Positions 1 to 64,000 of a stretch of 64,000 bases of DNA are shown piece by piece. Position numbers and translations under genes: made by a program. The stretch covers positions 1 through 64,000 of the forward strand of contig SBAS01000019.1 of assembly GCA_005240145.1 (NCBI GenBank), in the 5' to 3' direction. How positions within the stretch are numbered: the first letter of the stretch is position 1; each line of letters starts with the position of its first letter. The notes under the pieces were generated by a model. The model made no database searches. It was given only the letters and a program-made list of their open reading frames with translations, and had not been told where the DNA came from. The stretch comes from Nitrosomonadales bacterium. GTDB taxonomy: Bacteria > Pseudomonadota > Gammaproteobacteria > Burkholderiales > SG8-39.

Positions 1-77
1 AGTATTTCGGCCGCGTCAGCGCCGCCGGCCATGGCCGCTGGGACAACACCGCGATCATGTCCCTGCTGAAGAACTAG
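1..77 (+). CDS. C-terminal fragment of an unidentified protein, possibly a beta-hydroxyacid dehydrogenase
   Basis: The window opens inside a plus-strand reading frame whose first full codon is at position 3 and which ends at a TAG at 75-77. The last 24 residues contain AAGHGRWDNTAIMSLLKN. The glycine-histidine-glycine turn followed by an acidic or aromatic residue and a terminal hydrophobic helix resembles the C-terminus of the 3-hydroxyisobutyrate dehydrogenase family. That match is from memory and weak. The stop codon overlaps the stop of the convergent MFS gene: both use the palindrome CTAG at 74-77. No other domain is visible. Confidence 0.4.
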   Translation, partial: YFGRVSAAGHGRWDNTAIMSLLKN

Positions 78-1279
78 CGCAGGCGCTGCAACTTCCAGGA
101 CGCCAGCGGGCCGAGTAATCCGCCCAGACCCAGCGTCATCCACGCCATTCCCCAGGCGTGGGGTTGCCCCGCGAAAAGATCGAGCGTCCAACCGAATACC
201 ACCGGGCTGACGACGCCGACGCCGAAGCCGATCACCGAGCGCACCGCGTAGGCAACGCCGAGGTAGTGCGGCGGCACCGATTCGGCGAGCACCGTGGAAT
301 GGGTGGAGGAATCCGCGATGCCGGCGAAGTTGTAGAGGCAGGCCAGCGCCACCAGCAGGACGATCGGCAGCGCCATCAGCCAGCCGATGGTGAACGAGAG
401 GAAAAGGCTCACCGAGGACCACAACAGGATGGTCTGCGTGCGCCCCCAGCGATCGGCCATCGTGCCGCCCACGATGCTGCCGGCGATATTTGCAGCATAA
501 GTAAGCGCCGTAAGCAGAAGCGCATATTCAATCGAACTTCCACTCAGCAGAAGCGCGGCGGTCATGAATGCCGGCAGCCAGGCCCACATGCCGAGCAGTT
601 CCCAGTTGTGGAAGCTGTAACCCCAGATGGACAGCATGCCGCGCCGGTTGCGCCAGACTGCGGGCAGCGCCGCGAGCGCCGACTCGCCTGCCGGACGCGG
701 ATGAATACTGTTCGGCGTTTGTCGCAAAGTCACGACCGACAGCACCCAGGCGATGATCGGTAGCGCGGCCACCACGCCCAGCGCACCGCGCCAGCCGGTG
801 AACGTGAGGGCGAGGCCCGCGACCGCGAGGCAAACCGCGTAGCCGGCGCTCGAACCGGCGATGAGAAAGCCCATCGCGCGGCCGCGGCGCGCCTGCGTGA
901 CGTGCTCGTTGATGAGCGCCAGCACCGGGGTATAGGTGCCGCCGCCGCACAGACCCGTAAGCAGGTGCAGCCAGTACGCCGACCAGAAGCCGTCGGCGAA
1001 GAATACGAACAGCAGGGGACTCGCGCAGGCCGCGATGCCGGTGAGCACATAGGTGCGCTTGGCGCCGAAATGGTCGGCGAGGAAGCCGACGATGAAAAGC
1101 GAGGTCAGGTAACCAAGGTGAAAGGCCGACTGGATGAGCCCGGCTTCCTTGCCCGACAGAGCCCATGCGGCCTGGGTCAGCGGCAGCACCGCCGAATACG
1201 CGACGAACCAGGTGGCGCCCAGCACTCGGCTCAGGCACAGCGCCGCCAGCCATGCGGTCGAGCCTGGAAGAAACCTCAC
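74..1279 (-). CDS. MFS transporter
   Basis: A 401-residue integral membrane protein of the major facilitator superfamily. It has about twelve hydrophobic segments in two halves, and a loop 2-3 signature around residues 65-75 (GFLADHFGAKRT) that recurs in weaker form after the sixth segment (GTMADRWGRTQ). The start is GTG at 1279, which overlaps the TGA of the upstream radical SAM gene (GTGA), so the two are probably translationally coupled. The substrate cannot be read from the sequence. Its place at the end of the AmmeMemoRadiSam series may be functional, or it may simply be the last gene of the operon. Confidence 0.9.
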   Translation of the reverse strand: MRFLPGSTAWLAALCLSRVLGATWFVAYSAVLPLTQAAWALSGKEAGLIQSAFHLGYLTSLFIVGFLADHFGAKRTYVLTGIAACASPLLFVFFADGFWSAYWLHLLTGLCGGGTYTPVLALINEHVTQARRGRAMGFLIAGSSAGYAVCLAVAGLALTFTGWRGALGVVAALPIIAWVLSVVTLRQTPNSIHPRPAGESALAALPAVWRNRRGMLSIWGYSFHNWELLGMWAWLPAFMTAALLLSGSSIEYALLLTALTYAANIAGSIVGGTMADRWGRTQTILLWSSVSLFLSFTIGWLMALPIVLLVALACLYNFAGIADSSTHSTVLAESVPPHYLGVAYAVRSVIGFGVGVVSPVVFGWTLDLFAGQPHAWGMAWMTLGLGGLLGPLASWKLQRLR

Positions 1280-2379
1280 GCCGCCGCGCCGGGGCGGGCC
1301 GCAATACGCACCGGGATGCGCCTGGAACCGAAGGGTTTGCCGAACTTCTGGTATCGCCCCGCGAGCCGTGTGCCGCAATGGCTGCAGGCGCCCTCGGCGC
1401 TCAGGCGGTAGCTGCGGATCTCGTACCAGTCGCGCACGATCTGCACGTGTTCGCACTCGGGACAGCTGGTCGAGCCGCCTTCCTCGTCGTGCACGTTGCC
1501 GGTATAGACATAGTGCAGGCCGGCGAGGCGGGCGATTTCCCGCGCGCGCGTAAGCGTCGCGGGCGGCGTCGCGGCGATGTCGGTCATTTTCCAGTCCGGA
1601 TGGAAGGCGGTGAAGTGCAGCGGCACGTCCGGGCCCAGGTGCTGCACGATCCATTTGCATTCGGCGCGCAGCTCCGCGTCTGAATCGTTCCTGCCGGGAA
1701 TGAGGAGCGTGGTGATCTCGACCCAGACCCCTGTTTCCTTCACCAGGTACTCGAGCGTATCGAGCACCGGCTGCAGCCGGCCGCCGCAGATCTTGTAATA
1801 AAACTCGTCGGTGAAGCCCTTCAGGTCGACGTTGGCGGCGTCCATCCTGGCGTAGAACTCGCGCCGCGGCTCTGCGTGCATGTAGCCCGCGGTGACCGCC
1901 ACCGCCTGCACGCCGCGGTCGTGGCAGGCATCGGCGATGTCCATCGCGTATTCGGCGAAGATCACCGGGTCGTTGTAGGTGAAGGCGACCGATTTGCAGC
2001 CCAGCTTGACCGCGGCGGCGGCGATCGTCTGCGGGGTCGCCGCGTCCATGAGGCGGTCCATTTCCTTCGACTTGGAAATGTCCCAGTTCTGGCAGAACTT
2101 GCAGGCGAGGTTGCAGCCCGCGGTGCCGAAGGAAAGGATGCTGGTGCCGGGGTAGAACTGGTTGAGCGGCTTTTTCTCCACCGGGTCGATGCAGAAACCC
2201 GAGGAGCGGCCATAGGTGCTGAGCAGCATGCGGCCGCCTTCCATCTTGCGCACGAAGCACATGCCGCGCTGGCCTTCATGCAGCTTGCAGTCGCGCGGGC
2301 AGAGGTCGCACTGGATGCGGCCGTCGGGCAGCGGGTGCCACCAGCGTCCCGGAAAACCGCTCTCCGGGACCGCGCTCAA
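1276..2379 (-). CDS. amrS: AmmeMemoRadiSam-type radical SAM enzyme (AmrS)
   Basis: A 367-residue radical SAM protein with the cluster motif CNLACKFC (Cys89, Cys93, Cys96). It is flanked by a cysteine-rich N-terminus (CDLCPRDC near residue 24) and two CxxC pairs near the C-terminus (CPEC and CSHC) that could bind zinc or another cluster. This architecture, next to an AMMECR1/MEMO gene, matches the AmmeMemoRadiSam radical SAM family; its reaction is not known to me. The start is TTG at 2379, overlapping the TGA of the AmrB-AmrA gene (TTGA); no in-frame ATG gives the full N-terminal cysteine set. The stop overlaps the MFS start. Confidence 0.9.
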   Translation of the reverse strand: MSAVPESGFPGRWWHPLPDGRIQCDLCPRDCKLHEGQRGMCFVRKMEGGRMLLSTYGRSSGFCIDPVEKKPLNQFYPGTSILSFGTAGCNLACKFCQNWDISKSKEMDRLMDAATPQTIAAAAVKLGCKSVAFTYNDPVIFAEYAMDIADACHDRGVQAVAVTAGYMHAEPRREFYARMDAANVDLKGFTDEFYYKICGGRLQPVLDTLEYLVKETGVWVEITTLLIPGRNDSDAELRAECKWIVQHLGPDVPLHFTAFHPDWKMTDIAATPPATLTRAREIARLAGLHYVYTGNVHDEEGGSTSCPECEHVQIVRDWYEIRSYRLSAEGACSHCGTRLAGRYQKFGKPFGSRRIPVRIAARPGAAA

Positions 2380-3740
2380 GTGAATTTCCTCACCCGGTAG
2401 CGCCAGACCTTGCAGCGCGCCAGGCGCGTCTCGGGCGGCAATCCCGCCTTCTTCTTCAGTTCATCCAGGAACTGGCGCTTGTCGGAGAGCACCTCCCACA
2501 CCTGCGGCAGGTAGGTGGCGCGCTTGCCTTCGGCTTCGAGGATCAGGCCGTCCTCACCGACGCCGATCTGCGCCAGCAGCTCGCCCTCGTCGGCGAACAG
2601 GATCGGCTTCGGCGCGGAGAGCAGCGACACCTCGAGGCGGCACAGCGGCCATTCGTCGCGCTTCAGCTTCGGAAAACGCGGATCCTGGAAGGCCGCCGCG
2701 CGCGCGTTCGTGGCCACGTCCTCGCCGAGCGGCCGGGTCGCCGCCAGGCTGCCGATGCAGCCGCGCAGTTCGCCGTTCTTGGTCAGGGTGACGAAGCTCG
2801 CCCCTGGTTGCAGCAGCCAGGGCTGGTGGTTGCGCCTCGCCGGCACCGAGGAGAGGGCGAGCGCGTTCGCGATCGAGCCCTTGGCGATGCCGATCAATGT
2901 ACGGCCGGCATCTTCTGCCGCGATGCTGTCGCCCTCGTAGAGCGCGAACGAGGCGTAACCGACGACGCGATCCTTGCCGCCCGCGGTATCGCCCGAATTG
3001 CAGGCGGCAAGCAGCCGGATCGAGAGCTTCCTGCGCTGCGCCACCTGCAGCAGGCCGTTCAGCGCCGTCGCGCCGCAGGCCTCCTCGTAGTTGATATTGC
3101 CCGCGAAGGCCGCGATGCGCTCGAGCGTCGCGCCGTCCCTGCGCCTTGCCTCGGCGTAGCTGTGATAGTGCGACAGGTCCGTGCTGATGACGATCAGCGT
3201 CTCGGGTCCGCCCCAGAGCCGCTCGAGAACCTCCACCACTTCCTCGGTGAGCGCCGCGCCGGCGGTGAGCGGGATGAGCGAGAACTCGCCCAGCATTTTC
3301 TGCAGGAACGGCAGCTGCACTTCGAGCGAATGCTCCTGGGCATGCGCCGCTGCGCTGCGCACCACCTGTTTCAGGTCCGCCAGCAACGCGATGCCGGCCT
3401 TGTCCAGCGGCATACGGCCAAGCGGCGTCTCGAACGCGTCGCACTCTGGCAAGGCGAGGCCCCTGCCCGCGACGTAATGCGCCGGCCCGAAAAGCACCAC
3501 GCGCTTGACGGTGCCCCGCGCGGCGGCAAGCTCGTCGTAGCCATGCGCCGCGACCGCGCCCGAATACAGGTAGCCGGCGTGCGGGACGATCAGCACCTTG
3601 GGAAAGCCGAACCTCGGCTCCAGGCTGCCGACGCCGTCGAGCAGCTCCCCGATCTCAGCCGTGAGTTGCGCGGCGCTGCGCGGGTAGAACGCGCCGGCCA
3701 CGGCGGCGGGACGGATGTTCGCAGCCGGATTCACAGCCAC
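2376..3740 (-). CDS. AmrB-AmrA fusion (MEMO1-like domain plus AMMECR1 domain)
   Basis: A 454-residue two-domain protein. Residues 1-270 match the MEMO1-like family related to extradiol dioxygenases. They include HAGYLYSG (His54), GPAHYV (His88), EHSLEVQLPF (His137) and Cys247, which correspond to the proposed metal-site residues of MEMO proteins. Residues 278-454 are an AMMECR1 domain with the hallmark LRGCIGSL near 325-332. In many genomes these are separate genes. The role is undefined, but fusion to AMMECR1 and coupling to a radical SAM enzyme suggest one joint reaction. The start is GTG at 3740, overlapping pncC by 10 nt; another GTG lies two codons downstream. Confidence 0.9.
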   Translation of the reverse strand: MAVNPAANIRPAAVAGAFYPRSAAQLTAEIGELLDGVGSLEPRFGFPKVLIVPHAGYLYSGAVAAHGYDELAAARGTVKRVVLFGPAHYVAGRGLALPECDAFETPLGRMPLDKAGIALLADLKQVVRSAAAHAQEHSLEVQLPFLQKMLGEFSLIPLTAGAALTEEVVEVLERLWGGPETLIVISTDLSHYHSYAEARRRDGATLERIAAFAGNINYEEACGATALNGLLQVAQRRKLSIRLLAACNSGDTAGGKDRVVGYASFALYEGDSIAAEDAGRTLIGIAKGSIANALALSSVPARRNHQPWLLQPGASFVTLTKNGELRGCIGSLAATRPLGEDVATNARAAAFQDPRFPKLKRDEWPLCRLEVSLLSAPKPILFADEGELLAQIGVGEDGLILEAEGKRATYLPQVWEVLSDKRQFLDELKKKAGLPPETRLARCKVWRYRVRKFT

Positions 3741-4201
3741 TTCAGCACTCCTTGCAAGGCGTGCATCACGGATTGGCGGCGCACGCTGGTACGACCGCCC
3801 CTGAAGAGCTTCGTGTCACTGCGGATCCTGCGCCCCTGCGCCCAGCCAAAGCACACCATGCCGACCGGCTTGCCCGGCGAACCGCCGCCGGGGCCGGCGA
3901 CCCCTGTGACGGCAAGCGCGATGCTGCCGCGGCCGTTTTTGAGGGCGCCGCGCGCCATCTCGCGCGCGGCCTGCTCGCTGACCGCGCCGTGGCGCGCCAG
4001 CGTCGCCTTGCGCACGCCCAGCTCCTCGCGCTTGGCCGCATTCGAGTAGGTGACATAGCCGCGCTCGAACCAGTCCGAGGAGCCCGGCACCGAGGTCACT
4101 GCCTGCGCCACCCAGCCGCCGGTGCAGGACTCCGCCGTGACGAGCATCGAGCCGGACGCCTTGAGCTTTTTTCCCACCCGCCTTGAAATTCTTCCAATCA
4201 A
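3731..4201 (-). CDS. pncC: CinA-family nicotinamide-nucleotide amidohydrolase
   Basis: A 156-residue stand-alone CinA C-terminal domain. The family deamidates nicotinamide mononucleotide to nicotinate mononucleotide, recycling NAD breakdown products. The conserved TAESCTGG catalytic segment lies near residue 22, with GVAGPGGGSPGKPVG further on, and the length fits the single-domain PncC form (about 160). The start is TTG at 4201, forming a TTGA overlap with pgpA. The only in-frame ATG lies just before TAESCTGG and would remove the first helix, so TTG is preferred. Confidence 0.9.
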   Translation of the reverse strand: MIGRISRRVGKKLKASGSMLVTAESCTGGWVAQAVTSVPGSSDWFERGYVTYSNAAKREELGVRKATLARHGAVSEQAAREMARGALKNGRGSIALAVTGVAGPGGGSPGKPVGMVCFGWAQGRRIRSDTKLFRGGRTSVRRQSVMHALQGVLKWL

Positions 4202-4686
4202 AAGAAAAGCCTCTTGCAAAGCGCCAATACCAGGAGCGTATACCCGGCGGCGAGCAGATCGTCGAACATCACGCCGAAGCCGCCCTTGAAGCGCATCTCC
4301 AGCTGCCGGATCGGCGGCGGCTTGACGACGTCGAAGGCGCGAAAGAGGAGAAACGCCGCCCCCTGCCACCAGGGCTCCTGCGGCACGACGGCGAGGATGA
4401 GGAGGAAGGCGACCACTTCATCCCAGCACATCGCGCCGTGGTCGGAGACGCCGAGGTGGCGCCCGGTCAGGTCGCAGGCCCAGATCCCGATAACGAACAG
4501 CAGGGCGAGAAATCCCAGCAGCACCAGCGGTTCATAGCCGCCGCCGATCGCCCACCACAGCGGAAACGCGACCAGGGTGCCGGCGGTGCCGGGCGCCCAG
4601 GGGAATAGCCCGGCGCCAAAGCCCAGCGCGATGAAATGCGCCGGGTGGCTGAACGTGAACTGCGCCGTGGGCCGCGCGAGGATCAC
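4198..4686 (-). CDS. pgpA: phosphatidylglycerophosphatase A
   Basis: A 162-residue membrane phosphatase that removes the terminal phosphate of phosphatidylglycerophosphate to give phosphatidylglycerol. Family features include GLFPWAPGTAGTL near the N-terminus, the acidic segment around DEVVAF, RAFDVVKPPPI and the C-terminal DDLLAAGY. There are three to four hydrophobic segments. The GTG start at 4686 overlaps the thiL stop (GTGA). The pair nusB-thiL-pgpA is a widely conserved proteobacterial arrangement, which supports the call. Confidence 0.95.
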   Translation of the reverse strand: MILARPTAQFTFSHPAHFIALGFGAGLFPWAPGTAGTLVAFPLWWAIGGGYEPLVLLGFLALLFVIGIWACDLTGRHLGVSDHGAMCWDEVVAFLLILAVVPQEPWWQGAAFLLFRAFDVVKPPPIRQLEMRFKGGFGVMFDDLLAAGYTLLVLALCKRLFF

Positions 4687-5669
4687 GGCGCGAAATGGTC
4701 GAAGCCGCGGCCGATGTGCAGCGCCTTGCCCTGTGCGTCGAGCACCTGCAGTTTTGCTTGCGCGCTCTGAATGGCGCCGACGCGGGACAGCGGCAAGTTC
4801 AGCTCGGCGGCGAGCGCCGCGAGTTCGCCGCGGTTCGCCTGCGGCGAAGTGAACACGAGCTCGTAGTCGTCGCCGCCGCACAGCACCAGCCGGGCCTGCA
4901 GATCGGCATCTGCGATTTTCCCTACCTCGGCAGGCCTGGGGAGCAACGCGTATTCGACCGTGGCCCCGACGCCGGAACGCTCGAGGATGTGGCCCAGGTC
5001 CTGGGCGAATCCATCCGAGACGTCGATCGCGGCACTTGCCAGCCCTCTCAGGCGCTCGCCCAGCTCAATGCGCGGTTCGGGTTCATCCAGCCGCTTCGCA
5101 TTCGCGGCGTTGCCGGGTTGCTCGAGCGCCAGCGCGGCGCCGCCGAGCGCACCTGAGACCCAGATGTCGTCGCCGGGCCGCGCTCCGGCACGAAAGAGGG
5201 CGAGGCCGCTGGGCACCTCACCCAGGATGGTGATGCAGATCACGATGGGGCCAGGCACGGGGCCTGGCGCGGCCGCTCGCGTGGTGTCCCCGCCGATGAG
5301 TTCGACGCCGAAGCGGTCCGCGAGGGCGAAAAATCCGCCGGCGAAGCCTTTCAGCCAGATTTCGTCTGCCGCGGGCAGCCCCAGCGCGAGCGTCGCCCAG
5401 CGCGGCGCGGCGCCCATCGCCGCCATGTCGGAGAGGTTCACCGCGAGCGCCTTGTGCCCGAGCTTGCGCGCATCCGCGCCGGCGCGAAAGTGCCTGCCTT
5501 CCAGCAGCAGGTCGGTGGATACGGCAAGTTCCATCCCGGCGCTGGGCCGCAGCAGCGCGGCGTCGTCGCCGATGCCAAGCGCGACGCGGCGCGCGCGCCG
5601 GTCGCCGGGCCGCACTTCGCGCGGCGCGCGCTCGAAGTACTTCCGGATCAGTTCAAACTCGGAGAGCAA
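4683..5669 (-). CDS. thiL: thiamine-monophosphate kinase
   Basis: A 328-residue kinase that phosphorylates thiamine monophosphate to the diphosphate cofactor. It shows the N-terminal SEFELIRKYF, GIGDDAALL, STDLLLEGRHF, the NLSDMAAMGA glycine/aspartate ATP-binding segment, GGDTTR and the late CGGDDYELVF. The length matches the family (about 325). The start is TTG at 5669, one base from the nusB stop at 5671-5673; translation from there begins exactly at the conserved N-terminal motif, and no ATG or GTG is available nearby. Confidence 0.95.
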   Translation of the reverse strand: MLSEFELIRKYFERAPREVRPGDRRARRVALGIGDDAALLRPSAGMELAVSTDLLLEGRHFRAGADARKLGHKALAVNLSDMAAMGAAPRWATLALGLPAADEIWLKGFAGGFFALADRFGVELIGGDTTRAAAPGPVPGPIVICITILGEVPSGLALFRAGARPGDDIWVSGALGGAALALEQPGNAANAKRLDEPEPRIELGERLRGLASAAIDVSDGFAQDLGHILERSGVGATVEYALLPRPAEVGKIADADLQARLVLCGGDDYELVFTSPQANRGELAALAAELNLPLSRVGAIQSAQAKLQVLDAQGKALHIGRGFDHFAP

Positions 5670-5670
5670 A

Positions 5671-6129
5671 TCAGACCGCCTGCCGGACCCGCGCGAATTC
5701 CTCGGCGCGCAGTTCGAGCGCCAGCTTTTCCAGCACGCCGTTGACGAATTTGTGCCCGTCGGTGCCGCCGTAGCTCCGGCCAAGGTCGATCGCCTCGTTC
5801 AGCACCACGCGAAACGGCGTTTCCGGCCGCGCCGAGAGTTCATATGCCGCGATGAGCAGGATCACGCGCTCGATCGGAGAGAGCGAGGCGAGGCTGCGGT
5901 CGAGGTGCGGCTCGATCAACTTTTCCAGCGCGGAACTTTTCTCGACCACCTCCGCGATCAGCTGTTCGGCGCACTTCTGGTCGCAGCGCACCCAGCCCTC
6001 GAGCGTCTTCGCCTGCGCGAGCACGTCGCCGCCGGCGAGCTTCCAGGCGTAGAGCGCCTGCAGCGCGATTTCGCGCGCGCGGCGCCGCGCCGTGGTGCGC
6101 GCACCCGGCCGCGCGTCCTTCAGCGCCAC
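5671..6129 (-). CDS. nusB: transcription antitermination factor NusB
   Basis: A 152-residue all-helical protein that binds boxA RNA with NusE (S10) to support antitermination of rRNA operons. Recognisable segments are [50 protein letters not shown] and [14 protein letters not shown], in the family order. The GTG start at 6129 overlaps the end of ribH by 10 nt, the usual ribH-nusB junction in proteobacteria. The N-terminus is Arg/Thr rich and could be shorter if an internal start is used. Confidence 0.95.
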
Positions 6130-6545
6130 TTCGCCGCCAGGTCCAGCCGCAAGCGCGCCATTTCCAGCGCCACGCGCACCGCCTCGGCGCCCTTCTCCTT
6201 GCGCGCGAGCGCCTGCGCCTCGTCGTCCGTGGTCAGCACGCCGTTGGCCACGGGCAGTCCGGATTCGAGCGCGACCTCCGTGATGCCGCGCGCCGACTCG
6301 TTCGAAACCACCTCGAAATGGTAGGTGTCGCCGCGGATCACCGCGCCGAGCGCGACCAGGGCGTCGAAGCGCCCCGACTGCGCCAGCCACTGCAGGGCGA
6401 GCGGAATTTCGAGCGCGCCCGCCACGGCGACGAATTCGGCCTGGGCGCCCGCCCGCGCGAGCTCGGCGCGCGCCGATTCGAGCAGCGCGTTGCAGATTTC
6501 TTCATTGAAGCGGGAATGAACGACGCCGATTCGCGGCGGATTCAT
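6120..6545 (-). CDS. ribH: 6,7-dimethyl-8-ribityllumazine synthase
   Basis: A 141-residue lumazine synthase condensing 3,4-dihydroxy-2-butanone 4-phosphate with the ribitylamino-pyrimidine, the penultimate riboflavin step. Visible segments are [54 protein letters not shown] (including the catalytic His of the THHFE-type loop) and [16 protein letters not shown]. It starts at ATG 6545, overlapping the ribBX stop (ATGA). Direct coupling to the 3,4-DHBP synthase gene fits shared stoichiometry. Confidence 0.97.
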
Positions 6546-7666
6546 TTCCGTTCTCGTTCGACGTATCCCGTGACCTCGAGGCCGAAACCGGCCATGCTCG
6601 GCATCTTGCGCGGCGTGGCGAGCAGGCGCATCCTGCCCACGCCGAGGTCGCGCAGGATCTGCGCGCCGATGCCGTAGTTGCGCAAGTCCATGCTGCGGCC
6701 CGCGCGCGCGGGCCGCTGGCCGGACAACTGCGCGGCAAGCTGCGTCTGCAGCGCTTCGCCCGACTGGCTGCAGTTCATGAGCACCATCACGCCGCTGCCG
6801 GCGGCGTGGATCGCCTCGAGCGCATCGCCCACGCCCCAGGAATGCGTGCCCGAACCCGCATCGAGCAGGTCGAGCACCGACAGCGGCTCGTGCACGCGCA
6901 CCAGCGTCTCGTCCCGTGCCGCTATTTTCCCCAGCACCAGCGCGAGGTGGATCGAGCCGAGCGCGGAATCCCGGTACGAGACGAGACGGAACGATCCCCA
7001 CGGCGTGTCGATGTCGCGCTCCGCAGCGCGCTCGACCACGGACTCGTTGCGGCTGCGGTGTTCGATCAGGTCGGCGATGGTGCCGATCTTGAGCTTGTGC
7101 GCGGCGGCGAATTCCATCAGGTCGGGCAGGCGCGCCATGCTGCCGTCGGCGCGCATGATCTCGCACAGCACCGCGGCGGGCGTGAGACCCGCCAGGCGCG
7201 CGAGGTCGCAGCAGGCTTCGGTGTGCCCGGCGCGCACCAGCACGCCGCCGTCCTGCGCGATGAGCGGAAAAACGTGCCCGGGCTGGACGATGTCGCGAGC
7301 GACGGCGCCCGGCGAGGCCGCAACGCGGATCGTGAGCGCGCGGTCGTGAGCCGAGATGCCGGTGGCGATGCCCTCTGCGGCTTCGATGGAGTTGGTGAAA
7401 TTGGTGCCGTGGCGCGAGCGGTTATCGCTCACCATCGGCTTCAGGCCCAGGCGCTCGGCGTGCGCGCGCGCGAGCGGCATGCAAATCAGGCCGCGGCCGT
7501 GGGTGGCGAGGAAATTGACCTTCTCCGCCGTGACGAAATCAGCGGCGAAAACGAGGTCGCCCTCGTTCTCGCGGTCCTCGTCGTCGACCAGCACGACGAT
7601 ATTGCCGGCGCGCAGCTCGGCAATGATCTCGGCGGTCGGGCTGATGGCGGTTGTTTCGCGGCGCAT
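6542..7666 (-). CDS. ribB: 3,4-dihydroxy-2-butanone-4-phosphate synthase with degenerate GTP cyclohydrolase II-like domain (RibBX type)
   Basis: A 374-residue protein. Residues 1-200 are an intact RibB domain ([52 protein letters not shown]), making the four-carbon precursor of riboflavin. Residues 205-374 align with GTP cyclohydrolase II but lack its zinc-binding cysteines: the region that should carry them reads [25 protein letters not shown] and NYGIGAQIL from the C-terminal part are kept. The second half is therefore probably not a cyclohydrolase, and a separate RibA would be expected elsewhere. No FMN riboswitch fits in the 46 nt upstream. Confidence 0.93.
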
Positions 7667-7712
7667 GGTCTAGACCTCACACCCGGCGATTATATGCCCG
7701 CAGCGGAACAAT

Positions 7713-8114
7713 TTACTCCTTCGCCGAAACCTCGGCTGCTTCGGCGGTGTCGCCGAATTTCTCCCCGATTTTCTCCCTTATGCGCGCGCTCTTGCCCGAG
7801 CGCTGGCGCAGGTAGTACAGCTTGGAGCGGCGCACTTCGCCTTTCCGCTTCACCTCGATGCCGGCGATCAGCGGCGAGTAGGTCTGGAAGGTGCGCTCGA
7901 CGCCCTCGCCTGAGGAAATCTTGCGCACGATGAAAGCCGAGCGCAGGCCGCGGTTGCGCTTGGCGATGACCACGCCTTCGAAGGACTGCTCGCGTTTCTT
8001 GTCGCCCTCGACCACGTTGACGCGCACGGCGACGGTGTCGCCCGGCGAGAACTCGGGGACGTTCTTCTTCATGCGCTGCATCTCTTCCTGCTCGAGCTTC
8101 TGGATCAGGTTCAT
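7713..8114 (-). CDS. rplS: 50S ribosomal protein L19
   Basis: A 133-residue protein of the large subunit that contacts the subunit interface. It shows [51 protein letters not shown] and [19 protein letters not shown], with a short acidic tail ([10 protein letters not shown]) beyond the usual 115-125 residues. ATG at 8114 overlaps the trmD stop (ATGA). It is the last gene of the conserved rpsP-rimM-trmD-rplS operon; ribBX follows after 46 nt and may be read through. Confidence 0.98.
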
Positions 8115-8881
8115 TTTCCGCTTTCTCCACGTTGCCGCTGGAAATCTTCCAGCAACTTGCGTTCGTCGTCGTTCAGCTTCCTCGCCGCGAGGAGGTCGGG
8201 CCTGCGCAGCCAGGTCCTGCCCAGCGCCTGCTGCAACCGCCAGCGCCGGATGTTCTCGTGGTGCCCGGATAGCAGCGTGCTCGGAACCTGCGCCGGCACC
8301 TTGCCGCCCGCTCCGTCCTGCGGCCACACCTCGGGCCGCGTGTACTGCGGGCAATCGAGCAGTCCATCGACAAAGGACTCTTCGAGCGCCGACTGCTCGC
8401 CGCCAAGCGCGCCGGGAATCTGGCGCACCACTGCGTCGATCACCGCCATCGCGGCCAGTTCGCCGCCCGAGAGCACGTAATCACCGATCGAGAGCTCTTC
8501 ATCCACCCGCCGCCCGATCAGGCGCTCGTCCACGCCCTCGTACCGCCCGCACAAAAAAGTCATTGCGGTCGTGCCCGCGAGTTCCATCACCATCGCGTGA
8601 TCGAGCTTCCTGCCCTGCGGCGAGAGGTAAATCACCTTGCCTCCGCCTGCCTGCCTTGCCGCATCGAGCGCCTTGTCCAGCGGCTCGGCCAGCATCACCA
8701 TTCCGGGACCGCCACCGTACGGCCGGTCATCGACCGTGCGGTAGTTGTCGCTGGTGAAATCGCGCGGGTTCCAAAGCCCCAGCGACCAGAGCCCCGCTTC
8801 CAGCGCCCGCCCGCTGATGCCGCTCGCCGTCACTGCGGCGAACATCTCCGGGAAAAGCGTCACTGCATGGAAACGGATCAC
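8111..8881 (-). CDS. trmD: tRNA (guanine-N1-)-methyltransferase TrmD
   Basis: A 256-residue SPOUT-class enzyme that methylates G37 of tRNAs reading CNN codons. Characteristic segments are [59 protein letters not shown] and the C-terminal YTRPEVW, forming the knotted SAM site. GTG at 8881 is chosen: it sits 11 nt after the rimM stop with AGGA just upstream, and it gives the family length (about 255) with the usual N-terminus. Confidence 0.97.
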
Positions 8882-8892
8882 CAGTCCTGCCT

Positions 8893-9366
8893 TTACCAAT
8901 CTTCCTGCCACTCCACATCGATCCGCTTATTCTGCAAATCGATCTTCTTCACGTACACCGGGACGAAAGGCAGCAACCTGGTGCGCGCATCTTCCTTCGT
9001 CCCCGCCACTTCCATCACGTCATGCACGCCGTTGGAAGACATCTGCTTCACCACGCCGAGCACCATGCCTTGTTCGTTCACCACCTCCAGCCCGATCAAA
9101 TCGGACCAGTAGTAGCGCCCTTCTCCCGCCGCCGGCCGGGGAATCTCGACCGGCCTGCCCTTCAGCTTGCGCGCGTCCTCGGGATTCTCGATGCCCTCCA
9201 GCTTCGCCAGCAGCGTGCCCGAGTGCGGCCTGGATTCCTGCACCGCCCGCGCCACGCCGCCGATCCACCAGAGCGGCGCCGCGGCGAGCAGTTCGGGTTC
9301 GTCCACCACCACCCTGAGCCAGCCGCGCACGCCATAGGGTTCGGCGACGCGCCCGTACTCGATCAA
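8893..9366 (-). CDS. rimM: ribosome maturation factor RimM
   Basis: A roughly 157-residue 16S processing factor that binds S19 during 30S head assembly. It has the N-terminal RimM barrel ([37 protein letters not shown]) followed by the PRC-barrel half ([37 protein letters not shown]). The start is uncertain: TTG at 9366 places translation just before the conserved first strand and 34 nt after rpsP, while a TTG at 9426 would overlap rpsP. The gene order rpsP-rimM-trmD-rplS confirms the identity. Confidence 0.95.
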
Positions 9367-9400
9367 CGACTGAGGAAGGCTTCCGCCTTCCGCATCCCTG

Positions 9401-9658
9401 CTATGCGGCTTTTTTGCTCTTGCCAAACTGCTTGACCAGTCGCGTCACCGTGGACGAGGGCTGCGCGCCCTTGCCCTTCCAGTACTTCACGCGCTCGACG
9501 TCGACGCGCAGCGACTCGCGCCCCGCGGGCGCCTTCGGGTCGTAAAAACCCACGCTCTCGATAAAGCGGCCGGTAGCCGCACGGCGTGAATCGGCCACTA
9601 CCAGATGGTAGAAAGGCCGCTTCTTGGCGCCGCCTCGCGCCAGTCGAATAACCACCAT
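9401..9658 (-). CDS. rpsP: 30S ribosomal protein S16
   Basis: An 85-residue small-subunit protein beginning [19 protein letters not shown], followed by [21 protein letters not shown] and the lysine-rich tail. ATG 9658 has a Shine-Dalgarno AGGA 6-10 nt upstream and matches the family start; further-upstream in-frame codons would add an unrelated extension. It is the first gene of the operon, directly behind a TATAAT element. Confidence 0.98.
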
Positions 9659-9692
9659 GTAAAGATCCTCTGAAACTCGCGAAAGGGAGCGG

Positions 9693-9698
9693 ATTATA
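9693..9698 (-). promoter_or_regulatory. -10 box for the rpsP operon
   Basis: The minus strand reads GTATAATCC at 9699-9691, a perfect TATAAT hexamer about 35 nt before the rpsP ATG. The -35 region is poor. The regulator gene at 9757 diverges from the same 98-nt intergenic space, so that protein could influence this promoter. Confidence 0.55.
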
Positions 9699-9756
9699 CG
9701 CATGCATTTCGCTTTGCGGGGGCATTAAAGCAAAGGGAACAGTGTTACAGTATTTT

Positions 9757-10221
9757 ATGCCCACCATACGCCTGGAACAGGACGTCTTCGAGGGCCTGCA
9801 GAAGCTTGCCAAACCCTTCGTCGATTCCCCGAGCATGGTGGTCCGCCGCCTGCTCGAAGAGCGCGGCGTCTTGAGCAAGGTGCCGGAAGCGGCGAGAGGA
9901 GCACGTGCCGCACCGGATGCGCTGACGCCGCAAGCCACTTACGAAAAGTATCTCCTGCTCATCCTGCTCAAGGAGTTCGACGGCCAGGGCCACAAGCGCG
10001 ACGTGACGCACGCCATCGTCAAACGCATGATGAAGGACGGGCACATCGGCGCGGCGGACCAGGAACTGGTCAGCACCGGCGAAACCAAGGGCGAGAACAC
10101 CATCACCTGGGCGCGCAACGCGCTCAAACAGCGCGGCTACATCAGCCGGGCCGCGCGCCGCGGAATCTGGGAATTGACCGCCGAGGGCAAGAGTGCGGCA
10201 GGCAAGGTCGTGCTTCCATAA
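9757..10221 (+). CDS. ribbon-helix-helix / Mrr-N-like winged-helix DNA-binding protein
   Basis: A 154-residue protein from ATG 9757 (an in-frame GTG lies five codons upstream). The first 35 residues (PTIRLEQDVFEGLQKLAK followed by SPSMVVRRLLEE) look like a ribbon-helix-helix strand-helix-helix unit. Residues 70-154 (YLLLILLKEFDG, TWARNALKQRGYISRAARRGIWELTAEG) resemble the winged-helix N-terminal domain of Mrr-type restriction proteins, but no nuclease domain follows. It is likely a small transcriptional regulator and could be autoregulatory, since only 98 nt separate it from divergent rpsP. Its target is unknown. Confidence 0.7.
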   Translation: MPTIRLEQDVFEGLQKLAKPFVDSPSMVVRRLLEERGVLSKVPEAARGARAAPDALTPQATYEKYLLLILLKEFDGQGHKRDVTHAIVKRMMKDGHIGAADQELVSTGETKGENTITWARNALKQRGYISRAARRGIWELTAEGKSAAGKVVLP

Positions 10222-10374
10222 CGGGGCCCGGTCGGAGGTGTTTCAGATTGAGGTCATGATTCCTTAGCGAAGCAGCCATTCGGGTCAGGTCAACACTAGG
10301 TCCGCTAGAACCACAACGTGCCCAAAATGTCGGAAATCAAGCCATCGCTCTGTAGCGCGAATAACTCGCCCCGC

Positions 10375-10556
10375 CTACCGCTTGACTTGATTCCCGTATA
10401 CGTATTCGACCGATACCGTTTCTCCTGTTGGTTTCTTGACTACTCCACGACCATGAAATTTTCCATCCGAAAATGGGCCGCTCGGCCGATTTGCATCCGG
10501 ACTTCGTACTTTCCGATCTTCTCGAGCACGCCGCCAGTGCCCTCCCTAGCGAAAGG
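10375..10556 (-). pseudogene. decayed gene remnant (kinase-like and MORN-like reading fragments in different frames)
   Basis: The interval 10222-10583 carries no intact gene and is noticeably less GC-rich than its surroundings. On the minus strand one frame reads GGVLEKIGKYEVRMQIGRAA, which resembles the first strands of Hanks-type Ser/Thr kinases, then stops at 10440-10442. A second frame over the same region reads SGPFSDGKFHGRGVV and GETVSVEYVYGNQVKR, then a stop at 10375-10377, resembling a C-terminal MORN repeat. A frameshifted or deletion-fused remnant would explain both. The similarity is judged by eye only. Confidence 0.25.
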
Positions 10557-10583
10557 CTATCACGCAGTACTGCTGCTATCTAC

Positions 10584-11045
10584 TTAGGCAGCAGCCCGCC
10601 TGCGGCTGGCGCGGCCGGATGGGCTTCGACGAGCCCGTTTCGCCCGAAGAATGGAACGCAACGCGTCGTTGACTGATTCAGAATTCGGAAACGCCTTCTG
10701 CACGTCCGGATCCAGCAGAACGACGTTGGTTCCCTCTTCCTGAATCCGCTTGTAATACTTGCCTCTGACGCCCTTCGTATAGTCGAAGTTGTATTCGGCA
10801 CGCATCTCGTCGGCCACAGCCTTGCTCTTAAGTTTCATGGCGTTTGCGCTCGTGCCAGGCTTGGGGGTGTCGAACTTTCTGCGGAAGGCTTCAAGATCGA
10901 AGCTGCCTTTGCCACGGCGCAGCTTGCCGCGTAGCGGCGCGAGGAGCGCCCGGTTTATATGTCTTCCGCGCACGCCTTTGGATTTGAAATCCGAGAGCCT
11001 GTACTCGGGCCGCAGTTCGTCAATCGTCTTAGCCTTATTTTTCAT
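10584..11045 (-). CDS. small protein with two copies of a DELRxEY...KGVRG motif; third gene of the parDE-type operon
   Basis: A 153-residue protein of unknown function. Two related segments are visible: residues 8-31 (DELRPEYRLSDFKSKGVRGR) and residues 80-102 (DEMRAEYNFDYTKGVRGKYY). Only the second continues into TNVVLLDPDVQKAFPNSESV, typical of small stand-alone proteins often found beside toxin genes. The protein ends in an Arg-rich tail. ATG 11045 overlaps the toxin stop (ATGA), so it is translated from the same message. An internal Met near residue 70 could also start a shorter product covering only copy two. Confidence 0.7.
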   Translation of the reverse strand: MKNKAKTIDELRPEYRLSDFKSKGVRGRHINRALLAPLRGKLRRGKGSFDLEAFRRKFDTPKPGTSANAMKLKSKAVADEMRAEYNFDYTKGVRGKYYKRIQEEGTNVVLLDPDVQKAFPNSESVNDALRSILRAKRARRSPSGRASRRRAAA

Positions 11046-11386
11046 AGATTGCCCGTACCGACATTTGTATCACCGAGTAGCCAGGCAGGGATGTCGCGCT
11101 GCCCATGCATCACGCGCCAGACGTCGATGTGGTCGTCGCGCTCGATGTAAAAGACCAGATGCGGGAAGCGCGTCAGTGGCCAAGAACGCAGACCGGGGAG
11201 GTCCAATTCGTTTGCGTATCGAGGCGAGCCGGTGGCTGGATGGCGTGCGATGTGGAGATAGGCCTGTTCCAGGGCTTCGATGAAACCCAGCGCGGCCTGC
11301 TTTGCGTCCTCGCGCAAGTAGTGCCCGATGGCTTCATCGACGTCCCGGTTGGCGAGCTCGCGCGGGATGACGGTCTTGGACTTCAC
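11042..11386 (-). CDS. RelE/ParE-family toxin
   Basis: A 114-residue protein with the ParE fold pattern: IPRELANRDVDEAIGHYLREDAKQAALGFIEALEQAYLHIARHP in the helical hairpin, then GSPRYANEL, LRSWPLTRFPHLVFYIERDDHIDVWRVMHGQRDIPAWL. The final strand with its VMHGQRD signature is typical of ParE, whose members inhibit gyrase or, in related RelE proteins, cleave mRNA. It follows the antitoxin with an ATGA overlap and is itself coupled to a third gene. Confidence 0.9.
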   Translation of the reverse strand: MKSKTVIPRELANRDVDEAIGHYLREDAKQAALGFIEALEQAYLHIARHPATGSPRYANELDLPGLRSWPLTRFPHLVFYIERDDHIDVWRVMHGQRDIPAWLLGDTNVGTGNL

Positions 11387-11622
11387 CCCCGAGCGCGTCG
11401 CTGGACGCGCTTGCGCAGCGCGCCGAAATAAGCGCCATTGGCTGGTGCCGCCTGAGCGGAAGCGGCGCCGTCCAGCAGCAAACCGCGCAGATGCAACCGA
11501 TCCGCATCCTTGCGGATCAACTCGCGCACGTATTCGCTGCTGGTGCCGTAGCCGCGCCGGGTGACCTGCTCATCCACGAAATCCTTGAGCGATTCGGGCA
11601 GGGATATGTTCATCGTGCTCAT
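11383..11622 (-). CDS. ParD-like ribbon-helix-helix antitoxin
   Basis: A 79-residue protein starting MSTMNISLPESLKDFVDEQV, then RRGYGTSSEYVRELIRKDADRL: the RHH DNA-binding strand and two helices of ParD/CopG antitoxins, followed by a flexible toxin-binding tail. An alternative ATG lies at 11613. Neither ATG has a clear Shine-Dalgarno, and the predicted transcription start is only a few bases away, so a leaderless message is possible. It is the first gene of a three-gene operon. Confidence 0.88.
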   Translation of the reverse strand: MSTMNISLPESLKDFVDEQVTRRGYGTSSEYVRELIRKDADRLHLRGLLLDGAASAQAAPANGAYFGALRKRVQRRARG

Positions 11623-11629
11623 GGACTGA

Positions 11630-11657
11630 TGTTAAGCGCCTTGGCAAAATTTGGCAA
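11630..11657 (-). promoter_or_regulatory. promoter/operator of the parDE-type operon
   Basis: The minus strand carries TTGCCA (11657-11652), 16 nt, then TTAACA (11635-11630) ahead of the antitoxin start at 11622. The forward strand shows TTGGCAA twice (11641-11647 and 11651-11657), a 10-bp period that overlaps the -35 and spacer and is suited to paired RHH dimers. Autorepression by the antitoxin or complex is inferred from this and from the family's usual behaviour. Confidence 0.5.
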
Positions 11658-11700
11658 GATGGCCTGATTGAACCGCTCTACACAGGTCTACGGCCTCGCG

Positions 11701-12786
11701 CTAGCCGCCTGCGCTACGGTATTTCGCGATCGCGCCCTTATGCAATGTCATGCCGTGCCCGGGCCGGTCGGGGATGCGGATGTGGCCGTCCTTGCACAGC
11801 GGCAGTTCCTCGAACAGGTCGGGCGGCATCCAGTCCATGAGCTCGACGAGAAAACCGTTCGGGATCGCGCCGCTGACCTGGATTGAGATTTCGTACACGA
11901 CGTGCGGCGAAACCTGCACGCCGTGGGCCGCCGCCAGGCGCGCGATCCTGAGCGTTTCGCTGAAACCGTTGGCGCGGCACACGTCGGGCATCAGGTAGCG
12001 CGCAGCCCTGCGCTCGATCAAGTCCCTGAATTCGTATCGGTTGTAATGGTTTTCCCCGGTCGCTACCGGGATAGCGATCGATTCGGAAACCAAAGCGCAA
12101 GAAAAGTTATCGTCGGAGCTCACGGGCTCTTCGTACCAGACGAGGTCGAAATCCTCGAGTTGGCGCGCCTGGCGAATGTTGCCCTCGACATCGAGCCTCT
12201 GGTTGACGTCCACCATCATGCGCACGCCGGGGCCGAGGGCCTTTTTCACCGTCTCGACGCGCTTGCGGTTGGCGAGCGGGTCGGGATCGTGGATCTTCAT
12301 TTTGTAGTAGGCACATCCCATACCCGCGTAGCGCTCGGCTTCGGCGACAAGGTCCGCCTCCCTGTACTTGCCCCAACCGCCGCTGCCGTAGCAGGCCACG
12401 CGGTCGGTGACAGCGCCCCAGAGCTTGTACAGCGGCAGCTTCGCCGCCTTGCCGGCGATGTCCCACAGGCCGATGTCGAGCGCCGAGAGTGCCATCCCCG
12501 CGATGCCGACTCGCCGCACCCCGCGGTCACCGCGATACATCTTCTCCCACAGACTCTCGACCGAGCGCGGGTCTTCGCCGAGCAGCAGGGGCTTGAGGCG
12601 CGTCTCGAGATAGACGAGGACCGATTCCGCGCCGCCGCCGCCGAAGATGAAGCTGTAGCCCAGGCCCCGGATGCCCTCGTCCGTCGCGATCTCGGCCACC
12701 ACCAGCTTGTGGTGCGCAAACTCCAGCGCCATCTGCCTGGAAGTCGGCACTGTAAGGACGCAGCTATCGATTGCGGTGATTTTCAT
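11701..12786 (-). CDS. mandelate racemase/muconate lactonizing enzyme family protein
   Basis: A 361-residue enolase-superfamily enzyme that would abstract an alpha proton from a carboxylate. The active-site residues are intact: KMK with Lys164, metal ligands Asp193 (MVDVNQ), Glu219 (WYEEP) and Glu245 (TGENHY), Asp268 and His295 (SPHVV). The Lys/His pair is that of the MR subgroup, so a sugar-acid dehydratase or racemase is most likely; the substrate is not determinable. ATG 12786 overlaps the stop of a 45-residue membrane protein gene (ATGA). Confidence 0.93.
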   Translation of the reverse strand: MKITAIDSCVLTVPTSRQMALEFAHHKLVVAEIATDEGIRGLGYSFIFGGGGAESVLVYLETRLKPLLLGEDPRSVESLWEKMYRGDRGVRRVGIAGMALSALDIGLWDIAGKAAKLPLYKLWGAVTDRVACYGSGGWGKYREADLVAEAERYAGMGCAYYKMKIHDPDPLANRKRVETVKKALGPGVRMMVDVNQRLDVEGNIRQARQLEDFDLVWYEEPVSSDDNFSCALVSESIAIPVATGENHYNRYEFRDLIERRAARYLMPDVCRANGFSETLRIARLAAAHGVQVSPHVVYEISIQVSGAIPNGFLVELMDWMPPDLFEELPLCKDGHIRIPDRPGHGMTLHKGAIAKYRSAGG

Positions 12787-12920
12787 GAGGGGTTCGCCGG
12801 GCCAGGCGGCTCGCGCTCCTGTGCATTGTCGCCGGATTTTTTCTTCGGCCAGAAAAAATCCACCACCCAGTAGCCGATGAGGAAGAAGACCACCACCGCG
12901 AGGAGTTCAAATCCGTCCAT
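12783..12920 (-). CDS. 45-residue single-pass membrane microprotein
   Basis: A short reading frame from ATG 12920 encoding a peptide that begins MDGFELLAVVVFFLIGYWVV, continues into DFFWPKKK, and ends in a polar tail rich in Glu and Pro. It has one clear transmembrane helix (about residues 5-24) followed by a positive cluster. It overlaps the upstream membrane-protein gene by 14 nt and the enolase-superfamily gene by ATGA, so it sits tightly within an operon, which argues for real translation. The function is unknown. Confidence 0.6.
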   Translation of the reverse strand: MDGFELLAVVVFFLIGYWVVDFFWPKKKSGDNAQEREPPGPANPS

Positions 12921-13560
12921 GGCCCGCCTCCGGCGCGAGTTGCCGCCTCAATTCGTCGAGGCGACGGTACATCTCGTCGGACTCGTCCACTTCCTGCATG
13001 GCTTCGGCGATCTGCGCCGCGAGTTCCTCGCGCGCGCGCAGACGTTCGTCCAGCGGCAGGAAGCGGATAGCGCGCCGCGCGTCGAGCGCTATGTCGAACG
13101 CGAGCCAGGCGAAGCCCAGAGCAATGAGTGGGCGCTGCGCCAGGCCCGCGGCGCGAAAACGACACCAGATCAGGGCGAGCATCGCGAGCGCATTCACATA
13201 GGCAAGCACGAGCGCGAGGAAGAACGGCCAACCCGGCGCGCGGTACAGGCACCAGGGCAAGGCGACAAAGACCAGGAGGCATTGAGCCGCGGCGGGCAGG
13301 ACGAGCGGCGTCAACGCATGCACGGCGGTGGAAACTTTCGGGCCCGAAGGCGTCGCGAAAAGCGCAAGCGTCCTCGCCACGGGAACAAAGGGCGTGAACG
13401 GATTGAGCAGCGCGACTGCCCTGCCGCGGATCTGGTAGTGATTCGACCCGAACGAAAGCGTTGCGCGCGACCAGAGCGCCTGGCCTCGCTCGAGCAGCAC
13501 AACGCAATCGAAGAGGTACAGCGCAGCGGCCAGAGCGATCACGGCCGCCTCCGTGGTCAC
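12907..13560 (-). CDS. multi-pass membrane protein of unknown function
   Basis: A 217-residue protein with hydrophobic segments near residues 3-23, 82-106, 111-133 and 142-160. A basic stretch (RRAIRFLPLDERLR) and a soluble, acidic, probably helical tail (residues 170-217, EELAAQIAEAMQEVDESDEMYRRLDELRRQL) follow, which may form a coiled coil. GTG 13560 overlaps the stop of the DUF2167 gene (GTGA). I do not recognise the family; neighbouring genes suggest a shared envelope role. Confidence 0.65.
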   Translation of the reverse strand: MTTEAAVIALAAALYLFDCVVLLERGQALWSRATLSFGSNHYQIRGRAVALLNPFTPFVPVARTLALFATPSGPKVSTAVHALTPLVLPAAAQCLLVFVALPWCLYRAPGWPFFLALVLAYVNALAMLALIWCRFRAAGLAQRPLIALGFAWLAFDIALDARRAIRFLPLDERLRAREELAAQIAEAMQEVDESDEMYRRLDELRRQLAPEAGHGRI

Positions 13561-14420
13561 TGCTGTCCGGGCCCGGGCGGGGAAGATTCCTTGCGGCCAA
13601 ACAGCTTCTTCAGCAGCGCCCAGGCGACCATCAGCGCGCCGCCAGCGATGACCCAGAGGAATTTGCCCAGGGATTTGAACAGCCCCGCCTTCGCCGCGGC
13701 GGCCGCGCCTCCGCCCAGCACCAGCGCGGCGAGACCGTACTCGGCGATCCTGTCGCCGGACTTGAACTCGGCGTACTGCTCGCCGGCGACGAACTGGTAT
13801 CCGGCCAATGCGCCGTTGAAGGCCTTCATGTCCGCGTTCAGCGTCTGCGGCGAGGTCACCAGGACCGCGCTCATCACGCCGCTCCTGCCCAGCAGCCGGC
13901 TGGTGTAGTTGACGTGCAAGCCGCCCTTGTCGTCGCGCAGCCGCATGCCCCACTCCAGGCGCTTGGTGTTCGAATCGTAGTGCGGCGGCACGTGCCAGCC
14001 GTCGGTGTAGATCGGCGCCATGCCGAGGCGCTTGCGCTCCTCGTTGCCGGGAGCGTCGCCCTTCTGCAGCGATTCGAGCAGCGCCGCGGCGTCGATCTTC
14101 TCATCGTCCTTGACGTAACCGACCGCCTCGAAGGAGAACACGGCGAACCAGTCGAGGTTCGCGGGCGCAATCAGGTAGTGGCCGTCGCGCGGCGGATTGC
14201 CCATCAGTTCGAGGAAGCGGCGCGTATTGGGCTCATCCAGAAACGAATAGCCCGCGGGAATGCGGATCTTCGCCTTGGCGCCGATCGTGCCTTCGCCGGG
14301 CGCGCGCTGCCAGGCGAGCTTCTGCAGTTCCTGGATGACCTGGTCCGGGTCGCGCTGGGCCTGGACGCCGAACGCAAAGCAGGCAAGGACGCACAACAGC
14401 AGGGAACGCAGGATGTTCAG
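13557..14420 (-). CDS. DUF2167 family membrane protein with signal peptide
   Basis: About 287 residues matching DUF2167: GTIGAKAKIRIPAGYSFLD, GWHVPPHYDSNTKRLEWG, NYTSRLLGRSGVMSAVLV, and late hydrophobic segments (about residues 225-265) ending in a Lys-rich, Pro-rich tail. The start is unusual. No ATG or GTG precedes the signal peptide; a CTG at 14420, with GAGGA 7 nt upstream, would give MNILRSLLLCVLACFAFGVQ, a classic signal sequence. A TTG at 14396 is the fallback and leaves a truncated signal. The function of the family is unknown. Confidence 0.85.
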   Translation of the reverse strand: MNILRSLLLCVLACFAFGVQAQRDPDQVIQELQKLAWQRAPGEGTIGAKAKIRIPAGYSFLDEPNTRRFLELMGNPPRDGHYLIAPANLDWFAVFSFEAVGYVKDDEKIDAAALLESLQKGDAPGNEERKRLGMAPIYTDGWHVPPHYDSNTKRLEWGMRLRDDKGGLHVNYTSRLLGRSGVMSAVLVTSPQTLNADMKAFNGALAGYQFVAGEQYAEFKSGDRIAEYGLAALVLGGGAAAAAKAGLFKSLGKFLWVIAGGALMVAWALLKKLFGRKESSPPGPGQQ

Positions 14421-14430
14421 GGTCCGGTCC

Positions 14431-15780
14431 TCAGCGCATGCCCGGCAGCATGCCCTTCATATTGCGCATCATGCGCTGCAGGTTGCCGCCCTTCATCATT
14501 TTCATCATCTGCTGCATCTGCTCGAACTGCTTGAGCAGCCGGTTCACCTCCTGCACCTGCACGCCGGCACCGGCGGCGATGCGGCGCTTGCGCGTCGCCT
14601 TGATGATCTCGGGCTGGGCGCGCTCCTTCTTCGTCATCGAATTGATGATGCCCTCGATGCGCGCGAGCTGCCTGCCGTCCTGCAGCTGCGCCGGATTGAT
14701 CTGCCCAGCGAGCTGCGCCGGCAGCTTGTCCATGAGCGAAGCCATGCCGCCCATCTTGTTCATCTGCTGCAGCTGCTGCTTGAAGTCTTCGAGGTCGAAG
14801 CCCTTGCCCTTCCTGACCTTGTCGGCGAGCTTCTGCGCCTGTTCGACGTCGACCTGCTTATGGGCTTCCTCGACCAGTGACAGGATGTCGCCCATGCCGA
14901 GGATGCGCGAGGCCATGCGCTCGGGGTGAAACAGCTCCAGCCCGGCGAGTTTTTCGCCGGTGCCGGCGAACTTGATCGGCTTGCCGGTGACATGGCGCAC
15001 GGAGAGGGCCGCACCCCCACGCGCGTCGCCATCCAACTTCGTAAGGACAACCCCGGTGAGCGGCAGGCGTTCGCTGAAGACGCGCGCGACGTTGACCGCG
15101 TCCTGGCCCTGCATCGCATCCACCACGAACAGGGTTTCGGCCGGCTGCAGCTGCGCGTGCAGCGCTGCGATCTCCTGCATCATCGGCTCGTCGATCGAGA
15201 GGCGACCCGCGGTGTCGACGATGACGACGTCGCAATAGCGGGTTTTCGCGTATGCGAGGGTTTGCCTTGCGATATCCGAAACATTCTGGTCTGAAGTACT
15301 GGAGAAAAATTCGACGCCCGCCTGCGCAGCGACCGTCTTCAGTTGCTCGATCGCGGCCGGGCGGTAGACGTCGCAGGAAACCACCAGCACCTTCTTTTTC
15401 TGCGCCTTGAGGAAGACCGCGAGCTTGCCGACGGTGGTGGTCTTGCCCGAGCCCTGCAGGCCGGCCATCAGGATCACCGCGGGCGGCGCGACGGCGAGGT
15501 CGAGCTGCGCGTTCGCTTCGCCCATCAGGCGCGCGAGCTCGCGATGCACGATGCCCACCAGCGCCTGCCCCGGCGTGAGGCTGCCGATCACCTCCTGGCC
15601 GAGCGCCGCCACGCGCACCTGCTCGATGAAATGCTTCACCACCGGCAGCGCGACGTCAGCTTCGAGCAGCGCGATGCGCACTTCGCGCAGCGCCTCCTGC
15701 ACGTTGGCTTCGGTCAGGCGCGCTTCGCCGCGGATCGTCTTGACGATCCTGGCAAGGCGTGCGGTCAGGTTATCGAGCAT
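14431..15780 (-). CDS. ffh: signal recognition particle protein Ffh
   Basis: A 449-residue SRP54 GTPase that binds signal peptides and 4.5S RNA and delivers nascent membrane proteins to FtsY. The N domain (1-90) precedes the G domain with P-loop GLQGSGKTT (107-115), CDVYRPAA, DTAGRL, TKLDGDARGG and a GTGEKL. The methionine-rich M domain ends in MMKMMKGGNLQRMMRNMKGM. Length and order are normal. ATG 15780 diverges from the YpjD-like gene at 15800, sharing a 19-nt space. Confidence 0.98.
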   Translation of the reverse strand: MLDNLTARLARIVKTIRGEARLTEANVQEALREVRIALLEADVALPVVKHFIEQVRVAALGQEVIGSLTPGQALVGIVHRELARLMGEANAQLDLAVAPPAVILMAGLQGSGKTTTVGKLAVFLKAQKKKVLVVSCDVYRPAAIEQLKTVAAQAGVEFFSSTSDQNVSDIARQTLAYAKTRYCDVVIVDTAGRLSIDEPMMQEIAALHAQLQPAETLFVVDAMQGQDAVNVARVFSERLPLTGVVLTKLDGDARGGAALSVRHVTGKPIKFAGTGEKLAGLELFHPERMASRILGMGDILSLVEEAHKQVDVEQAQKLADKVRKGKGFDLEDFKQQLQQMNKMGGMASLMDKLPAQLAGQINPAQLQDGRQLARIEGIINSMTKKERAQPEIIKATRKRRIAAGAGVQVQEVNRLLKQFEQMQQMMKMMKGGNLQRMMRNMKGMLPGMR

Positions 15781-15799
15781 GGGGTGCTAAACTGAAGAC

Positions 15800-16648
15800 G
15801 TGCCCGACATTGTAATTCACGTCGTCGCGAGTACCCTGTACGCCGCGCTCGCCTTGCACTTCTGGCAAACGCGCTGGCGCGTTCAACCCGAGCGTTGGCG
15901 CCTTCGGCCGGCTGCAGCGCCAGGCGCTTCGAGCGAACTGCGCGCGTGGGAACGCGCCGCGATCCTGCTGCCCCTGCTGCTCCACGGCGGGCTCCTGTAT
16001 GAAGAAATCTTCGCCGCGCCGCAGATGCGCTTCGGTTTCGCGCAGGCGCTGTCGATGATGCTGTGGCTGGCGGTGGCGATCTGCTGGCTCGAGGGCCTCG
16101 CCTACCGCATCGAGGCGCTGTTGCCGATGGTGCTCGTGATCGCGGCCCTGTGCGCCCCGCTGCCCGGATTCTTTTCCGGCCGCGTTACGCCGGATGCGTA
16201 CTCGCTGCAATTCAAGCTGCATTTGTTCGCCGGCATGCTCGCCTACAGCCTGTTCGCCGTCGCGACGTTCCACGCCCTGCTCATTTCCTTCGTCGAGCGC
16301 CAGTTGCACCTGCACCCGAGCGTGGTCGATCGCGGCGTGCCGCCCCTGCTTTCGCTCGAAGCGCTGGTGTTCAAGCTCACCGGCGCGGCCTTCGCGGTCC
16401 TCACGCTGACCTTTGCGGTGGGCATCGCCTACTCGGAGAACATCTTCGGGCGCGCGCTACGCTTCGACCACAAGACCGTGTTCGTGGTGCTGTCATGGCT
16501 GATATTCGGCCTGCTGCTCGCCGGCCGCCTCCTCTACGGCTGGCGCGGCCGCACTGCGTTGCGCTGGACGCTCGCCGGCTTCCTCATGCTCATGCTCGCC
16601 TATCCCGGCAGCCGCTTCGTGCTCGAAGTCATCCTCGGGCGCAGCTGA
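15800..16648 (+). CDS. YpjD/CcsA-like cytochrome c assembly family membrane protein
   Basis: A 282-residue inner-membrane protein with about eight hydrophobic segments. It resembles the CcsA/HemX-like family annotated as YpjD in enterobacteria: LLHGGLLYEEIF, LQFKLHLFAGMLAYSLF, SLEALVFKLTGAAFAVLTLT and FDHKTVFVVLSWLIFGLLL. Conserved histidines (for example LKLHLF and FDHKTV) could handle heme, although the specific role of YpjD is unclear. The start is GTG 15800. The next gene, a CBS/CorC transporter, follows after 8 nt, the common ffh-ypjD-corC neighbourhood. Confidence 0.88.
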   Translation: MPDIVIHVVASTLYAALALHFWQTRWRVQPERWRLRPAAAPGASSELRAWERAAILLPLLLHGGLLYEEIFAAPQMRFGFAQALSMMLWLAVAICWLEGLAYRIEALLPMVLVIAALCAPLPGFFSGRVTPDAYSLQFKLHLFAGMLAYSLFAVATFHALLISFVERQLHLHPSVVDRGVPPLLSLEALVFKLTGAAFAVLTLTFAVGIAYSENIFGRALRFDHKTVFVVLSWLIFGLLLAGRLLYGWRGRTALRWTLAGFLMLMLAYPGSRFVLEVILGRS

Positions 16649-16656
16649 AGGATCGC

Positions 16657-17946
16657 TTGGACGACATCCCGCTAAGCTGGCAGATCGGCGCGCTGTGCGT
16701 GCTGCTCGCGATTTCGGCTTTCTTTTCGATCGCCGAAACGAGCATGATGGCGCTGAACCGCTACCGCCTGAAGCACCTCGTCGTCGAAGGCCACCGCGGC
16801 GCGATACGCGCCACGGCCCTGCTCAAGCATACCGACCGGTTTCTCGGCGCGGTCCTGATCGGCAACAATCTGGTGAACACGGCGGTCGCGACTCTCTCCA
16901 GCGTAATTTCGATCCGCCTGTTCGGCGAAGGCAACCTGGGCTGGGCGGTCACTGCGAGCACGGTCGCAGCCTCGTTCCTCATCGTGGTGTTTGCGGAGAT
17001 CACGCCCAAGGTGATAGGCGCCACCTACCCGGAACGTATCGGCCTGGCGATTTCCTGGCTGGTGAAGCCCGCGCAATGGCTGCTGGCGCCGGGGATCTGG
17101 CTGGTGAACCTGTTCGTGCAGCCGATGCTGAAACTGATGCGCATCCGCACCGATCCGGAAGCGCACCGCCTGTCGCCGGCGGAGATCCGCTCGCTGGTGC
17201 TGGAATCCTCCAGCTTCATGCCGAAGAAGCACTTCTCGATCCTCATGAACTTGTTCGACGTCGGCGAAATCACGGTGCACGACGTGATGGTGCCGCGCGC
17301 CAAGATCGCGGCGATCCGCCTCGACGATGAGATGGAGGTCATCGCGCGCCAGCTCACCACCAGCTATTACCGCGAGTTGCCGGTGTTCCGTGGCGGCAGC
17401 GACGAAGTCGCCGGCGTGCTGCACCTGCGCAAGGTGCTCGGGCTGCTGTTCTCCGGCGCGCTCGACAAGAAGGCGATCGAGGACGTGCTGGATGAACCCT
17501 ACTTCGTGCCCGCCACCACCCCGGCGATCGCGCAGCTGCAGTATTTCCAGGACCAGCGCGAGCGCATCGGCCTGGTGGTGGACGAATATGGCGAACTGAT
17601 GGGGCTGGTGACGCTCGAAGGCATCATCGAGGAGATCATCGGCAAGTTCACCACTTCGCTGCCCTCGGCCACCCGGGCTTTGTCCTGGGACGAGGATGGC
17701 GCCGCGACGACCGACGGCGCGACGCCGGTACGCGAGGTGAACCGCGCCCTCGGCCTCGAGTTGCCGACCGACGGGCCGAAGACCCTGAACGGCCTGATCC
17801 TAGAGCACCTGCAGGACATTCCCGAGGCCAACGTCTCGCTCAAGATTGCCGGCGTGCCGATCGAGATCCTGAGCGCTCAGGGCCGCGCAGTGAAGTCGGT
17901 GCGGCTGTTTCGCCCGCCGAGCGTGCTGCTCGAAAACCCAGCTTGA
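16657..17946 (+). CDS. HlyC/CorC family (CNNM-CBS) transporter
   Basis: A 429-residue protein with an N-terminal DUF21/CNNM membrane domain (ALCVLLAISAFFSIAETSMMAL, NLVNTAVATLSS, VFAEITPKVIG), a paired CBS domain (VMVPRAKIAAIRL to DEYGELMGLVTLEGIIEEI) and a C-terminal CorC_HlyC transporter-associated domain. Members export or regulate divalent cations such as Mg2+. The TTG start at 16657 is favoured: AAGGA lies 4-8 nt upstream, and translation there begins just before the first membrane segment. Confidence 0.93.
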   Translation: MDDIPLSWQIGALCVLLAISAFFSIAETSMMALNRYRLKHLVVEGHRGAIRATALLKHTDRFLGAVLIGNNLVNTAVATLSSVISIRLFGEGNLGWAVTASTVAASFLIVVFAEITPKVIGATYPERIGLAISWLVKPAQWLLAPGIWLVNLFVQPMLKLMRIRTDPEAHRLSPAEIRSLVLESSSFMPKKHFSILMNLFDVGEITVHDVMVPRAKIAAIRLDDEMEVIARQLTTSYYRELPVFRGGSDEVAGVLHLRKVLGLLFSGALDKKAIEDVLDEPYFVPATTPAIAQLQYFQDQRERIGLVVDEYGELMGLVTLEGIIEEIIGKFTTSLPSATRALSWDEDGAATTDGATPVREVNRALGLELPTDGPKTLNGLILEHLQDIPEANVSLKIAGVPIEILSAQGRAVKSVRLFRPPSVLLENPA

Positions 17947-17963
17947 AGTGATTTTTCCCACAT

Positions 17964-17993
17964 TTGGCCAAGCCCTTGTATCGGCGCTAGAAT
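17964..17993 (+). promoter_or_regulatory. candidate promoter for pilC
   Basis: Upstream of pilC lie TTGGCC (17964-17969), 18 nt, then TAGAAT (17988-17993), a plausible sigma-70 pair with about 30 nt to the ATG. The same start overlaps a loose sigma-54 -24/-12 pattern (TTGGC, 7 nt, TTGTA at 17964-17980) with T where C is expected, so sigma-54 control is less likely. Confidence 0.35.
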
Positions 17994-18028
17994 CTTTCCT
18001 CACCCCGGGATCCGGGAGGGAGCAGCAC

Positions 18029-19255
18029 ATGGCGACTGCAGCGGCGGCGGCAAAGGGCGGACCCAAGGAAGTCACCTTCGTCTGGGAAGGCAAGGACAAG
18101 GCCGGCAAGACCGTGCGCGGCGAAATGCGCTCGGCCGGCGAGAACATGGTTCAGGCCGCGCTGCGCCGCCAGGGAATCACGGGCGCGAGCGTCAAGAAGC
18201 AAAAAGCCGGCCGCGGCGGCAGCGTCTCAGAAAAAGACGTCGCCCTCTTCACGCGCCAGATGGCGACGATGATGAAAGCCGGCGTGCCCCTGCTACAGGC
18301 CTTCGACATCGTCGCCAAGGGCTCCGACAACCCCGCGGTGACCAGGTTGCTGGTCGAGATCAAGACCGAGGTCGAAACGGGCTCTTCGCTCGCGCAGGCG
18401 TTCCGCAAGTACCCGCTGTATTTCGACACCCTGTACTGCAACCTGGTAGCGGCGGGCGAGGCGGCCGGTATTCTGGAAGCCCTGCTCGACCGGCTCGCGA
18501 TTTACAAGGAAAAGACGCTCGCCATCAAATCGAAGATCAAGTCGGCGCTGTTCTACCCGGTGTCGATCATCGTCGTGGCGCTGGTTATCACCTCGGTGAT
18601 CATGATTTTCGTCATCCCCGCGTTCAAGGGCGTGTTCGCGAGCTTCGGCGCGGACCTGCCGACGCCGACCCTGATCGTGATGGGCATCTCCGACTGGGTG
18701 GTGGGGAACTGGTACGTCATCTTCCCGGCGCTGGGCGGCGGCGTGTACGGCTTCCTCGAGGCCTGGAAGCGCTCTCTCGCGGTGCAAATTTTCATGGACC
18801 GGATCAGCCTGAAAGCGCCGGTATTCGGCTCGCTGCTCAGGAAGGCCGCGATCGCGCGCTGGACGCGCACGCTCTCGACGATGTTCGCCGCCGGCGTGCC
18901 GCTGGTCGAGGCGCTCGACTCGGTCGGCGGCGCCTCAGGCAACTACGTCTACCTGCAGGCGACGCTCAAGATCAAGCAGGAGGTCTCCGGCGGTACCGCG
19001 CTCACGGTCGCGATGCAGAACGCGAACGTATTCCCCTCCATGGTGCTGCAGCTGTGCCTGATCGGCGAGGAAACCGGCGCGCTCGATGCGATGCTGGGCA
19101 AGGTCGCTGACTTCTACGAGGCCGAGGTCGATGACGCGGTCGACGCGCTGTCTTCCCTCATGGAACCGATCATCATGGTGGTGCTCGGCACGCTGATCGG
19201 CGGCATGGTGATCGCGATGTACCTGCCGATCTTCAAGATGGGCGGCGCCGTCTGA
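18029..19255 (+). CDS. pilC: type IV pilus inner-membrane platform protein PilC
   Basis: A 408-residue GspF-family protein that couples the cytoplasmic pilus ATPases to pilin assembly. Two repeated GspF domains are present (VALFTRQMATMMKAGVPLLQAFDI and RWTRTLSTMFAAGVPLVEALDS), each followed by hydrophobic segments. The C-terminus MEPIIMVVLGTLIGGMVIAMYLPIF is typical. ATG 18029 has GGAGGG upstream; an in-frame ATT-region extension to 17948 is unlikely because it lacks a ribosome site. pilD follows directly, while pilB is not in this window. Confidence 0.96.
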   Translation: MATAAAAAKGGPKEVTFVWEGKDKAGKTVRGEMRSAGENMVQAALRRQGITGASVKKQKAGRGGSVSEKDVALFTRQMATMMKAGVPLLQAFDIVAKGSDNPAVTRLLVEIKTEVETGSSLAQAFRKYPLYFDTLYCNLVAAGEAAGILEALLDRLAIYKEKTLAIKSKIKSALFYPVSIIVVALVITSVIMIFVIPAFKGVFASFGADLPTPTLIVMGISDWVVGNWYVIFPALGGGVYGFLEAWKRSLAVQIFMDRISLKAPVFGSLLRKAAIARWTRTLSTMFAAGVPLVEALDSVGGASGNYVYLQATLKIKQEVSGGTALTVAMQNANVFPSMVLQLCLIGEETGALDAMLGKVADFYEAEVDDAVDALSSLMEPIIMVVLGTLIGGMVIAMYLPIFKMGGAV

Positions 19256-19273
19256 GCGGCTAGGGCGCCATTC

Positions 19274-20131
19274 ATGTCGGCTCTGGGCTGGTTGACCCAG
19301 CCCGCAGTCTTTCCCTGGGTCGCCCTGGTCCTGGGCCTGTGCATCGGTTCGTTCCTGAACGTGGTGATCCATCGCCTGCCGAAGATGATGGAGCGCGCCT
19401 GGCGCGCCGATTGCGCCGAACTCGCCGGGCAGCCGGTGCCGCCGGAAGGGACCTACAACCTGTGCGTGCCGCGCTCGAATTGCCCCGGCTGCGGCCGCAA
19501 CATCCGCGCGCTCGAGAACCTGCCGCTCGCGAGCTGGCTGGTATTGCGCGGCAAATGCGCCGGCTGCGGCAAGCCGATCGGGCTGCGCTACCCGCTGGTC
19601 GAATTGCTCGCGGGGCTGGGCGCGGCCTGGTCGGCGTGGCATTTCGGTTTCGGCCCCGCTGCGTTCGCCGGGATGCTTTTCATCTGGTGCACCATCGCCC
19701 TCGCCTTCATCGACCAGGCCACCGGCTATCTCCCCGACGACATCACACTGCCGCTGCTGTGGGCGGGATTGCTCTTCAATACCGCGGCGACCTTCGTGCC
19801 GCTCTACGACGCGGTGGTCGGCGCCGCCGCGGGGTACTTGTCGCTGTGGCTCATTTACTGGGCCTACTGGCTCGCCACCGGCAAAGAGGGCATGGGTTTC
19901 GGCGACTTCAAGATGAGCGCGGCGATCGGCGCTTTTTTCGGCTGGAAGCTGCTGCCGCTGGTGATCCTGCTTTCCTCGATGGTGGGCCTCGCCTTCGGCG
20001 TGCTGCAGATGGTGGCGGCGAAACGCGGCTGGGACGGCGCGTTTCGCTTTCATTTCGGGCCTTACCTCGCGATCGCCGCCATCGTGGCGATGTTCTGGGG
20101 CCAGCCCATCATGCGCTGGTACCTGAATTGA
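19274..20131 (+). CDS. pilD: prepilin peptidase / N-methyltransferase PilD
   Basis: A 285-residue bifunctional aspartyl protease and methyltransferase that cleaves and N-methylates type IV prepilins. The cytoplasmic loop has both zinc CxxC pairs (Cys70/Cys73 and Cys95/Cys98). The catalytic aspartates are Asp147 (FIDQ) and Asp211 in GFGDFKM. There are about eight membrane segments. It lies 18 nt after pilC and overlaps coaE (TTGA), the standard pilC-pilD-coaE order. Confidence 0.97.
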   Translation: MSALGWLTQPAVFPWVALVLGLCIGSFLNVVIHRLPKMMERAWRADCAELAGQPVPPEGTYNLCVPRSNCPGCGRNIRALENLPLASWLVLRGKCAGCGKPIGLRYPLVELLAGLGAAWSAWHFGFGPAAFAGMLFIWCTIALAFIDQATGYLPDDITLPLLWAGLLFNTAATFVPLYDAVVGAAAGYLSLWLIYWAYWLATGKEGMGFGDFKMSAAIGAFFGWKLLPLVILLSSMVGLAFGVLQMVAAKRGWDGAFRFHFGPYLAIAAIVAMFWGQPIMRWYLN

Positions 20132-20730
20132 GACTCGTAGTCGGCCTCACCGGCGGCATCGGCAGCGGCAAGAGCGCGGCCGCGGAGGAACTTGCGCGCC
20201 TCGGCGCGACCGTGGTCGACACCGACGCCATCTCCCACCAGCTCACCGCGGCGGGCGGCGCGGCGGTGCCGGAAATCATGCGCCAGTTCGGCAGCGCCTT
20301 CGTCGATGCGACCGGCGCCATGAACCGCAAGCGCATGCGCGAGCTCGTGTTCGCTGACGCGGAGGAAAAGCAGCGCCTGGAAGCACTGCTGCACCCCATG
20401 ATCGGCGCCGAATCGGCGCGCCGCATCGCCGCCGCCACCGGACCCTATGCGGTGCACGTGGTGCCGCTCCTGATCGAATCGCAGGGATATCGCGAACGGG
20501 TCGGGCGCGTACTGGTCGTCGACTGCCCGGAGGATTTCCAGGTGGCCCGGGTACGCCAGCGCAGCGGCCTGCCGGAAGGCGAAATCCGCCGCATCATCGC
20601 AAGCCAGATCAAGAGGGAGAAACGCCTCGCCGCGGCGGACGATGTGATCGACAATTCGGGCTCCATTGCGGCGCTGCAGCAACAGGTTCAAAAACTGCAT
20701 GAAAAGTACCTGGCCTTGGCGAAAGCCTAG
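20128..20730 (+). CDS. coaE: dephospho-CoA kinase
   Basis: A 200-residue P-loop kinase for the last coenzyme A step. It shows LTGGIGSGKSAAAEEL (Walker A), VVDTDAISHQL, HPMIGAESARRI, PLLIESQGY and VDCPEDFQVARV with the lid RSGLPEGEIRRIIASQ. TTG 20128 overlaps the pilD stop (TTGA), and translation there begins at the conserved first beta strand. The downstream intergenic stretch before zapD has no clear promoter. Confidence 0.96.
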   Translation: MRLVVGLTGGIGSGKSAAAEELARLGATVVDTDAISHQLTAAGGAAVPEIMRQFGSAFVDATGAMNRKRMRELVFADAEEKQRLEALLHPMIGAESARRIAAATGPYAVHVVPLLIESQGYRERVGRVLVVDCPEDFQVARVRQRSGLPEGEIRRIIASQIKREKRLAAADDVIDNSGSIAALQQQVQKLHEKYLALAKA

Positions 20731-20798
20731 AAGTCAATTTGTGTTGATGGCGTAAATCACTCAGAATCCTCGCATTTTCGCCCTTCGGCGAGGCGCGT

Positions 20799-21563
20799 CT
20801 GGCCGTCATTACGTACGAGTATCCACTCAACGAGCGCATCCGGACCCTGCTGCGCCTGGAGGATCTGTTCGAGCGCTCGCGCCATTTCATTGCCCGAACC
20901 GACCCGCTCGACCACCACGTGGCGCTGCTCACGCTGTTCGAGATCCTCGAAGCGGCGGGCCGCGCCGACCTCAAATCCGACCTGCTGCAGGAACTCGGAC
21001 GGCAGAAGCAGGTGCTGCTGTCCTTCCGCAACAACCCGGATATCTCGGAAGAGGCGCTCTCGGGCGTGCTGCGCGACATCGAGCAGGCCGCGGCGGCGCT
21101 CTTCTCCATGACCGGCAGGATCGGCCAGTACCTGCGCGAGAACGAGTGGCTGATGTCGATCAAGCAGCGTACCGGCATCCCCGGCGGCGCCTGCGAGTTC
21201 GACCTGCCCTCTTACCACTACTGGCTGCACCGGCCCGCCGAGGAAAGGATCGGGCAGCTGGCGGCCTGGACCAGCCCCCTCTACCCGCTGCGCGACGGCA
21301 CCGCGATCATCCTGCGCATCCTGCGCGAGTCGGGCAAGCCACAGAGCCTCGCCGCGCCGCTGGGCACCTTTCAGCAGATGCTGGGGGGCAAGACCGCGCA
21401 GATGCTGCGCGTGCGCCTGGAGCCGGGGCTGCGCTGCGTGCCGGAAATCAGCGCCAACAAGTACGTCCTCAACATCCGTTTCCTCGCGCAAAACGGCGAG
21501 GAGACGCGCGCCAAGACCGCCGACTGGGATGTCGGCTTCGAGCTGAACTTCTGTAATCTCTAA
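20799..21563 (+). CDS. zapD: cell division protein ZapD
   Basis: About 254 residues of the ZapD (YacF) family, which bundles FtsZ filaments. Visible are TYEYPLNERIRTLLRLEDLFE, HHVALLTLFEILE, GRADLKSDLLQEL, NEWLMSIKQR, IPGGACEFDLPSYHYWL and the C-terminal LNFCNL. The start is unusual: the frame has no ATG, GTG or TTG before the conserved N-terminus. CTG 20799 has GAGG 5 nt upstream; ATT 20808 would match the family start more exactly but has a distant ribosome site. GTG 20919 would delete about 40 conserved residues. Confidence 0.9.
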   Translation: MAVITYEYPLNERIRTLLRLEDLFERSRHFIARTDPLDHHVALLTLFEILEAAGRADLKSDLLQELGRQKQVLLSFRNNPDISEEALSGVLRDIEQAAAALFSMTGRIGQYLRENEWLMSIKQRTGIPGGACEFDLPSYHYWLHRPAEERIGQLAAWTSPLYPLRDGTAIILRILRESGKPQSLAAPLGTFQQMLGGKTAQMLRVRLEPGLRCVPEISANKYVLNIRFLAQNGEETRAKTADWDVGFELNFCNL

Positions 21564-21569
21564 GGCAGC

Positions 21570-21791
21570 TTGTCTGCCGCTGCCCGCACATCCAGCTTGT
21601 CTGCCGCTCCATCCAGGACGGTTCCTTGCCCGCGCTGCGGCGCGCAGGCGCCCTATGCGCCGGAGAACCCGTGGCGCCCGTTCTGCACCGAACGCTGCCG
21701 CATGATCGACCTTGGCAACTGGGCCGCCGAGACCTACCGCGTGCCCGTCCCGCCGGAGCCGCCGTCTGACGCCGAGCCGGGCGAAAAGTAA
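21570..21791 (+). CDS. yacG: DNA gyrase inhibitor / zinc-binding protein YacG
   Basis: A 73-residue zinc protein with four cysteines at 20, 23, 39 and 43 (CPRCG and CTERCR) and the [15 protein letters not shown] tail typical of YacG, which binds GyrB in E. coli. The start used here is TTG 21570; the first 15 residues are low-complexity Ser/Ala and may be over-extended. It follows zapD by 6 nt in the conserved coaE-zapD-yacG order. Confidence 0.93.
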
Positions 21792-21799
21792 ACTCTGCC

Positions 21800-22618
21800 A
21801 TGGGCTCCAAGACGCCGCAGCAGAGCATCGATACCGAGCTTGCCGGCTGGAACGAGCCGGTCGAGCGCTTGCGCCAGGCGCTCGCCAGGGATGAGCTGGC
21901 GCTGTATTGCCAGCCCATCGCCGCGCTGAACGGCGCGGTCAGGTTTCCGATGGCCGAGGTGCTGATCCGGCTGCGCGAGGAGGAGAAAGCGCTGCTGCCG
22001 CCCGGCGAGTTCTTCCCGATTTTCGAGCACTACAAGCTGATGCCCGAGCTCGACCGCTGGGTGGTGCGCCATGTGGTGCAGCACCTCGCGCGCGGCTCGC
22101 GCATCCCGCGCTTCACGGTGAACGTTTCCAGCCAGACGCTGGAAGACAAGGCCTTTCCCACGGCCGTGGCGATGGAAATGGTGTCGGCGGGCGTGCGCGG
22201 TACGGCGCTGAATTTCGAGATCGACGAAGCCGACAGCATCGACCGCCTCGATGCGGCGGTCCAGTTTTCCAGCGCCATCCGCAGCGTCGGCTGCGGCCTG
22301 CTGGTGTCGGGGTTCGGCCGGCGCACGGCGACCTTCCTGCCGCTCAAGACGCTGCGGCCCGACTACGTGAAGGTCGACGGCGTCATCGTGCGAAGGCTGC
22401 TAACCGCGCCCGCCGCGGAGAGCAAGCTCAAGGCCATCCTGCGCGTGGGCGAAGTAATGGGATTCCAGGTGATTGCCGAGATGGTCGAGGACCAGGACAT
22501 CCTCTCGCGCCTCAAGGCCCTCGGCGTGGGCTACGCGCAGGGCTTCGGCATCCAGCAGCCGCTGCCGATCGAGAAGATCGGCAGCAGCGCAGCCGCGGGC
22601 TCAACTCCAGCTGCCTGA
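21800..22618 (+). CDS. degenerate EAL-domain protein
   Basis: A 272-residue single-domain protein with the EAL fold: CQPIAALNG, AEVLIRLRE where EAL should be (Glu53-Val-Leu), NVSSQTL (Asn108), LNFEIDEAD (Glu140), DYVKVDG (Lys191), AEMVEDQD and QGFGIQQPL. The usual DDFG metal motif is replaced by SGFG (Ser170-Gly171), so c-di-GMP hydrolysis is unlikely and a binding or scaffolding role is more probable. It shares 18 nt with the convergent Nudix fusion gene. Confidence 0.87.
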   Translation: MGSKTPQQSIDTELAGWNEPVERLRQALARDELALYCQPIAALNGAVRFPMAEVLIRLREEEKALLPPGEFFPIFEHYKLMPELDRWVVRHVVQHLARGSRIPRFTVNVSSQTLEDKAFPTAVAMEMVSAGVRGTALNFEIDEADSIDRLDAAVQFSSAIRSVGCGLLVSGFGRRTATFLPLKTLRPDYVKVDGVIVRRLLTAPAAESKLKAILRVGEVMGFQVIAEMVEDQDILSRLKALGVGYAQGFGIQQPLPIEKIGSSAAAGSTPAA

Positions 22619-23518
22619 AACCATGGCGAGGCCGTGCGCGCCCGCGCGCCGGGCTTCGTCCAGATCGGCAGGACGCAGGCCACCGATCGCGTAAACCGGA
22701 ATCGAAGCGCCTTCGGCGATGCGGCGAAAACCGTCCCAGCCGAGCAGGGTCGCGCCAGGATGCGACGCCGTAGCCTTGACCGGGCCGAGCACGACGAAGT
22801 CCAACCCGATGGCCATCGCGTGGCCCAGCTCATCGACCGTGTGGCAGGACGCCGCAATGAGCGCGCCGTTCGGCCCGGCCGCCGGCCGGGCACGCAGCAG
22901 CATCAGTTGCGCGGCGCTGAAATGAATGCCGTCGGCAGCCGGACCGCCGTTGACGAGCACCCTGGCGCCATATTGCCGGGCCATGCTGGTGACAACGTAG
23001 ATCAGACGCTTGCGTTCCCAGTTCTCCTTGTCCCGCACCTGGACCAGGCGCAGTCCGGCCTTCATGCGGGCCTCGACGAGCGCGAGCTGCTCAGCCGCGC
23101 CGATGGTCTGCGCGTCGGTGATCGCGTATTCGAGCGGCAGTGCGAGCGAGGCGAGCACCGGCGCGTTGGCCGGGAGCATCGGCTCGACGATCGGCGCATC
23201 GAGCCGTTGCCAGACGAAGCGCTGGTTCTCGTGCGCGTACGGCTCGCCGCGCCAGCGCGTGACGCGGAAAAAATTCAGGCGCACGGTGGCGTGCTCGTAG
23301 ACATGCACGCGGCAGATCCAGGGGTACGCCGTCTGCACCTCGATGCCCAGCTCCTCCCGCAGTTCGCGCGCAAGAGCGCGCTCCGCCGGTTCTCCCGCCT
23401 CGATCTTGCCGCCGGGAAACTCCCACCAGCCGGCGTAGACCTTGCCCGTGGGACGCTGCGCGAGGAGAAAGCTGCCGTCCGGCCGCTCGATGACCGCAGC
23501 GGCGACTTCGACGATCAC
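22601..23518 (-). CDS. Nudix hydrolase fused to a thiamine-phosphate-synthase-like domain
   Basis: A 305-residue fusion. Residues 1-130 carry a complete Nudix box (Gly37-x5-Glu43-x7-Arg51-Glu-x2-Glu-Glu-x-Gly58), as in MutT-like 8-oxo-dGTP pyrophosphatases. Residues 132-305 resemble ThiE: YAITDAQ, GLRLVQVRDKE, ARVLVNGG, IAASCHTVDEL, DFVVLGPV and PVYAIGGL. Several ThiE substrate residues look altered, so thiamine phosphate synthesis is uncertain. Such fusions are known in betaproteobacteria. The GTG start abuts the stop of the ATPase gene. Confidence 0.9.
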   Translation of the reverse strand: MIVEVAAAVIERPDGSFLLAQRPTGKVYAGWWEFPGGKIEAGEPAERALARELREELGIEVQTAYPWICRVHVYEHATVRLNFFRVTRWRGEPYAHENQRFVWQRLDAPIVEPMLPANAPVLASLALPLEYAITDAQTIGAAEQLALVEARMKAGLRLVQVRDKENWERKRLIYVVTSMARQYGARVLVNGGPAADGIHFSAAQLMLLRARPAAGPNGALIAASCHTVDELGHAMAIGLDFVVLGPVKATASHPGATLLGWDGFRRIAEGASIPVYAIGGLRPADLDEARRAGAHGLAMVSGSWS

Positions 23519-24382
23519 CTACTTCTTTTTCGCGTGCTGGCCCGCCCAGTCCCGGGCGAACTGGTAGGCGACGCGGCCGCTGCGCGAGCCCCTTTGCAGG
23601 GACCACTGGAGCGCCTGCTCCTTTGCATCGTGAATTTCCTTCGCCGAGCAGGCAAAAGACTTCAACCAGTGCGCCACGATGGCGAGGTATTCGTCCTGGT
23701 CGAAGGGATAGAACGTGACCCACACGCCGAAGCGCTCGGAGAGCGAGATCTTCTCCTCCACCGTTTCGCCCGGATGAATCTCGTCGCCGATGTACTTGGT
23801 CTCGAGGTTCTCGGCCATGTACTCGGGCATGAGGTGGCGGCGGTTGGAGGTGGCGTAGATGAGCATGTTCTCGGCCGTGGTCGAGATCGAACCGTCGAGC
23901 GCGACCTTGAGCGCGATGTAGCCTTCTTCCGCGCCGTGGAAGGACAGGTCGTCGCAGAACACGATGAAGCGCTCGGGGCGCCCCGCGACGCTGTCGACGA
24001 TGCTCGGCAGGTCCATGAGGTCGCTCTTCTCGACCTCGATCAGGCGCAGGCCCTGCTTGTGGTACCTGTTGAGCAGGCCCTTGACGATCGAACTCTTGCC
24101 GGTGCCGCGCGCGCCGGTGAGCAGCACGTTGTTCGCCGGCCGGCCCTCGAGGAACTGGCGCGTGTTCTGCTCCACCTTGCCGATCTGCGTGCCGATGCCC
24201 TGCAGGTCCGAAAGCTTCATGCGGTGCACATAGCGCACGGGCTGCAGCCAACCGCCACCGCTTTTGTGACCGCTTCCCTTGCGCCAGCGAAACGCAATGC
24301 TTGCCTTCCAGTCGGTAGGCGGCGGCAGGGGCGGCAGGAGCCGTTCGAGCTTCTCCAGGATCTTGTCCAGTTCCCTGCTCAA
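23519..24382 (-). CDS. DUF815-type AAA ATPase
   Basis: A 287-residue ATPase with Walker [10 protein letters not shown] (90-98), the Walker B-like segment [10 protein letters not shown] near 140, and conserved [15 protein letters not shown] with [22 protein letters not shown] typical of DUF815. The biological role is unknown. TTG 24382 overlaps the argJ stop (TTGA) and the stop abuts the Nudix gene, placing it inside the secA-argJ-ATPase-Nudix series conserved in related bacteria. Confidence 0.9.
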
Positions 24383-25578
24383 GAGCGGTACTCCGCGTTG
24401 ATTTTCACGTAATCATAGGAGAAATCGCAGGTCCACACGGTGGCCGCGGCCTTGCCCCGATTGAGCACCGCGCGCACCGTGAATTCCGGCTTGCGCATGG
24501 CCTTTACGCCGAACTCCTCGCGGTACGCGGGGTGGCGCGCGCCGCCCTTCGCCACCAGGACGTCATCCAGGAAGAGACCCACCTTGCCGGTGTCCAGGTC
24601 GCCGATGCCGCCGTAGCCAATCGCGCAAAGAATGCGCCCCAGATTCGGGTCCGAGGCGAAGAACGCCGTCTTCACCAGCGGCGAACGGGCGATCGCGTAG
24701 GCAATCCGGCGGCACTCCGCTTCATTGCGCCCGCGTTCCACGGTCACGGTGACGAACTTGGTCGCGCCCTCGCCGTCGCGGATGATCGCCTGCGCCAGCT
24801 GTTGCGAGACTTCGAGAACCGCTGTTTCAAGGGCTTTTTTGTCTTTTTCACTCTTAACTTCAACACCAACTCCCGAAGCGATAAGCAAAAAAGAATCGTT
24901 CGTCGATGTGTCGCCATCGACCGTGATGCAGTTGAACGACTTATCTGCGACCGCCTTCACCATCTTCTTCAAATGGCCGGGGGCGACCCGGGCATCGGTC
25001 GCGACAAAGCCCAGCATCGTCGCCATGTTCGGATGGATCATGCCCGAGCCCTTCGCGATTCCCGTGACCACGGCTTCGCCACCCGAGAGTTTCACCTTCG
25101 CGGAAAACGCCTTGGGCACGGTATCAGTTGTCATGATGGCTTCGGCCGCGTCGAGCCAGCTGCCTGGCTTGAGGCTGGGGAGTGCGGCAATCAGTTTTTC
25201 CGAAGGCAGCTGCTCCATGATGACCCCGGTGGAGAACGGCAGGACCTGGGTTGCCTTGCACTGAATATTCTTCGCCACGGATTCGCAAACCAGCAGCGCG
25301 CGCTTCAGCCCCTCTTTGCCCGTCCCCGCATTTGCGTTTCCGGTGTTTACGACAAGGGCGCGCACCGGATTGCGCAGGTGCTTTTTCGCCAGCACCACCG
25401 GCGCCGCGCAGAAGCGGTTCCGCGTGAACACGCCCGCGACCGCCGCTCCCGGCGCAAGGCGCACGACGAGCAGGTCCTTGCGGCCCGGCTTCTTGATTCC
25501 CGCCATCGCCACGCCGAGCTCGACGCCGGCGACGGTATGCAGCGACTGCGGATCCGGCGGCGGCAGGTTCACGGCCAT
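24379..25578 (-). CDS. argJ: bifunctional glutamate N-acetyltransferase / amino-acid acetyltransferase ArgJ
   Basis: A 399-residue Ntn-type enzyme of arginine synthesis that moves the acetyl group from N-acetylornithine to glutamate. The autoprocessing segment [16 protein letters not shown] contains the catalytic Thr of the ATML motif, generating alpha and beta chains. [18 protein letters not shown] and the C-terminal [16 protein letters not shown] are typical. ATG 25578 lies 10 nt after secA. Confidence 0.97.
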
Positions 25579-25588
25579 CCGCTCTTTC

Positions 25589-28360
<2,772 letters not shown>

Positions 28361-28443
28361 GAATACGGGGGCGCGGCTGACTTCTGCACCCCCGGAGAAA
28401 CGCCGATTTTAACATGGCGGAGCCGGCCGGCCCCACGGCGGAA

Positions 28444-29397
28444 CTACCTGGCTTTTGCTTTCGCCAGGGGAACTTGCGGATTGGCCGCGAGCAGGAAGCG
28501 GCTCGGGTTCTGCGGCGCGCCGCGGAAGCGCACTTCGAAATGCAGGTGCGGCCCGGTCGAGCGCCCGGTGTTGCCGCTGTGGGCGATGCGCCGGCCCCGC
28601 TGCAGCACGTCGCCCTCCTTCGCCAGGACCTTCGACAGGTGCGCGTAACGCGTCACGAGGTCGTTGCCGTGGTCGATGTCGATCATGTTGCCGTACTGCG
28701 GGTGGAAACCGGCGAACTGCACCACGCCGCCCGCCGCCGCCACCACGGGGGTGCCGACGTCGGTGATGAAGTCGATGCCTTCGTGCATCGCCTGCTGGCC
28801 CGAGAACGGATCGATGCGGTAGCCGAAACCCGAGGCGTTGAACGGCGCGCTCACCGGCATCATCGTCGGCATCGCTTTCTTCTTCACCGCCTGCTCGAAC
28901 AGCTGCGCTTCGAGCACGCCGAGCTGGTCGGTGCGGTTTTCCATCTGCCGCGACAGCAGCGCGACCTTCTCGTTGAACTGCGTCATCGTCAGGTTCTGCG
29001 GCGGCATGGTCGTCGACTGCGCTCCGCCCAGGCCCGGCGCCTCGGAGAAGCGGAACTCCTGCGGCTTGATGCCGGCCATCGAGGAGAGGCGCTCGCCCAG
29101 CGCATCGAGGCGCGTCAGCTGCGCCTGCATCTCGCCGATCTTGACCGCCATCGCGTTCAGGTTCTGCTGCATGAACTCGCGCGAGCGCTCGGCCTCGCCC
29201 TGCTGCGTGGCGAGCACCAACTGCGTCACGAGGGGAATTTTCAGGTCGACGGCGAAACGCAGGCTGAGCCAGTAGGTGGCTCCCGTCAGGCAAACCATGA
29301 CGGCCGTGGCCAGCGCAAAGCCCACGATCACATGACGCAGCGACAGCGTCAATGAACGCGCCTTTGCCAACCGGTTCGAGATCAAGATAACCTGCAC
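28444..29397 (-). CDS. M23 family peptidase (LytM-type) with N-terminal anchor
   Basis: A 317-residue envelope protein. A single transmembrane helix near residues 22-45 anchors it, a helical, probably coiled-coil segment spans about 60-110, and a C-terminal LytM domain carries the zinc residues His205-x3-Asp209 (HEGIDF) and His284-Leu-His286 (HLHFE). It likely cleaves, or helps activate cleavage of, peptidoglycan cross-links. GTG 29397 is the start. It lies between secA and the divergent DciA-like gene. Confidence 0.93.
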   Translation of the reverse strand: MQVILISNRLAKARSLTLSLRHVIVGFALATAVMVCLTGATYWLSLRFAVDLKIPLVTQLVLATQQGEAERSREFMQQNLNAMAVKIGEMQAQLTRLDALGERLSSMAGIKPQEFRFSEAPGLGGAQSTTMPPQNLTMTQFNEKVALLSRQMENRTDQLGVLEAQLFEQAVKKKAMPTMMPVSAPFNASGFGYRIDPFSGQQAMHEGIDFITDVGTPVVAAAGGVVQFAGFHPQYGNMIDIDHGNDLVTRYAHLSKVLAKEGDVLQRGRRIAHSGNTGRSTGPHLHFEVRFRGAPQNPSRFLLAANPQVPLAKAKAR

Positions 29398-29423
29398 GTT
29401 CCCTCCAATGACCCCCGCTACCC

Positions 29424-29861
29424 GTGCAACCTAGCAAAATCGGCAGAGTGCTTTCGTCGGACGCCAGCTTGCAGCCGGTCATCCAAAAAGCGCGCCAAAT
29501 CAATGCGCTCTCGAAGCTTTGTTTTGACTTTCTGCCACCCGCCCTGGCCCGCCTGGTTCAGGCCATCAACCTCAAGGATCGCCAGCTGGTGCTGCTCGCC
29601 GCCTCACCTGCGGCGGCCGCCAAGCTGAAACTGCTATCCGAGACACTGCGTAAACACTTGTCAGAACAGCGGGCGGAGGTTAATTCAGTTTCCGTGAGGG
29701 TGCAACCCGTGGCCGGGAACGTGCCGGAAGTCACCTCGCGGGGGCCGCGACAGCTTTCCGTGCGCGCCCTGCGGGAACTGCGGGACCTGTACGGGAAGCT
29801 AGCGGATTCCCCTGCCCGCAGTGCGTTGAAAACCCTGCTCGATCATCAGCTTAAGCAGTAG
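29424..29861 (+). CDS. DUF721 / DciA-like protein
   Basis: A 145-residue protein of the DUF721 family, whose characterised members (DciA) load or position the replicative helicase. The visible core is LSKLCFDFLPPALARLVQAINLKDRQLVLLAASPAAAAKLKLLSETL, with a KH-like pattern, and a less conserved C-terminus. The GTG start at 29424 opens within a 26-nt gap shared with the divergent M23 gene. It ends 11 nt before the convergent lpxC stop. Confidence 0.8.
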   Translation: MQPSKIGRVLSSDASLQPVIQKARQINALSKLCFDFLPPALARLVQAINLKDRQLVLLAASPAAAAKLKLLSETLRKHLSEQRAEVNSVSVRVQPVAGNVPEVTSRGPRQLSVRALRELRDLYGKLADSPARSALKTLLDHQLKQ

Positions 29862-29872
29862 TAAGGAGCGCC

Positions 29873-30790
29873 CTAGGCGCCGAGCGGCCGCAACAGGCCG
29901 GCGACACCGCTGGGGGCCTCTTCGGCGCGCTCGAACGTGACCACTTCAACCGCGGCCGGATCGGCGCTCAAATTGCGCAGCAGGCGGTTATTCAGGGCAT
30001 GGCCGGACTTGTGCGCGCTGAAGGCGGCGAGCAGCGGCCGGCCGAGCAGGTACAGGTCGCCGATCGCGTCCAGGATCTTGTGGCGGATGAACTCATCGGC
30101 GTAGCGCAGCCCTTCGGCGTTGAGGACGCGGTGCTCGTCCAGCACCACCGCGTTCTCCAGCCCGCCGCCCAGGGCGAGGCCGACGTCGCGCAGGTCTTCC
30201 ACGTCCTGCATGAAGCCGTAGGTGCGGGCGCGCGCGACTTCCTTCAGGTAGGAAGTGCTGGCGAAATCCACGGTAAGCGAAGTGTTCGACTTCTCGATCA
30301 CCGGATGGTCGTAGACGATCGAGAATGACAGCTTGAATCCCTCATAGGGCTCGAGCGCCGCCCATTTGTCGCCGTCCTTCGCCTCGATGCGCTTTTTCAC
30401 GCGCAGGAAACGCTTGGGCGCGCCCTGCTCCTCGATGCCGGACTGCTGGATGAGGAGGACGAAGGGCGCGGCGCTGCCGTCCATGATCGGCACCTCAGGT
30501 CCGTCGAGGTCCACATAGGCGTTGTCCACGCCCAGGCCCGAGAGCGCTGACATCAGGTGCTCGATCGTGTAAACCTTGGTGTCGCCGCTCACCAGGCAGG
30601 AACACAGCCGCGTCTCGCCCACCAGGTCGGCGCGCGCCGGGATACCGGCGGCGGCAGGCAGGTCCAGGCGCCGGAACACGATGCCCGTATCCGGTTGCGC
30701 CGGGCGCAGCGTGATGCGCACCTTGCGCCCGGTGTGCAGGCCGACGCCGGTGGCGCGGACCAGTGATTTCAGGGTTCTCTGGCGCAGCAT
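29873..30790 (-). CDS. lpxC: UDP-3-O-acyl-N-acetylglucosamine deacetylase
   Basis: A 305-residue zinc amidase, the committed step of lipid A synthesis. The zinc ligands His78 (TIEHLMSAL), His237 and Asp241 ([12 protein letters not shown]) and the catalytic-site His264 (SGHALNN) fall within one residue of the E. coli numbering. ATG 30790 is the family start. In related genomes lpxC follows ftsZ; here a 5.4-kb plus-strand block intervenes, so it must use its own promoter. The minus strand reads TAGAAT about 20 nt upstream, a possible -10. Confidence 0.98.
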
Positions 30791-30820
30791 AGGCAGTGCG
30801 ATTCTACCAAGAGACGCCCA

Positions 30821-31361
30821 GTGCGTAGTTTTCCGGCGGCGGCGACGGCGCACCACGCGCTTTGCGCCGTATTTCGGGCTGGTATTCGCGATCGGGATGA
30901 GCCTGCGCACGGTGCAGATCATCCCGGAGTTTCTCTACGACGCGCCGGAACAGATGGCGGACCTGTTCAAGCGCATGTGGCCGGTTGCGTGGTCGTATTA
31001 CCCCAGGGGCGTGCACGACGCGCTGATAGAGACGCTGCACATCGCGACGCTCGGCACGATACTCGCGATCATCATGGCATTGCCGTTGGGGCTGCTCGCG
31101 GCCAACAACATCACGCCGAACGCCTGGCTCAACTATTTCGCCAGGCTGATGCTCGAGTCCTCGCGCTCGGTGAACTCGCTGGTGTGGGCGCTGCTGTTCG
31201 TCGCGATATTCGGCCCCGGCGCGCTCGCCGGCACCATGGCGATAGATACCGCCATGAATCTCTTCCAGTGCGAGCGCGTAGCACTGATGCTGGTCGCGAT
31301 CTTCGCGATCGTGCTCGTCGCCGAGATCGCCGTCACTTACATCCGCAAGAAAATCATCTGA
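30821..31361 (+). pseudogene. phnE: phnE remnant: phosphonate ABC permease with internal deletion
   Basis: The frame encodes a PhnE-like permease beginning around [22 protein letters not shown], then DALIETLHIATLGTILAIIMALPLGLLAANN and SVNSLVWALLFVAIFGPGALAGTMAI, and jumps directly to DTAMNLFQCERVALMLVAI and IRKKII. The family normally has about 78 further residues at that jump, including the EAA-type loop that docks the ATPase, so this copy cannot be a working permease. ATGGCG at the junction could be the deletion microhomology. The GTG at 30821 begins in another frame that meets this one across a CGG-rich run, suggesting a second lesion. No phnC or phnD is nearby. Confidence 0.7.
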
Positions 31362-31443
31362 CCCGCGCCGTTGACGTCAGGCCTGTTTTGTCTTCAATCT
31401 AAGATGTGTTGCTACGCGAGCGGAATCGCCCATTGCGCGCGAA

Positions 31444-31517
31444 TTGCACCGATCACCCGATATTGGTCACAATCCCTGTTTTTCGCTCTGGCCTGGACAG
31501 GTCCGGACAAACCGGTT
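31444..31517 (+). promoter_or_regulatory. candidate promoter and paired palindromes ahead of the catabolic operon
   Basis: The 185-nt space after the phnE remnant contains TTGCAC (31444-31449), 18 nt, then CACAAT (31468-31473), a plausible sigma-70 pair. Just downstream are two adjacent 8-bp perfect palindromes, GTCCGGAC (31501-31508) and AACCGGTT (31510-31517), which could be operator half-sites. No regulator gene is adjacent. Confidence 0.35.
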
Positions 31518-31546
31518 GAAATCCAGCCAGCATGGGGGGATGCGCT

Positions 31547-31654
31547 ATGACAATCCAGCGGCTGGATACGAACGCGAGGCTCTCGCAAGCCACGGTTGCC
31601 AACGGCTTCGACTTCACCGCCGGCGTGGAGATCGCGATGACCACGACGGTTTGA
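31547..31654 (+). pseudogene. ridA-like remnant (35 codons) with internal deletion
   Basis: ATG 31547, behind a purine-rich GGGGGGA ribosome site, opens a 35-codon frame starting MTIQRLDTNARLSQATVANG, then FTAG, then VEIAMTTTV and a TGA at 31652-31654. The first 26 residues match the N-terminus of RidA/YjgF proteins and the last nine match their C-terminal strand (the VEIxxTA pattern), while the roughly 80 residues between are missing, including the active-site Arg. The stop overlaps the TTG start of the deacetylase gene (TTGA), so it may now act as a short coupled leader. Confidence 0.55.
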
Positions 31655-32511
31655 ACGCGGTGACCTGGCCGAATGGCGCACGCTTGGCGTTGTCGCTTGT
31701 CGTCAACGTCGAGGAGGGATCGGAGCTTTCCATCGCGCATGGCGATCGCGGGCCGGAGCCGGTGGACGAGTTGGGAGTGACAATAAAGAAGGCACTGCGA
31801 AATTACGGTAACGAAAGTAATTACGCATACGGCATCAAGGCCGGCGCGCCGCGCGTGATGAAGCTGCTGGAGGAGCGGGGCCTGGCCGCGACATTCACCG
31901 CGGCGGCGGTGAGCCTGGAACGCGCGCCGGAGCTGGCCCGGCGCATCGTCGGCGGCGGGCATGAGGTGTGCGCGCATGGCTGGCGCTGGGTGCACCAGTT
32001 CCACATGGACGAGGCGGCGGAACGCGACTTCATCCGCAAAGCCGTGGCATCCATCAGCCAGACCACCGGCGAACGCCCGCATGGCTGGCTTTCCCGCTAC
32101 CTGCTAACCGACAACACCCGCCGGCTGCTGGTGGAGGAAGGCTTCACCTATCACATGGACGACTATTCCGATGACGTGCCCTTCTGGGATACGGTTGATG
32201 GCAAGCCGATTCTCATCCTGCCCTATGCCCTCGACAGCAACGACATGAAGTTGTGGACCGCGCCCAGCTACACGCCGGCGGATTGGCTGCAATACGCGAC
32301 CGACAGCTTCGACTGTTTGTTGCGCGAGGGGGCGCGAGCACCGCGGATGATGTCGCTGGGTGTGCATCTACGCATCATTGGCCGACCGGGGCGTATTGGT
32401 TATTACGAGAAGTTCCTGGACCACGTCGCACGCCACGACGATGTGTGGGTCACCACGCGGCTGCGAATCGCCCGGCACTGGGAAGCGACCCATCCCTGGC
32501 CCGGGCCGTGA
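31651..32511 (+). CDS. polysaccharide-deacetylase-family hydrolase (PuuE-like)
   Basis: A 286-residue NodB-fold protein: WPNGARLALSLVVNVEEGSE (the first strand with the catalytic acid region), RVMKLLEERGLAATFTAAA, GHEVCAHGWRWVHQ (metal-site HxxxH-type segment), RPHGWLSRYLLTDNTRRLL, GFTYHMDDYSDDVPFW and SLGVHLRIIGRPGRI. It is closest in style to PuuE-type allantoinases and related C-N deacetylases rather than to cell-wall enzymes. TTG 31651 (overlapping the ridA remnant) or GTG 31660 is the start. The substrate is unknown. Confidence 0.85.
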   Translation: MNAVTWPNGARLALSLVVNVEEGSELSIAHGDRGPEPVDELGVTIKKALRNYGNESNYAYGIKAGAPRVMKLLEERGLAATFTAAAVSLERAPELARRIVGGGHEVCAHGWRWVHQFHMDEAAERDFIRKAVASISQTTGERPHGWLSRYLLTDNTRRLLVEEGFTYHMDDYSDDVPFWDTVDGKPILILPYALDSNDMKLWTAPSYTPADWLQYATDSFDCLLREGARAPRMMSLGVHLRIIGRPGRIGYYEKFLDHVARHDDVWVTTRLRIARHWEATHPWPGP

Positions 32512-32520
32512 GGAGTGACG

Positions 32521-33885
32521 ATGAGCGACCCGATCCGCCTGTTTGCCGAACATTGCAGCCGCACGCGGTTTGAGGATTTGCCGGAGGCGGCCGTACGTGC
32601 CGCCCGCATCTTCATCCTGGATACGCTGGGCGTCGGTCTGGCCGGCACCAACGGGCCGTGCGTGACGGAGCTGATCGACTCATCGGCAGCGACGTTGGGC
32701 GACGGGAGGGCGCGCTGTTGGGGACATGAGCGCAGGCTGTCCGCGGCAGGTGCGGCGATGGTGAACGGCTACCAGATCCACAATTCCGAATTCGACTGCG
32801 TGCATGAGGCCGCCGTGCTGCACCCCGTGACCGTGTGCCTGGCCGCCGTCATGGCGCATGCCGACAGGGTGGGCGGTGTAAGCGGGCGCGAGCTGGTACG
32901 CGCCGTGGTGCTGGGCGTGGATGTGGCCTGCCACCTGGGCGTGGCAAGCACCACGGGGCTGCGCTTCTTCCGCCCGGCGACGGGGGGGATTTTTGCTGCC
33001 GCCGCGGCGTTGGGCAGCGTGTTGGGCTTTGACGCGGACCGCCAGGCTTCGCTGTTCGGCCACGTGTATGGCCAGTTGTGCGGCACGATGCAGCCGCATA
33101 CCGAGGGTTCCCCGTTGCTGGGCTTGCAGATCGGCTTCAACGCGCGCAACGCGCTGATCGCCGCCGATCTGGCGGCGCGCGGTCTACCCAGTATCGAGAA
33201 CGTGCTGCAAGGTCCGTTCGGCTATTTCGGCATGATCGAGGGCGCGGGCGATATCGCGCGCGTGCGCGGTGATATCGGCCGGGTCTGGCGCATCACCGAA
33301 GTGGCGCACAAGCCCTTCCCCAGCGGGCGCGCGACGCATGGCATGCTGGACGGGTTCATGGAGTTGCAGGCCGAACATGGGTTCAAGGCCATGGACGTCG
33401 CCAGCGCGGAGGCGCGGATACCGAAGCTCACGCATCATCTGGTCGGACGGCCGGTGAAGGACGACATGGCGGTGAACTATGCGCGGCTGTGCGGACCCTA
33501 TGTTTGCGCGTGTGCGCTGCTGCGCGGGGCGGTGGGGATCGACGATTTCAGTGACGCGCGCCGGCATGATCCGCAGACACTGGACCTGGGGCGGCGCATC
33601 GTGGCCGTGGTGGACGACAACCCCGACCCGAATGCATTGACCCCCGTGACGGTGAGCGTGCGGCTGAAGAACGGCAGGGAACTGCACCGCACGATCGCGA
33701 CGGTATACGGCAACCCCGCGAAGCCGATGAGCCGGGAGGCGCATTTGGAAAAATTCCGGCGCAACTTTGCGTCCTGCCGCGCACCGCTGCCAGCGGCGAA
33801 CGCCGAGCGGCTGATCGAAATGCTCGACCGGATCGAGCAGGTGGATGACATCCGCCGCATCGGCGATCTGCTGGTCCCCGCCTAA
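32521..33885 (+). CDS. MmgE/PrpD family protein
   Basis: A 454-residue all-helical/capped protein of the MmgE/PrpD family, which contains 2-methylcitrate dehydratase and other carboxylic-acid dehydratases or isomerases. Features include FILDTLGVGLAG, MVNGYQIHNSEFDCVHEAAVLHP (the usual DD/H segment), TGGIFAAAAALGSVLGFDADR, EGSPLLGLQIGFNARNA and KPFPSGRATHG. ATG 32521, with GAGGAG 5 nt upstream, is preferred to GTG 32515. It is full length. The context suggests a substrate other than methylcitrate. Confidence 0.9.
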   Translation: MSDPIRLFAEHCSRTRFEDLPEAAVRAARIFILDTLGVGLAGTNGPCVTELIDSSAATLGDGRARCWGHERRLSAAGAAMVNGYQIHNSEFDCVHEAAVLHPVTVCLAAVMAHADRVGGVSGRELVRAVVLGVDVACHLGVASTTGLRFFRPATGGIFAAAAALGSVLGFDADRQASLFGHVYGQLCGTMQPHTEGSPLLGLQIGFNARNALIAADLAARGLPSIENVLQGPFGYFGMIEGAGDIARVRGDIGRVWRITEVAHKPFPSGRATHGMLDGFMELQAEHGFKAMDVASAEARIPKLTHHLVGRPVKDDMAVNYARLCGPYVCACALLRGAVGIDDFSDARRHDPQTLDLGRRIVAVVDDNPDPNALTPVTVSVRLKNGRELHRTIATVYGNPAKPMSREAHLEKFRRNFASCRAPLPAANAERLIEMLDRIEQVDDIRRIGDLLVPA

Positions 33886-33898
33886 GAGGACCGGACCC

Positions 33899-35281
33899 AT
33901 GGTGACGTACTTCCAGGAAGCGGATCCGGCGCGCATCCTGGACGAGTACCCGATCGGCGATGCCTTCATGCACGGACCCGCGCGGTTGGATGCGGTGGCG
34001 CTGCGCGCAGTGCAGGACCGTCGCTTCGCCGCGCTGATGCGGCGTGGCTGGGAGATCCCGTTCTACCGGCGGCTATGGCGCGGCGCGGGGATAGAGCCGG
34101 GTGACATCAGGCGTGTCGATGACCTGGCGAAACTCCCCTGTTTTTCCAAGACCGACCTGATGGCGAGTGTGGAGGCGTATCCACCGTTCGGCGATTTTCA
34201 TGGCATGGACGGGGCAGAAGGGCGGCGTAGCGTGGTGCTGCACACCACGAGCGGCACCACGGGCTCGCCGCAGCCGCTGTTCTTCGGCGCCTGGGACCGG
34301 GAAGTGCAGAACGCGCTGCTGGCGCGGGCCTATCTGTTACAAGGGATGACAGCGCGGGACGTGGTGCATTCCACCTACGGCTTCGGCATGGTCAATGGCG
34401 GGCACTACATTCGCGAAGCGGTGACGCATTTCGTCGGGGCCTTGTGCCTGCCAGCGGGAACAGGCCTGGAGACGCGGTCCGAACAGCAGGTGGCATTGAT
34501 GCTGCGTTTCGGCGCCACGGCGATGGTGGGCTTCGCGGACTATATTCTGAAGCTGGCAGCCATAGCGCGCGAGGCAGGACTGGAACCGGGACGCGACATT
34601 CCGATCCGGATGATCTCCGGCCATCTTGGCGCTGCTGGGCATGCCGCAATGGCGCAAGCCTGGCCGGGGTCAGCGGTGTACGACTGGTACGGTGTCGGCG
34701 ATACCGGGGTCATCGCCGCTGAGGGGCCGGACCATGACGGGTTGTATGTCTGGGAAGACGCGCATCTGGTGGAAATCCTGGACCCCGAGCGGCTGGTTCC
34801 CGTGGCGATGGGGGAGCGCGGCAATATCTGCGTGACCGTGTTGTTCAAGAACACGATCTATCCGGTGATTCGGTTTAATACCAACGATGTGTCATCGATA
34901 CTTCCGGGACACGGCGGCATCGGCATCGGGTTTCGCCGACTCGCCGGTTTCCAGGGCCGCAGCGACAACATGGTGAAGCTGCGCGGCATCAGTGTGTATC
35001 CCACAGGCATCGGCGTGATTCTGAACGAGGTCGATGGCCTGAATGGCGAGTATGTCTGCCAGCTGGTGAACCGGGATGGGCGGGAAGAGCTGATCGTGAC
35101 AGCGGAAACCGGTGCGTCCGCCACAGGTGACATGGTGGCGTTGCAACGGCGTGTGCGTGATCTGTTGCGCCAGCGGCTCGGTGTGGCGGTATTCGTGGAA
35201 CTGACACAGCCGGGCGGTACCGCGACACTCAGCCAGATCGATTCCCGGCAGAAGCCGATCCGATTGATCGACGAGCGATGA
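33899..35281 (+). CDS. phenylacetate-CoA ligase-like AMP-binding enzyme (PaaK family)
   Basis: A 460-residue adenylate-forming enzyme: the N-terminal FYRRLWRGAGIEPGDIRRVDDLAKLPCFSKTDLM is typical of PaaK. The ATP-binding TTSGTTGSPQP spans 116-126, followed by SGHLGAAGHAAM, YDWYGVGDTGVIAAE, YPVIRFNTNDVS and the C-terminal lid around FQGRSDNMVKLRGISVYP. It should activate a carboxylic acid to its CoA thioester. ATG 33899 lies 14 nt after the MmgE/PrpD gene. The ATGA at its end starts another frame that appears truncated. Confidence 0.9.
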   Translation: MVTYFQEADPARILDEYPIGDAFMHGPARLDAVALRAVQDRRFAALMRRGWEIPFYRRLWRGAGIEPGDIRRVDDLAKLPCFSKTDLMASVEAYPPFGDFHGMDGAEGRRSVVLHTTSGTTGSPQPLFFGAWDREVQNALLARAYLLQGMTARDVVHSTYGFGMVNGGHYIREAVTHFVGALCLPAGTGLETRSEQQVALMLRFGATAMVGFADYILKLAAIAREAGLEPGRDIPIRMISGHLGAAGHAAMAQAWPGSAVYDWYGVGDTGVIAAEGPDHDGLYVWEDAHLVEILDPERLVPVAMGERGNICVTVLFKNTIYPVIRFNTNDVSSILPGHGGIGIGFRRLAGFQGRSDNMVKLRGISVYPTGIGVILNEVDGLNGEYVCQLVNRDGREELIVTAETGASATGDMVALQRRVRDLLRQRLGVAVFVELTQPGGTATLSQIDSRQKPIRLIDER

Positions 35282-35478
35282 GCGGCGTAAACGATTGGGC
35301 AGTTACAGCTGGCGCGGCCATTGCCACGGGGTGTTCCAGATCCCGGTGGCTGCCTGAATTACGAATTCGCCACCCACAGGTTTGCGTCGCATGCGCACGG
35401 CCTTGCATGCGTCGAGCAACGCATTCCCCCCGCTGCAGGGGCTACCGCAAACGCAACAGTTACTGTGCGGTCTTGTAA
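35278..35478 (+). pseudogene. coupled start of a lost fifth operon gene; gene-poor stretch to 35593
   Basis: ATG 35278 overlaps the ligase stop (ATGA) and begins MSGVNDWAVTAGAAIATG, a normal-looking N-terminus, but the remaining residues are Arg/Cys-rich with no recognisable family and end at 35478. The simplest reading is that the operon once continued and was cut here. The 334 nt between 35282 and 35615 otherwise contain short GC palindromes (GCATGC twice near 35390 and 35409) and no supported gene on either strand. Confidence 0.3.
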
Positions 35479-35593
35479 CAGGACGTAAGTACGCGAGCTG
35501 CGATGGGCGATGAAGCGATGCGCGTGCGCGAGGCGGCGGATGCTGCAGAGGAGCGGACGTGAACCGTGGCAGGATGTGGTAGGATGTGTACAT

Positions 35594-35613
35594 TAACGCA
35601 CGAGGAGTTCCGT
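35594..35613 (+). repeat. copy 1 of a 20/21-bp direct repeat in the toxin-antitoxin locus
   Basis: TAACGCACGAGGAGTTCCGT lies directly before the antitoxin ATG at 35616 and includes its Shine-Dalgarno (GAGGAG). It shares 11 bases at its left end and 7 at its right end with copy 2 at 35856-35876. It may be an operator or a translational control element. Confidence 0.6.
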
Positions 35614-35615
35614 CG

Positions 35616-35858
35616 ATGTCCACGACCATGACAATCCGCCTAGAAGATGCAGTCAGGGACCGCCTTGACCAGCTTGCCGAGGCGACCCAGCGCAGCAAGT
35701 CGTTCCTGGCCGCAGAAGCGATCCGCGCCTTCGTCGAAACCGACGAGTGGCAGATCGGCGAAATCCGCGCTGCGTTGCACGAGGCCGATGCCGGAGACTT
35801 TGCCAGTGACAAAGACGTTGCGGCGCTGTCCAGGAAATGGAAGGTGAGTGCGCGCTAA
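35616..35858 (+). CDS. ribbon-helix-helix antitoxin
   Basis: An 80-residue protein: STTMTIRLEDAVRDRLDQLAEATQRSKSFLAAEAIRAFV is a clean RHH/CopG DNA-binding unit, followed by EIRAALHEADAGDFASDKDV, the toxin-binding tail common to ParD/RelB-like antitoxins. ATG 35616 has GAGGAG upstream. Its stop TAA falls inside a perfect inverted repeat that also surrounds the toxin start region. It is unrelated in sequence detail to the antitoxin at 11.4 kb. Confidence 0.9.
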   Translation: MSTTMTIRLEDAVRDRLDQLAEATQRSKSFLAAEAIRAFVETDEWQIGEIRAALHEADAGDFASDKDVAALSRKWKVSAR

Positions 35859-36153
35859 CGCACGAGTGCGTTCCGTTAAGTGGTTGCGCAAGGCCTTGCG
35901 CAATCTTGACGAGGAAGCCAGCTACATTGCGAGCGACGATGTGACGGCTGCGCGCCTGGTGGTGGAGCGGGTGGTCGGTGCGATGGCAATGCTTGCAGAT
36001 CAACCCGGACTTGGGCGTCCTGGCCGTGTGCCCGGCACACGCGAACTGATTGTAAAGATGACGCGTTATATCGTGCCGTACCGTGTGCGGGGCGAGACGG
36101 TCGAACTCCTGCGGGTGTTCCACACCTCGAGACGTCTGCCTGAGAAGTGGTAG
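35848..36153 (+). CDS. RelE/ParE-family toxin
   Basis: Up to 101 residues: VKWLRKALRNLDEEASYIASDDVTAARLVVERVVGAMAMLADQPGLGRPGRVPGTRELIVKMTRYIVPYRVRGETVELLRVFHTSRRLPEKW, the standard ParE/RelE hairpin and sheet with the late LRVFHTSR strand. GTG 35848 overlaps the antitoxin end by 11 nt; GTG 35866 is an alternative start after the antitoxin stop and would begin closer to the conserved VKWL. The gene ends 62 nt before the convergent ftsZ stop. Confidence 0.88.
   Translation: MRANARVRSVKWLRKALRNLDEEASYIASDDVTAARLVVERVVGAMAMLADQPGLGRPGRVPGTRELIVKMTRYIVPYRVRGETVELLRVFHTSRRLPEKW
35856..35876 (+). repeat. copy 2 of the direct repeat, containing a perfect 7-bp inverted repeat
   Basis: TAACGCACGAGTGCGTTCCGT spans the antitoxin stop codon and the alternative toxin start. 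Within it, AACGCAC and GTGCGTT (35857-35872) form a perfect inverted repeat with a 2-nt loop or spacer. Copy 1 keeps only the left half of this palindrome. Confidence 0.6.
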
Positions 36154-36162
36154 AAAAAGCTA

Positions 36163-36197
36163 GCCGCCGCCCCCCCGGCAAGGGTGGGGGCGGCGGC
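36163..36197 (-). terminator. Rho-independent terminator downstream of ftsZ
   Basis: A perfect 12-bp stem (GCCGCCGCCCCC at 36163-36174 against GGGGGCGGCGGC at 36186-36197) with an 11-nt loop. On the minus strand it is followed after four bases by five T residues (36158-36154), the right polarity to end dcw transcription after ftsZ. The plus side lacks a T tract, so it would act only weakly for the toxin gene. Confidence 0.85.
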
Positions 36198-36214
36198 CCG
36201 TTCGCGAGCGCTTG

Positions 36215-37387
36215 CTAGTCCGCCTGCTTTCTCAGGAAAGCCGGGATGTCGTACTTCTCCACGCCGCTATTGGCGAGCGCCTCGACCTGCGCGGCGCGAT
36301 CGCGCTTGCGGAACACCGCGGGTGTATCCGCCATCGCGTTGTAGTCCGGCGCCGTACCGGGCATGGTCATCGCCTGGTTATCGGTCCCGGTCTTCTGCGT
36401 CACGACCAGCTGCGGCTTGGACTGGCGCACGCCCATCGGCTGGCCAAGGCCGGTAGCGATCACGGTCACGCGCAGCTCTTCGCCGAGCGTGTCGTCGTAG
36501 ACGCCGCCGTGGATGATGGTTGCATCCTCGGCCGCAAAGGCGCGGATGGTGTTCATCACTTCCTTGGTTTCGCGCAGCTTGAGGCTGTGGCGCGAAGCCG
36601 TGATGTTAACCAGCACGCCGCGCGCGCCGGCGAGGTTCACGCCTTCGAGCAACGGGCAGGCGATGGCCTGTTCCGCCGCGACCCGCGCCCGGTCGACGCC
36701 ACTCACCGCGGCGGAGCCCATCATCGCCATGCCCTGTTCGGACATCACGGTGCGCACGTCCTGGAAGTCGACGTTGACGACACCGTCGCGGTGGATGATG
36801 TCGACGATCCCGCCGACCGCGCCGCACAGTACGTTGTCCGCGGCAACGAAAGCCTCGACCTGGGTCACATCGTCGCCGAGCACCTCTTCGAGCTTGTCGT
36901 TGAGGATCACGATCAGCGAGTCGACATGCGGCGCGATTTCCTCGATGCCGGCTTCGGCGATCTTCATGCGCTTGGAGCCTTCCCAGGTGAACGGCTTGGT
37001 GACCACCGCCACCGTGAGGATGCCCAGCGAACGGGCGACCTCGGCGATGACCGGACCCGCGCCCGTACCGGTGCCGCCGCCCATGCCGGCGGTGACGAAC
37101 ACCATGTGCGAGCCCGCGATGGCCTCTTCGAGGCGCTCGCGGTCCGCGATCGCCGCGGAGCGCGCCTCCTCGGGTTTGGCCCCCGCGCCCAGCCCGCTGG
37201 TGCCGAGCTGGATCTGGTGGCGCGCCTTGTTCCTGCCGAGCACCTGCGCATCGGTGTTCACCGCAATGAACTCCACGTTCTCCACACCCTGCTCGATCAT
37301 GTGGTCGATCGCGTTGCCGCCGGCACCGCCGACGCCGATGACTTTGATCACCGGTCCTACTGAGCCTTCATTCACGATTTCGAACAT
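36215..37387 (-). CDS. ftsZ: cell division GTPase FtsZ
   Basis: A 390-residue tubulin homologue forming the division ring. Present are IGVGGAGGNAIDHM, NTDAQVL, the tubulin signature GMGGGTGTGAGP, the T7 loop segment around NVDFQDVRTVM, and the conserved C-terminal tail YDIPAFLRKQAD that binds FtsA and other partners. ATG 37387 has a strong AAGGAG just upstream. It is last in the dcw cluster; a terminator follows, and lpxC is displaced. Confidence 0.99.
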   Translation of the reverse strand: MFEIVNEGSVGPVIKVIGVGGAGGNAIDHMIEQGVENVEFIAVNTDAQVLGRNKARHQIQLGTSGLGAGAKPEEARSAAIADRERLEEAIAGSHMVFVTAGMGGGTGTGAGPVIAEVARSLGILTVAVVTKPFTWEGSKRMKIAEAGIEEIAPHVDSLIVILNDKLEEVLGDDVTQVEAFVAADNVLCGAVGGIVDIIHRDGVVNVDFQDVRTVMSEQGMAMMGSAAVSGVDRARVAAEQAIACPLLEGVNLAGARGVLVNITASRHSLKLRETKEVMNTIRAFAAEDATIIHGGVYDDTLGEELRVTVIATGLGQPMGVRQSKPQLVVTQKTGTDNQAMTMPGTAPDYNAMADTPAVFRKRDRAAQVEALANSGVEKYDIPAFLRKQAD

Positions 37388-37415
37388 TTTTTTCTCCTTG
37401 CCGGTTGGACCAACA

Positions 37416-38645
37416 TCAAAAATTCCTCTGAAACCACTCGTGCATGCGGCCGAACACCGCGCGCACCGAACCGTTTTGCTTCGCCACGCGTCCCTGCTGC
37501 AGCTGGGAGGCGCCTTCGAACAGCAGGCCCATCGCCGTGGCGTAGCGCGGACTGCGCACCACTTCGGCAAGGCTGCCCTGGTACTTCGGCAGGCCGATGC
37601 GCACGGGCATGTGGAAGATCTCTTCGCCCAGCTCGACCATCCCTTGCATCATCGAGCTGCCGCCCGTGAGCACGACCCCGGAGGACAGCAGCTCCTCGTA
37701 GCCCGATTCGCGCAGCACCTGCTGCACGAGAGAAAACAGCTCCTCGGCGCGCGGTTCGATCACTTCGGCGAGCGTCTGGCGCGACATGACGCGCGGCGCG
37801 CGCTCGCCGATGCCGGGCACCTCGATCATTTCGTTCGGGTCGGCGAGCTGGCGCAGCGCCACGCCGTGGCGCATCTTGATCGCCTCGGCCTCCGCGGTCG
37901 GCGTGCGCAGCGCCATGGCAATGTCGTTGGTGATCTGGTCGCCCGCGATCGGGATCACCGCGGTGTGGCGGATCGCGCCGTGCGTGAAGATCGCGAGGTC
38001 GGTCGTGCCGCCGCCGATGTCCACCAGGCAGACGCCGAGATCGCGTTCGTCCTGCGACAGCACCGCGCCGGCGGAAGCGAGCGGCTGCAGGATCAGGTCG
38101 TTCACGTCCAGGCCGCAGCGGCGCACGCACTTGACGATGTTCTGCGCCGCCGACACCGCGCCGGTGACGATGTGCACCTTCACTTCCAGGCGCACGCCCG
38201 ACATGCCCACCGGTTCGCGCACGTCCTCCTGCCCGTCGATGATGAATTCCTGACGCAGCACGTGCAGGATCTGCTGGTCGGTGGGGATGTTCACCGCCTT
38301 CGCCGTCTCGAGCGCGCGCTCGACGTCGATCGCGCTCACTTCGCGGTCCTTCACCGCCACCATGCCGGTGGAATTGAAACTGCGGATGTGGCTGCCGGCG
38401 ATGCCGGTGAAGGCCGAGGCGATCTTGCAGTCGGCCATGAGCTCGGCTTCCTCCAGGGCGCGCTGGATGCCCGCGACGGTGGCTTCGATGTTCACCACCA
38501 CGCCCTTCTTGAGCCCCTTGGATTCATGGTTGCCCATGCCGAGCACCTGCAGCACGCCGTCGGGCCCGAGCTCGGCCACCAGCGCCACCACCTTGGAGGT
38601 GCCGATGTCCAGGCCGACGACGAGGTTGCGGCTTTCTTTCGCCAT
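37416..38645 (-). CDS. ftsA: cell division protein FtsA
   Basis: A 409-residue actin-fold protein tethering FtsZ to the membrane. It shows VVGLDIGTSKVVALVAE (phosphate 1), GIAGSHIRSFNSTGMVAV, LVDIGGGTTDLAIF (phosphate 2), VVLTGGSSMMQGM (adenosine) and a short amphipathic C-terminal helix (VFGRMHEWFQRNF). ATG 38645 is 4 nt after ftsQ. Confidence 0.98.
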   Translation of the reverse strand: MAKESRNLVVGLDIGTSKVVALVAELGPDGVLQVLGMGNHESKGLKKGVVVNIEATVAGIQRALEEAELMADCKIASAFTGIAGSHIRSFNSTGMVAVKDREVSAIDVERALETAKAVNIPTDQQILHVLRQEFIIDGQEDVREPVGMSGVRLEVKVHIVTGAVSAAQNIVKCVRRCGLDVNDLILQPLASAGAVLSQDERDLGVCLVDIGGGTTDLAIFTHGAIRHTAVIPIAGDQITNDIAMALRTPTAEAEAIKMRHGVALRQLADPNEMIEVPGIGERAPRVMSRQTLAEVIEPRAEELFSLVQQVLRESGYEELLSSGVVLTGGSSMMQGMVELGEEIFHMPVRIGLPKYQGSLAEVVRSPRYATAMGLLFEGASQLQQGRVAKQNGSVRAVFGRMHEWFQRNF

Positions 38646-38649
38646 CGCC

Positions 38650-39414
38650 TCAGCCCCTCCACCCGGCGACGCGCAAGGCGAAGCCATTCGGATAGCGCAG
38701 GTCCACGAAGCGGTGCCCGGCGCCGCCGCGCGGCAGGCGTCCGACCGATTCTGGATAGGCGGTGACGAAGCGCGCGAGGCGCTGCTCGACCGGCTCGGCG
38801 CCGTCGCGGCCGAGTTCCAGGTTCAGGCCGCGGTGCTCGCCCCCCGCCAGGCGCAGCTGCCAGGCGTGGCGCGGCGTGAGGACCACGCGCTCGGGGCTCG
38901 CGCCCAGCGGCGCGAGCAGCGCGACGAAGCGCCGGTAGCGGCGCGCGACCTCGGCTTCGCTGCCCGCCGGGCCGGCGAACAGCGGCAACTGCGCCGCGGC
39001 GCCCCTCTCCAGCGGCGCCGCAAAGGGCTCGCCGAAGGTGTTCACCAGGCCGCGCTGCTGGAGGTCGTCCGCGACATGGTTCCAGCGCGCGAAGGCGACA
39101 TGCTCTTCGAACGTGACTTCGATGCGGTCCGGCCAGACGCGGCGCAGATCCACGCGCCGCACCCAGGTGACCTGCTCGAGGCGTTCGCGCACCGCGGCGA
39201 GGTCGAGCGCGAAGAAATTGCCGCCGGTGCCATCCACCGCGTTCTCGATCTCGGCCGCCGCGGCGTTGTTCAGCTCGCCCCGCACCACGATTTCCTTCAG
39301 CGGGAACAGCGGCGAGCGCAGCAGCAGCTGCAGGCCGGCGAAGACAAACAGCAGCGCCGCAACGCCGGTGAGGGTATTGGCCGCAAGATTCAAAAGCCGG
39401 GGGTTATCCCACAT
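38650..39414 (-). CDS. ftsQ: cell division protein FtsQ
   Basis: A 254-residue single-pass divisome protein: a short cytoplasmic N-terminus (MWDNPRLLN), a transmembrane helix near residues 12-30, the POTRA domain ([41 protein letters not shown]) and the beta domain ending [17 protein letters not shown] 39414 overlaps ddl by 11 nt. It recruits FtsB/FtsL in the divisome. Confidence 0.96.
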
Positions 39415-40327
39415 GGGAACCCTCAAGAATCTTCACGCACAGGTCCTCGTAGGAAATTCCCACCGCCTTTGCCGCCATGGGGACCAGGCTGTGGCTCGTC
39501 ATGCCAGGCGCGGTGTTCGCTTCGAGCAGCCAGGGATCGCCCTTGGCGTCGAGCATCAGGTCGACACGTCCCCAGCCCGAACCACCCACCAGCTGGAAAG
39601 CCTTGAGCGAGAGCGCCTTGAGCGCCTCTTCCTTCTGCGCCGGCAGGCCACAGGGACAGTGGTACTGCGTGTCGTCGGTGAAGTACTTGGCCTGGTAGTC
39701 GTAGTTGCCCTGCGGCGCGTCGATGCGGATGAGCGGCAGCGCCGCATCGCCGACGATGCTCGCGGTGTATTCCGGTCCCTCGACGAGCTTCTCGGCCATC
39801 ACGACGCGGTCGTAGTTGACGGCGAGCGCATAGGCTTCGTCGAGCTCGTCCACCGCGCGCACCTTGGTGATGCCGATCGAGGAGCCTTCGTTCACCGGCT
39901 TGACGACGAGCGGCAGGCCGAGCCTAGAGGCAGCGGCGCGCAGATCGCCCTCTGCGCTGAGATACTCGCTGGGCGGCGTCGGCAGTCCGCTCGCCGTCCA
40001 GACGAGTTTCGCGCGCACCTTGTCCATGGCAAGCGCCGAGCCGAGCACGCCGCTGCCGGTATAGGGCACGCCCAGGACTTGCAGCACGCCCTGCACGGTG
40101 CCGTCCTCGCCGCCGCGGCCGTGCAGCGCGATGAAGCAGCGCTCGAAGCCATCCCGCTTGAGCTCGAACAGGTCGCGCTCGGCCGGATCGAAGGCGTGCG
40201 CGTCCACGCCCCTGGATTTGAGCGCCTTCAACACGCCGTTGCCGCTCAGGAGCGAGATCTCGCGCTCGGCGGAATTGCCCCCCATCAGCACGGCGACCCT
40301 GCCCAGGCCCGGGCGCGCGGCGCTCAC
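39404..40327 (-). CDS. ddl: D-alanine--D-alanine ligase
   Basis: A 307-residue ATP-grasp enzyme making the D-Ala-D-Ala dipeptide for peptidoglycan. It has [70 protein letters not shown] and [23 protein letters not shown] 40327 overlaps the murB stop (GTGA). It lies between murB and ftsQ as in E. coli and relatives. Confidence 0.98.
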
Positions 40328-41247
40328 GGCGCCTCCCCGACGATGCGCACTTCGGGAACCAGGCGCACGTCGGTCTTTTCTTCGACCACCGCCTGGACGT
40401 GAAGGATCAGGTTCTCGATGTCGGCGGCGCTGCCCGCGCCGCCCGGATTGACGATGAAATTGGCGTGCTTTTCCGACACCCACGCGCCGCCGATCGCGTG
40501 CTTGCGCAGCCCTGCGATCTGGATCAGGCGTGCCGCGGGCTTGCCTTCGGGCGGATTGCGGAACACGCTGCCCGCGTTCGGCAGCTGCAGCGGCTGCGTC
40601 GAGCGGCGCTTGGTGAGCAGCGCCTGCATGATGGCGCGCGATTCCTCGCGGTCGCCTTCGGGCAGGCGCAAATGCGCCGAGGCGAACCATTCGTCGCCGT
40701 CGCTGCTCGCGTCGGTCTTGAGCTCGCAGTGGCGGTAGCCGAATTCGAACTCTTCCCTGGCGCGGCGGCGCAGCTGGCCGCGCCGGTTGATGGTCACGAC
40801 GCGCTCGACGATGTCCCAGGTCTCGCCGCCATAGCAGCCGGCGTTGCCCGCGAGCGCGCCGCCGACGGTGCCGGGAATTCCCGTGAGCCACTCCGCACTG
40901 CCCAGGTTCTGGTCGGCGGCGAAGCGCGCCAGGCGCGGGCAGGCGACGCCGGCCTCCGCATACAGCAGCCCGTCTTCCATGCGCGGGCGCTTGCTCGCGG
41001 CATAGGTGAGGATCACCGTGCCGCGCCACCCGCCTTCGCGCACGAGCAGGTTCGAGCCCAGGCCGACAAACAGGATCGGCTCTTCGGGCGGCAGCTGGCC
41101 GAGGAACGCGGAGAGGTCCTCCAGATCCGCCGGGGCGAAGAAGCGGTCCGCGGGACCACCAGCCTTCCAGCTCACGTGGCGCGACATCGGTTCGTCGCGC
41201 CGCAGCGCGCCGCGCAGGCCCTGGAACTGGATGTTCTCGATACTCAT
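40324..41247 (-). CDS. murB: UDP-N-acetylenolpyruvoylglucosamine reductase
   Basis: A 307-residue flavoenzyme that reduces enolpyruvyl-UDP-GlcNAc to UDP-MurNAc. FAD-binding features include [16 protein letters not shown] and [20 protein letters not shown], with the catalytic region [33 protein letters not shown] (the proton-donor serine region) and the final glutamate in [14 protein letters not shown] 41247 overlaps murC (ATGA). Confidence 0.97.
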
Positions 41248-42632
41248 GAAAGCTGCGCCGCCACGTTGCCGATCGAACCCGCGCCCATCGTGAGCACGAC
41301 GTCGCCGTCGCGCGCCACGCCCCTGATGCCATCGGCCATCCGGCCGATGTCCTCGACGAACAGCGGCTCCAGCTTGCCGGCGGCGCGCACCGCGCGCGCG
41401 AGCGACCTGCCGTCGGCGGCCGCGATGACCGGTTCGCCGGCCGCATAGACGTCGGCGAGCACCAGCGCATCGGCGCTCGAGAGCACTCTTACGAAGTCCT
41501 CGAACAGGTCGCGCGTGCGGCTGTAGCGGTGCGGCTGGAACGCCAGCACCAGGCGCCGGCCGGGAAACGCGCCGCGCGCCGCGGCGATCGTCGCCGCCAT
41601 CTCGGCCGGGTGGTGGCCATAGTCGTCCACCAGCGTGAAGCACCCGCTCGCCGGTTTGCCTGCGTTGAGCGCGATTTCGCCGCAGCGCTGGAAACGCCGG
41701 CCCACGCCGCGGAATTCGGCCAGCGCCTTGAGGATCGATGCCTCGGGGATGCCGACTTCCAGGCCAATGGCGATCGCCGCGAGCGAATTGAGCACGTTGT
41801 GGTGGCCGGGCAGGTTCAGCGTGGCAGCCATCGGCTGCGCGCCGGCGCGCCGCACACTGAAGCGCATCGTTCCCGCCGCGTGCTCGATGCCTTCGGCGCG
41901 CACCATCGCGTCGGCGGCGGTGCCATAGGTCACCGCGGACTTGGAGACGAACGGCAGGATCTCGCGCACGTGCGGGTCGTCCACGCACAGCACCGCGCTG
42001 CCGTAGAAGGGCAGGTTCTGCAGAAACCGGATGAAGGCCTGCTTCAGGCGCGCGAAATCGTGCTGGTAGGTCTCCATATGGTCGGCGTCGATGTTGGTGA
42101 CCACCGCATGCACCGGCTGCAGGTGCAGGAAGCTCGCATCCGACTCGTCGGCCTCGACGACGATGAAGTCGCCCGCGCCGAGGCGGGCGTTCGATCCGGC
42201 GGCGTTCAACCGACCGCCGATGACGAAGGTCGGATCCATGCCACCTTCGGCGAGCACGCTCGCCACCAGGCTGGTGGTGGTGGTCTTGCCGTGCGTGCCG
42301 GCGATTGCGATGCCCTGCTTGAGCCGCATCAACTCCGCCAGCATCAGCGCGCGCGGCACCACCGGGATGCGCCGTTCGCGCGCAGCGGCCACCTCGGGGT
42401 TGTCGCCCTTTACCGCGGTGGACACCACTACGGCGTCGGCGCCCTCGATGTTGCACTTGTCGTGCTTGAGCATGATCTGCGCACCCAGCTGCGCGAGGCG
42501 GCGCGTCGCCGCGTTCTGCGCCAGGTCCGAGCCGCTGACCTTGAAGCCGAGGTTGACCAGCACTTCGGCGATGCCGCTCATGCCCGAACCGCCGATGCCG
42601 ACAAAATGGATGCGCCGCAGCTTGTGCTTCAT
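41244..42632 (-). CDS. murC: UDP-N-acetylmuramate--L-alanine ligase
   Basis: A 462-residue Mur ligase that adds the first stem residue. It has a Rossmann [14 protein letters not shown] start, [13 protein letters not shown] (P-loop), [52 protein letters not shown] and [12 protein letters not shown] 42632 overlaps the murG stop (ATGA). It acts in the cytoplasm on MurB's product. Confidence 0.98.
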
Positions 42633-43702
42633 GCGGATTGCCCGGGCACGAGCTGCGCGCAACGATCGGCCACGACCCTGGCCGCATCGGGTTTTCCCAG
42701 CAACCTGGCCTTCTCCGCCATTGCCACCAGCGCCTTGCGATCGAGCGAGCGCAGGAGGCCGGCAAGGTTTTCCGGGGTGAGTTTTTCCTGCGCCAGCAGG
42801 ATCGCCGCGCCCCGCTCCGAGAGAAAGCGCGCGTTGGCGCTCTGGTGGTCGTCCACCGCGTGGGGAAACGGCACCAGCACGCTCGCCATGCCGCCCGCCG
42901 AGAGCTCGGCGATGGTCATCGCGCCAGCGCGGCAGATGACGAGGTCGGCTTCGGCGTAGCGCCGCGCCATGTCGTCGATGAAGCTGAGCAGTTCGCCCTG
43001 GATGTTTTCCTTGGCGTAGTTCTTTTGCAGGTGGTCCAGGTTCCTCTCCCCGGCCTGGTGCACGACGAGCGGCCTCTCGGCCAAAGGCAGGAGCGCCAGT
43101 GCCTGTGGCAGGGCATCGTTCAGCGCCTGGGCGCCCTGGCTGCCGCCAACCACCAGCAGGCGCAGCGGCCCGCTGCGGCCCGCGTAGCGCGCCGCGGGTT
43201 GCGCGATGGCCGCAATGTCGGCGCGCACCGGGTTACCGGTCCACTCGGCGTTCTTGAGCGCATGCGGAAAAGCCGTGAGCGCCTTGTCGGCAATGCCCGC
43301 AAGAACGCGGTTGGTCAGTCCGGCGATCGCGTTCTGCTCGTGTACCGCGAGCGGCCGGGCGAGGAGCGAGGCCATCATGCCGCCGGGAAATGCGACATAG
43401 CCGCCCATGCCGAGGACGACGTCGGGGCGGATGCGGAATATTGCGCGCGCGCTCTGCCAGAAGCCGATCAGCAGGGTGAGCGGCAGCCACAGCTTCGCCG
43501 CAAAGCCCTTGCCGCGCAGCGCCGCGGCGCGGATCCACTCCACCGGGTAGCCGCGCGCGGGAATCAGCCGGGCTTCCATGCCGCTGCGCGCGCCCATCCA
43601 GACGACGTTCCAGCCGCGGCTGCGCATCTCGTCGGCGACCGCCAGGCCTGGGAACACGTGGCCCCCGGTGCCTCCTGCCATGATTAGGATTGTTCTACTC
43701 AT
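42629..43702 (-). CDS. murG: UDP-N-acetylglucosamine--lipid I transferase MurG
   Basis: A 357-residue GT-B glycosyltransferase converting lipid I to lipid II at the inner face of the membrane. G loops are visible ([18 protein letters not shown] and [13 protein letters not shown]), with [25 protein letters not shown], and the donor-site [34 protein letters not shown] 43702 overlaps ftsW (ATGA). Confidence 0.98.
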
Positions 43703-44859
43703 GCGTTCAAACCCCGCGCTAGCTGGCGGTTCTCCCAGTCGATGCGGATCAGGATTGCGATCGCCACGCAGTTCACGATGAGCCCCGAGCCGCCGAAACT
43801 CATGAGCGGCAGCGTCAGCCCCTTGGTAGGCAGGAGGCCCGTGTTCACGCCCATGTTGATGAGCGCCTGGAAGCCGATCCAGATGCCTATGCCCTGCGCC
43901 ACAAGCGCGGCAAAGTAGCGCTCGCGCATTGCTGCCTGGCGGCCGATGGCGAAGGCGCGCAGCACCACCCAGACGAAGAGCGTGATCACCAGCACGACGC
44001 CTGCGAGGCCCAGTTCCTCGGCGATCACGGCGAGCAGGAAATCCGTGTGCGCCTCGGGCAGGTAGTGCAGTTTCTCGATGCTCGCGCCCAGCCCTACGCC
44101 CAGCCACTCGCCGCGGCCGAACGCGATCAGCGCGTGCGACAGCTGGTAGCCCTTGCCGTAGGCGTCCGACCAGGGGTCCATGAAGCCGAAGATGCGCTGC
44201 ATGCGGTAAGGCGACGACAGCACCAGTCCCGCGAAGCCCACCGCGAGCATGCCGACCAGCGCCGTGAAATGCCGGCCATTCATGCCGCCGACGAAGAGCA
44301 CGCCGAACGCGCTCACCGCGACGACGACGAAGGCGCCGAAGTCCGGCTCGCGCAGCAGCAGCCAGGCCACCGCCAGCATCACGCCCAGCATCGGCAGCAG
44401 GCCGCGCTTGAAATTCTTCAGCACCGCGTGCTTGCGCACCGTGTAATCGGCGGCATAAAGCACCACCGCGAGCTTCATGAGCTCGGATGGCTGCATGTTG
44501 ACCAGGCCCAGGTTGAGCCAGCGCCGCGCGCCGTTCACCTCGCGCCCGATGCCCGGGATCAGCACCAGCACCAGCAGCACGATGCAGGCGCCGAAATACC
44601 ACGGCGCGGCCTTCTGCCAGATGCGCACCGGGACGAGGAACACCGCGGTCGCCGCGCACAGCGCCAGCGCGAGGAACAGGCCGTGCCGCTGCAGGAAGTA
44701 GGCGGAATTGTTGCCCGTGTAGCGGCCCGCTTCCGCGGTCGCGATCGACGAGGAGTACACCATCACCAGGCCGAGCGAAAGCAGCAGCAGCGCGCCCCAG
44801 GCGAGGGAGCGGTCGTACTCCGTCGCGGTCTTGTTTTGGGCGAAAACAAGGCTATTCAT
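43699..44859 (-). CDS. ftsW: SEDS glycosyltransferase FtsW
   Basis: A 386-residue polytopic protein with about ten membrane segments that polymerises septal peptidoglycan with FtsI. Conserved features are [61 protein letters not shown] and [28 protein letters not shown] 44859 overlaps the murD end by 8 nt. Confidence 0.98.
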
Positions 44860-46231
44860 GGCCGAGCGCCTTCACCGCCGCGGCAAAAACCTCGCCGCGG
44901 TGCCTGTAATCGCGGAACATGTCGAAGCTGGCGCAGGCCGGAGAGAGCAGCACCGCGCTACCCGGCGTCGCGACCTGCGCCGCACGCGCTACCGCTTTCT
45001 CCATGGAGGCCACGCGCTCCACGGTCACGCCGCTGGCGCCGATTGCTTTGCCGATCAGCGCCGCGTCGCGGCCGATGAGAAGCACGTGCTGCGCGTGTGT
45101 GCGTAGCGCCGGCACGAGCGGCGCGAAGTTCTGCCCCTTGCCCTCGCCGCCGAGAATCAGCACGGCCTTCTTCGACAATCCATTCAGGGCGGCCACGGTG
45201 GCGCCGACGTTGGTGGCTTTCGAGTCATCCAGCCACTCGACGCCGCCGCGCAGCGCAACGGGCTGCATGCGGTGCGGCAGGCCGCGGAAACTGCGCAGGC
45301 CCTGCGCCAGCGCGGCGAGCGGCGCTCCAGCGAGATGCGCGAGGGCACAAGCCGCCAGCGCATTCGACGCGTTATGCGCACCGGCCAGCGGCAATTCGCT
45401 CAGCGCAAGAATTTGTTCCGTGCCGCGTACCAGGTATTGGTCGGCGATGCCGAAATCCTCCGGCATATCCGGTACGTCAAGGCCGAAGGTGACCTGCGTG
45501 CGTCCAGGCTGTGCCAGGGCCATTGAGGCGGAATCGCAGCGATTCAGCACCTGCACGCCGCCACCCGAGAACACGCGCGCCTTCGCGCTGGCGTACTCGG
45601 CAAGCCCCGCATAGCGGTCGAGGTGGTCTTCCGAGAGGTTCAGCATCGCGGCTGCCACAGGAGCGAGCGACCATGTCGTTTCGAGCTGGTAGCTCGAGAG
45701 CTCCAGCACCCACGTGGCGGGAGGATGCGCGGGAGCCGTTTTCCTCTTCAGCAGGGCCTCAAGGGCCGGCGGGGAGATGTTTCCCGCGACTTCGCAATCG
45801 ATGCCGGCCGCGCGCAGCAGGTGCCCGGCGAGCGCGGTGACCGTGCTCTTGCCGTTGGTCCCGGTTACCGCAAGGACCTTTTCATGCACGGACCAGGCGA
45901 AGAGTTCAATGTCGCCCACTACGGGGATGTTCTTCGCGACCGCCGCCTGGACCACTTCTTCTTCGAGCGAAAGGCCCGGGCTGATGCAGACCAGGTCGAC
46001 GTCCTTCAGCAGCGCGGGCTTGAACTTTCCGCCATGCAGTTCGCCGGAAAAATCCTTCTGCCGCGGCGGCGCCGCGCGCGTGTCGGCGGCGCGCACCTGG
46101 CCGCCCTCGCGCGCGACCCACTGCGCGACCGAGAGCCCGGTGTCGCCCAGCCCGAGCACGAGCACCTTCCTGCCCTTCAGCGGCATCGCCGCAGGCTTCC
46201 TGAGCAGCGAAAACGCCGGTTCGCGCATCAT
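44852..46231 (-). CDS. murD: UDP-N-acetylmuramoyl-L-alanine--D-glutamate ligase
   Basis: A 459-residue Mur ligase adding D-glutamate. It shows [42 protein letters not shown] (P-loop), [36 protein letters not shown] and [25 protein letters not shown] 46231 is the first of two adjacent ATGs and overlaps the mraY stop (ATGA). Confidence 0.98.
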
Positions 46232-47319
46232 CTGAGCTTGAGCGTCGAGAGGCCGAACAGCACCAGCATCATGGTGATGATCCAGAAGCGCACCACCACC
46301 TGCGATTCCTTCCAGCCCTCGAGTTCGTAGTGGTGATGCAGCGGCGCCATGCGGAAAATCCGTTTCCCGCCGGTGGTCTTGAAATAGATCACCTGGATCA
46401 TCACCGAGAGCGTCTCGGCGACGAACACGCCGCCCATGATGAAAAGCACGATCTCCTGGCGCACGATCACGGCGATGGTGCCCAGGGCCGCGCCCAGCGC
46501 CAGCGCGCCGACGTCGCCCATGAATACTTCCGCCGGATAGGCGTTGAACCAGAGGAAGCCCAGGCCCGCGCCGACCAGCGCGCCGCAATACACCGCGAGC
46601 TCGCCCGCGCCGGCGACGTACGGCACGCCGAGGTACTTCGAGAACACCGCGTTGCCGGCGACGTAGGCGAAGATGCCGAGCGCGCCCCCCACCATGACGG
46701 TCGGCATGATGGCGAGGCCGTCCAGGCCATCGGTCAGGTTCACCGCGTTCGAGGTGCCGACGATGACGAAGTAGGTGAGGACGATGAAACCGGCGACGCC
46801 CAGCGGATAGGCGACCAATTTGAAGAACGGCACGATGAGGGTGTTCAGCGCCGGGGTGCTCTGCGCGATCCAGGCCAGGTAGCAGGCCGCGGCGAGCCCG
46901 AAGAGCGACTGCCAGGCGAACTTGGCCTTCGCCGGCAGTCCCCTGGGATTGCGGTGCACGACCTTGCGGTAGTCGTCGACCCAGCCGATGGCGCCGAAGG
47001 CCAGCGTCACCAGCAGCACCACCCAGATGAAACGGTTGCCCAGATCGCCCCACAGCAGGGTGGTGATGCCGATCGACAGCAGGATCAGCGCCCCGCCCAT
47101 GGTCGGCGTGCCGGCCTTGGTCAGGTGCGAGCGCGGGCCGTCATCGCGCACCGCCTGGCCGATCTTGTAGGCGGTGAGCTTGCGAATCACATAGGGCCCC
47201 AGGATCAGCGAGATCGCGAGCGCGGTGAGGCAGGCCAGCACCGCGCGCAGCGTCAGGTAATTGAAGACGTTGAACAGACGCACTTCCTTGGCGAGCCACT
47301 GGAAGAGTTCGAGCAGCAT
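46228..47319 (-). CDS. mraY: phospho-N-acetylmuramoyl-pentapeptide transferase
   Basis: A 363-residue membrane enzyme with about ten transmembrane segments making lipid I from UDP-MurNAc-pentapeptide and undecaprenyl phosphate. The catalytic aspartates are in WVDDYRKVV and TDGLDGLA, and the HHHYE-type segment reads [23 protein letters not shown] is typical. ATG 47319 shares one base with the murF stop (TGATG). Confidence 0.99.
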
Positions 47320-48680
47320 CAGTGCGCCTCGCCGTTCTCGCCGCGCATCTCACCTGCCAGCGCCGCGACGACGCGCTCCATGCGCATGAAACGGGAGCCT
47401 TTGACGAGGATGGTTCTCATGGTTTTCAGATTTGCGGGAATTTCATTCCAGTCCTCGAAATGTTTTGCGCCGCTGCCGAACGCGGCGACGCTGTCCTTCG
47501 AAGCCGAACCAAATCCCAGCAATGCATGGATGCCTTTTTGCCTCGCGTACTTCCCCACCTCCGAGTGGAACTCGGGGCCCCGCGCGCCCACTTCACCCAT
47601 GTCGCCCAGGACCAGCGCCGTCGGGCCGGGACAGGAGGCGAGCACGTCGATCGCGGCGCGCACCGAATCCGGATTGGCGTTGTAGCTGTCGTCGATCAGG
47701 GTCGCGCCGGCGGTCGTGGTCTTCGGCTGCAGGCGGCCGGCGTAGGGCCGGAACGCGGCGAGGCCGGCGCCGATCGCGTCGGCCGGGACGCCGGCGGCAT
47801 GCGCGCAGGCCGCCGCCGCGAGCGCGTTGCGCACGTTGTGCAGACCGGGAATCGCGAGCCGCGCGCGCGCCTCGCCCGAGGGCGTGCTGAGGACGATTTC
47901 GCTCTCGAGCGGCTTGAGCACGTAGCGCGCCCTGACGTCACCCGCGCCAAGGCCGAATTCGACGCGCTTGCGCGCGCCCGCCTTCTGCCGGAACACGCCG
48001 GTCATCGCGTCTTCCGAGTTCAGCACGGCGATGCCGTCCGCGGGCAGCGCGTCGAACACGCTCGCGTTCTCGGCGGCCACCGCTTCGACCGACTGCATGA
48101 ATTCGAGGTGCTCGCGCTGCGCGTTGTTGACCAGCGCCATGGTCGGCCGCGCAATCTGCGCCAGCATGGCGATTTCACCCGGATGGTTCATGCCCAGTTC
48201 GACCGTGCAGTAGCGATGGCTCGCGCGAAGACCGAGCAGCGTGAGCGGCACGCCGATGTCGGTGTTCAGGTTGCCGTGCGTCGCCAGCGCGCCTGAGTCG
48301 CCGGCGTGGCGGCGCAGGATGGCGGCGAGCATCTCCTTGGTGGTGGTCTTGCCGTTCGAACCGGTGATGGCGATCAGCACGGGGGCGAAACGCATGCGCC
48401 AGTTCCGCCCCAGGCGCCCGAGCGCGCGTCTTGTGTCGTCGGTGACGAGCACCGGCAGCGGGGTTGGTCCGCAATACTTTTCGTCAACCAGTGCGGCGAC
48501 AGCGCCACGCGCCTTCGCTTGTGCCAGGAAATCATGACCGTCGAAATGCTCGCCGCGGATCGCGACGAATAGCTGCCCCTTATCAATGCTGCGGGTGTCA
48601 GTCGAGACACCGTCAAAGCGCAATTCACTCTTCGCGCTGTGCGCGTCCATGGCCACCACGGCTTCGGCGAGACTCATCAT
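47319..48680 (-). CDS. murF: UDP-N-acetylmuramoyl-tripeptide--D-alanyl-D-alanine ligase
   Basis: A 453-residue Mur ligase that attaches D-Ala-D-Ala. It shows [45 protein letters not shown] (P-loop), [42 protein letters not shown] and [12 protein letters not shown] 48680 (first of two) overlaps the murE stop (ATGA). Confidence 0.98.
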
Positions 48681-50128
48681 CCATTCCCCCGACGGCCGAG
48701 CGCGGCGCTGGCGACCACGGCGTCGGAAAAAGGCTGCCGCTTGGCGCCGATCTCCTGAAACTGCTCGTGGCCCTTGCCGGCGATCAGCACCACGTCGGCA
48801 GGCGCCGCCGTCGCGATCACAGCCTCGATGGCTTTCGCGCGATCGGCTTCGATCTCGCACTTTCCGGCAATCCCCCGGCGGATCTCTTCGATGATCGCGA
48901 GCGGATCCTCGCTGCGCGGATTATCGGAAGTCAGCACGACGCGCTCGGCGCGCGCCGCAGCCACGCTGCCCATCACCGGCCGCTTCGCCTTGTCGCGTCC
49001 GCCGCCGGCGCCGAATACCGCGACCAGCCGCCCGCGGCGCGCCCGCGCCAGCGGCTGCAACGCCGAGAGCACCTGGTCCAGGGCATCCGGCGTATGCGCG
49101 TAATCGATCACCACCAGCGGCTGGTCCCCGATCCTCTGCATACGCCCCGGCACCTGCGGCAGCGCCTCGAGAAGGCGCACGGCGTCCTCGAACGCAATGC
49201 CCTTCGCCACCAGGCAGCCCAGCACGCCGAGCGCGTTGGCGACATTGAAGTGCCCGAGCTGGGGAATCGAAACCTCGGCGTCTCCCCACCCCGATTCTAT
49301 TTTTACCCGGTTATTTTTTTCAATTGTGGCGAAAAGAAAATCCGCAACGGGAAACGAAGATCCGGCTAGGCCGTAACCAATCGTCCTTACTCCGCGCGCC
49401 GCGGTGCGCTTCGCGAGCTGCGCGCCGAAAGGGTCGTCGAGGTTGAGCACCGCCGCGCCGAGTCCCGGCGATTCGAACAGGCGCGCCTTCGCCTCGGCGT
49501 AGGCGCCCAGCGTGCCGTGGTAGTCGAGGTGGTCGTGCGTCAGGTTGGTGAAGAGCGCGCAATCGAAAGCAACACCGTTGACGCGCCCCTGATCCAGGCC
49601 GTGCGAAGACACCTCCATCGCCACCGCGCTCGCACCGGCGGTCCTGAATTCCGCGAGCAGGCGATGCAGTTCGAGCGCCTCGGGCGTCGTGTTCTCGACC
49701 GGCGCCAGGTTCGGCCGGAAGCCTGAGCCCAGAGTGCCGACGACGCCCGTTTTGATGCTTTTCAGAGTCAGCAGGTGCGCAAGCCACTGCGCGCAGGAGG
49801 TCTTGCCGTTGGTGCCGGTGACGCCGCAGACCCACATGGACTCCGAAGGGCGGCCGTAGAACTCGTGCGCGAGGAAGCCCGCTTGCGCCTTGAGGTTCCT
49901 CACCCCGGTATTCGGCGTTTTCCAGCGCTCGTCCCAGGCAAAGTCCTCGCTTTCCCACAGGACCGCGGCGCAGCGCCGATCGATCGCCTGGGCGATGTGG
50001 CGCCGGCCGTCGGCGGCAGCGCCCGGCCAGGCAAAAAAAGCCGCGCCCGGAGCGGCACACCGGCTGTCGGAGGTGAGGCGTTCGATCACCGCTCCCTGGC
50101 GCGCGAGCAGCGCGAAGACGTTGTCAAT
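48677..50128 (-). CDS. murE: UDP-N-acetylmuramyl-tripeptide synthetase MurE with apparent AUU start
   Basis: About 483 residues; adds the diamino acid (meso-diaminopimelate expected) to UDP-MurNAc-L-Ala-D-Glu. It shows RLTSDSRCAAPGAAFFAWPG, VTGTNGKTSCAQWLAHLL, NTTPEALELHRLLAE, MEVSSHGLDQGRV, THDHLDYHGTLGAYAEAK and the DNPR motif (LTSDNPRSEDPLAIIEEI) that favours diaminopimelate. The frame has no ATG, GTG or TTG before its conserved N-terminus; ATT at 50128 has GGAG 8 nt upstream and shares a base with the ftsI stop. The nearest GTG, 50089, would lose 13 residues and has poor ribosome-site spacing. Confidence 0.95.
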   Translation of the reverse strand: MDNVFALLARQGAVIERLTSDSRCAAPGAAFFAWPGAAADGRRHIAQAIDRRCAAVLWESEDFAWDERWKTPNTGVRNLKAQAGFLAHEFYGRPSESMWVCGVTGTNGKTSCAQWLAHLLTLKSIKTGVVGTLGSGFRPNLAPVENTTPEALELHRLLAEFRTAGASAVAMEVSSHGLDQGRVNGVAFDCALFTNLTHDHLDYHGTLGAYAEAKARLFESPGLGAAVLNLDDPFGAQLAKRTAARGVRTIGYGLAGSSFPVADFLFATIEKNNRVKIESGWGDAEVSIPQLGHFNVANALGVLGCLVAKGIAFEDAVRLLEALPQVPGRMQRIGDQPLVVIDYAHTPDALDQVLSALQPLARARRGRLVAVFGAGGGRDKAKRPVMGSVAAARAERVVLTSDNPRSEDPLAIIEEIRRGIAGKCEIEADRAKAIEAVIATAAPADVVLIAGKGHEQFQEIGAKRQPFSDAVVASAALGRRGNG

Positions 50129-51867
50129 TACGTGTTCTCCTTTACCTCGTCGCCCTCGCCCGGCAGTTCGATCGGGGCGAGCGGCGCGTCGTGCGGGGCG
50201 CCCAGCAGGCGCAGCGCGCCCTGCATGACCTGGGAGAACACCGGCGCGGCGACCTGGCCGCCGTAGTACTGGCCGGCCGACGGTTCATCCACCATCACCG
50301 CGATCACCAGGCGCGGCGCGGACACCGGCGCGAAGCCGACGAACGAGGAGACATACTTGTGCGCCGCGTAGGCGCCGTTTTCCAGCTTGTGCGCGGTGCC
50401 GGTCTTGCCGCCCACGCGCCAGCCCACGACGCGCGCGCGCGGCGCGGTGCCACCGGGCTGCACCGCGGCTTCGAGCATGGCGCGCAGAGCGCGCGCCACC
50501 TCGGGCGAAAAGACGCGGGCGCCGGCGGCGGGTACGCCGGTCTTCACCAGCGACAGCGGCGCGAGCTCGCCGTCGCGCGCGAACACGGTGTAGGCGCGCG
50601 CGAGCTGGATCAGGCTCACCGAGATGCCGTGGCCGTAGGCCATGGTCGCCTGCTCCACCGGGCGCCAGGTCTTCGCCTCGCGCACGCGTCCGACCGCCTC
50701 GCCGGGAAAACCGAGCCGCGGCGCGGCGCCGAAGCCGACGCGCTTGAAAAGATCGTGCATTTCGTCGCGCGGCATCGCCAGCGCGATCTTGGCCGCGCCG
50801 ACATTGGACGATTTCTGGATCACCTGCGCCACCGTCATCGCGCCAGCCCCGCTTTTCTCCGCATGCGCGTCGTGGATCGTGTAGCGGCCGATGGTGAGCG
50901 TGCCGGGCGCGGTCTGGATCATGGTGTCGGGCGTGATCCTGCCGGTCTCGATGGCGAGGCCCACGGTGAACGGCTTCAGGGTCGAGCCCGGCTCGAAGCT
51001 GTCGGTCATGACGCGGTTGCGCAGCTGCGCGCCGGTCAGGCGGGCGCGGTTGTTCGGGTTGTAGGTGGGCAGGTTGGCGAGCGCGAGGACTTCGCCCGTA
51101 CGCACGTCGAGCACCACGATGGCGCCCGCCTTGGCCCGGTTCGCCTCCACCGACGACTTGAGCGCGCCGAAGGCGAGGTTCTGGATCTTGCCGTCGATGG
51201 ACAGGATGAGGTCGCGCCCGTCCTGCGCGGCGCGAATCGACTCGACGTCCTCGACGACACGGCCGAGCCGGTCCTTGATCACGCGGCGGCTGCCGGCAGC
51301 GCCCGCGAGCACCGCCTGCTGCGCGAGCTCGATGCCTTCCTGGCCGACGTCGTCGACGCCGGTGAAGCCGATCACGTGCGCCAGGGTCTCGCCGCCCGGG
51401 TAGTAGCGGCGGAATTCGTTCTGCTGGTGGATGCCCGGAATGCCCAGCTCGGCGATGCGCGCCGCGGTCTCGGGCGCGATCTGGCGCTTGAGGTAGACGA
51501 ACTCGCGCTCCGCGGACGAGAGCTTGCGCTCGAGCTCGCGCGCGTCCAGGGACAGCAGTCCGGCGAGGCTCTTCAGCTGCGCCGCGGTAACGCTCACGTC
51601 CTCCGGGATCGCCCACACCGATTTCACCGGCGTCGAGATGGCGAGCGCTTCGCCATTGCGGTCGACGACGCGGCCGCGCGTGGCCGGCACTTCGAGCACG
51701 CGCGAATAGCGCGCCTCGCCCTTGCCCTGCAGGAAGCTCGTGTTCATCGACTGCAAATAGACCGAGCGGCACGCCAGCACCAAGAAGGCGGCCAGGAGCA
51801 GCGCAACTGCCAGGCGCGCGCGCCATGCCGGCAGCCGCACCATCATCGGCACGCCGACGGCGCTCAC
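50128..51867 (-). CDS. ftsI: septal peptidoglycan transpeptidase FtsI (PBP3)
   Basis: A 579-residue class B penicillin-binding protein. It has a transmembrane helix near residues 15-36, the dimerisation/pedestal region (TRGRVVDRNGEALAIS) and the transpeptidase domain with Ser295-x-x-Lys298 (GSTLKP), SSN at 353-355 and KTGTA at 488-492. It cross-links septal wall with FtsW. GTG 51867 overlaps ftsL (GTGA). Confidence 0.98.
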   Translation of the reverse strand: MSAVGVPMMVRLPAWRARLAVALLLAAFLVLACRSVYLQSMNTSFLQGKGEARYSRVLEVPATRGRVVDRNGEALAISTPVKSVWAIPEDVSVTAAQLKSLAGLLSLDARELERKLSSAEREFVYLKRQIAPETAARIAELGIPGIHQQNEFRRYYPGGETLAHVIGFTGVDDVGQEGIELAQQAVLAGAAGSRRVIKDRLGRVVEDVESIRAAQDGRDLILSIDGKIQNLAFGALKSSVEANRAKAGAIVVLDVRTGEVLALANLPTYNPNNRARLTGAQLRNRVMTDSFEPGSTLKPFTVGLAIETGRITPDTMIQTAPGTLTIGRYTIHDAHAEKSGAGAMTVAQVIQKSSNVGAAKIALAMPRDEMHDLFKRVGFGAAPRLGFPGEAVGRVREAKTWRPVEQATMAYGHGISVSLIQLARAYTVFARDGELAPLSLVKTGVPAAGARVFSPEVARALRAMLEAAVQPGGTAPRARVVGWRVGGKTGTAHKLENGAYAAHKYVSSFVGFAPVSAPRLVIAVMVDEPSAGQYYGGQVAAPVFSQVMQGALRLLGAPHDAPLAPIELPGEGDEVKENT

Positions 51868-52142
51868 GGCCTGGGCTCGCCCTTGAGCTCGACCATCCTC
51901 ACGCGGCGCGGGTCCGGCGCGCGCATGCCGAGCGCGCCGGTGGCGATCTTCTCGACGCGCGAGTGCAGGCCCCAGGTGCCCGCCTCGAGCTGCAGCTGGC
52001 CGAACTCGATGTCAAGCGCACGGGCGCGTTCCTGCTCGCGCTCGAGCTCGGTGAACAGCTTGCGCGACTCGTGACGAGAGGTGACGAGCCCGAGCGCGCA
52101 GACGATGAGAACCAGGAGGAGGAGGAGGTTCAGCTTCGCCAC
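51864..52142 (-). CDS. ftsL: cell division protein FtsL
   Basis: A 92-residue single-pass protein: a hydrophobic helix at about residues 4-20, then a heptad-like region ([32 protein letters not shown]) that would pair with FtsB, and a short conserved tail. GTG 52142 overlaps rsmH by 13 nt. Identity rests on size, topology and the rsmH-ftsL-ftsI order. Confidence 0.93.
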
Positions 52143-53149
52143 GCGTCGGGCCCGTGTTCGGTTAATGCGCGATTCAAGACCGCTGGATCCAGTGCTGCCG
52201 TGCTGCGCTCGGCCGCACGCAGGGTTGCGCTGCGGGCGCGCGGATTGGCCGCGATTTCCGCCGCCGAAGCGCGCAGCGCCTTGCCCACGATTCTGAGCGG
52301 CGCTTGTGGCAGATCGCGGGCGCGAATCGGCAAATCTGCGGGCAGGCCGTCGGTGGCGACCCCGCGCAGGAAGCGCTTCACGAGGCGGTCCTCGAGCGAA
52401 TGGAAGGCGATCACCACCAGCCTCCCGCCGGCAGCGAGACGCGCGGTGGCCTGGGGCAGCATCAGCGCGATCTCCTCAAGCTCCCGATTGACGAGAATCC
52501 GTAGAGCCTGAAAGGTGCGCGTCGCCGGATCCTTGCCGGCCTCGCGCCGTGTTTCCCGTTTGCGGACCGCCGCAGCCACGACAGCGGCAAGTTGCTCGGT
52601 GCGGAGGATTGGTTCGCGTGCCCGAGCAGCAACAATCGCCTTTGCAACCTGTTTAGCAAACCGTTCTTCCCCATAGCTAGCGATTGCCTCCCGGATTTGT
52701 TGTTCTGTGGCGCTGGCCAGCCAGTCCGCGGCGCCGGCACCACGGCTCGGATCCATGCGCATGTCGAGCGGTCCGTCGGCGCGGAACGAGAAGCCGCGCG
52801 CCGGGTCGTCGACCTGTGGCGACGACAGGCCGAGGTCCGCGAGCACGCCGTCCACCAGGCCCGTGCCGCTGCCCTTCAGGCGCGCGTCGAGCACCCACGC
52901 GAGCTCGCTGAACGGCGCATGGTCGATGCTGAAGCGCGGATCGGTGATGGCGCGCGCCGCCTCGACTGCCTGTGGATCCCGGTCCAGCGCGATGAGCCGG
53001 CCCGTGGGAGCGAGGCGCTGCAGGATCGCGCGGCTGTGGCCGCCGCGGCCGAAAGTGCAATCGACGTAGGTGCCCTCGGCCCGCACGGCAAGCGAGGTCA
53101 CCGCCTCTTCGAGAAGTACCGCGCGATGAGCAGGCTGCGGTGCGCTCAT
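52130..53149 (-). CDS. rsmH: 16S rRNA (cytosine1402-N4)-methyltransferase RsmH
   Basis: A 339-residue SAM methyltransferase (MraW) acting on the P-site region of 16S rRNA. It shows [27 protein letters not shown] (SAM site), [53 protein letters not shown] and [16 protein letters not shown] 53149 lies 15 nt downstream of mraZ. Confidence 0.98.
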
Positions 53150-53164
53150 CGCCCGCGCCTGCCG

Positions 53165-53623
53165 TCACAGCGAGAAATTTTCCGCGCCCGGCGGCAACGA
53201 GCCGGAACCGGATAGCGCGGCGGCGTACCTCGCGTTCCACACGCCCGGATCCCAGAGCTCGAAGTAGTGGCTTTGCCCGACCAGCATGGCCTCGCGCTCG
53301 AGCTTGGCGTGCATGCGCAAGGCGCTGGAGACGAGCACGCGGCCCGAGGCGTCCGGGGTGGTGTGTTCCTCGAAGCCGAGCAGCAGGCGCTTCCACCAGC
53401 TCGCCTGCGGGTGGAAGCTGGGAAATTTCTCCACCTGGGTGCGCACGCGCTCCCAGGCCGATTCCGGATAGATGAGCGCGCAGCCCTCCGGGTGCGCGCT
53501 GAGCACGAGCGTCTTGCTCACCGCGACCAGGGCATCGCGGTGCCGCGTCGGAATGGCGAGCCTGCCCTTGGCGTCGAGCGTAAGGACAGTTGCGCCGTGG
53601 AACGTACCGACAGTGCCGCCCAT
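53165..53623 (-). CDS. mraZ: transcriptional regulator MraZ
   Basis: A 152-residue protein with two AbrB-like MraZ halves: GATVLTLDAKGRLAIPTRHRD and TPDASGRVLVSSALRMHAKLE, each holding the family DxxGR pattern. MraZ assembles as a ring and represses the dcw promoter, binding 10-bp-spaced repeats, which are present upstream here. The ATG is at 53623. Its ribosome-binding region is unusual: a run of nine G residues stands where a Shine-Dalgarno is expected. Confidence 0.97.
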   Translation of the reverse strand: MGGTVGTFHGATVLTLDAKGRLAIPTRHRDALVAVSKTLVLSAHPEGCALIYPESAWERVRTQVEKFPSFHPQASWWKRLLLGFEEHTTPDASGRVLVSSALRMHAKLEREAMLVGQSHYFELWDPGVWNARYAAALSGSGSLPPGAENFSL

Positions 53624-53631
53624 CTTTTCTG

Positions 53632-53640
53632 CCCCCCCCC
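53632..53640 (-). repeat. poly-G9 tract in the mraZ ribosome-binding region
   Basis: Nine consecutive C residues on the plus strand give G9 on the mraZ message, eight bases before the ATG. A G run can pair with the anti-Shine-Dalgarno CCUCC through G-U wobble, so it may serve as the ribosome site. Homopolymers of this length are prone to slippage. Confidence 0.6.
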
Positions 53641-53673
53641 ACTCGTCCTGCTCAGAGCTCAGTTTCCGGCATT

Positions 53674-53703
53674 TTTAAGCCACTTTTTTCTACGTTTTCC
53701 CAC
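53674..53703 (-). promoter_or_regulatory. MraZ box: three 10-bp-spaced repeats
   Basis: Read on the minus strand from 53703: GTGGGAAAAC, GTAGAAAAAA, GTGGCTTAAA. This fits the known TGGGN repeats with 5-nt spacers bound by MraZ (TGGGA, TAGAA, TGGCT). The array begins next to the -10 and covers the expected transcription start, suited to autorepression of the dcw operon. Confidence 0.75.
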
Positions 53704-53731
53704 TTTAATCCGAAAGACCTAGGAAGGTCAA
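53704..53731 (-). promoter_or_regulatory. dcw operon promoter (Pmra)
   Basis: The minus strand reads TTGACC (53731-53726), 16 nt, then ATTAAA (53709-53704), immediately upstream of the MraZ repeats and about 80 nt before mraZ. The -35 is close to consensus and the -10 moderate. Confidence 0.55.
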
Positions 53732-53749
53732 GCTGTCTAACCGAATTTC

Positions 53750-53905
53750 CCTAGCCGAGACAACCACTTAGGGAAATTATCGGGGACAACTTTTAGATTT
53801 TAATTATTATTCATTATCAATAAGTTAGCAAATTTATTCAATGTAATTTATCAGTTGTCAGTGGTTACTCACGGCAAAGGCCGAAAAACCCTTTGAGGCG
53901 ATAAT
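53750..53905 (+). promoter_or_regulatory. AT-rich divergent intergenic region before the CoA-transferase genes
   Basis: A markedly AT-rich stretch (densest at 53790-53860, for example TTTAATTATTATTCATTATC) separates mraZ from the CoA-transferase operon. It probably holds the latter's promoter and could be intrinsically curved or bound by nucleoid proteins. Several TA-rich hexamers make an exact promoter assignment unsafe. No gene is visible in it. Confidence 0.4.
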
Positions 53906-53914
53906 TTGCACCCC

Positions 53915-54577
53915 ATGATCAATAAAATCCTCGCCGCGCCGGCCGCCGCGCTGGCCGATGTGCGCGATGGCGCGACGGTGATGATCGGCGGCTTCGGCAA
54001 TGCGGGGATGCCCGCCGAACTGATCGATTGCCTGATCGCGCAGGGCGCGAAGGACCTCACCGTGGTGAACAACAACGCGGGCAATGCCGATAGCGGGCTC
54101 GCGGCGCTGATCGGCGCCGGCCGCGTGCGCAAGATCCTCTGCTCGTTTCCGCGCCAGACCGATTCCTGGCACTTCGACCGGCTCTATCGCGCCGGCAAAC
54201 TCGAGCTCGAACTGGTTCCGCAGGGCACGCTCGCCGAGCGCATCCGCGCCGCCGGCGCGGGCGTTGGCGCCTTTTTCACGCCCACCGCCTTCGGCACGCG
54301 CCTGGCCGAGGGCAAGGAAACGCGCCACATCAACGGCCGCGATTACGTGCTCGAGTACCCGATCTACGCCGACTACGCTCTGCTCAAGGCGGACCGTGCC
54401 GACCGCTGGGGCAACCTCACCTACCGCAAGACGGCGCGCAATTTCGCGCCCATCATGGCCGCGGCGGCGAAATGCACCGTGGTGCAGGTGCGCGAGACCG
54501 TCGAGCTCGGCCAGATCGACCCCGAGCACGTGGTGACGCCGGGAATATTCGTCAACCGCGTAATAAAGGTCCTCTGA
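53915..54577 (+). CDS. 3-oxoacid CoA-transferase, subunit A
   Basis: A 220-residue family I CoA-transferase alpha subunit: VRDGATVMIGGFGNAGMPAELID (the glycine-rich CoA site), VNNNAGNADSGLAALIGAGRVRKI, FFTPTAFGTRLAEGKE, ALLKADRADRWGNLTYRKTARNFAPIMAAAA. It resembles PcaI (3-oxoadipate) and ScoA-type enzymes, which cannot be separated by eye. ATG 53915 matches the family start; TTG 53906 has better-placed GAGG and would add three residues. It overlaps subunit B (TGATG). Confidence 0.92.
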   Translation: MINKILAAPAAALADVRDGATVMIGGFGNAGMPAELIDCLIAQGAKDLTVVNNNAGNADSGLAALIGAGRVRKILCSFPRQTDSWHFDRLYRAGKLELELVPQGTLAERIRAAGAGVGAFFTPTAFGTRLAEGKETRHINGRDYVLEYPIYADYALLKADRADRWGNLTYRKTARNFAPIMAAAAKCTVVQVRETVELGQIDPEHVVTPGIFVNRVIKVL

Positions 54578-55227
54578 TGAAGCGCCTTGACCGCAACCAG
54601 ATCGCCGCGCGCGTGGCGCGCGACATCCCCGAGGGCGCCTATGTGAACCTGGGCATCGGCCTGCCCACGCTGGTGGCGAGCCACCTGCCGCAGGACCGCG
54701 AGGTCATCATCCACAGCGAGAACGGCATCCTCGGCCTCGGCCCGAAGCCCGCGCCCGGCCAGGAAGACGAGGACCTGATCGATGCCGGCAAGGCGCCGGC
54801 GACGATCCTCACGGGCGGCGCGTACTTCCACCATGCCGACAGCTTCGCCATGATCCGCGGCGGCCACATCGACATCTGCGTGCTGGGTGCTTTCCAGGTC
54901 TCCGCCGCGGGCGACATCGCTAACTGGCACACGGGGGAAGCCGACGCGATTCCGGCCGTGGGCGGCGCCATGGACCTCGCCGCGGGCGCGAAACAGGTGT
55001 TCGTCACCATGGAACACCTCACCAAGCAGGGCGAGAGCAAGGTCGTCGAGCGTTGCAGCTACCCGCTCACCGGCTTGCGCTGCGTGACGCGGATCTATAC
55101 CGATCTCGCGGTCATCGACGTCAAGTCCGACGGCCTGCACCTGGTGGAGATCGTCGCCGAGGGCCTGTCCTTCGACGAGCTGCAGCGCCTCAATGGCGTG
55201 GCGCTGAAGTACCGCGCCGCGGCCTAG
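54577..55227 (+). CDS. 3-oxoacid CoA-transferase, subunit B
   Basis: A 216-residue beta subunit carrying the catalytic glutamate in HSENGILGLGP. Other markers are IPEGAYVNLGIGLPTLVA, GGHIDICVLGAFQVSAAGDIANW and GGAMDLAAGAKQVFVTMEHL. With subunit A it moves CoA from succinyl-CoA to a 3-oxoacid; 3-oxoadipate and acetoacetate are both possible. No thiolase is adjacent to decide between them. Confidence 0.93.
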   Translation: MKRLDRNQIAARVARDIPEGAYVNLGIGLPTLVASHLPQDREVIIHSENGILGLGPKPAPGQEDEDLIDAGKAPATILTGGAYFHHADSFAMIRGGHIDICVLGAFQVSAAGDIANWHTGEADAIPAVGGAMDLAAGAKQVFVTMEHLTKQGESKVVERCSYPLTGLRCVTRIYTDLAVIDVKSDGLHLVEIVAEGLSFDELQRLNGVALKYRAAA

Positions 55228-55273
55228 AAATCAGGGACAGACCACGTTTTCTCCCGGCGAGGCTCTAGACCGG

Positions 55274-55882
55274 CTATTTGCCCTCGAGGATCAGCGAGAT
55301 GCGCCGCCGGTAGCGTTGCGCCGCGGCACGATCACCGGCAGCCTCGCTGCGCCTCACCTCCACTTCCAGCCACGCCAGCAACGGCCGGTGCCAGCCCTGC
55401 GCTGAAGCGGCGTCGATTGCTGCTGCGATCTGCGTCGGCGTGACCTTACCCGCACGCATCGCGACTCCCGAACCTACAAGACGCGACAGCGGCTCATCGC
55501 TGGCGGCGCGCTCGCGCTTGCCGGCAAGAAAGTCGGCGTAGGCGACCTCTTCCGCCCCGGCGTCGGCGCGCAGCTTTTCGAACGCAGGACAGTCGTCGAA
55601 CTCTAGGCTCGCGGTGCGCGCGGCACAACGCAGGAGCTCGGTGCGCGCCAGCAGGTCGGCGCGCCCGGTCTTGCGGATCTCCGCTTTCGCCAGGGAAAAC
55701 TCGACCTCGGCGAGGTTCGTATTGCCTTCGAGGTAATGCTTCTGGAACGCCGCAAGCGACGCCGCCGCGCCAAGCTGCCAGTCGGGGGGCGGCGAGCCGC
55801 TGGCACAGGACGCAACCAGGATGGCTGCGAGCGGCACCATGCACGCTCCGAAAAACGTGGACTGTCCCTGTTTTCGGGTCAT
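55274..55882 (-). CDS. lipoprotein linked to an Mla-type transport operon
   Basis: A 202-residue protein with a lipoprotein signal: ACMVPLAAILVASC gives a lipobox with Cys at about residue 26. The mature part is alpha-helical with repeat-like segments (AAFQKHYLEGNTNLAEVEFSLAKAEI, RAAAQRYRRRISLILEGK) and two spare cysteines. I do not recognise a named family. ATG 55882 overlaps the MCE gene stop (ATGA), so it probably works with the MlaE/MlaD pair as an outer-membrane-side partner. Confidence 0.75.
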   Translation of the reverse strand: MTRKQGQSTFFGACMVPLAAILVASCASGSPPPDWQLGAAASLAAFQKHYLEGNTNLAEVEFSLAKAEIRKTGRADLLARTELLRCAARTASLEFDDCPAFEKLRADAGAEEVAYADFLAGKRERAASDEPLSRLVGSGVAMRAGKVTPTQIAAAIDAASAQGWHRPLLAWLEVEVRRSEAAGDRAAAQRYRRRISLILEGK

Positions 55883-56907
55883 GGCAATTTGATCTTCGTA
55901 TCGCGTTCGAAGGGCCACTTGCGGTTGATCTCCTCGATGAGCGAAGTGACCTTGCGCAGGCTCGTCTCGACTTCGGCGCGCAGCGCGCCGAGGTCGGCGG
56001 TCGCAGCTTTGGCGTTGGCCCCGACCACCTGTGCGTCGGCGAGGATGCCGTCGACCTTCTTCAGGCTCGCGCGCACGTCGCCGAGGATCGCATTCGCCTG
56101 CGCCACCGCTTTTTGCGTCTCGTCGATTACGCCGCCGGGGCCCAGCACGCGCTGATCGGCCTTCGTCAGCACCGTGTCCATTTTCAGCGCGACGCCGCCC
56201 AGCGAGGCGAGCAGCGCGTTGGCGCGGTCGATCGAGGCGATCACCTTGCGCGCATTGTCGTCCCCGCCCAGCACGCCGCCCAGCACGCCGTATTTGCCCG
56301 CCATGCGCTCGCTGACCGTGCGCGCGTTGCGGATGCTTTCCTGCAGGCTGGAGCCCGGGGCGGTGATCTGGTCGAGGTTTTCCAGCACCGTGCGCATCGA
56401 CGCGACCATGCGCGGAATCTCTTCCGCGGTGTCGCCGCGCAGCACCTGCCGCTCGGCGCGATCCCGCAGCGGCGGGTCCTGCAGGTTGGCGGAATAGGCG
56501 CGCAGCTTCGCCGCGCCCACCAGCGGTACTTCGATCACGAATACGCTCGATTCGCGCAGCCACCTGGCTTCGCTGACCGGAATGCGAATGCCGATGCGCA
56601 CCTTGCCGTCGTCGCGCAGGTCAATGCTGCGCACGCGCCCGACCGGAAACCCCGCAAAGGTGAGATCTGCGCCCAGGTTCACGCCCTCGGCGTTGTCGGT
56701 GATCAGCGCAAGGCGCTGCGTCTGCTCGAACACGCCGCGCGCGAACAGCACGTAGAGCACGAAACCGCCGATGACCATCACCGTGACCGCGATGAGGATG
56801 CCGACCTTCACGCCCAGGTTGCGCGGCAGCAGCGCGGCGGCGAGTTCGGCCGGCAGGCTCTCGGGGCGCTTTTCCGACGCTGACGGTTTGTCGGGTTGCT
56901 CCGCCAT
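55879..56907 (-). CDS. MlaD/MCE-domain lipid transport protein
   Basis: A 342-residue membrane-anchored protein: a polar N-terminus, a transmembrane helix near residues 31-55, then an MCE domain (LITDNAEGVNLGADLTFAGFPVGRVRSIDL) and a long helical region (VLENLDQITAPGSSLQESIRNARTVSERM to NRKWPFERDTKIKLP) that may form the coiled-coil tube seen in longer MCE proteins. It follows the permease by 2 nt. Likely cargo is phospholipid or another lipid; the direction is unknown. Confidence 0.88.
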   Translation of the reverse strand: MAEQPDKPSASEKRPESLPAELAAALLPRNLGVKVGILIAVTVMVIGGFVLYVLFARGVFEQTQRLALITDNAEGVNLGADLTFAGFPVGRVRSIDLRDDGKVRIGIRIPVSEARWLRESSVFVIEVPLVGAAKLRAYSANLQDPPLRDRAERQVLRGDTAEEIPRMVASMRTVLENLDQITAPGSSLQESIRNARTVSERMAGKYGVLGGVLGGDDNARKVIASIDRANALLASLGGVALKMDTVLTKADQRVLGPGGVIDETQKAVAQANAILGDVRASLKKVDGILADAQVVGANAKAATADLGALRAEVETSLRKVTSLIEEINRKWPFERDTKIKLP

Positions 56908-56909
56908 GG

Positions 56910-57683
56910 TCAACTGTATTTCACCACCAAAATCGCGAATTCGATCGCCAGGATGGCGAAGAAGAGCTTGATCAGTCCGCCCAGTACCACGGCGGGCAGC
57001 GATTTGATCACGCCGCGCTCGGCTTCCAGTCCGGTGGCCGCCGGGATGATCGCCACGGCCAGGCCGAAAAGCAGGCACTTGACGCCGAACGCGATCAGTT
57101 CGACGCCGTCGAACACATTGCCGACGACGCGCGTGAACTCCGGCAGTCCGGCCGGCGTGAAATCGTAGAACACCACGTACGACAGGAACACCGCAACGAG
57201 GCAGCCGAGCGAAGTGAGCGAGGCCACAGACAGCGCGGCGCCCGCGATGCGCGGTACCAGCTCGGCGTGCAGCGGACTCGTGCTCGCCTCGCCGGCGTCG
57301 TCGAGTTCGCCGCGCACGCTCATGAGCCCGATCTCGGCGCCGATCGCGGCGCCCGAACGCAGCGCCACGAAGAGCGCCGTCAGGAGCGGCACCAGCTCCA
57401 GCACCAGCACCTGCAGCACCAGTTCCAGCGAAAAATGCGTGACTCCGTATTTGCGCGCCGAGACCACCACCATTTCGATCAGCAGCAGGCTGAGCAGCGT
57501 CGCGGTCGCGAGATAGCCTGGCAGGATCTTCCAGGCGGTGAGGTAGATCTGCCGCACCGCGACAGCACGCGCCTCGGGGCCATAGCCCGAGGGGGAGAGC
57601 GCCGCCGCGGTGGCGAAACCGGCGAAGCGCAGCAGCCGGCGCCAGCTGCGCGGTCGGAAGATGTATTCGCCGGCGAAGGCCAT
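56910..57683 (-). CDS. MlaE-family lipid ABC permease
   Basis: A 257-residue MlaE/YrbE permease: [27 protein letters not shown] contains the family's glutamate-rich coupling segment, with [22 protein letters not shown] and a hydrophobic C-terminus. About five membrane segments are present. The ATPase (MlaF) that should drive it is absent from this window, so it must share one made elsewhere. ATG 57683 diverges from the IlvD-family gene. Confidence 0.9.
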
Positions 57684-57693
57684 GCGGCGAGTT

Positions 57694-57699
57694 TACAAT
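57694..57699 (+). promoter_or_regulatory. -10 box before the IlvD-family gene
   Basis: TACAAT sits in GCGAGTTTACAAT (57687-57699), 24 nt before the GTG start. The same 13 bases occur at 60898-60910 ahead of the aldolase operon, so both catabolic units appear to use the same type of promoter. The -35 would fall inside the divergent permease gene. Confidence 0.45.
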
Positions 57700-57723
57700 C
57701 TTCGCTTCCACCCGGGAGAAGCC

Positions 57724-59451
57724 GTGAAGAAAAAACAGCCACAAGAGCTGCGCAGCCACCGCTGGTTCGGTGTCAAGGACCTGCGCTCCTTCGGTCACCG
57801 CTCGCGCACCGCGCAAATGGGCTATGACCGCAGCGACTACGCGGGCAAGCCCGTGATCGCGATCATCAACACCTGGTCCGACATCAACCACTGCCACACC
57901 CACTTCAGGCAGCGCGCGGAGGAAGTGAAGCGCGGCATCTGGCAGGCGGGCGGCTTCCCGCTGGAAATGCCGGCGATGGCGCTGGCCGAAACCATGCAGA
58001 AGCCCACCACCATGATGTACCGCAACTTCCTCGCCATGGAGACCGAGGAGTTGCTGCGCTCGTATCCCGCCGACGGCTGCGTGCTGATGGGCGGCTGCGA
58101 CAAGACCACGCCCGCGCTCATCATGGGCGCGACCAGCATGAACCTGCCTTCGATCTACCTGCCCGCCGGCCCGATGCTGAACTCGCACTGGCGCGACCAG
58201 ACGCTGGGCTCGGGCTCCGACACCTGGAAGTATTGGGACGAACTGCGCGCGGGCCGCATCACCGAGCGCGAATGGCAGGACATTGAGGACACGATCGCGC
58301 GCTCTCCCGGCACCTGCATGACCATGGGCACGGCGGCGACCATGATGTCGCTCGCCGAAGCGCTGGGCTTCACCTTGCCCGGCTACTCCTCGATCCCGGC
58401 GCCGGATTCGAACCACGCCCGCATGGCCACGCTGACCGGCAAGCGCATCGTCGAAATGGTCTGGGAAGACCTGAAGCCGCGCGATTTCCTCTCTAAAGGT
58501 TCTTTCGACAACGCCATCACCACGCTGATGGCGATGGGCGGCTCTACCAACGCGATCGTGCACCTGGTAGCAATGGCGGGCCGCGCCGGCCTCGCCTTTC
58601 CGCTCGAGCGCTACAACCAGATTTCGGCCAAGACGCCGGTCATCGCCAACGTGCGGCCTTCCGGCGACAAATACCTGATGGAGGATTTCTTCTACGCCGG
58701 CGGTCTGCGGGCTTTGCTTTTCTCTTTGCAAGACCTGTTGGATCTAAATGCGAAAACAGTTAACGGCCGCACGCTCGGCGAGAACATCGAGGGGGCCAAG
58801 GTCTGGAACGCCGATGTCATCCTGCCGCGCGACAAGCCGCTGAAGAAATCGGGCGGCATCATCATGCTGCACGGCTCGCTTGCCCCCGACGGCGCGGTGC
58901 TGAAGACCAGCGCCGCGGATCCCAAGCTGCTGCAGCACACAGGCAAAGCCGTGGTGTTCGAGGACTACAACGACATGTCGGCGCGCATCGACCGCGACGA
59001 CCTCGAGGTCGACAAGGACTCGGTGCTGGTGCTGAAGAACGCTGGGCCCCTGGGGGGCCCGGGCTTCCCGGAATGGGGCATGCTGCCGATGCCGAAAAAA
59101 CTCATCAAGCAGGGCATCAAGGACATGGTGCGGATCTCAGATGGACGCATGAGCGGCACCAGTTACGGAACTTGTGTACTCCACGTCGCCCCCGAGGCTT
59201 TTGTCGGGGGCCCATTGGCTCTCGTCAAGACCGGGGATTGGATCGAATTGGACGCCGAGAAAAAGGCTTTGAATCTGAAGATAAGCGAAAGTGAACTCAA
59301 AGCCCGTCGAGAGGCCTGGAAGCGCCCGCCGCTCAAGTACGAGCGCTCATACGGGGCCATCTTCTCGCGCCACGTGAAGCAGGCGAACGAAGGCTGCGAC
59401 TTCGACTTCCTCGAGGGCACCGCGCCGACGGCGGAGCCGGAGATCCATTAG
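57724..59451 (+). CDS. IlvD/Edd-family dehydratase (sugar-acid dehydratase-like)
   Basis: A 575-residue [Fe-S] dehydratase of the IlvD/Edd family. Three candidate cluster cysteines are at 57 (NHCHTHF), 125 (GGCDKTTPA) and 198 ([12 protein letters not shown]). [20 protein letters not shown] is the conserved C-terminal segment. Length and the N-terminal [20 protein letters not shown] resemble L-arabinonate and other pentonate dehydratases more than IlvD itself. GTG 57724 follows GGGAG. Confidence 0.92.
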
Positions 59452-59460
59452 CCCCGCCGC

Positions 59461-59808
59461 TCAGCGCAGGTGCACTGCCTGCGAATCCGCCGGCGCCTCG
59501 GCGCGCTCGTTGAGGCCGTAATCGCGGAGAACCTGCGCGACGCGCAGGCGGTAGTCGGCGAAGATCGCCTGCCGTCCGGCGGCCTGGATGCGCCGATGCT
59601 CCTCGACATTGCGCCAGGCGCGCACCGCCGCCTCGTCGCGCCAGATCGACAGCGAGAGGATCTTGCCGGGCTGGGTCAGGCTCTCAAAGCGTTCGATCGA
59701 GATGAAGCCGTCCATCTTCTCGAGCAGCGGCTTCAGTCGCGCCGCCGCATCCAGGTAGGCGTCCTTGCGGCCGGCATGCGGGATTGCTTCGAAGATCACG
59801 GCGATCAT
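59461..59808 (-). CDS. antibiotic biosynthesis monooxygenase (ABM) domain protein
   Basis: A 115-residue ferredoxin-like ABM protein: MIAVIFEAIPHAGRKDAYLDAAARLKPLLEKMDGFISIERFES, then KILSLSIWRDEAAVRAWRNVEEHRRIQAAGR. Members include monooxygenases and heme-degrading or sensor proteins, so the exact role is open. ATG 59808 overlaps the Ldh-family gene (ATGA). Confidence 0.85.
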   Translation of the reverse strand: MIAVIFEAIPHAGRKDAYLDAAARLKPLLEKMDGFISIERFESLTQPGKILSLSIWRDEAAVRAWRNVEEHRRIQAAGRQAIFADYRLRVAQVLRDYGLNERAEAPADSQAVHLR

Positions 59809-60872
59809 GGCTGTAGCAGCTTTTCCAGCACTGCCCGCTCCACCTTCAGCTTCGCCCCCGCGGCGACGATCTCTTCCCAGGTGTTGTCATCCACCGAGAT
59901 GCCGTCGCGCTCCCTTATCGCGCGGGTTTCCCTTTCGGGGTCGCCTGCGATGCGCACCTTGTCGAAGCCGGGCGCGACCGGCGACTGGCGCAGGAAAGCG
60001 AGGAACTCGGTGGTCTCGGTGGCGAAGCTGTCGCCGGTGCCGAGGCGCCTGGGATCGATGAGGATCGTGAGCATGCCGTTCCAGACGCGTTTCCTCGAGC
60101 GGTCATCGGAATGCCAGGTACCGCCGCCGGTGAGCGCGCCGCCGAGGAGCTCGCACACCACGGCAAGGCCATAGCCCTTGTGCAGCCCGAAGGTGCGCAG
60201 CGCGCCAAATGGCTCGATGACGCCGAACCTGGGATCGGAGGTGGGATTGCCCTTGTCGTCGATGAGCCACTCGGGCGAGACCTTCTCACGCTTGTTGTGC
60301 GCGACGCGCACCTTGCCCTGCGCCACGTTGCTGGTGGCCATGTCGAGGATGAACGGCGGCTGGTTGGGGATCGGGATGCCGACCGTCATCGGATTGGTGC
60401 CGAAGCGCGCGTCCGCCCCGCCATGCGGCGCGACGATGGAGCGCGAAATCACGTTGGTGAAATGCAGCGAGATCAGGCCCGCTGCGACCGCCTGCTCGGC
60501 CCACTGGCCAATGCGGCACAGGTGGTGCGAACGGCCGAGGCCCATCACGCACATGCCATGCTGCTTCGCGCGCGCGATGCCGATCTCCATCGCCTCCAGC
60601 CCGATCACCTGGCCGTAGCCCGACTGGCCGTCGAGCGAAAGCATGGCGCCGCCGTCGAATACGATCTTCGGGTGCTGGTTCACCACCAGCCCGCCCTCAA
60701 GCAGCGAATCGACGTAGCGCGGGATCATGCCCACGCCGTGCGAGTCGTGGCCGGTCAGGTTCGCGCCGACCAGGTTCTCGGCGACGATGCGCGCCTCGCG
60801 CGCCTCACTCCCGCCGGCACTGACTATGGTTTCAACAACCTTCGTTAAAGGACTTTTTTTGATCGAAGACAT
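59805..60872 (-). CDS. Ldh-family (malate/L-lactate/ureidoglycolate type) oxidoreductase
   Basis: A 355-residue NAD(P)-dependent dehydrogenase unrelated to Rossmann lactate dehydrogenases. Markers are NLVGANLTGHDSHGVGMIPRYV (catalytic His), GQVIGLEAMEIGIARAK, GRSHHLCRIGQWAEQAV, FGTNPMTVGIP, PFILDMATSNVAQGKV and HKGYGLAVVCELLGGALTGGG. Its substrate is a 2-oxo or 2-hydroxy acid that cannot be named. ATG 60872 lies near a divergent promoter region. Confidence 0.93.
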   Translation of the reverse strand: MSSIKKSPLTKVVETIVSAGGSEAREARIVAENLVGANLTGHDSHGVGMIPRYVDSLLEGGLVVNQHPKIVFDGGAMLSLDGQSGYGQVIGLEAMEIGIARAKQHGMCVMGLGRSHHLCRIGQWAEQAVAAGLISLHFTNVISRSIVAPHGGADARFGTNPMTVGIPIPNQPPFILDMATSNVAQGKVRVAHNKREKVSPEWLIDDKGNPTSDPRFGVIEPFGALRTFGLHKGYGLAVVCELLGGALTGGGTWHSDDRSRKRVWNGMLTILIDPRRLGTGDSFATETTEFLAFLRQSPVAPGFDKVRIAGDPERETRAIRERDGISVDDNTWEEIVAAGAKLKVERAVLEKLLQP

Positions 60873-60897
60873 GCTCAGGGGTTCCTCCAGGAGAGGC

Positions 60898-60910
60898 GCG
60901 AGTTTACAAT
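60898..60910 (+). promoter_or_regulatory. -10 region of the aldolase operon
   Basis: GCGAGTTTACAAT, identical to the element at 57687-57699, contains TACAAT at 60905-60910. It precedes the aldolase start by 68 nt; a 17-codon frame from ATG 60909 fills part of the leader, with no evidence that it is translated. Confidence 0.45.
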
Positions 60911-60977
60911 GCCGCGCTCAACCTTCGAAGTGGTGAAGGAATCCGGCACCAAGTTTGAATAGGAAAATGCGCTGACC

Positions 60978-61742
60978 ATGGATCTACCGCAGAACAGTTT
61001 CAAGCGCGCGCTCAAGGCCGGCAAGCCGCAAATCGGCTTGTGGTCGAGCCTCGCGTCGCACTACAGCGTCGAAATCATCGCCGGCGCCGGCTACGACTGG
61101 CTGCTGCTCGACTGCGAGCACGCGCCGAACGACCTGGAATCGCTGCTGACGCAGCTGCAGGCCGCGGCGCGCTACCCGACCACGCCCATCGTGCGCGTGC
61201 CCTGGAACGACATGGTGAACATCAAGCGCGTGCTGGACATCGGCGCGCAGACGCTGCTCATTCCGTACGTCTGCAGCGTCGCGGAAGCGAAGGCTGCGGT
61301 GGCGGCGACGCGCTACCCGCCGGAGGGCGTGCGCGGCGTCGCGGGCACCACGCGCGCGACGCAGTACGGCCGCATCAAGGACTACGCCAGGCGCGCGCAC
61401 GAGGAATTGTGCGTGCTGGTGCAGGTGGAGACCAAACCCGCGCTGGACCAGCTCGAAGCGATCTGCGCGGTCGAGGGGGTGGATGGCGTATTCATCGGGC
61501 CGGCCGACCTGCACGCCTCGATGGGCCATCCGGGGGAAACGTCGAACCCGGCGATCCTGCCTTTGATCGAGGAGGCAATGCGCCGCATCCGCAGGTGCGG
61601 CAAAGCCCCCGGCTACCTCTCGCCGCTCGAAGCCGACGCCAAGCGCATGCTCGCCGCGGGGGCCCTCTTCTGTGCGGTGGGCGCGGACATCGGCCTGCTC
61701 GCGCGGGGCGCTGAAGCCTTGCGAGGGAAATTCCAAACATGA
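60978..61742 (+). CDS. HpcH/HpaI family aldolase
   Basis: A 254-residue class II aldolase: GLWSSLASHYSVEIIAGAGYDWLLLDCEHAPND (His48 base), RVPWND (Arg73), VQVETKPALDQLEAI (Glu151 metal ligand) and GPADLHASMG (Asp177 metal ligand). It would split a 2-keto-3-deoxy acid or similar into pyruvate and an aldehyde. It overlaps the following dehydrogenase (ATGA). Together with the IlvD-family dehydratase, a 2-keto-3-deoxy sugar-acid route is plausible. Confidence 0.93.
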   Translation: MDLPQNSFKRALKAGKPQIGLWSSLASHYSVEIIAGAGYDWLLLDCEHAPNDLESLLTQLQAAARYPTTPIVRVPWNDMVNIKRVLDIGAQTLLIPYVCSVAEAKAAVAATRYPPEGVRGVAGTTRATQYGRIKDYARRAHEELCVLVQVETKPALDQLEAICAVEGVDGVFIGPADLHASMGHPGETSNPAILPLIEEAMRRIRRCGKAPGYLSPLEADAKRMLAAGALFCAVGADIGLLARGAEALRGKFQT

Positions 61743-62674
61743 GGAACGAGATAGTCATCACTGCCGAGGGGCATAAGGGCACGCTGGAGCGGTTGCAGAC
61801 GGAGTTTTCCGCAATCAAGCTGTGGGAGGCATCCGACCGCGACGCCGCGCTCAGGCAGGCCGCGCCGCGCGTGCGCGCGCTGGCGCACTTCGGCCACGCG
61901 AAGGTGGATGGCAAGTTCATGGACGCCCTGCCGAAGCTCGAGATCATCTCCAATTTCGGCGTCGGCGTGGACGCCATCGATCTGGATGCGGCGAGGCAGC
62001 GCAATGTCATCGTCACCAACACCCCCGACGTGCTGAACGACTGCGTCGCCGACACCGCGCTCGCGCTGGTACTCAATACCCTGCGCAAATTCCCGCAGTC
62101 GGAGAGTTACGTGCGCTCAGGACTGTGGCCGACGCGCGGCGCCTACCCGCTGACCACCTCGGTCGGCGGCAAGACGCTGGGCATCCTGGGTCTGGGCCGC
62201 ATCGGCGAAGCGATCGCGAAGCGCGCGCAGGCCTTTGGCATGAAGATCCGCTACCACAACCGCAACAAGAAGGATGTGCCCTACGCCTATGACCCCGATC
62301 CGGTGGCGCTGGCGAAGAATTCAGACGTGCTGCTGGTCGTCACGCCTGGCGGCGCCGGCACCGCAAAGCTGGTCGACGCGAAAGTGCTCGATGCGCTCGG
62401 CCCGCAGGGCTACCTGGTCAACGTGGCGCGCGGCTCGGTGGTAGACGAAGCGGTGCTGCTGCGCTATCTGCAGGAGAAAAAAATCGCCGGCGCCGGGCTC
62501 GACGTGTTCGAACACGAACCCAATGTGCCTGCCGCATTCTGGACGCTGGACAACGCGGTCCTTTTCCCGCATGTCGCAAGCGCCACGGTCGAGACGCGCA
62601 AGGCCATGGGAGATCTGCAGGTCGAGAACCTGCACCTGCATTTCGCAGGCAAGCCGGTCAAGACGCCGGTCTAG
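61739..62674 (+). CDS. D-isomer 2-hydroxyacid dehydrogenase
   Basis: A 311-residue NAD(P)-dependent dehydrogenase with GLGRIGEAIAKRA (151-163) and catalytic Arg231 (NVARGSVVDE), Glu260 (FEHEP) and His278 (FPHVAS). The substrate domain NFGVGVDAIDLDAA is typical of glyoxylate/hydroxypyruvate reductase-like members. Coupling to the aldolase suggests it reduces an aldolase product or a related oxo acid. Confidence 0.94.
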   Translation: MRNEIVITAEGHKGTLERLQTEFSAIKLWEASDRDAALRQAAPRVRALAHFGHAKVDGKFMDALPKLEIISNFGVGVDAIDLDAARQRNVIVTNTPDVLNDCVADTALALVLNTLRKFPQSESYVRSGLWPTRGAYPLTTSVGGKTLGILGLGRIGEAIAKRAQAFGMKIRYHNRNKKDVPYAYDPDPVALAKNSDVLLVVTPGGAGTAKLVDAKVLDALGPQGYLVNVARGSVVDEAVLLRYLQEKKIAGAGLDVFEHEPNVPAAFWTLDNAVLFPHVASATVETRKAMGDLQVENLHLHFAGKPVKTPV

Positions 62675-62676
62675 GC

Positions 62677-62682
62677 TAGAAT
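62677..62682 (+). promoter_or_regulatory. -10 box before the first Bug gene
   Basis: GCTAGAAT ends at 62682, 19 nt before the ATG at 62702, in the short gap after the dehydrogenase stop. The same TAGAAT hexamer occurs before pilC and lpxC. It may be an internal promoter of the operon. Confidence 0.35.
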
Positions 62683-62701
62683 TTTCCTTGGGAGTGCAAA
62701 C

Positions 62702-63694
62702 ATGTCTGCAGACCTGAAACGCCGCCGGATGCTGGCGGCGAGCGCGGCGGCACTCGCCACGCTGGCGTTCGACGTCGGCGCGCAGGCCTGGCCGTCGCGC
62801 CCGATCCGCATGATCTGCCCGTTTCCTCCGGGCGGCCTGACCGATCTCTACACGCGCGCCATCGCCGATCACTTGCAGCAGGTTCTGGGCCAGCCCGTGC
62901 TGGTCGAAAACCGGCCGGGTGCCGGCGGACTCATTGGCAACGACAGCGTCGCCAAGGCGGCGCCCGACGGCTACACCTTCCTGGTCACCATCCAGACCAC
63001 GCTGGTCCAGGGGCAGGTGCTGTACAAGAAGCTGCCCTACAACCCGGAGACCGACTTCACCTGGATCTCGGCACTCGGCGCCGGGCACCTGCCGTTCGCC
63101 GTGCCTGCCAGCCTGCCGGTGCGCAGCTTCCGCGAGTTCGTCGAGTATGCGAAGACGAACCGCACCAGCATGGGCACCTATGCCGCGGGCTCGTTCCCGC
63201 ACATGATCGCCGGCCAGCTCAACAAGCTCTATGGCACCAAGATCGAGGCGGTGCACTACAGGGGCGAAACCCCGATGTGGATCGACGTCGCGGGCGGCCA
63301 GATCCAGGGCGCGATCGGCAGCGTCGCCGGGGTCCTGCCGCACGTGCAAAAGGGCTCGGTGCGTGTCGTGGCCGTGCCGACAAATGTGCGCTCGCCGAAG
63401 CTGCCGGAGGTGCCGGAGGTGCCGACCTTCATCGAACAGGGGTTCACGGATCCGGTGTTCGCGCTGCGCGGCTGGATCGGCCTGTTCGGACCAGCGAAGC
63501 TGCCGCGGGAAATCGTGGAGCGCGTCTCGCGGCTCACCATCGAAGCCGGCGAAAGCGCGCGCCTGAAACAGATCTACGACCAGTTCGGCATCGCCGAGCG
63601 GCCCACCACGCCTGAGGAATTCCTGCGGCTCTACCGCACCGACGGACCGCAGTGGATCGCGATCACGCGGGAACTGGGCATCACGCTCGACTGA
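62702..63694 (+). CDS. Bug/TctC-family periplasmic solute-binding protein
   Basis: A 330-residue secreted binding protein: a signal sequence with a twin-arginine-like KRRRMLAAS stretch and cleavage near AQA, then [62 protein letters not shown] and VPTFIEQGF, the standard Bug order. Bug proteins bind carboxylates, some for TctAB transporters. No tctA/B gene lies in this window. ATG 62702 has GGGAG upstream. Confidence 0.94.
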
Positions 63695-63708
63695 GGAGAA
63701 GACAAACC

Positions 63709-64000
63709 ATGAAATCGTTTATCGCCATCGCCGCACTCATCGTCGCCACCGGCGCACAGGCGCAAGCCTGGCCGAACAAGCCGATCAAGTACATCGTCAA
63801 TTTCGCCCCCGGCGGCACCACCGACATCCTGGCGCGCATGCTCGCGCCCAAGCTCTCCGACGCGCTCGGCCAGCCGGTAATCGTGGAGAACAAGCCGGGC
63901 CAGGCCGGCTCGGTAGGCGCGGCCGAGGTCGCGCGCTCCGCGGCCGATGGCTACACCATAGGCGCGGGCACCATCAGCTCGCACGCGATCAACGTATCGC
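63709..64000 (+). CDS. second Bug/TctC-family binding protein, cut by the window edge
   Basis: ATG 63709, with GGAG upstream, begins [20 protein letters not shown], a Sec signal peptide, followed by [55 protein letters not shown] and [12 protein letters not shown]. The frame is open at the window end (97 codons). It is a tandem paralogue of the preceding gene, 14 nt downstream. Confidence 0.93.

Follow-up and report, generated by a model that had tools for sequence, protein, structure and literature searches.

The window examined here, a 64,000-nucleotide stretch of DNA from a Nitrosomonadales bacterium (assembly GCA_005240145.1, contig SBAS01000019.1), carries a three-gene set encoding a PuuE-like hydrolase (Imi), an MmgE/PrpD-family protein (Mmg), and a PaaK-like ligase (Lig). 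With moderate confidence, we regard this set as a truncated copy, acquired by horizontal transfer, of a catabolic operon that occurs widely and, jointly, the operon as a route by which a cyclic imide or amide would be hydrolyzed to an unsaturated, branched dicarboxylate that is degraded in a CoA-dependent manner. Gene content, synteny, co-occurrence, clade distinctness, fold and residue conservation, and the insertion site were observed; from these, we infer the reactions, their order, and the substrate class.

The inserted block between lpxC and ftsZ

In this genome, a block of approximately 5.4 kb containing the trio is located between lpxC and ftsZ. These two genes abut, leaving the site empty, in all six same-genus genomes that have the junction on one contig, and the trio was absent from all 12 same-genus genomes searched. 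Homology in blastn comparisons ends at positions 31,487 and 35,299 (forward strand, as for all features below), and the segment between them, comprising a leader, a ridA relic, the trio, and an amidase stub, aligned with two loci from freshwater Acetobacteraceae MAGs, L024 (89.2% over 3,677 bp) and L025 (85.5% over 3,686 bp), at 82 to 92% nucleotide identity per gene. Flanking repeats and mobile-element ends were sought around the insertion, and none was convincing. The set, initially described as an orphan operon, is instead read as a truncated horizontal copy homologous to the complete operons of L024 and L025.

The genes encoding Imi (31,660 to 32,511), Mmg (32,521 to 33,885), and Lig (33,899 to 35,281) are, as first reported, full-length, tightly spaced open reading frames on one strand, and their motifs are intact. 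The hydrolase gene is real, but its proposed start at 31,651 is an upstream TTG; the GTG at 31,660 aligns with the ATG of its relatives. The ridA relic recognized in front of the trio was likewise borne out: alignment to the intact L025 ridA showed a 35-codon remnant (31,547 to 31,654) with 27 N-terminal and 8 C-terminal codons left by a 240-bp internal in-frame deletion. The coupled, truncated gene behind the trio proved to be the start of an amidase-signature amidase (35,278 to 35,299), which overlaps the ligase stop by 4 bp (ATGA) and is cut off after about 6 codons. Homology to the L024 and L025 amidase starts ceases at 35,284 to 35,299, and the remainder of the open reading frame (35,278 to 35,478) is not amidase. 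The fifth gene missing from the window set is therefore this amidase, and its membership suggests that two C-N bonds are cleaved one after the other.

Two further elements flank the acquired segment. An incomplete phosphonate ABC transporter permease gene (phnE; 30,864 to 31,361; TIGR01097, 132 bits against a cutoff of 216.7, model positions 14 to 134 of 252) is probably an insertion unrelated to the trio; derivation from the genome's own phnE genes was tested and rejected, as no close copy exists elsewhere in the genome. The same inserted block holds a parDE-like toxin-antitoxin pair (35,616 to 36,153; ParE_toxin, 63.2 bits; RHH_1, 18.9 bits, below its cutoff), which is probably also independent of the trio.

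The copy in the window is incomplete and possibly in decay. That it is a nonfunctional, decaying fragment inserted by chance between lpxC and ftsZ, an explanation that concerns the copy here and not the operon family, is only slightly short of evenly balanced. It would account for the lost amidase, the internal deletions in ridA and phnE, the empty site in the same-genus genomes, and the lack of the trio among them. The next-best MmgE (46% identity, at L005) occurs in another genus of the same family, and the other two trio genes were not found near it. However, all three reading frames remain open with intact motifs, and the dN/dS ratios of the trio against both donor-like loci are 0.09 to 0.16, although these mostly mirror evolution before transfer. 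A search of this genome for the complete pathway recovered several amidases (best full-length match, 38%), CitE-like genes, and an ACAD-CaiB-CaiB2-MaoC-TRAP cassette (contig C81) that resembles fuller versions of the operon. Because genomes of the genus commonly have the MaoC of this cassette even where the trio is absent, the cassette does not indicate that the trio is in use. The trio could work in this host only if the resident amidases and the ACAD-CaiB-CaiB2-MaoC genes replace the missing steps.

The predicted enzymes

Imi has a PuuE-type catalytic core with an altered pocket and belongs to a distinct clade. Its fold is nearest that of PuuE (PDB 3cl6; TM 0.87, 43% identity), and the residues of metal-free catalysis in PuuE (E36, E37, H126, W130, D187, H259, and R261) are all present, with E36, H126, W130, H259, and R261 invariant in the Imi clade and PuuE alike. 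Nevertheless, the Imi clade is monophyletic apart from the PuuE allantoinases (support of 100/100; 42 versus 26 sequences), Imi scores 284.2 bits against the PuuE model TIGR03212 (cutoff, 424.6), and seven substitutions at positions near-invariant in PuuE (Y35V, W84P, F100T, Y164L, D185H, T212A, and L236A) distinguish the two groups. As Imi is nearer the ureide hydrolase PuuE (269 bits) than HpPgdA (75 bits), a ureide, hydantoin, or lactam substrate is possible, and the relationship is also consistent with a predicted imidase activity. A hydrolase of C-N or ester bonds had been proposed; the C-N assignment is retained as a prediction, and an ester hydrolase role is unlikely given the PuuE cyclic-amide-hydrolase core.

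Mmg (PF03972 and PF19305) was initially classed as a dehydratase/isomerase, and this class assignment stands with a refinement: its nearest folds are cis-aconitate decarboxylase (CAD), followed by iminodisuccinate epimerase, and not 2-methylcitrate dehydratase. Scores against the PrpD models were far below the cutoffs (TIGR02330, 16.2 of 458 bits; NF042438, 32.9 of 950 bits). H101 and K264 of Mmg are invariant in its clade. H103, H277, and Y318 have described active-site roles in CAD (PMC7347537). Of the CAD set, H103 and K272 are kept in Mmg, while H277 is replaced by Gly and Y318/319 and K207 by Leu, and these replacements are clade-invariant. K207, K272, and T97 are further active-site positions of CAD. 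These differences lowered our estimate of a CAD role for Mmg, but bacterial IRG1 likewise lacks H277 and Y318, and the mismatch is therefore not absolute.

Lig is a predicted AMP-forming acid-CoA ligase (PF14535) with intact TTSGTTG and GRSDNMVKLRG motifs, whose nearest PDB entry is a phenylacetate-CoA ligase (4r1l). It scores 171.7 bits against the PaaK model TIGR02155 (cutoff, 646.3). At 10 loci, a related ligase (53 to 57%) accompanies a xanthine-dehydrogenase (XDH)-type hydroxylase without Imi or Mmg, so the ligase by itself is not diagnostic. Overall, the sequence comparisons support the predicted enzyme classes first suggested, a C-N hydrolase feeding acid rearrangement and CoA activation.

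Recurrence and fuller forms of the operon

In L024 and L025, the gene order is ridA, PuuE-like hydrolase, MmgE/PrpD, PaaK-like ligase, and amidase. Across 73 ligase loci, MmgE/PrpD was immediately upstream of the ligase in 46, the amidase was immediately downstream in 40, Imi was within 12 kb in 40, and Imi, Mmg, and Lig were collinear in 21; many of these loci miss one component, in part owing to contig ends. Imi and the amidase are colocated in one operon at L024 to L027, L039, L044 to L047, L051, L073, and others. Among 399 genomes of the phylum, the ligase (E ≤ 1e-80) was found in five, exactly those with Imi at an identity of at least about 57%, while other PuuE-like proteins reached at most 51% identity to Imi. 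Given this co-occurrence across loci and genomes, the arrangement is not due to chance. The gene-neighborhood search that had been suggested for the trio thus found it to co-occur widely.

The complete form anticipated initially was also found, with an intact ridA, the amidase as the fifth gene, a GntR regulator, and a TRAP transporter. Fuller loci additionally encode RipB/RipC-like enzymes, an acyl-CoA dehydrogenase, and two CoA-transferases. In L058, RipB-like (231.7 bits; cutoff, 340) and RipC-like (201 bits; cutoff, 375) proteins are encoded beside Imi, Mmg, Lig, and the amidase; RipB and RipC are their nearest named families despite these scores, and the RipB/RipC, PaaK, PrpD, and PuuE matches all fall under the NCBIfam equivalog cutoffs. 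Cultured Tistrella mobilis carries most of the fuller set, with Imi-TRAP-MmgE-ACAD-CaiB-CaiB2 and GntR-HAT-MmgE2-ligase-amidase on plasmid pTM2. Its genes include TMO_RS23560 (Imi), TMO_RS21660 (ligase), and TMO_RS21665 (amidase); its Imi protein is WP_014753324.1, and its TRAP binding protein is WP_041607376.1. Alpha-, Beta-, and Gammaproteobacteria from marine and freshwater habitats carry the set. From sequence, HyuA/HyuB-like oxoprolinase/hydantoinase genes were read near L030 and L066; a biuret-amidohydrolase-like gene lies at L075.

RidA had been envisaged as part of the pathway. It is intact in L024 and in L025 (118 amino acids; TIGR00004, 49.8 bits, 3.7e-13, cutoff of 106.25; RutC, 44 bits), but among 69 loci it was detected at just 2. 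A core role was therefore rejected, and RidA is a local accessory.

Searches of the openly licensed literature for the gene combination and for cyclic-imide, isonicotinate/citrazinate, homarine, and maleimide catabolism returned no gene-for-gene match, in agreement with the first impression, and the set is apparently a recurring but undescribed bacterial operon family. It suggests a pathway for the breakdown of a small cyclic compound containing nitrogen and includes new groups of PuuE-related hydrolases, MmgE/PrpD proteins, and PaaK-like ligases whose functions constrain each other. Its elucidation would name a route by which surface waters recycle an organic nitrogen compound and would set right automatic annotations, among them "polysaccharide deacetylase" and "phenylacetate-CoA ligase."

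Candidate substrates and known systems

In the proposed route, Imi would open a small cyclic imide or amide at one C-N bond, and the amidase lost in the window would cleave the second C-N bond of the resulting half-amide, releasing ammonia. In Aspergillus nidulans, the PuuE-related imidase HxnM opens a cyclic imide and is followed by the amidase-signature amidase HxnN (PMC9304392). The resulting dicarboxylate, unsaturated or branched, would then be rearranged by Mmg with its conserved general-base His, through a proton transfer, a hydration, or a decarboxylation. A CoA thioester could be formed by the ligase or, in fuller loci, by the CoA-transferases, and the RipB/RipC-like hydratase and lyase, with the acyl-CoA dehydrogenase, may yield central metabolites. 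At some loci, a TRAP transporter would bring in the substrate.

Alternatively, Imi might open a ureide or substituted hydantoin as PuuE does, with an AtzE/biuret-hydrolase-like amidase removing the carbamoyl nitrogen before the acid enters the CoA branch. PuuE allantoinase is the nearest relative of Imi, the better NCBIfam matches of the amidase include the AtzE family (241 bits) as well as allophanate hydrolase, and its closest relatives in the PDB include biuret hydrolase. The weak RutC match of the L025 RidA and the neighboring HyuA/HyuB-like and biuret-amidohydrolase-like genes would also fit. We nonetheless consider a ureide or hydantoin substrate unlikely: the seven pocket positions are altered, a carbamoyl-specific gene (ureidoglycolate, ureidoacrylate) is not conserved in the cluster, and an amino-acid product would not need the RipB/RipC-like module.

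Less probable still is a lower pyridine-ring pathway, in which Imi would open a hydroxylated pyridine (2,6-dihydroxypyridine type, imide tautomer) or hydroxyglutarimide, as in the nicotinate catabolism of A. nidulans, and the chain would be degraded to an itaconate- or glutarate-like acid. The HxnM/HxnN precedent, the paralogous ligases beside XDH-type hydroxylases, and the similarity of Mmg to CAD, its nearest solved relative, are in its favor. However, the genes conserved beside Imi, Mmg, Lig, and the amidase include no hydroxylase, monooxygenase, or ring reductase; Imi is absent within 12 kb at all of the 10 XDH loci; and H277, Y318/319, and K207 of CAD are not retained in Mmg.

Oxidation of chlorophyll, heme, or bilins leaves certain maleimides as ring fragments, and opened hematinic acid corresponds to the PrpD product 2-methyl-cis-aconitate plus one CH2. 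As a speculative and quite improbable variant, the operon might be the bacterial route for such tetrapyrrole-derived maleimides. Imi would open the ring of hematinic acid imide or of ethylmethylmaleimide, after which ammonia would be set free by the amidase and the dialkylmaleate would become the substrate of the MmgE/PrpD enzyme. Activation with CoA and a RipB/RipC-like cleavage would then yield a 2-oxo acid together with an acyl-CoA. The enzyme classes, the TRAP transporter, and a distribution rich in plankton would all agree with this variant.

Imi is highly unlikely to be a conventional CE4 polysaccharide deacetylase linked only incidentally to the other genes, as, despite a Polysacc_deac_1 match (50.7 bits), CE4 deacetylases are structurally more distant than PuuE (TM of about 0.5), the second His of the CE4 Asp-His-His metal site (PMC3084791) is Trp, as in PuuE, and Imi and the ligase co-occur exactly at genome level.

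Compared with known systems, Imi thus shares the fold and core (E36, H126, W130, D187, H259, and R261) of the metal-free, CE4-fold PuuE allantoinase but differs in its separate clade, its seven changed pocket positions, and its linkage to MmgE, ligase, and amidase genes. Lig shares the AMP-binding fold and motifs of PaaK at a low score (172 bits versus 646), and at the loci inspected, no neighboring paa ring-degradation genes were noted. Mmg has the fold, base His (H103 in CAD), and K272 of the family that includes CAD, iminodisuccinate epimerase, and 2-methylcitrate dehydratase; T97, like H277, Y318/319, and K207 of CAD, is replaced by another invariant residue, and similarity to PrpD is only 37 bits. 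A CE4-fold ring opener followed by an amidase-signature amidase with release of ammonia, predicted here from gene content, is also found in HxnM/HxnN and with the Pseudomonas putida YZ-26 imidase. However, HxnM was reported to be structurally nearest HpPgdA, and the Hxn pathway, whose end point is 2-hydroxyglutarate, includes neither a CoA ligase nor an MmgE/PrpD protein (PMC9304392). With itaconate degradation (Rip/Ict-Ich-Ccl), the fuller loci have in common a RipB-like hydratase and a RipC-like lyase, but at subequivalog scores (232 of 340 and 201 of 375 bits); their HAT gene is not RipA by model, and they add an acyl-CoA dehydrogenase, two CaiB proteins, and two MmgE/PrpD proteins.

The trio in the window

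Three intact genes lie on the same strand: a PuuE-like hydrolase gene (Imi; 31660-32511), whose GTG start aligns with the ATG of its relatives, an MmgE/PrpD gene (Mmg; 32521-33885), and a PaaK-like ligase gene (Lig; 33899-35281). They are flanked by a 35-codon ridA relic (5') and an amidase stub (3'). In profile searches, Imi scored 284 bits against TIGR03212 (cut-off, 425), Mmg 16 bits against the prpD model (cut-off, 458), and Lig 172 bits against the PaaK model (cut-off, 646). As all three scores fall far short of these equivalog cut-offs, the names hold at the family level only.

Imi is 43% identical to PuuE (3cl6; TM, 0.87), and its clade is monophyletic (support, 100/100). The PuuE catalytic residues are invariant in Imi, including the Trp found where CE4 deacetylases have the second metal His, whereas seven positions near-fixed in PuuE are altered (Y35V, W84P, F100T, Y164L, D185H, T212A, and L236A). 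Imi is probably a hydrolase of small-ring amides whose specificity has changed, and not a sugar deacetylase. From the related Aspergillus nidulans HxnM, an imidase acting ahead of the amidase-signature amidase HxnN (PMC9304392), and a related Pseudomonas putida imidase, we infer that its substrates are imides. The operon amidase retains the Ser-Ser-Lys motif region in its sequence, and its nearest models are AtzE/indoleacetamide hydrolase.

The nearest relatives of Mmg (predicted structure, pLDDT 88) are cis-aconitate decarboxylase and iminodisuccinate epimerase. As its base His101 and its Lys264 show no variation, whereas the decarboxylase residues H277 and Y318/319 of cis-aconitate decarboxylase are not conserved, Mmg likely performs proton transfer on a dicarboxylate or tricarboxylate. 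Lig has intact AMP-binding motifs and a PaaK fold assigned by sequence.

Origin and status of the block

The window block is a horizontally acquired, truncated operon copy. The lpxC-ftsZ interval is ~5.4 kb here and 60 to 592 bp in all six same-genus genomes with both genes on one contig, and no close Mmg was found in 12 same-genus genomes. The nearest homologues are two MAG loci, L024 (labelled Asaia) and L025 (Acetobacteraceae, Lake Baikal), with Lig amino acid identities of 92% and 85%, respectively. Both carry the complete operon, ridA-Imi-Mmg-Lig-amidase, with overlapping or closely spaced genes. The nucleotide match spans 31487 to 35284-35299, broken only by a 240-bp in-frame deletion within ridA, and stops about six codons into the amidase gene. 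A phnE relic and a parDE-like pair also lie within the block; this toxin-antitoxin pair (35616-36153) adjoins ftsZ and is absent at the site in the same-genus genomes checked.

Trio dN/dS values against L024 and L025 were 0.09 to 0.16; they show constraint over the branches taken together, a signal that does not single out the period since transfer. The hydrolase gene is nearer L025 (dS, 0.24 versus 0.52 for L024), unlike the Mmg and Lig genes, which are nearer L024. This mosaic divergence suggests that the donors recombined among themselves.

The window's genome has lost the amidase and ridA of the operon; among its resident amidases, the best full-length match to the missing enzyme has 38% identity. 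Contig C81 (L167; 6394-13279) holds a resident ACAD-CaiB-CaiB2-MaoC cassette accompanied by a TRAP transporter, and the MaoC of this cassette also occurs in trio-less relatives (8/12 other same-genus genomes; 62 to 87% identity).

Recurrence and fuller loci

One ligase scan of GTDB contigs gave 69 loci, mostly from plankton MAGs, to which regions of three further genomes and one probably in the set already were added. Contig ends conceal part of the neighbours in this 73-locus count, in which MmgE/PrpD lies immediately 5' of the ligase in 46, an amidase immediately 3' in 40, and an Imi-clade gene within 12 kb in 40; Imi-Mmg-Lig is collinear in 21. Among 399 genomes sampled from the phylum, five, including the window's own, have the ligase (E ≤ 1e-80), and the same five alone have Imi at no less than ~57% identity, all remaining PuuE-like proteins being at most 51% identical. 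Imi and the ligase share a contig, ~6 to 10 kb apart, in two of the other four carriers and are on separate contigs in two.

Five fuller loci (L056, L058, L065, L075, and L158) combine operon genes with GntR, an acyl-CoA dehydrogenase (ACAD), two CaiB CoA-transferases, a second MmgE/PrpD, a CitE-family lyase (nearest model RipC, 201 bits), and a MaoC-family hydratase (RipB, 232 bits). Several fuller loci add a GAF protein, an acetyl-CoA hydrolase/transferase-family gene, and TRAP transporter genes; in L162, Imi directly precedes CitE, MaoC, ACAD, and both CaiB genes. Plasmid pTM2 of the cultured Tistrella mobilis carries Imi-TRAP-MmgE-ACAD-CaiB-CaiB2 and, in a second stretch, GntR-HAT-MmgE2-ligase-amidase; its Imi is 67% identical to that of the window.

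In SAR116-type loci (L032, L035, L037, L043, L082, and L084), the trio shares a conserved block with genes for a HisD-like protein, a 2-hydroxyacid dehydrogenase, PxpA (LamB/YcsF), a class II aldolase, and a GMC oxidoreductase.

Proposed route and comparison with known systems

The most economical reading, with about an even chance of being correct, is a route whose order and every reaction we infer: Imi would open the ring, the amidase would deamidate the product, Mmg would rearrange it, the ligase would activate it with CoA, and RipB/RipC-like enzymes with ACAD would hydrate it and cleave a C-C bond. The RipB/RipC-like and aconitate decarboxylase-like neighbours suggest an unsaturated branched dicarboxylate as intermediate. 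A ureide or hydantoin as the ring entering this route is a live though rather unlikely rival, and a pyridine-derived imide is another, less likely still. A tetrapyrrole maleimide is an appealing candidate of very low probability.

Ten other loci among the 73, all marine (L053, L057, L059-L062, L064, L070, L071, and L077), pair a 53 to 57% identical ligase with a xanthine dehydrogenase-type hydroxylase, without Imi; most also have an amidohydrolase-2 protein, an M20 peptidase, and a peptide-type SBP. The same ligase family probably serves a second, as yet undescribed pathway for N-heterocycles in these loci. On the Variovorax paradoxus VAI-C plasmid (L181), a distant CE4-type protein (28%) adjoins MmgE/PrpD (43%) in a set with an amidase, CaiB, enoyl-CoA hydratase, and FMN monooxygenase; this analogous set is possibly a convergent pathway.

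A literature search of openly licensed papers found no described pathway with the gene set of the operon. As each enzyme sits in a known superfamily, the operon is of a known sort, a catabolic operon, and not a new kind of system.
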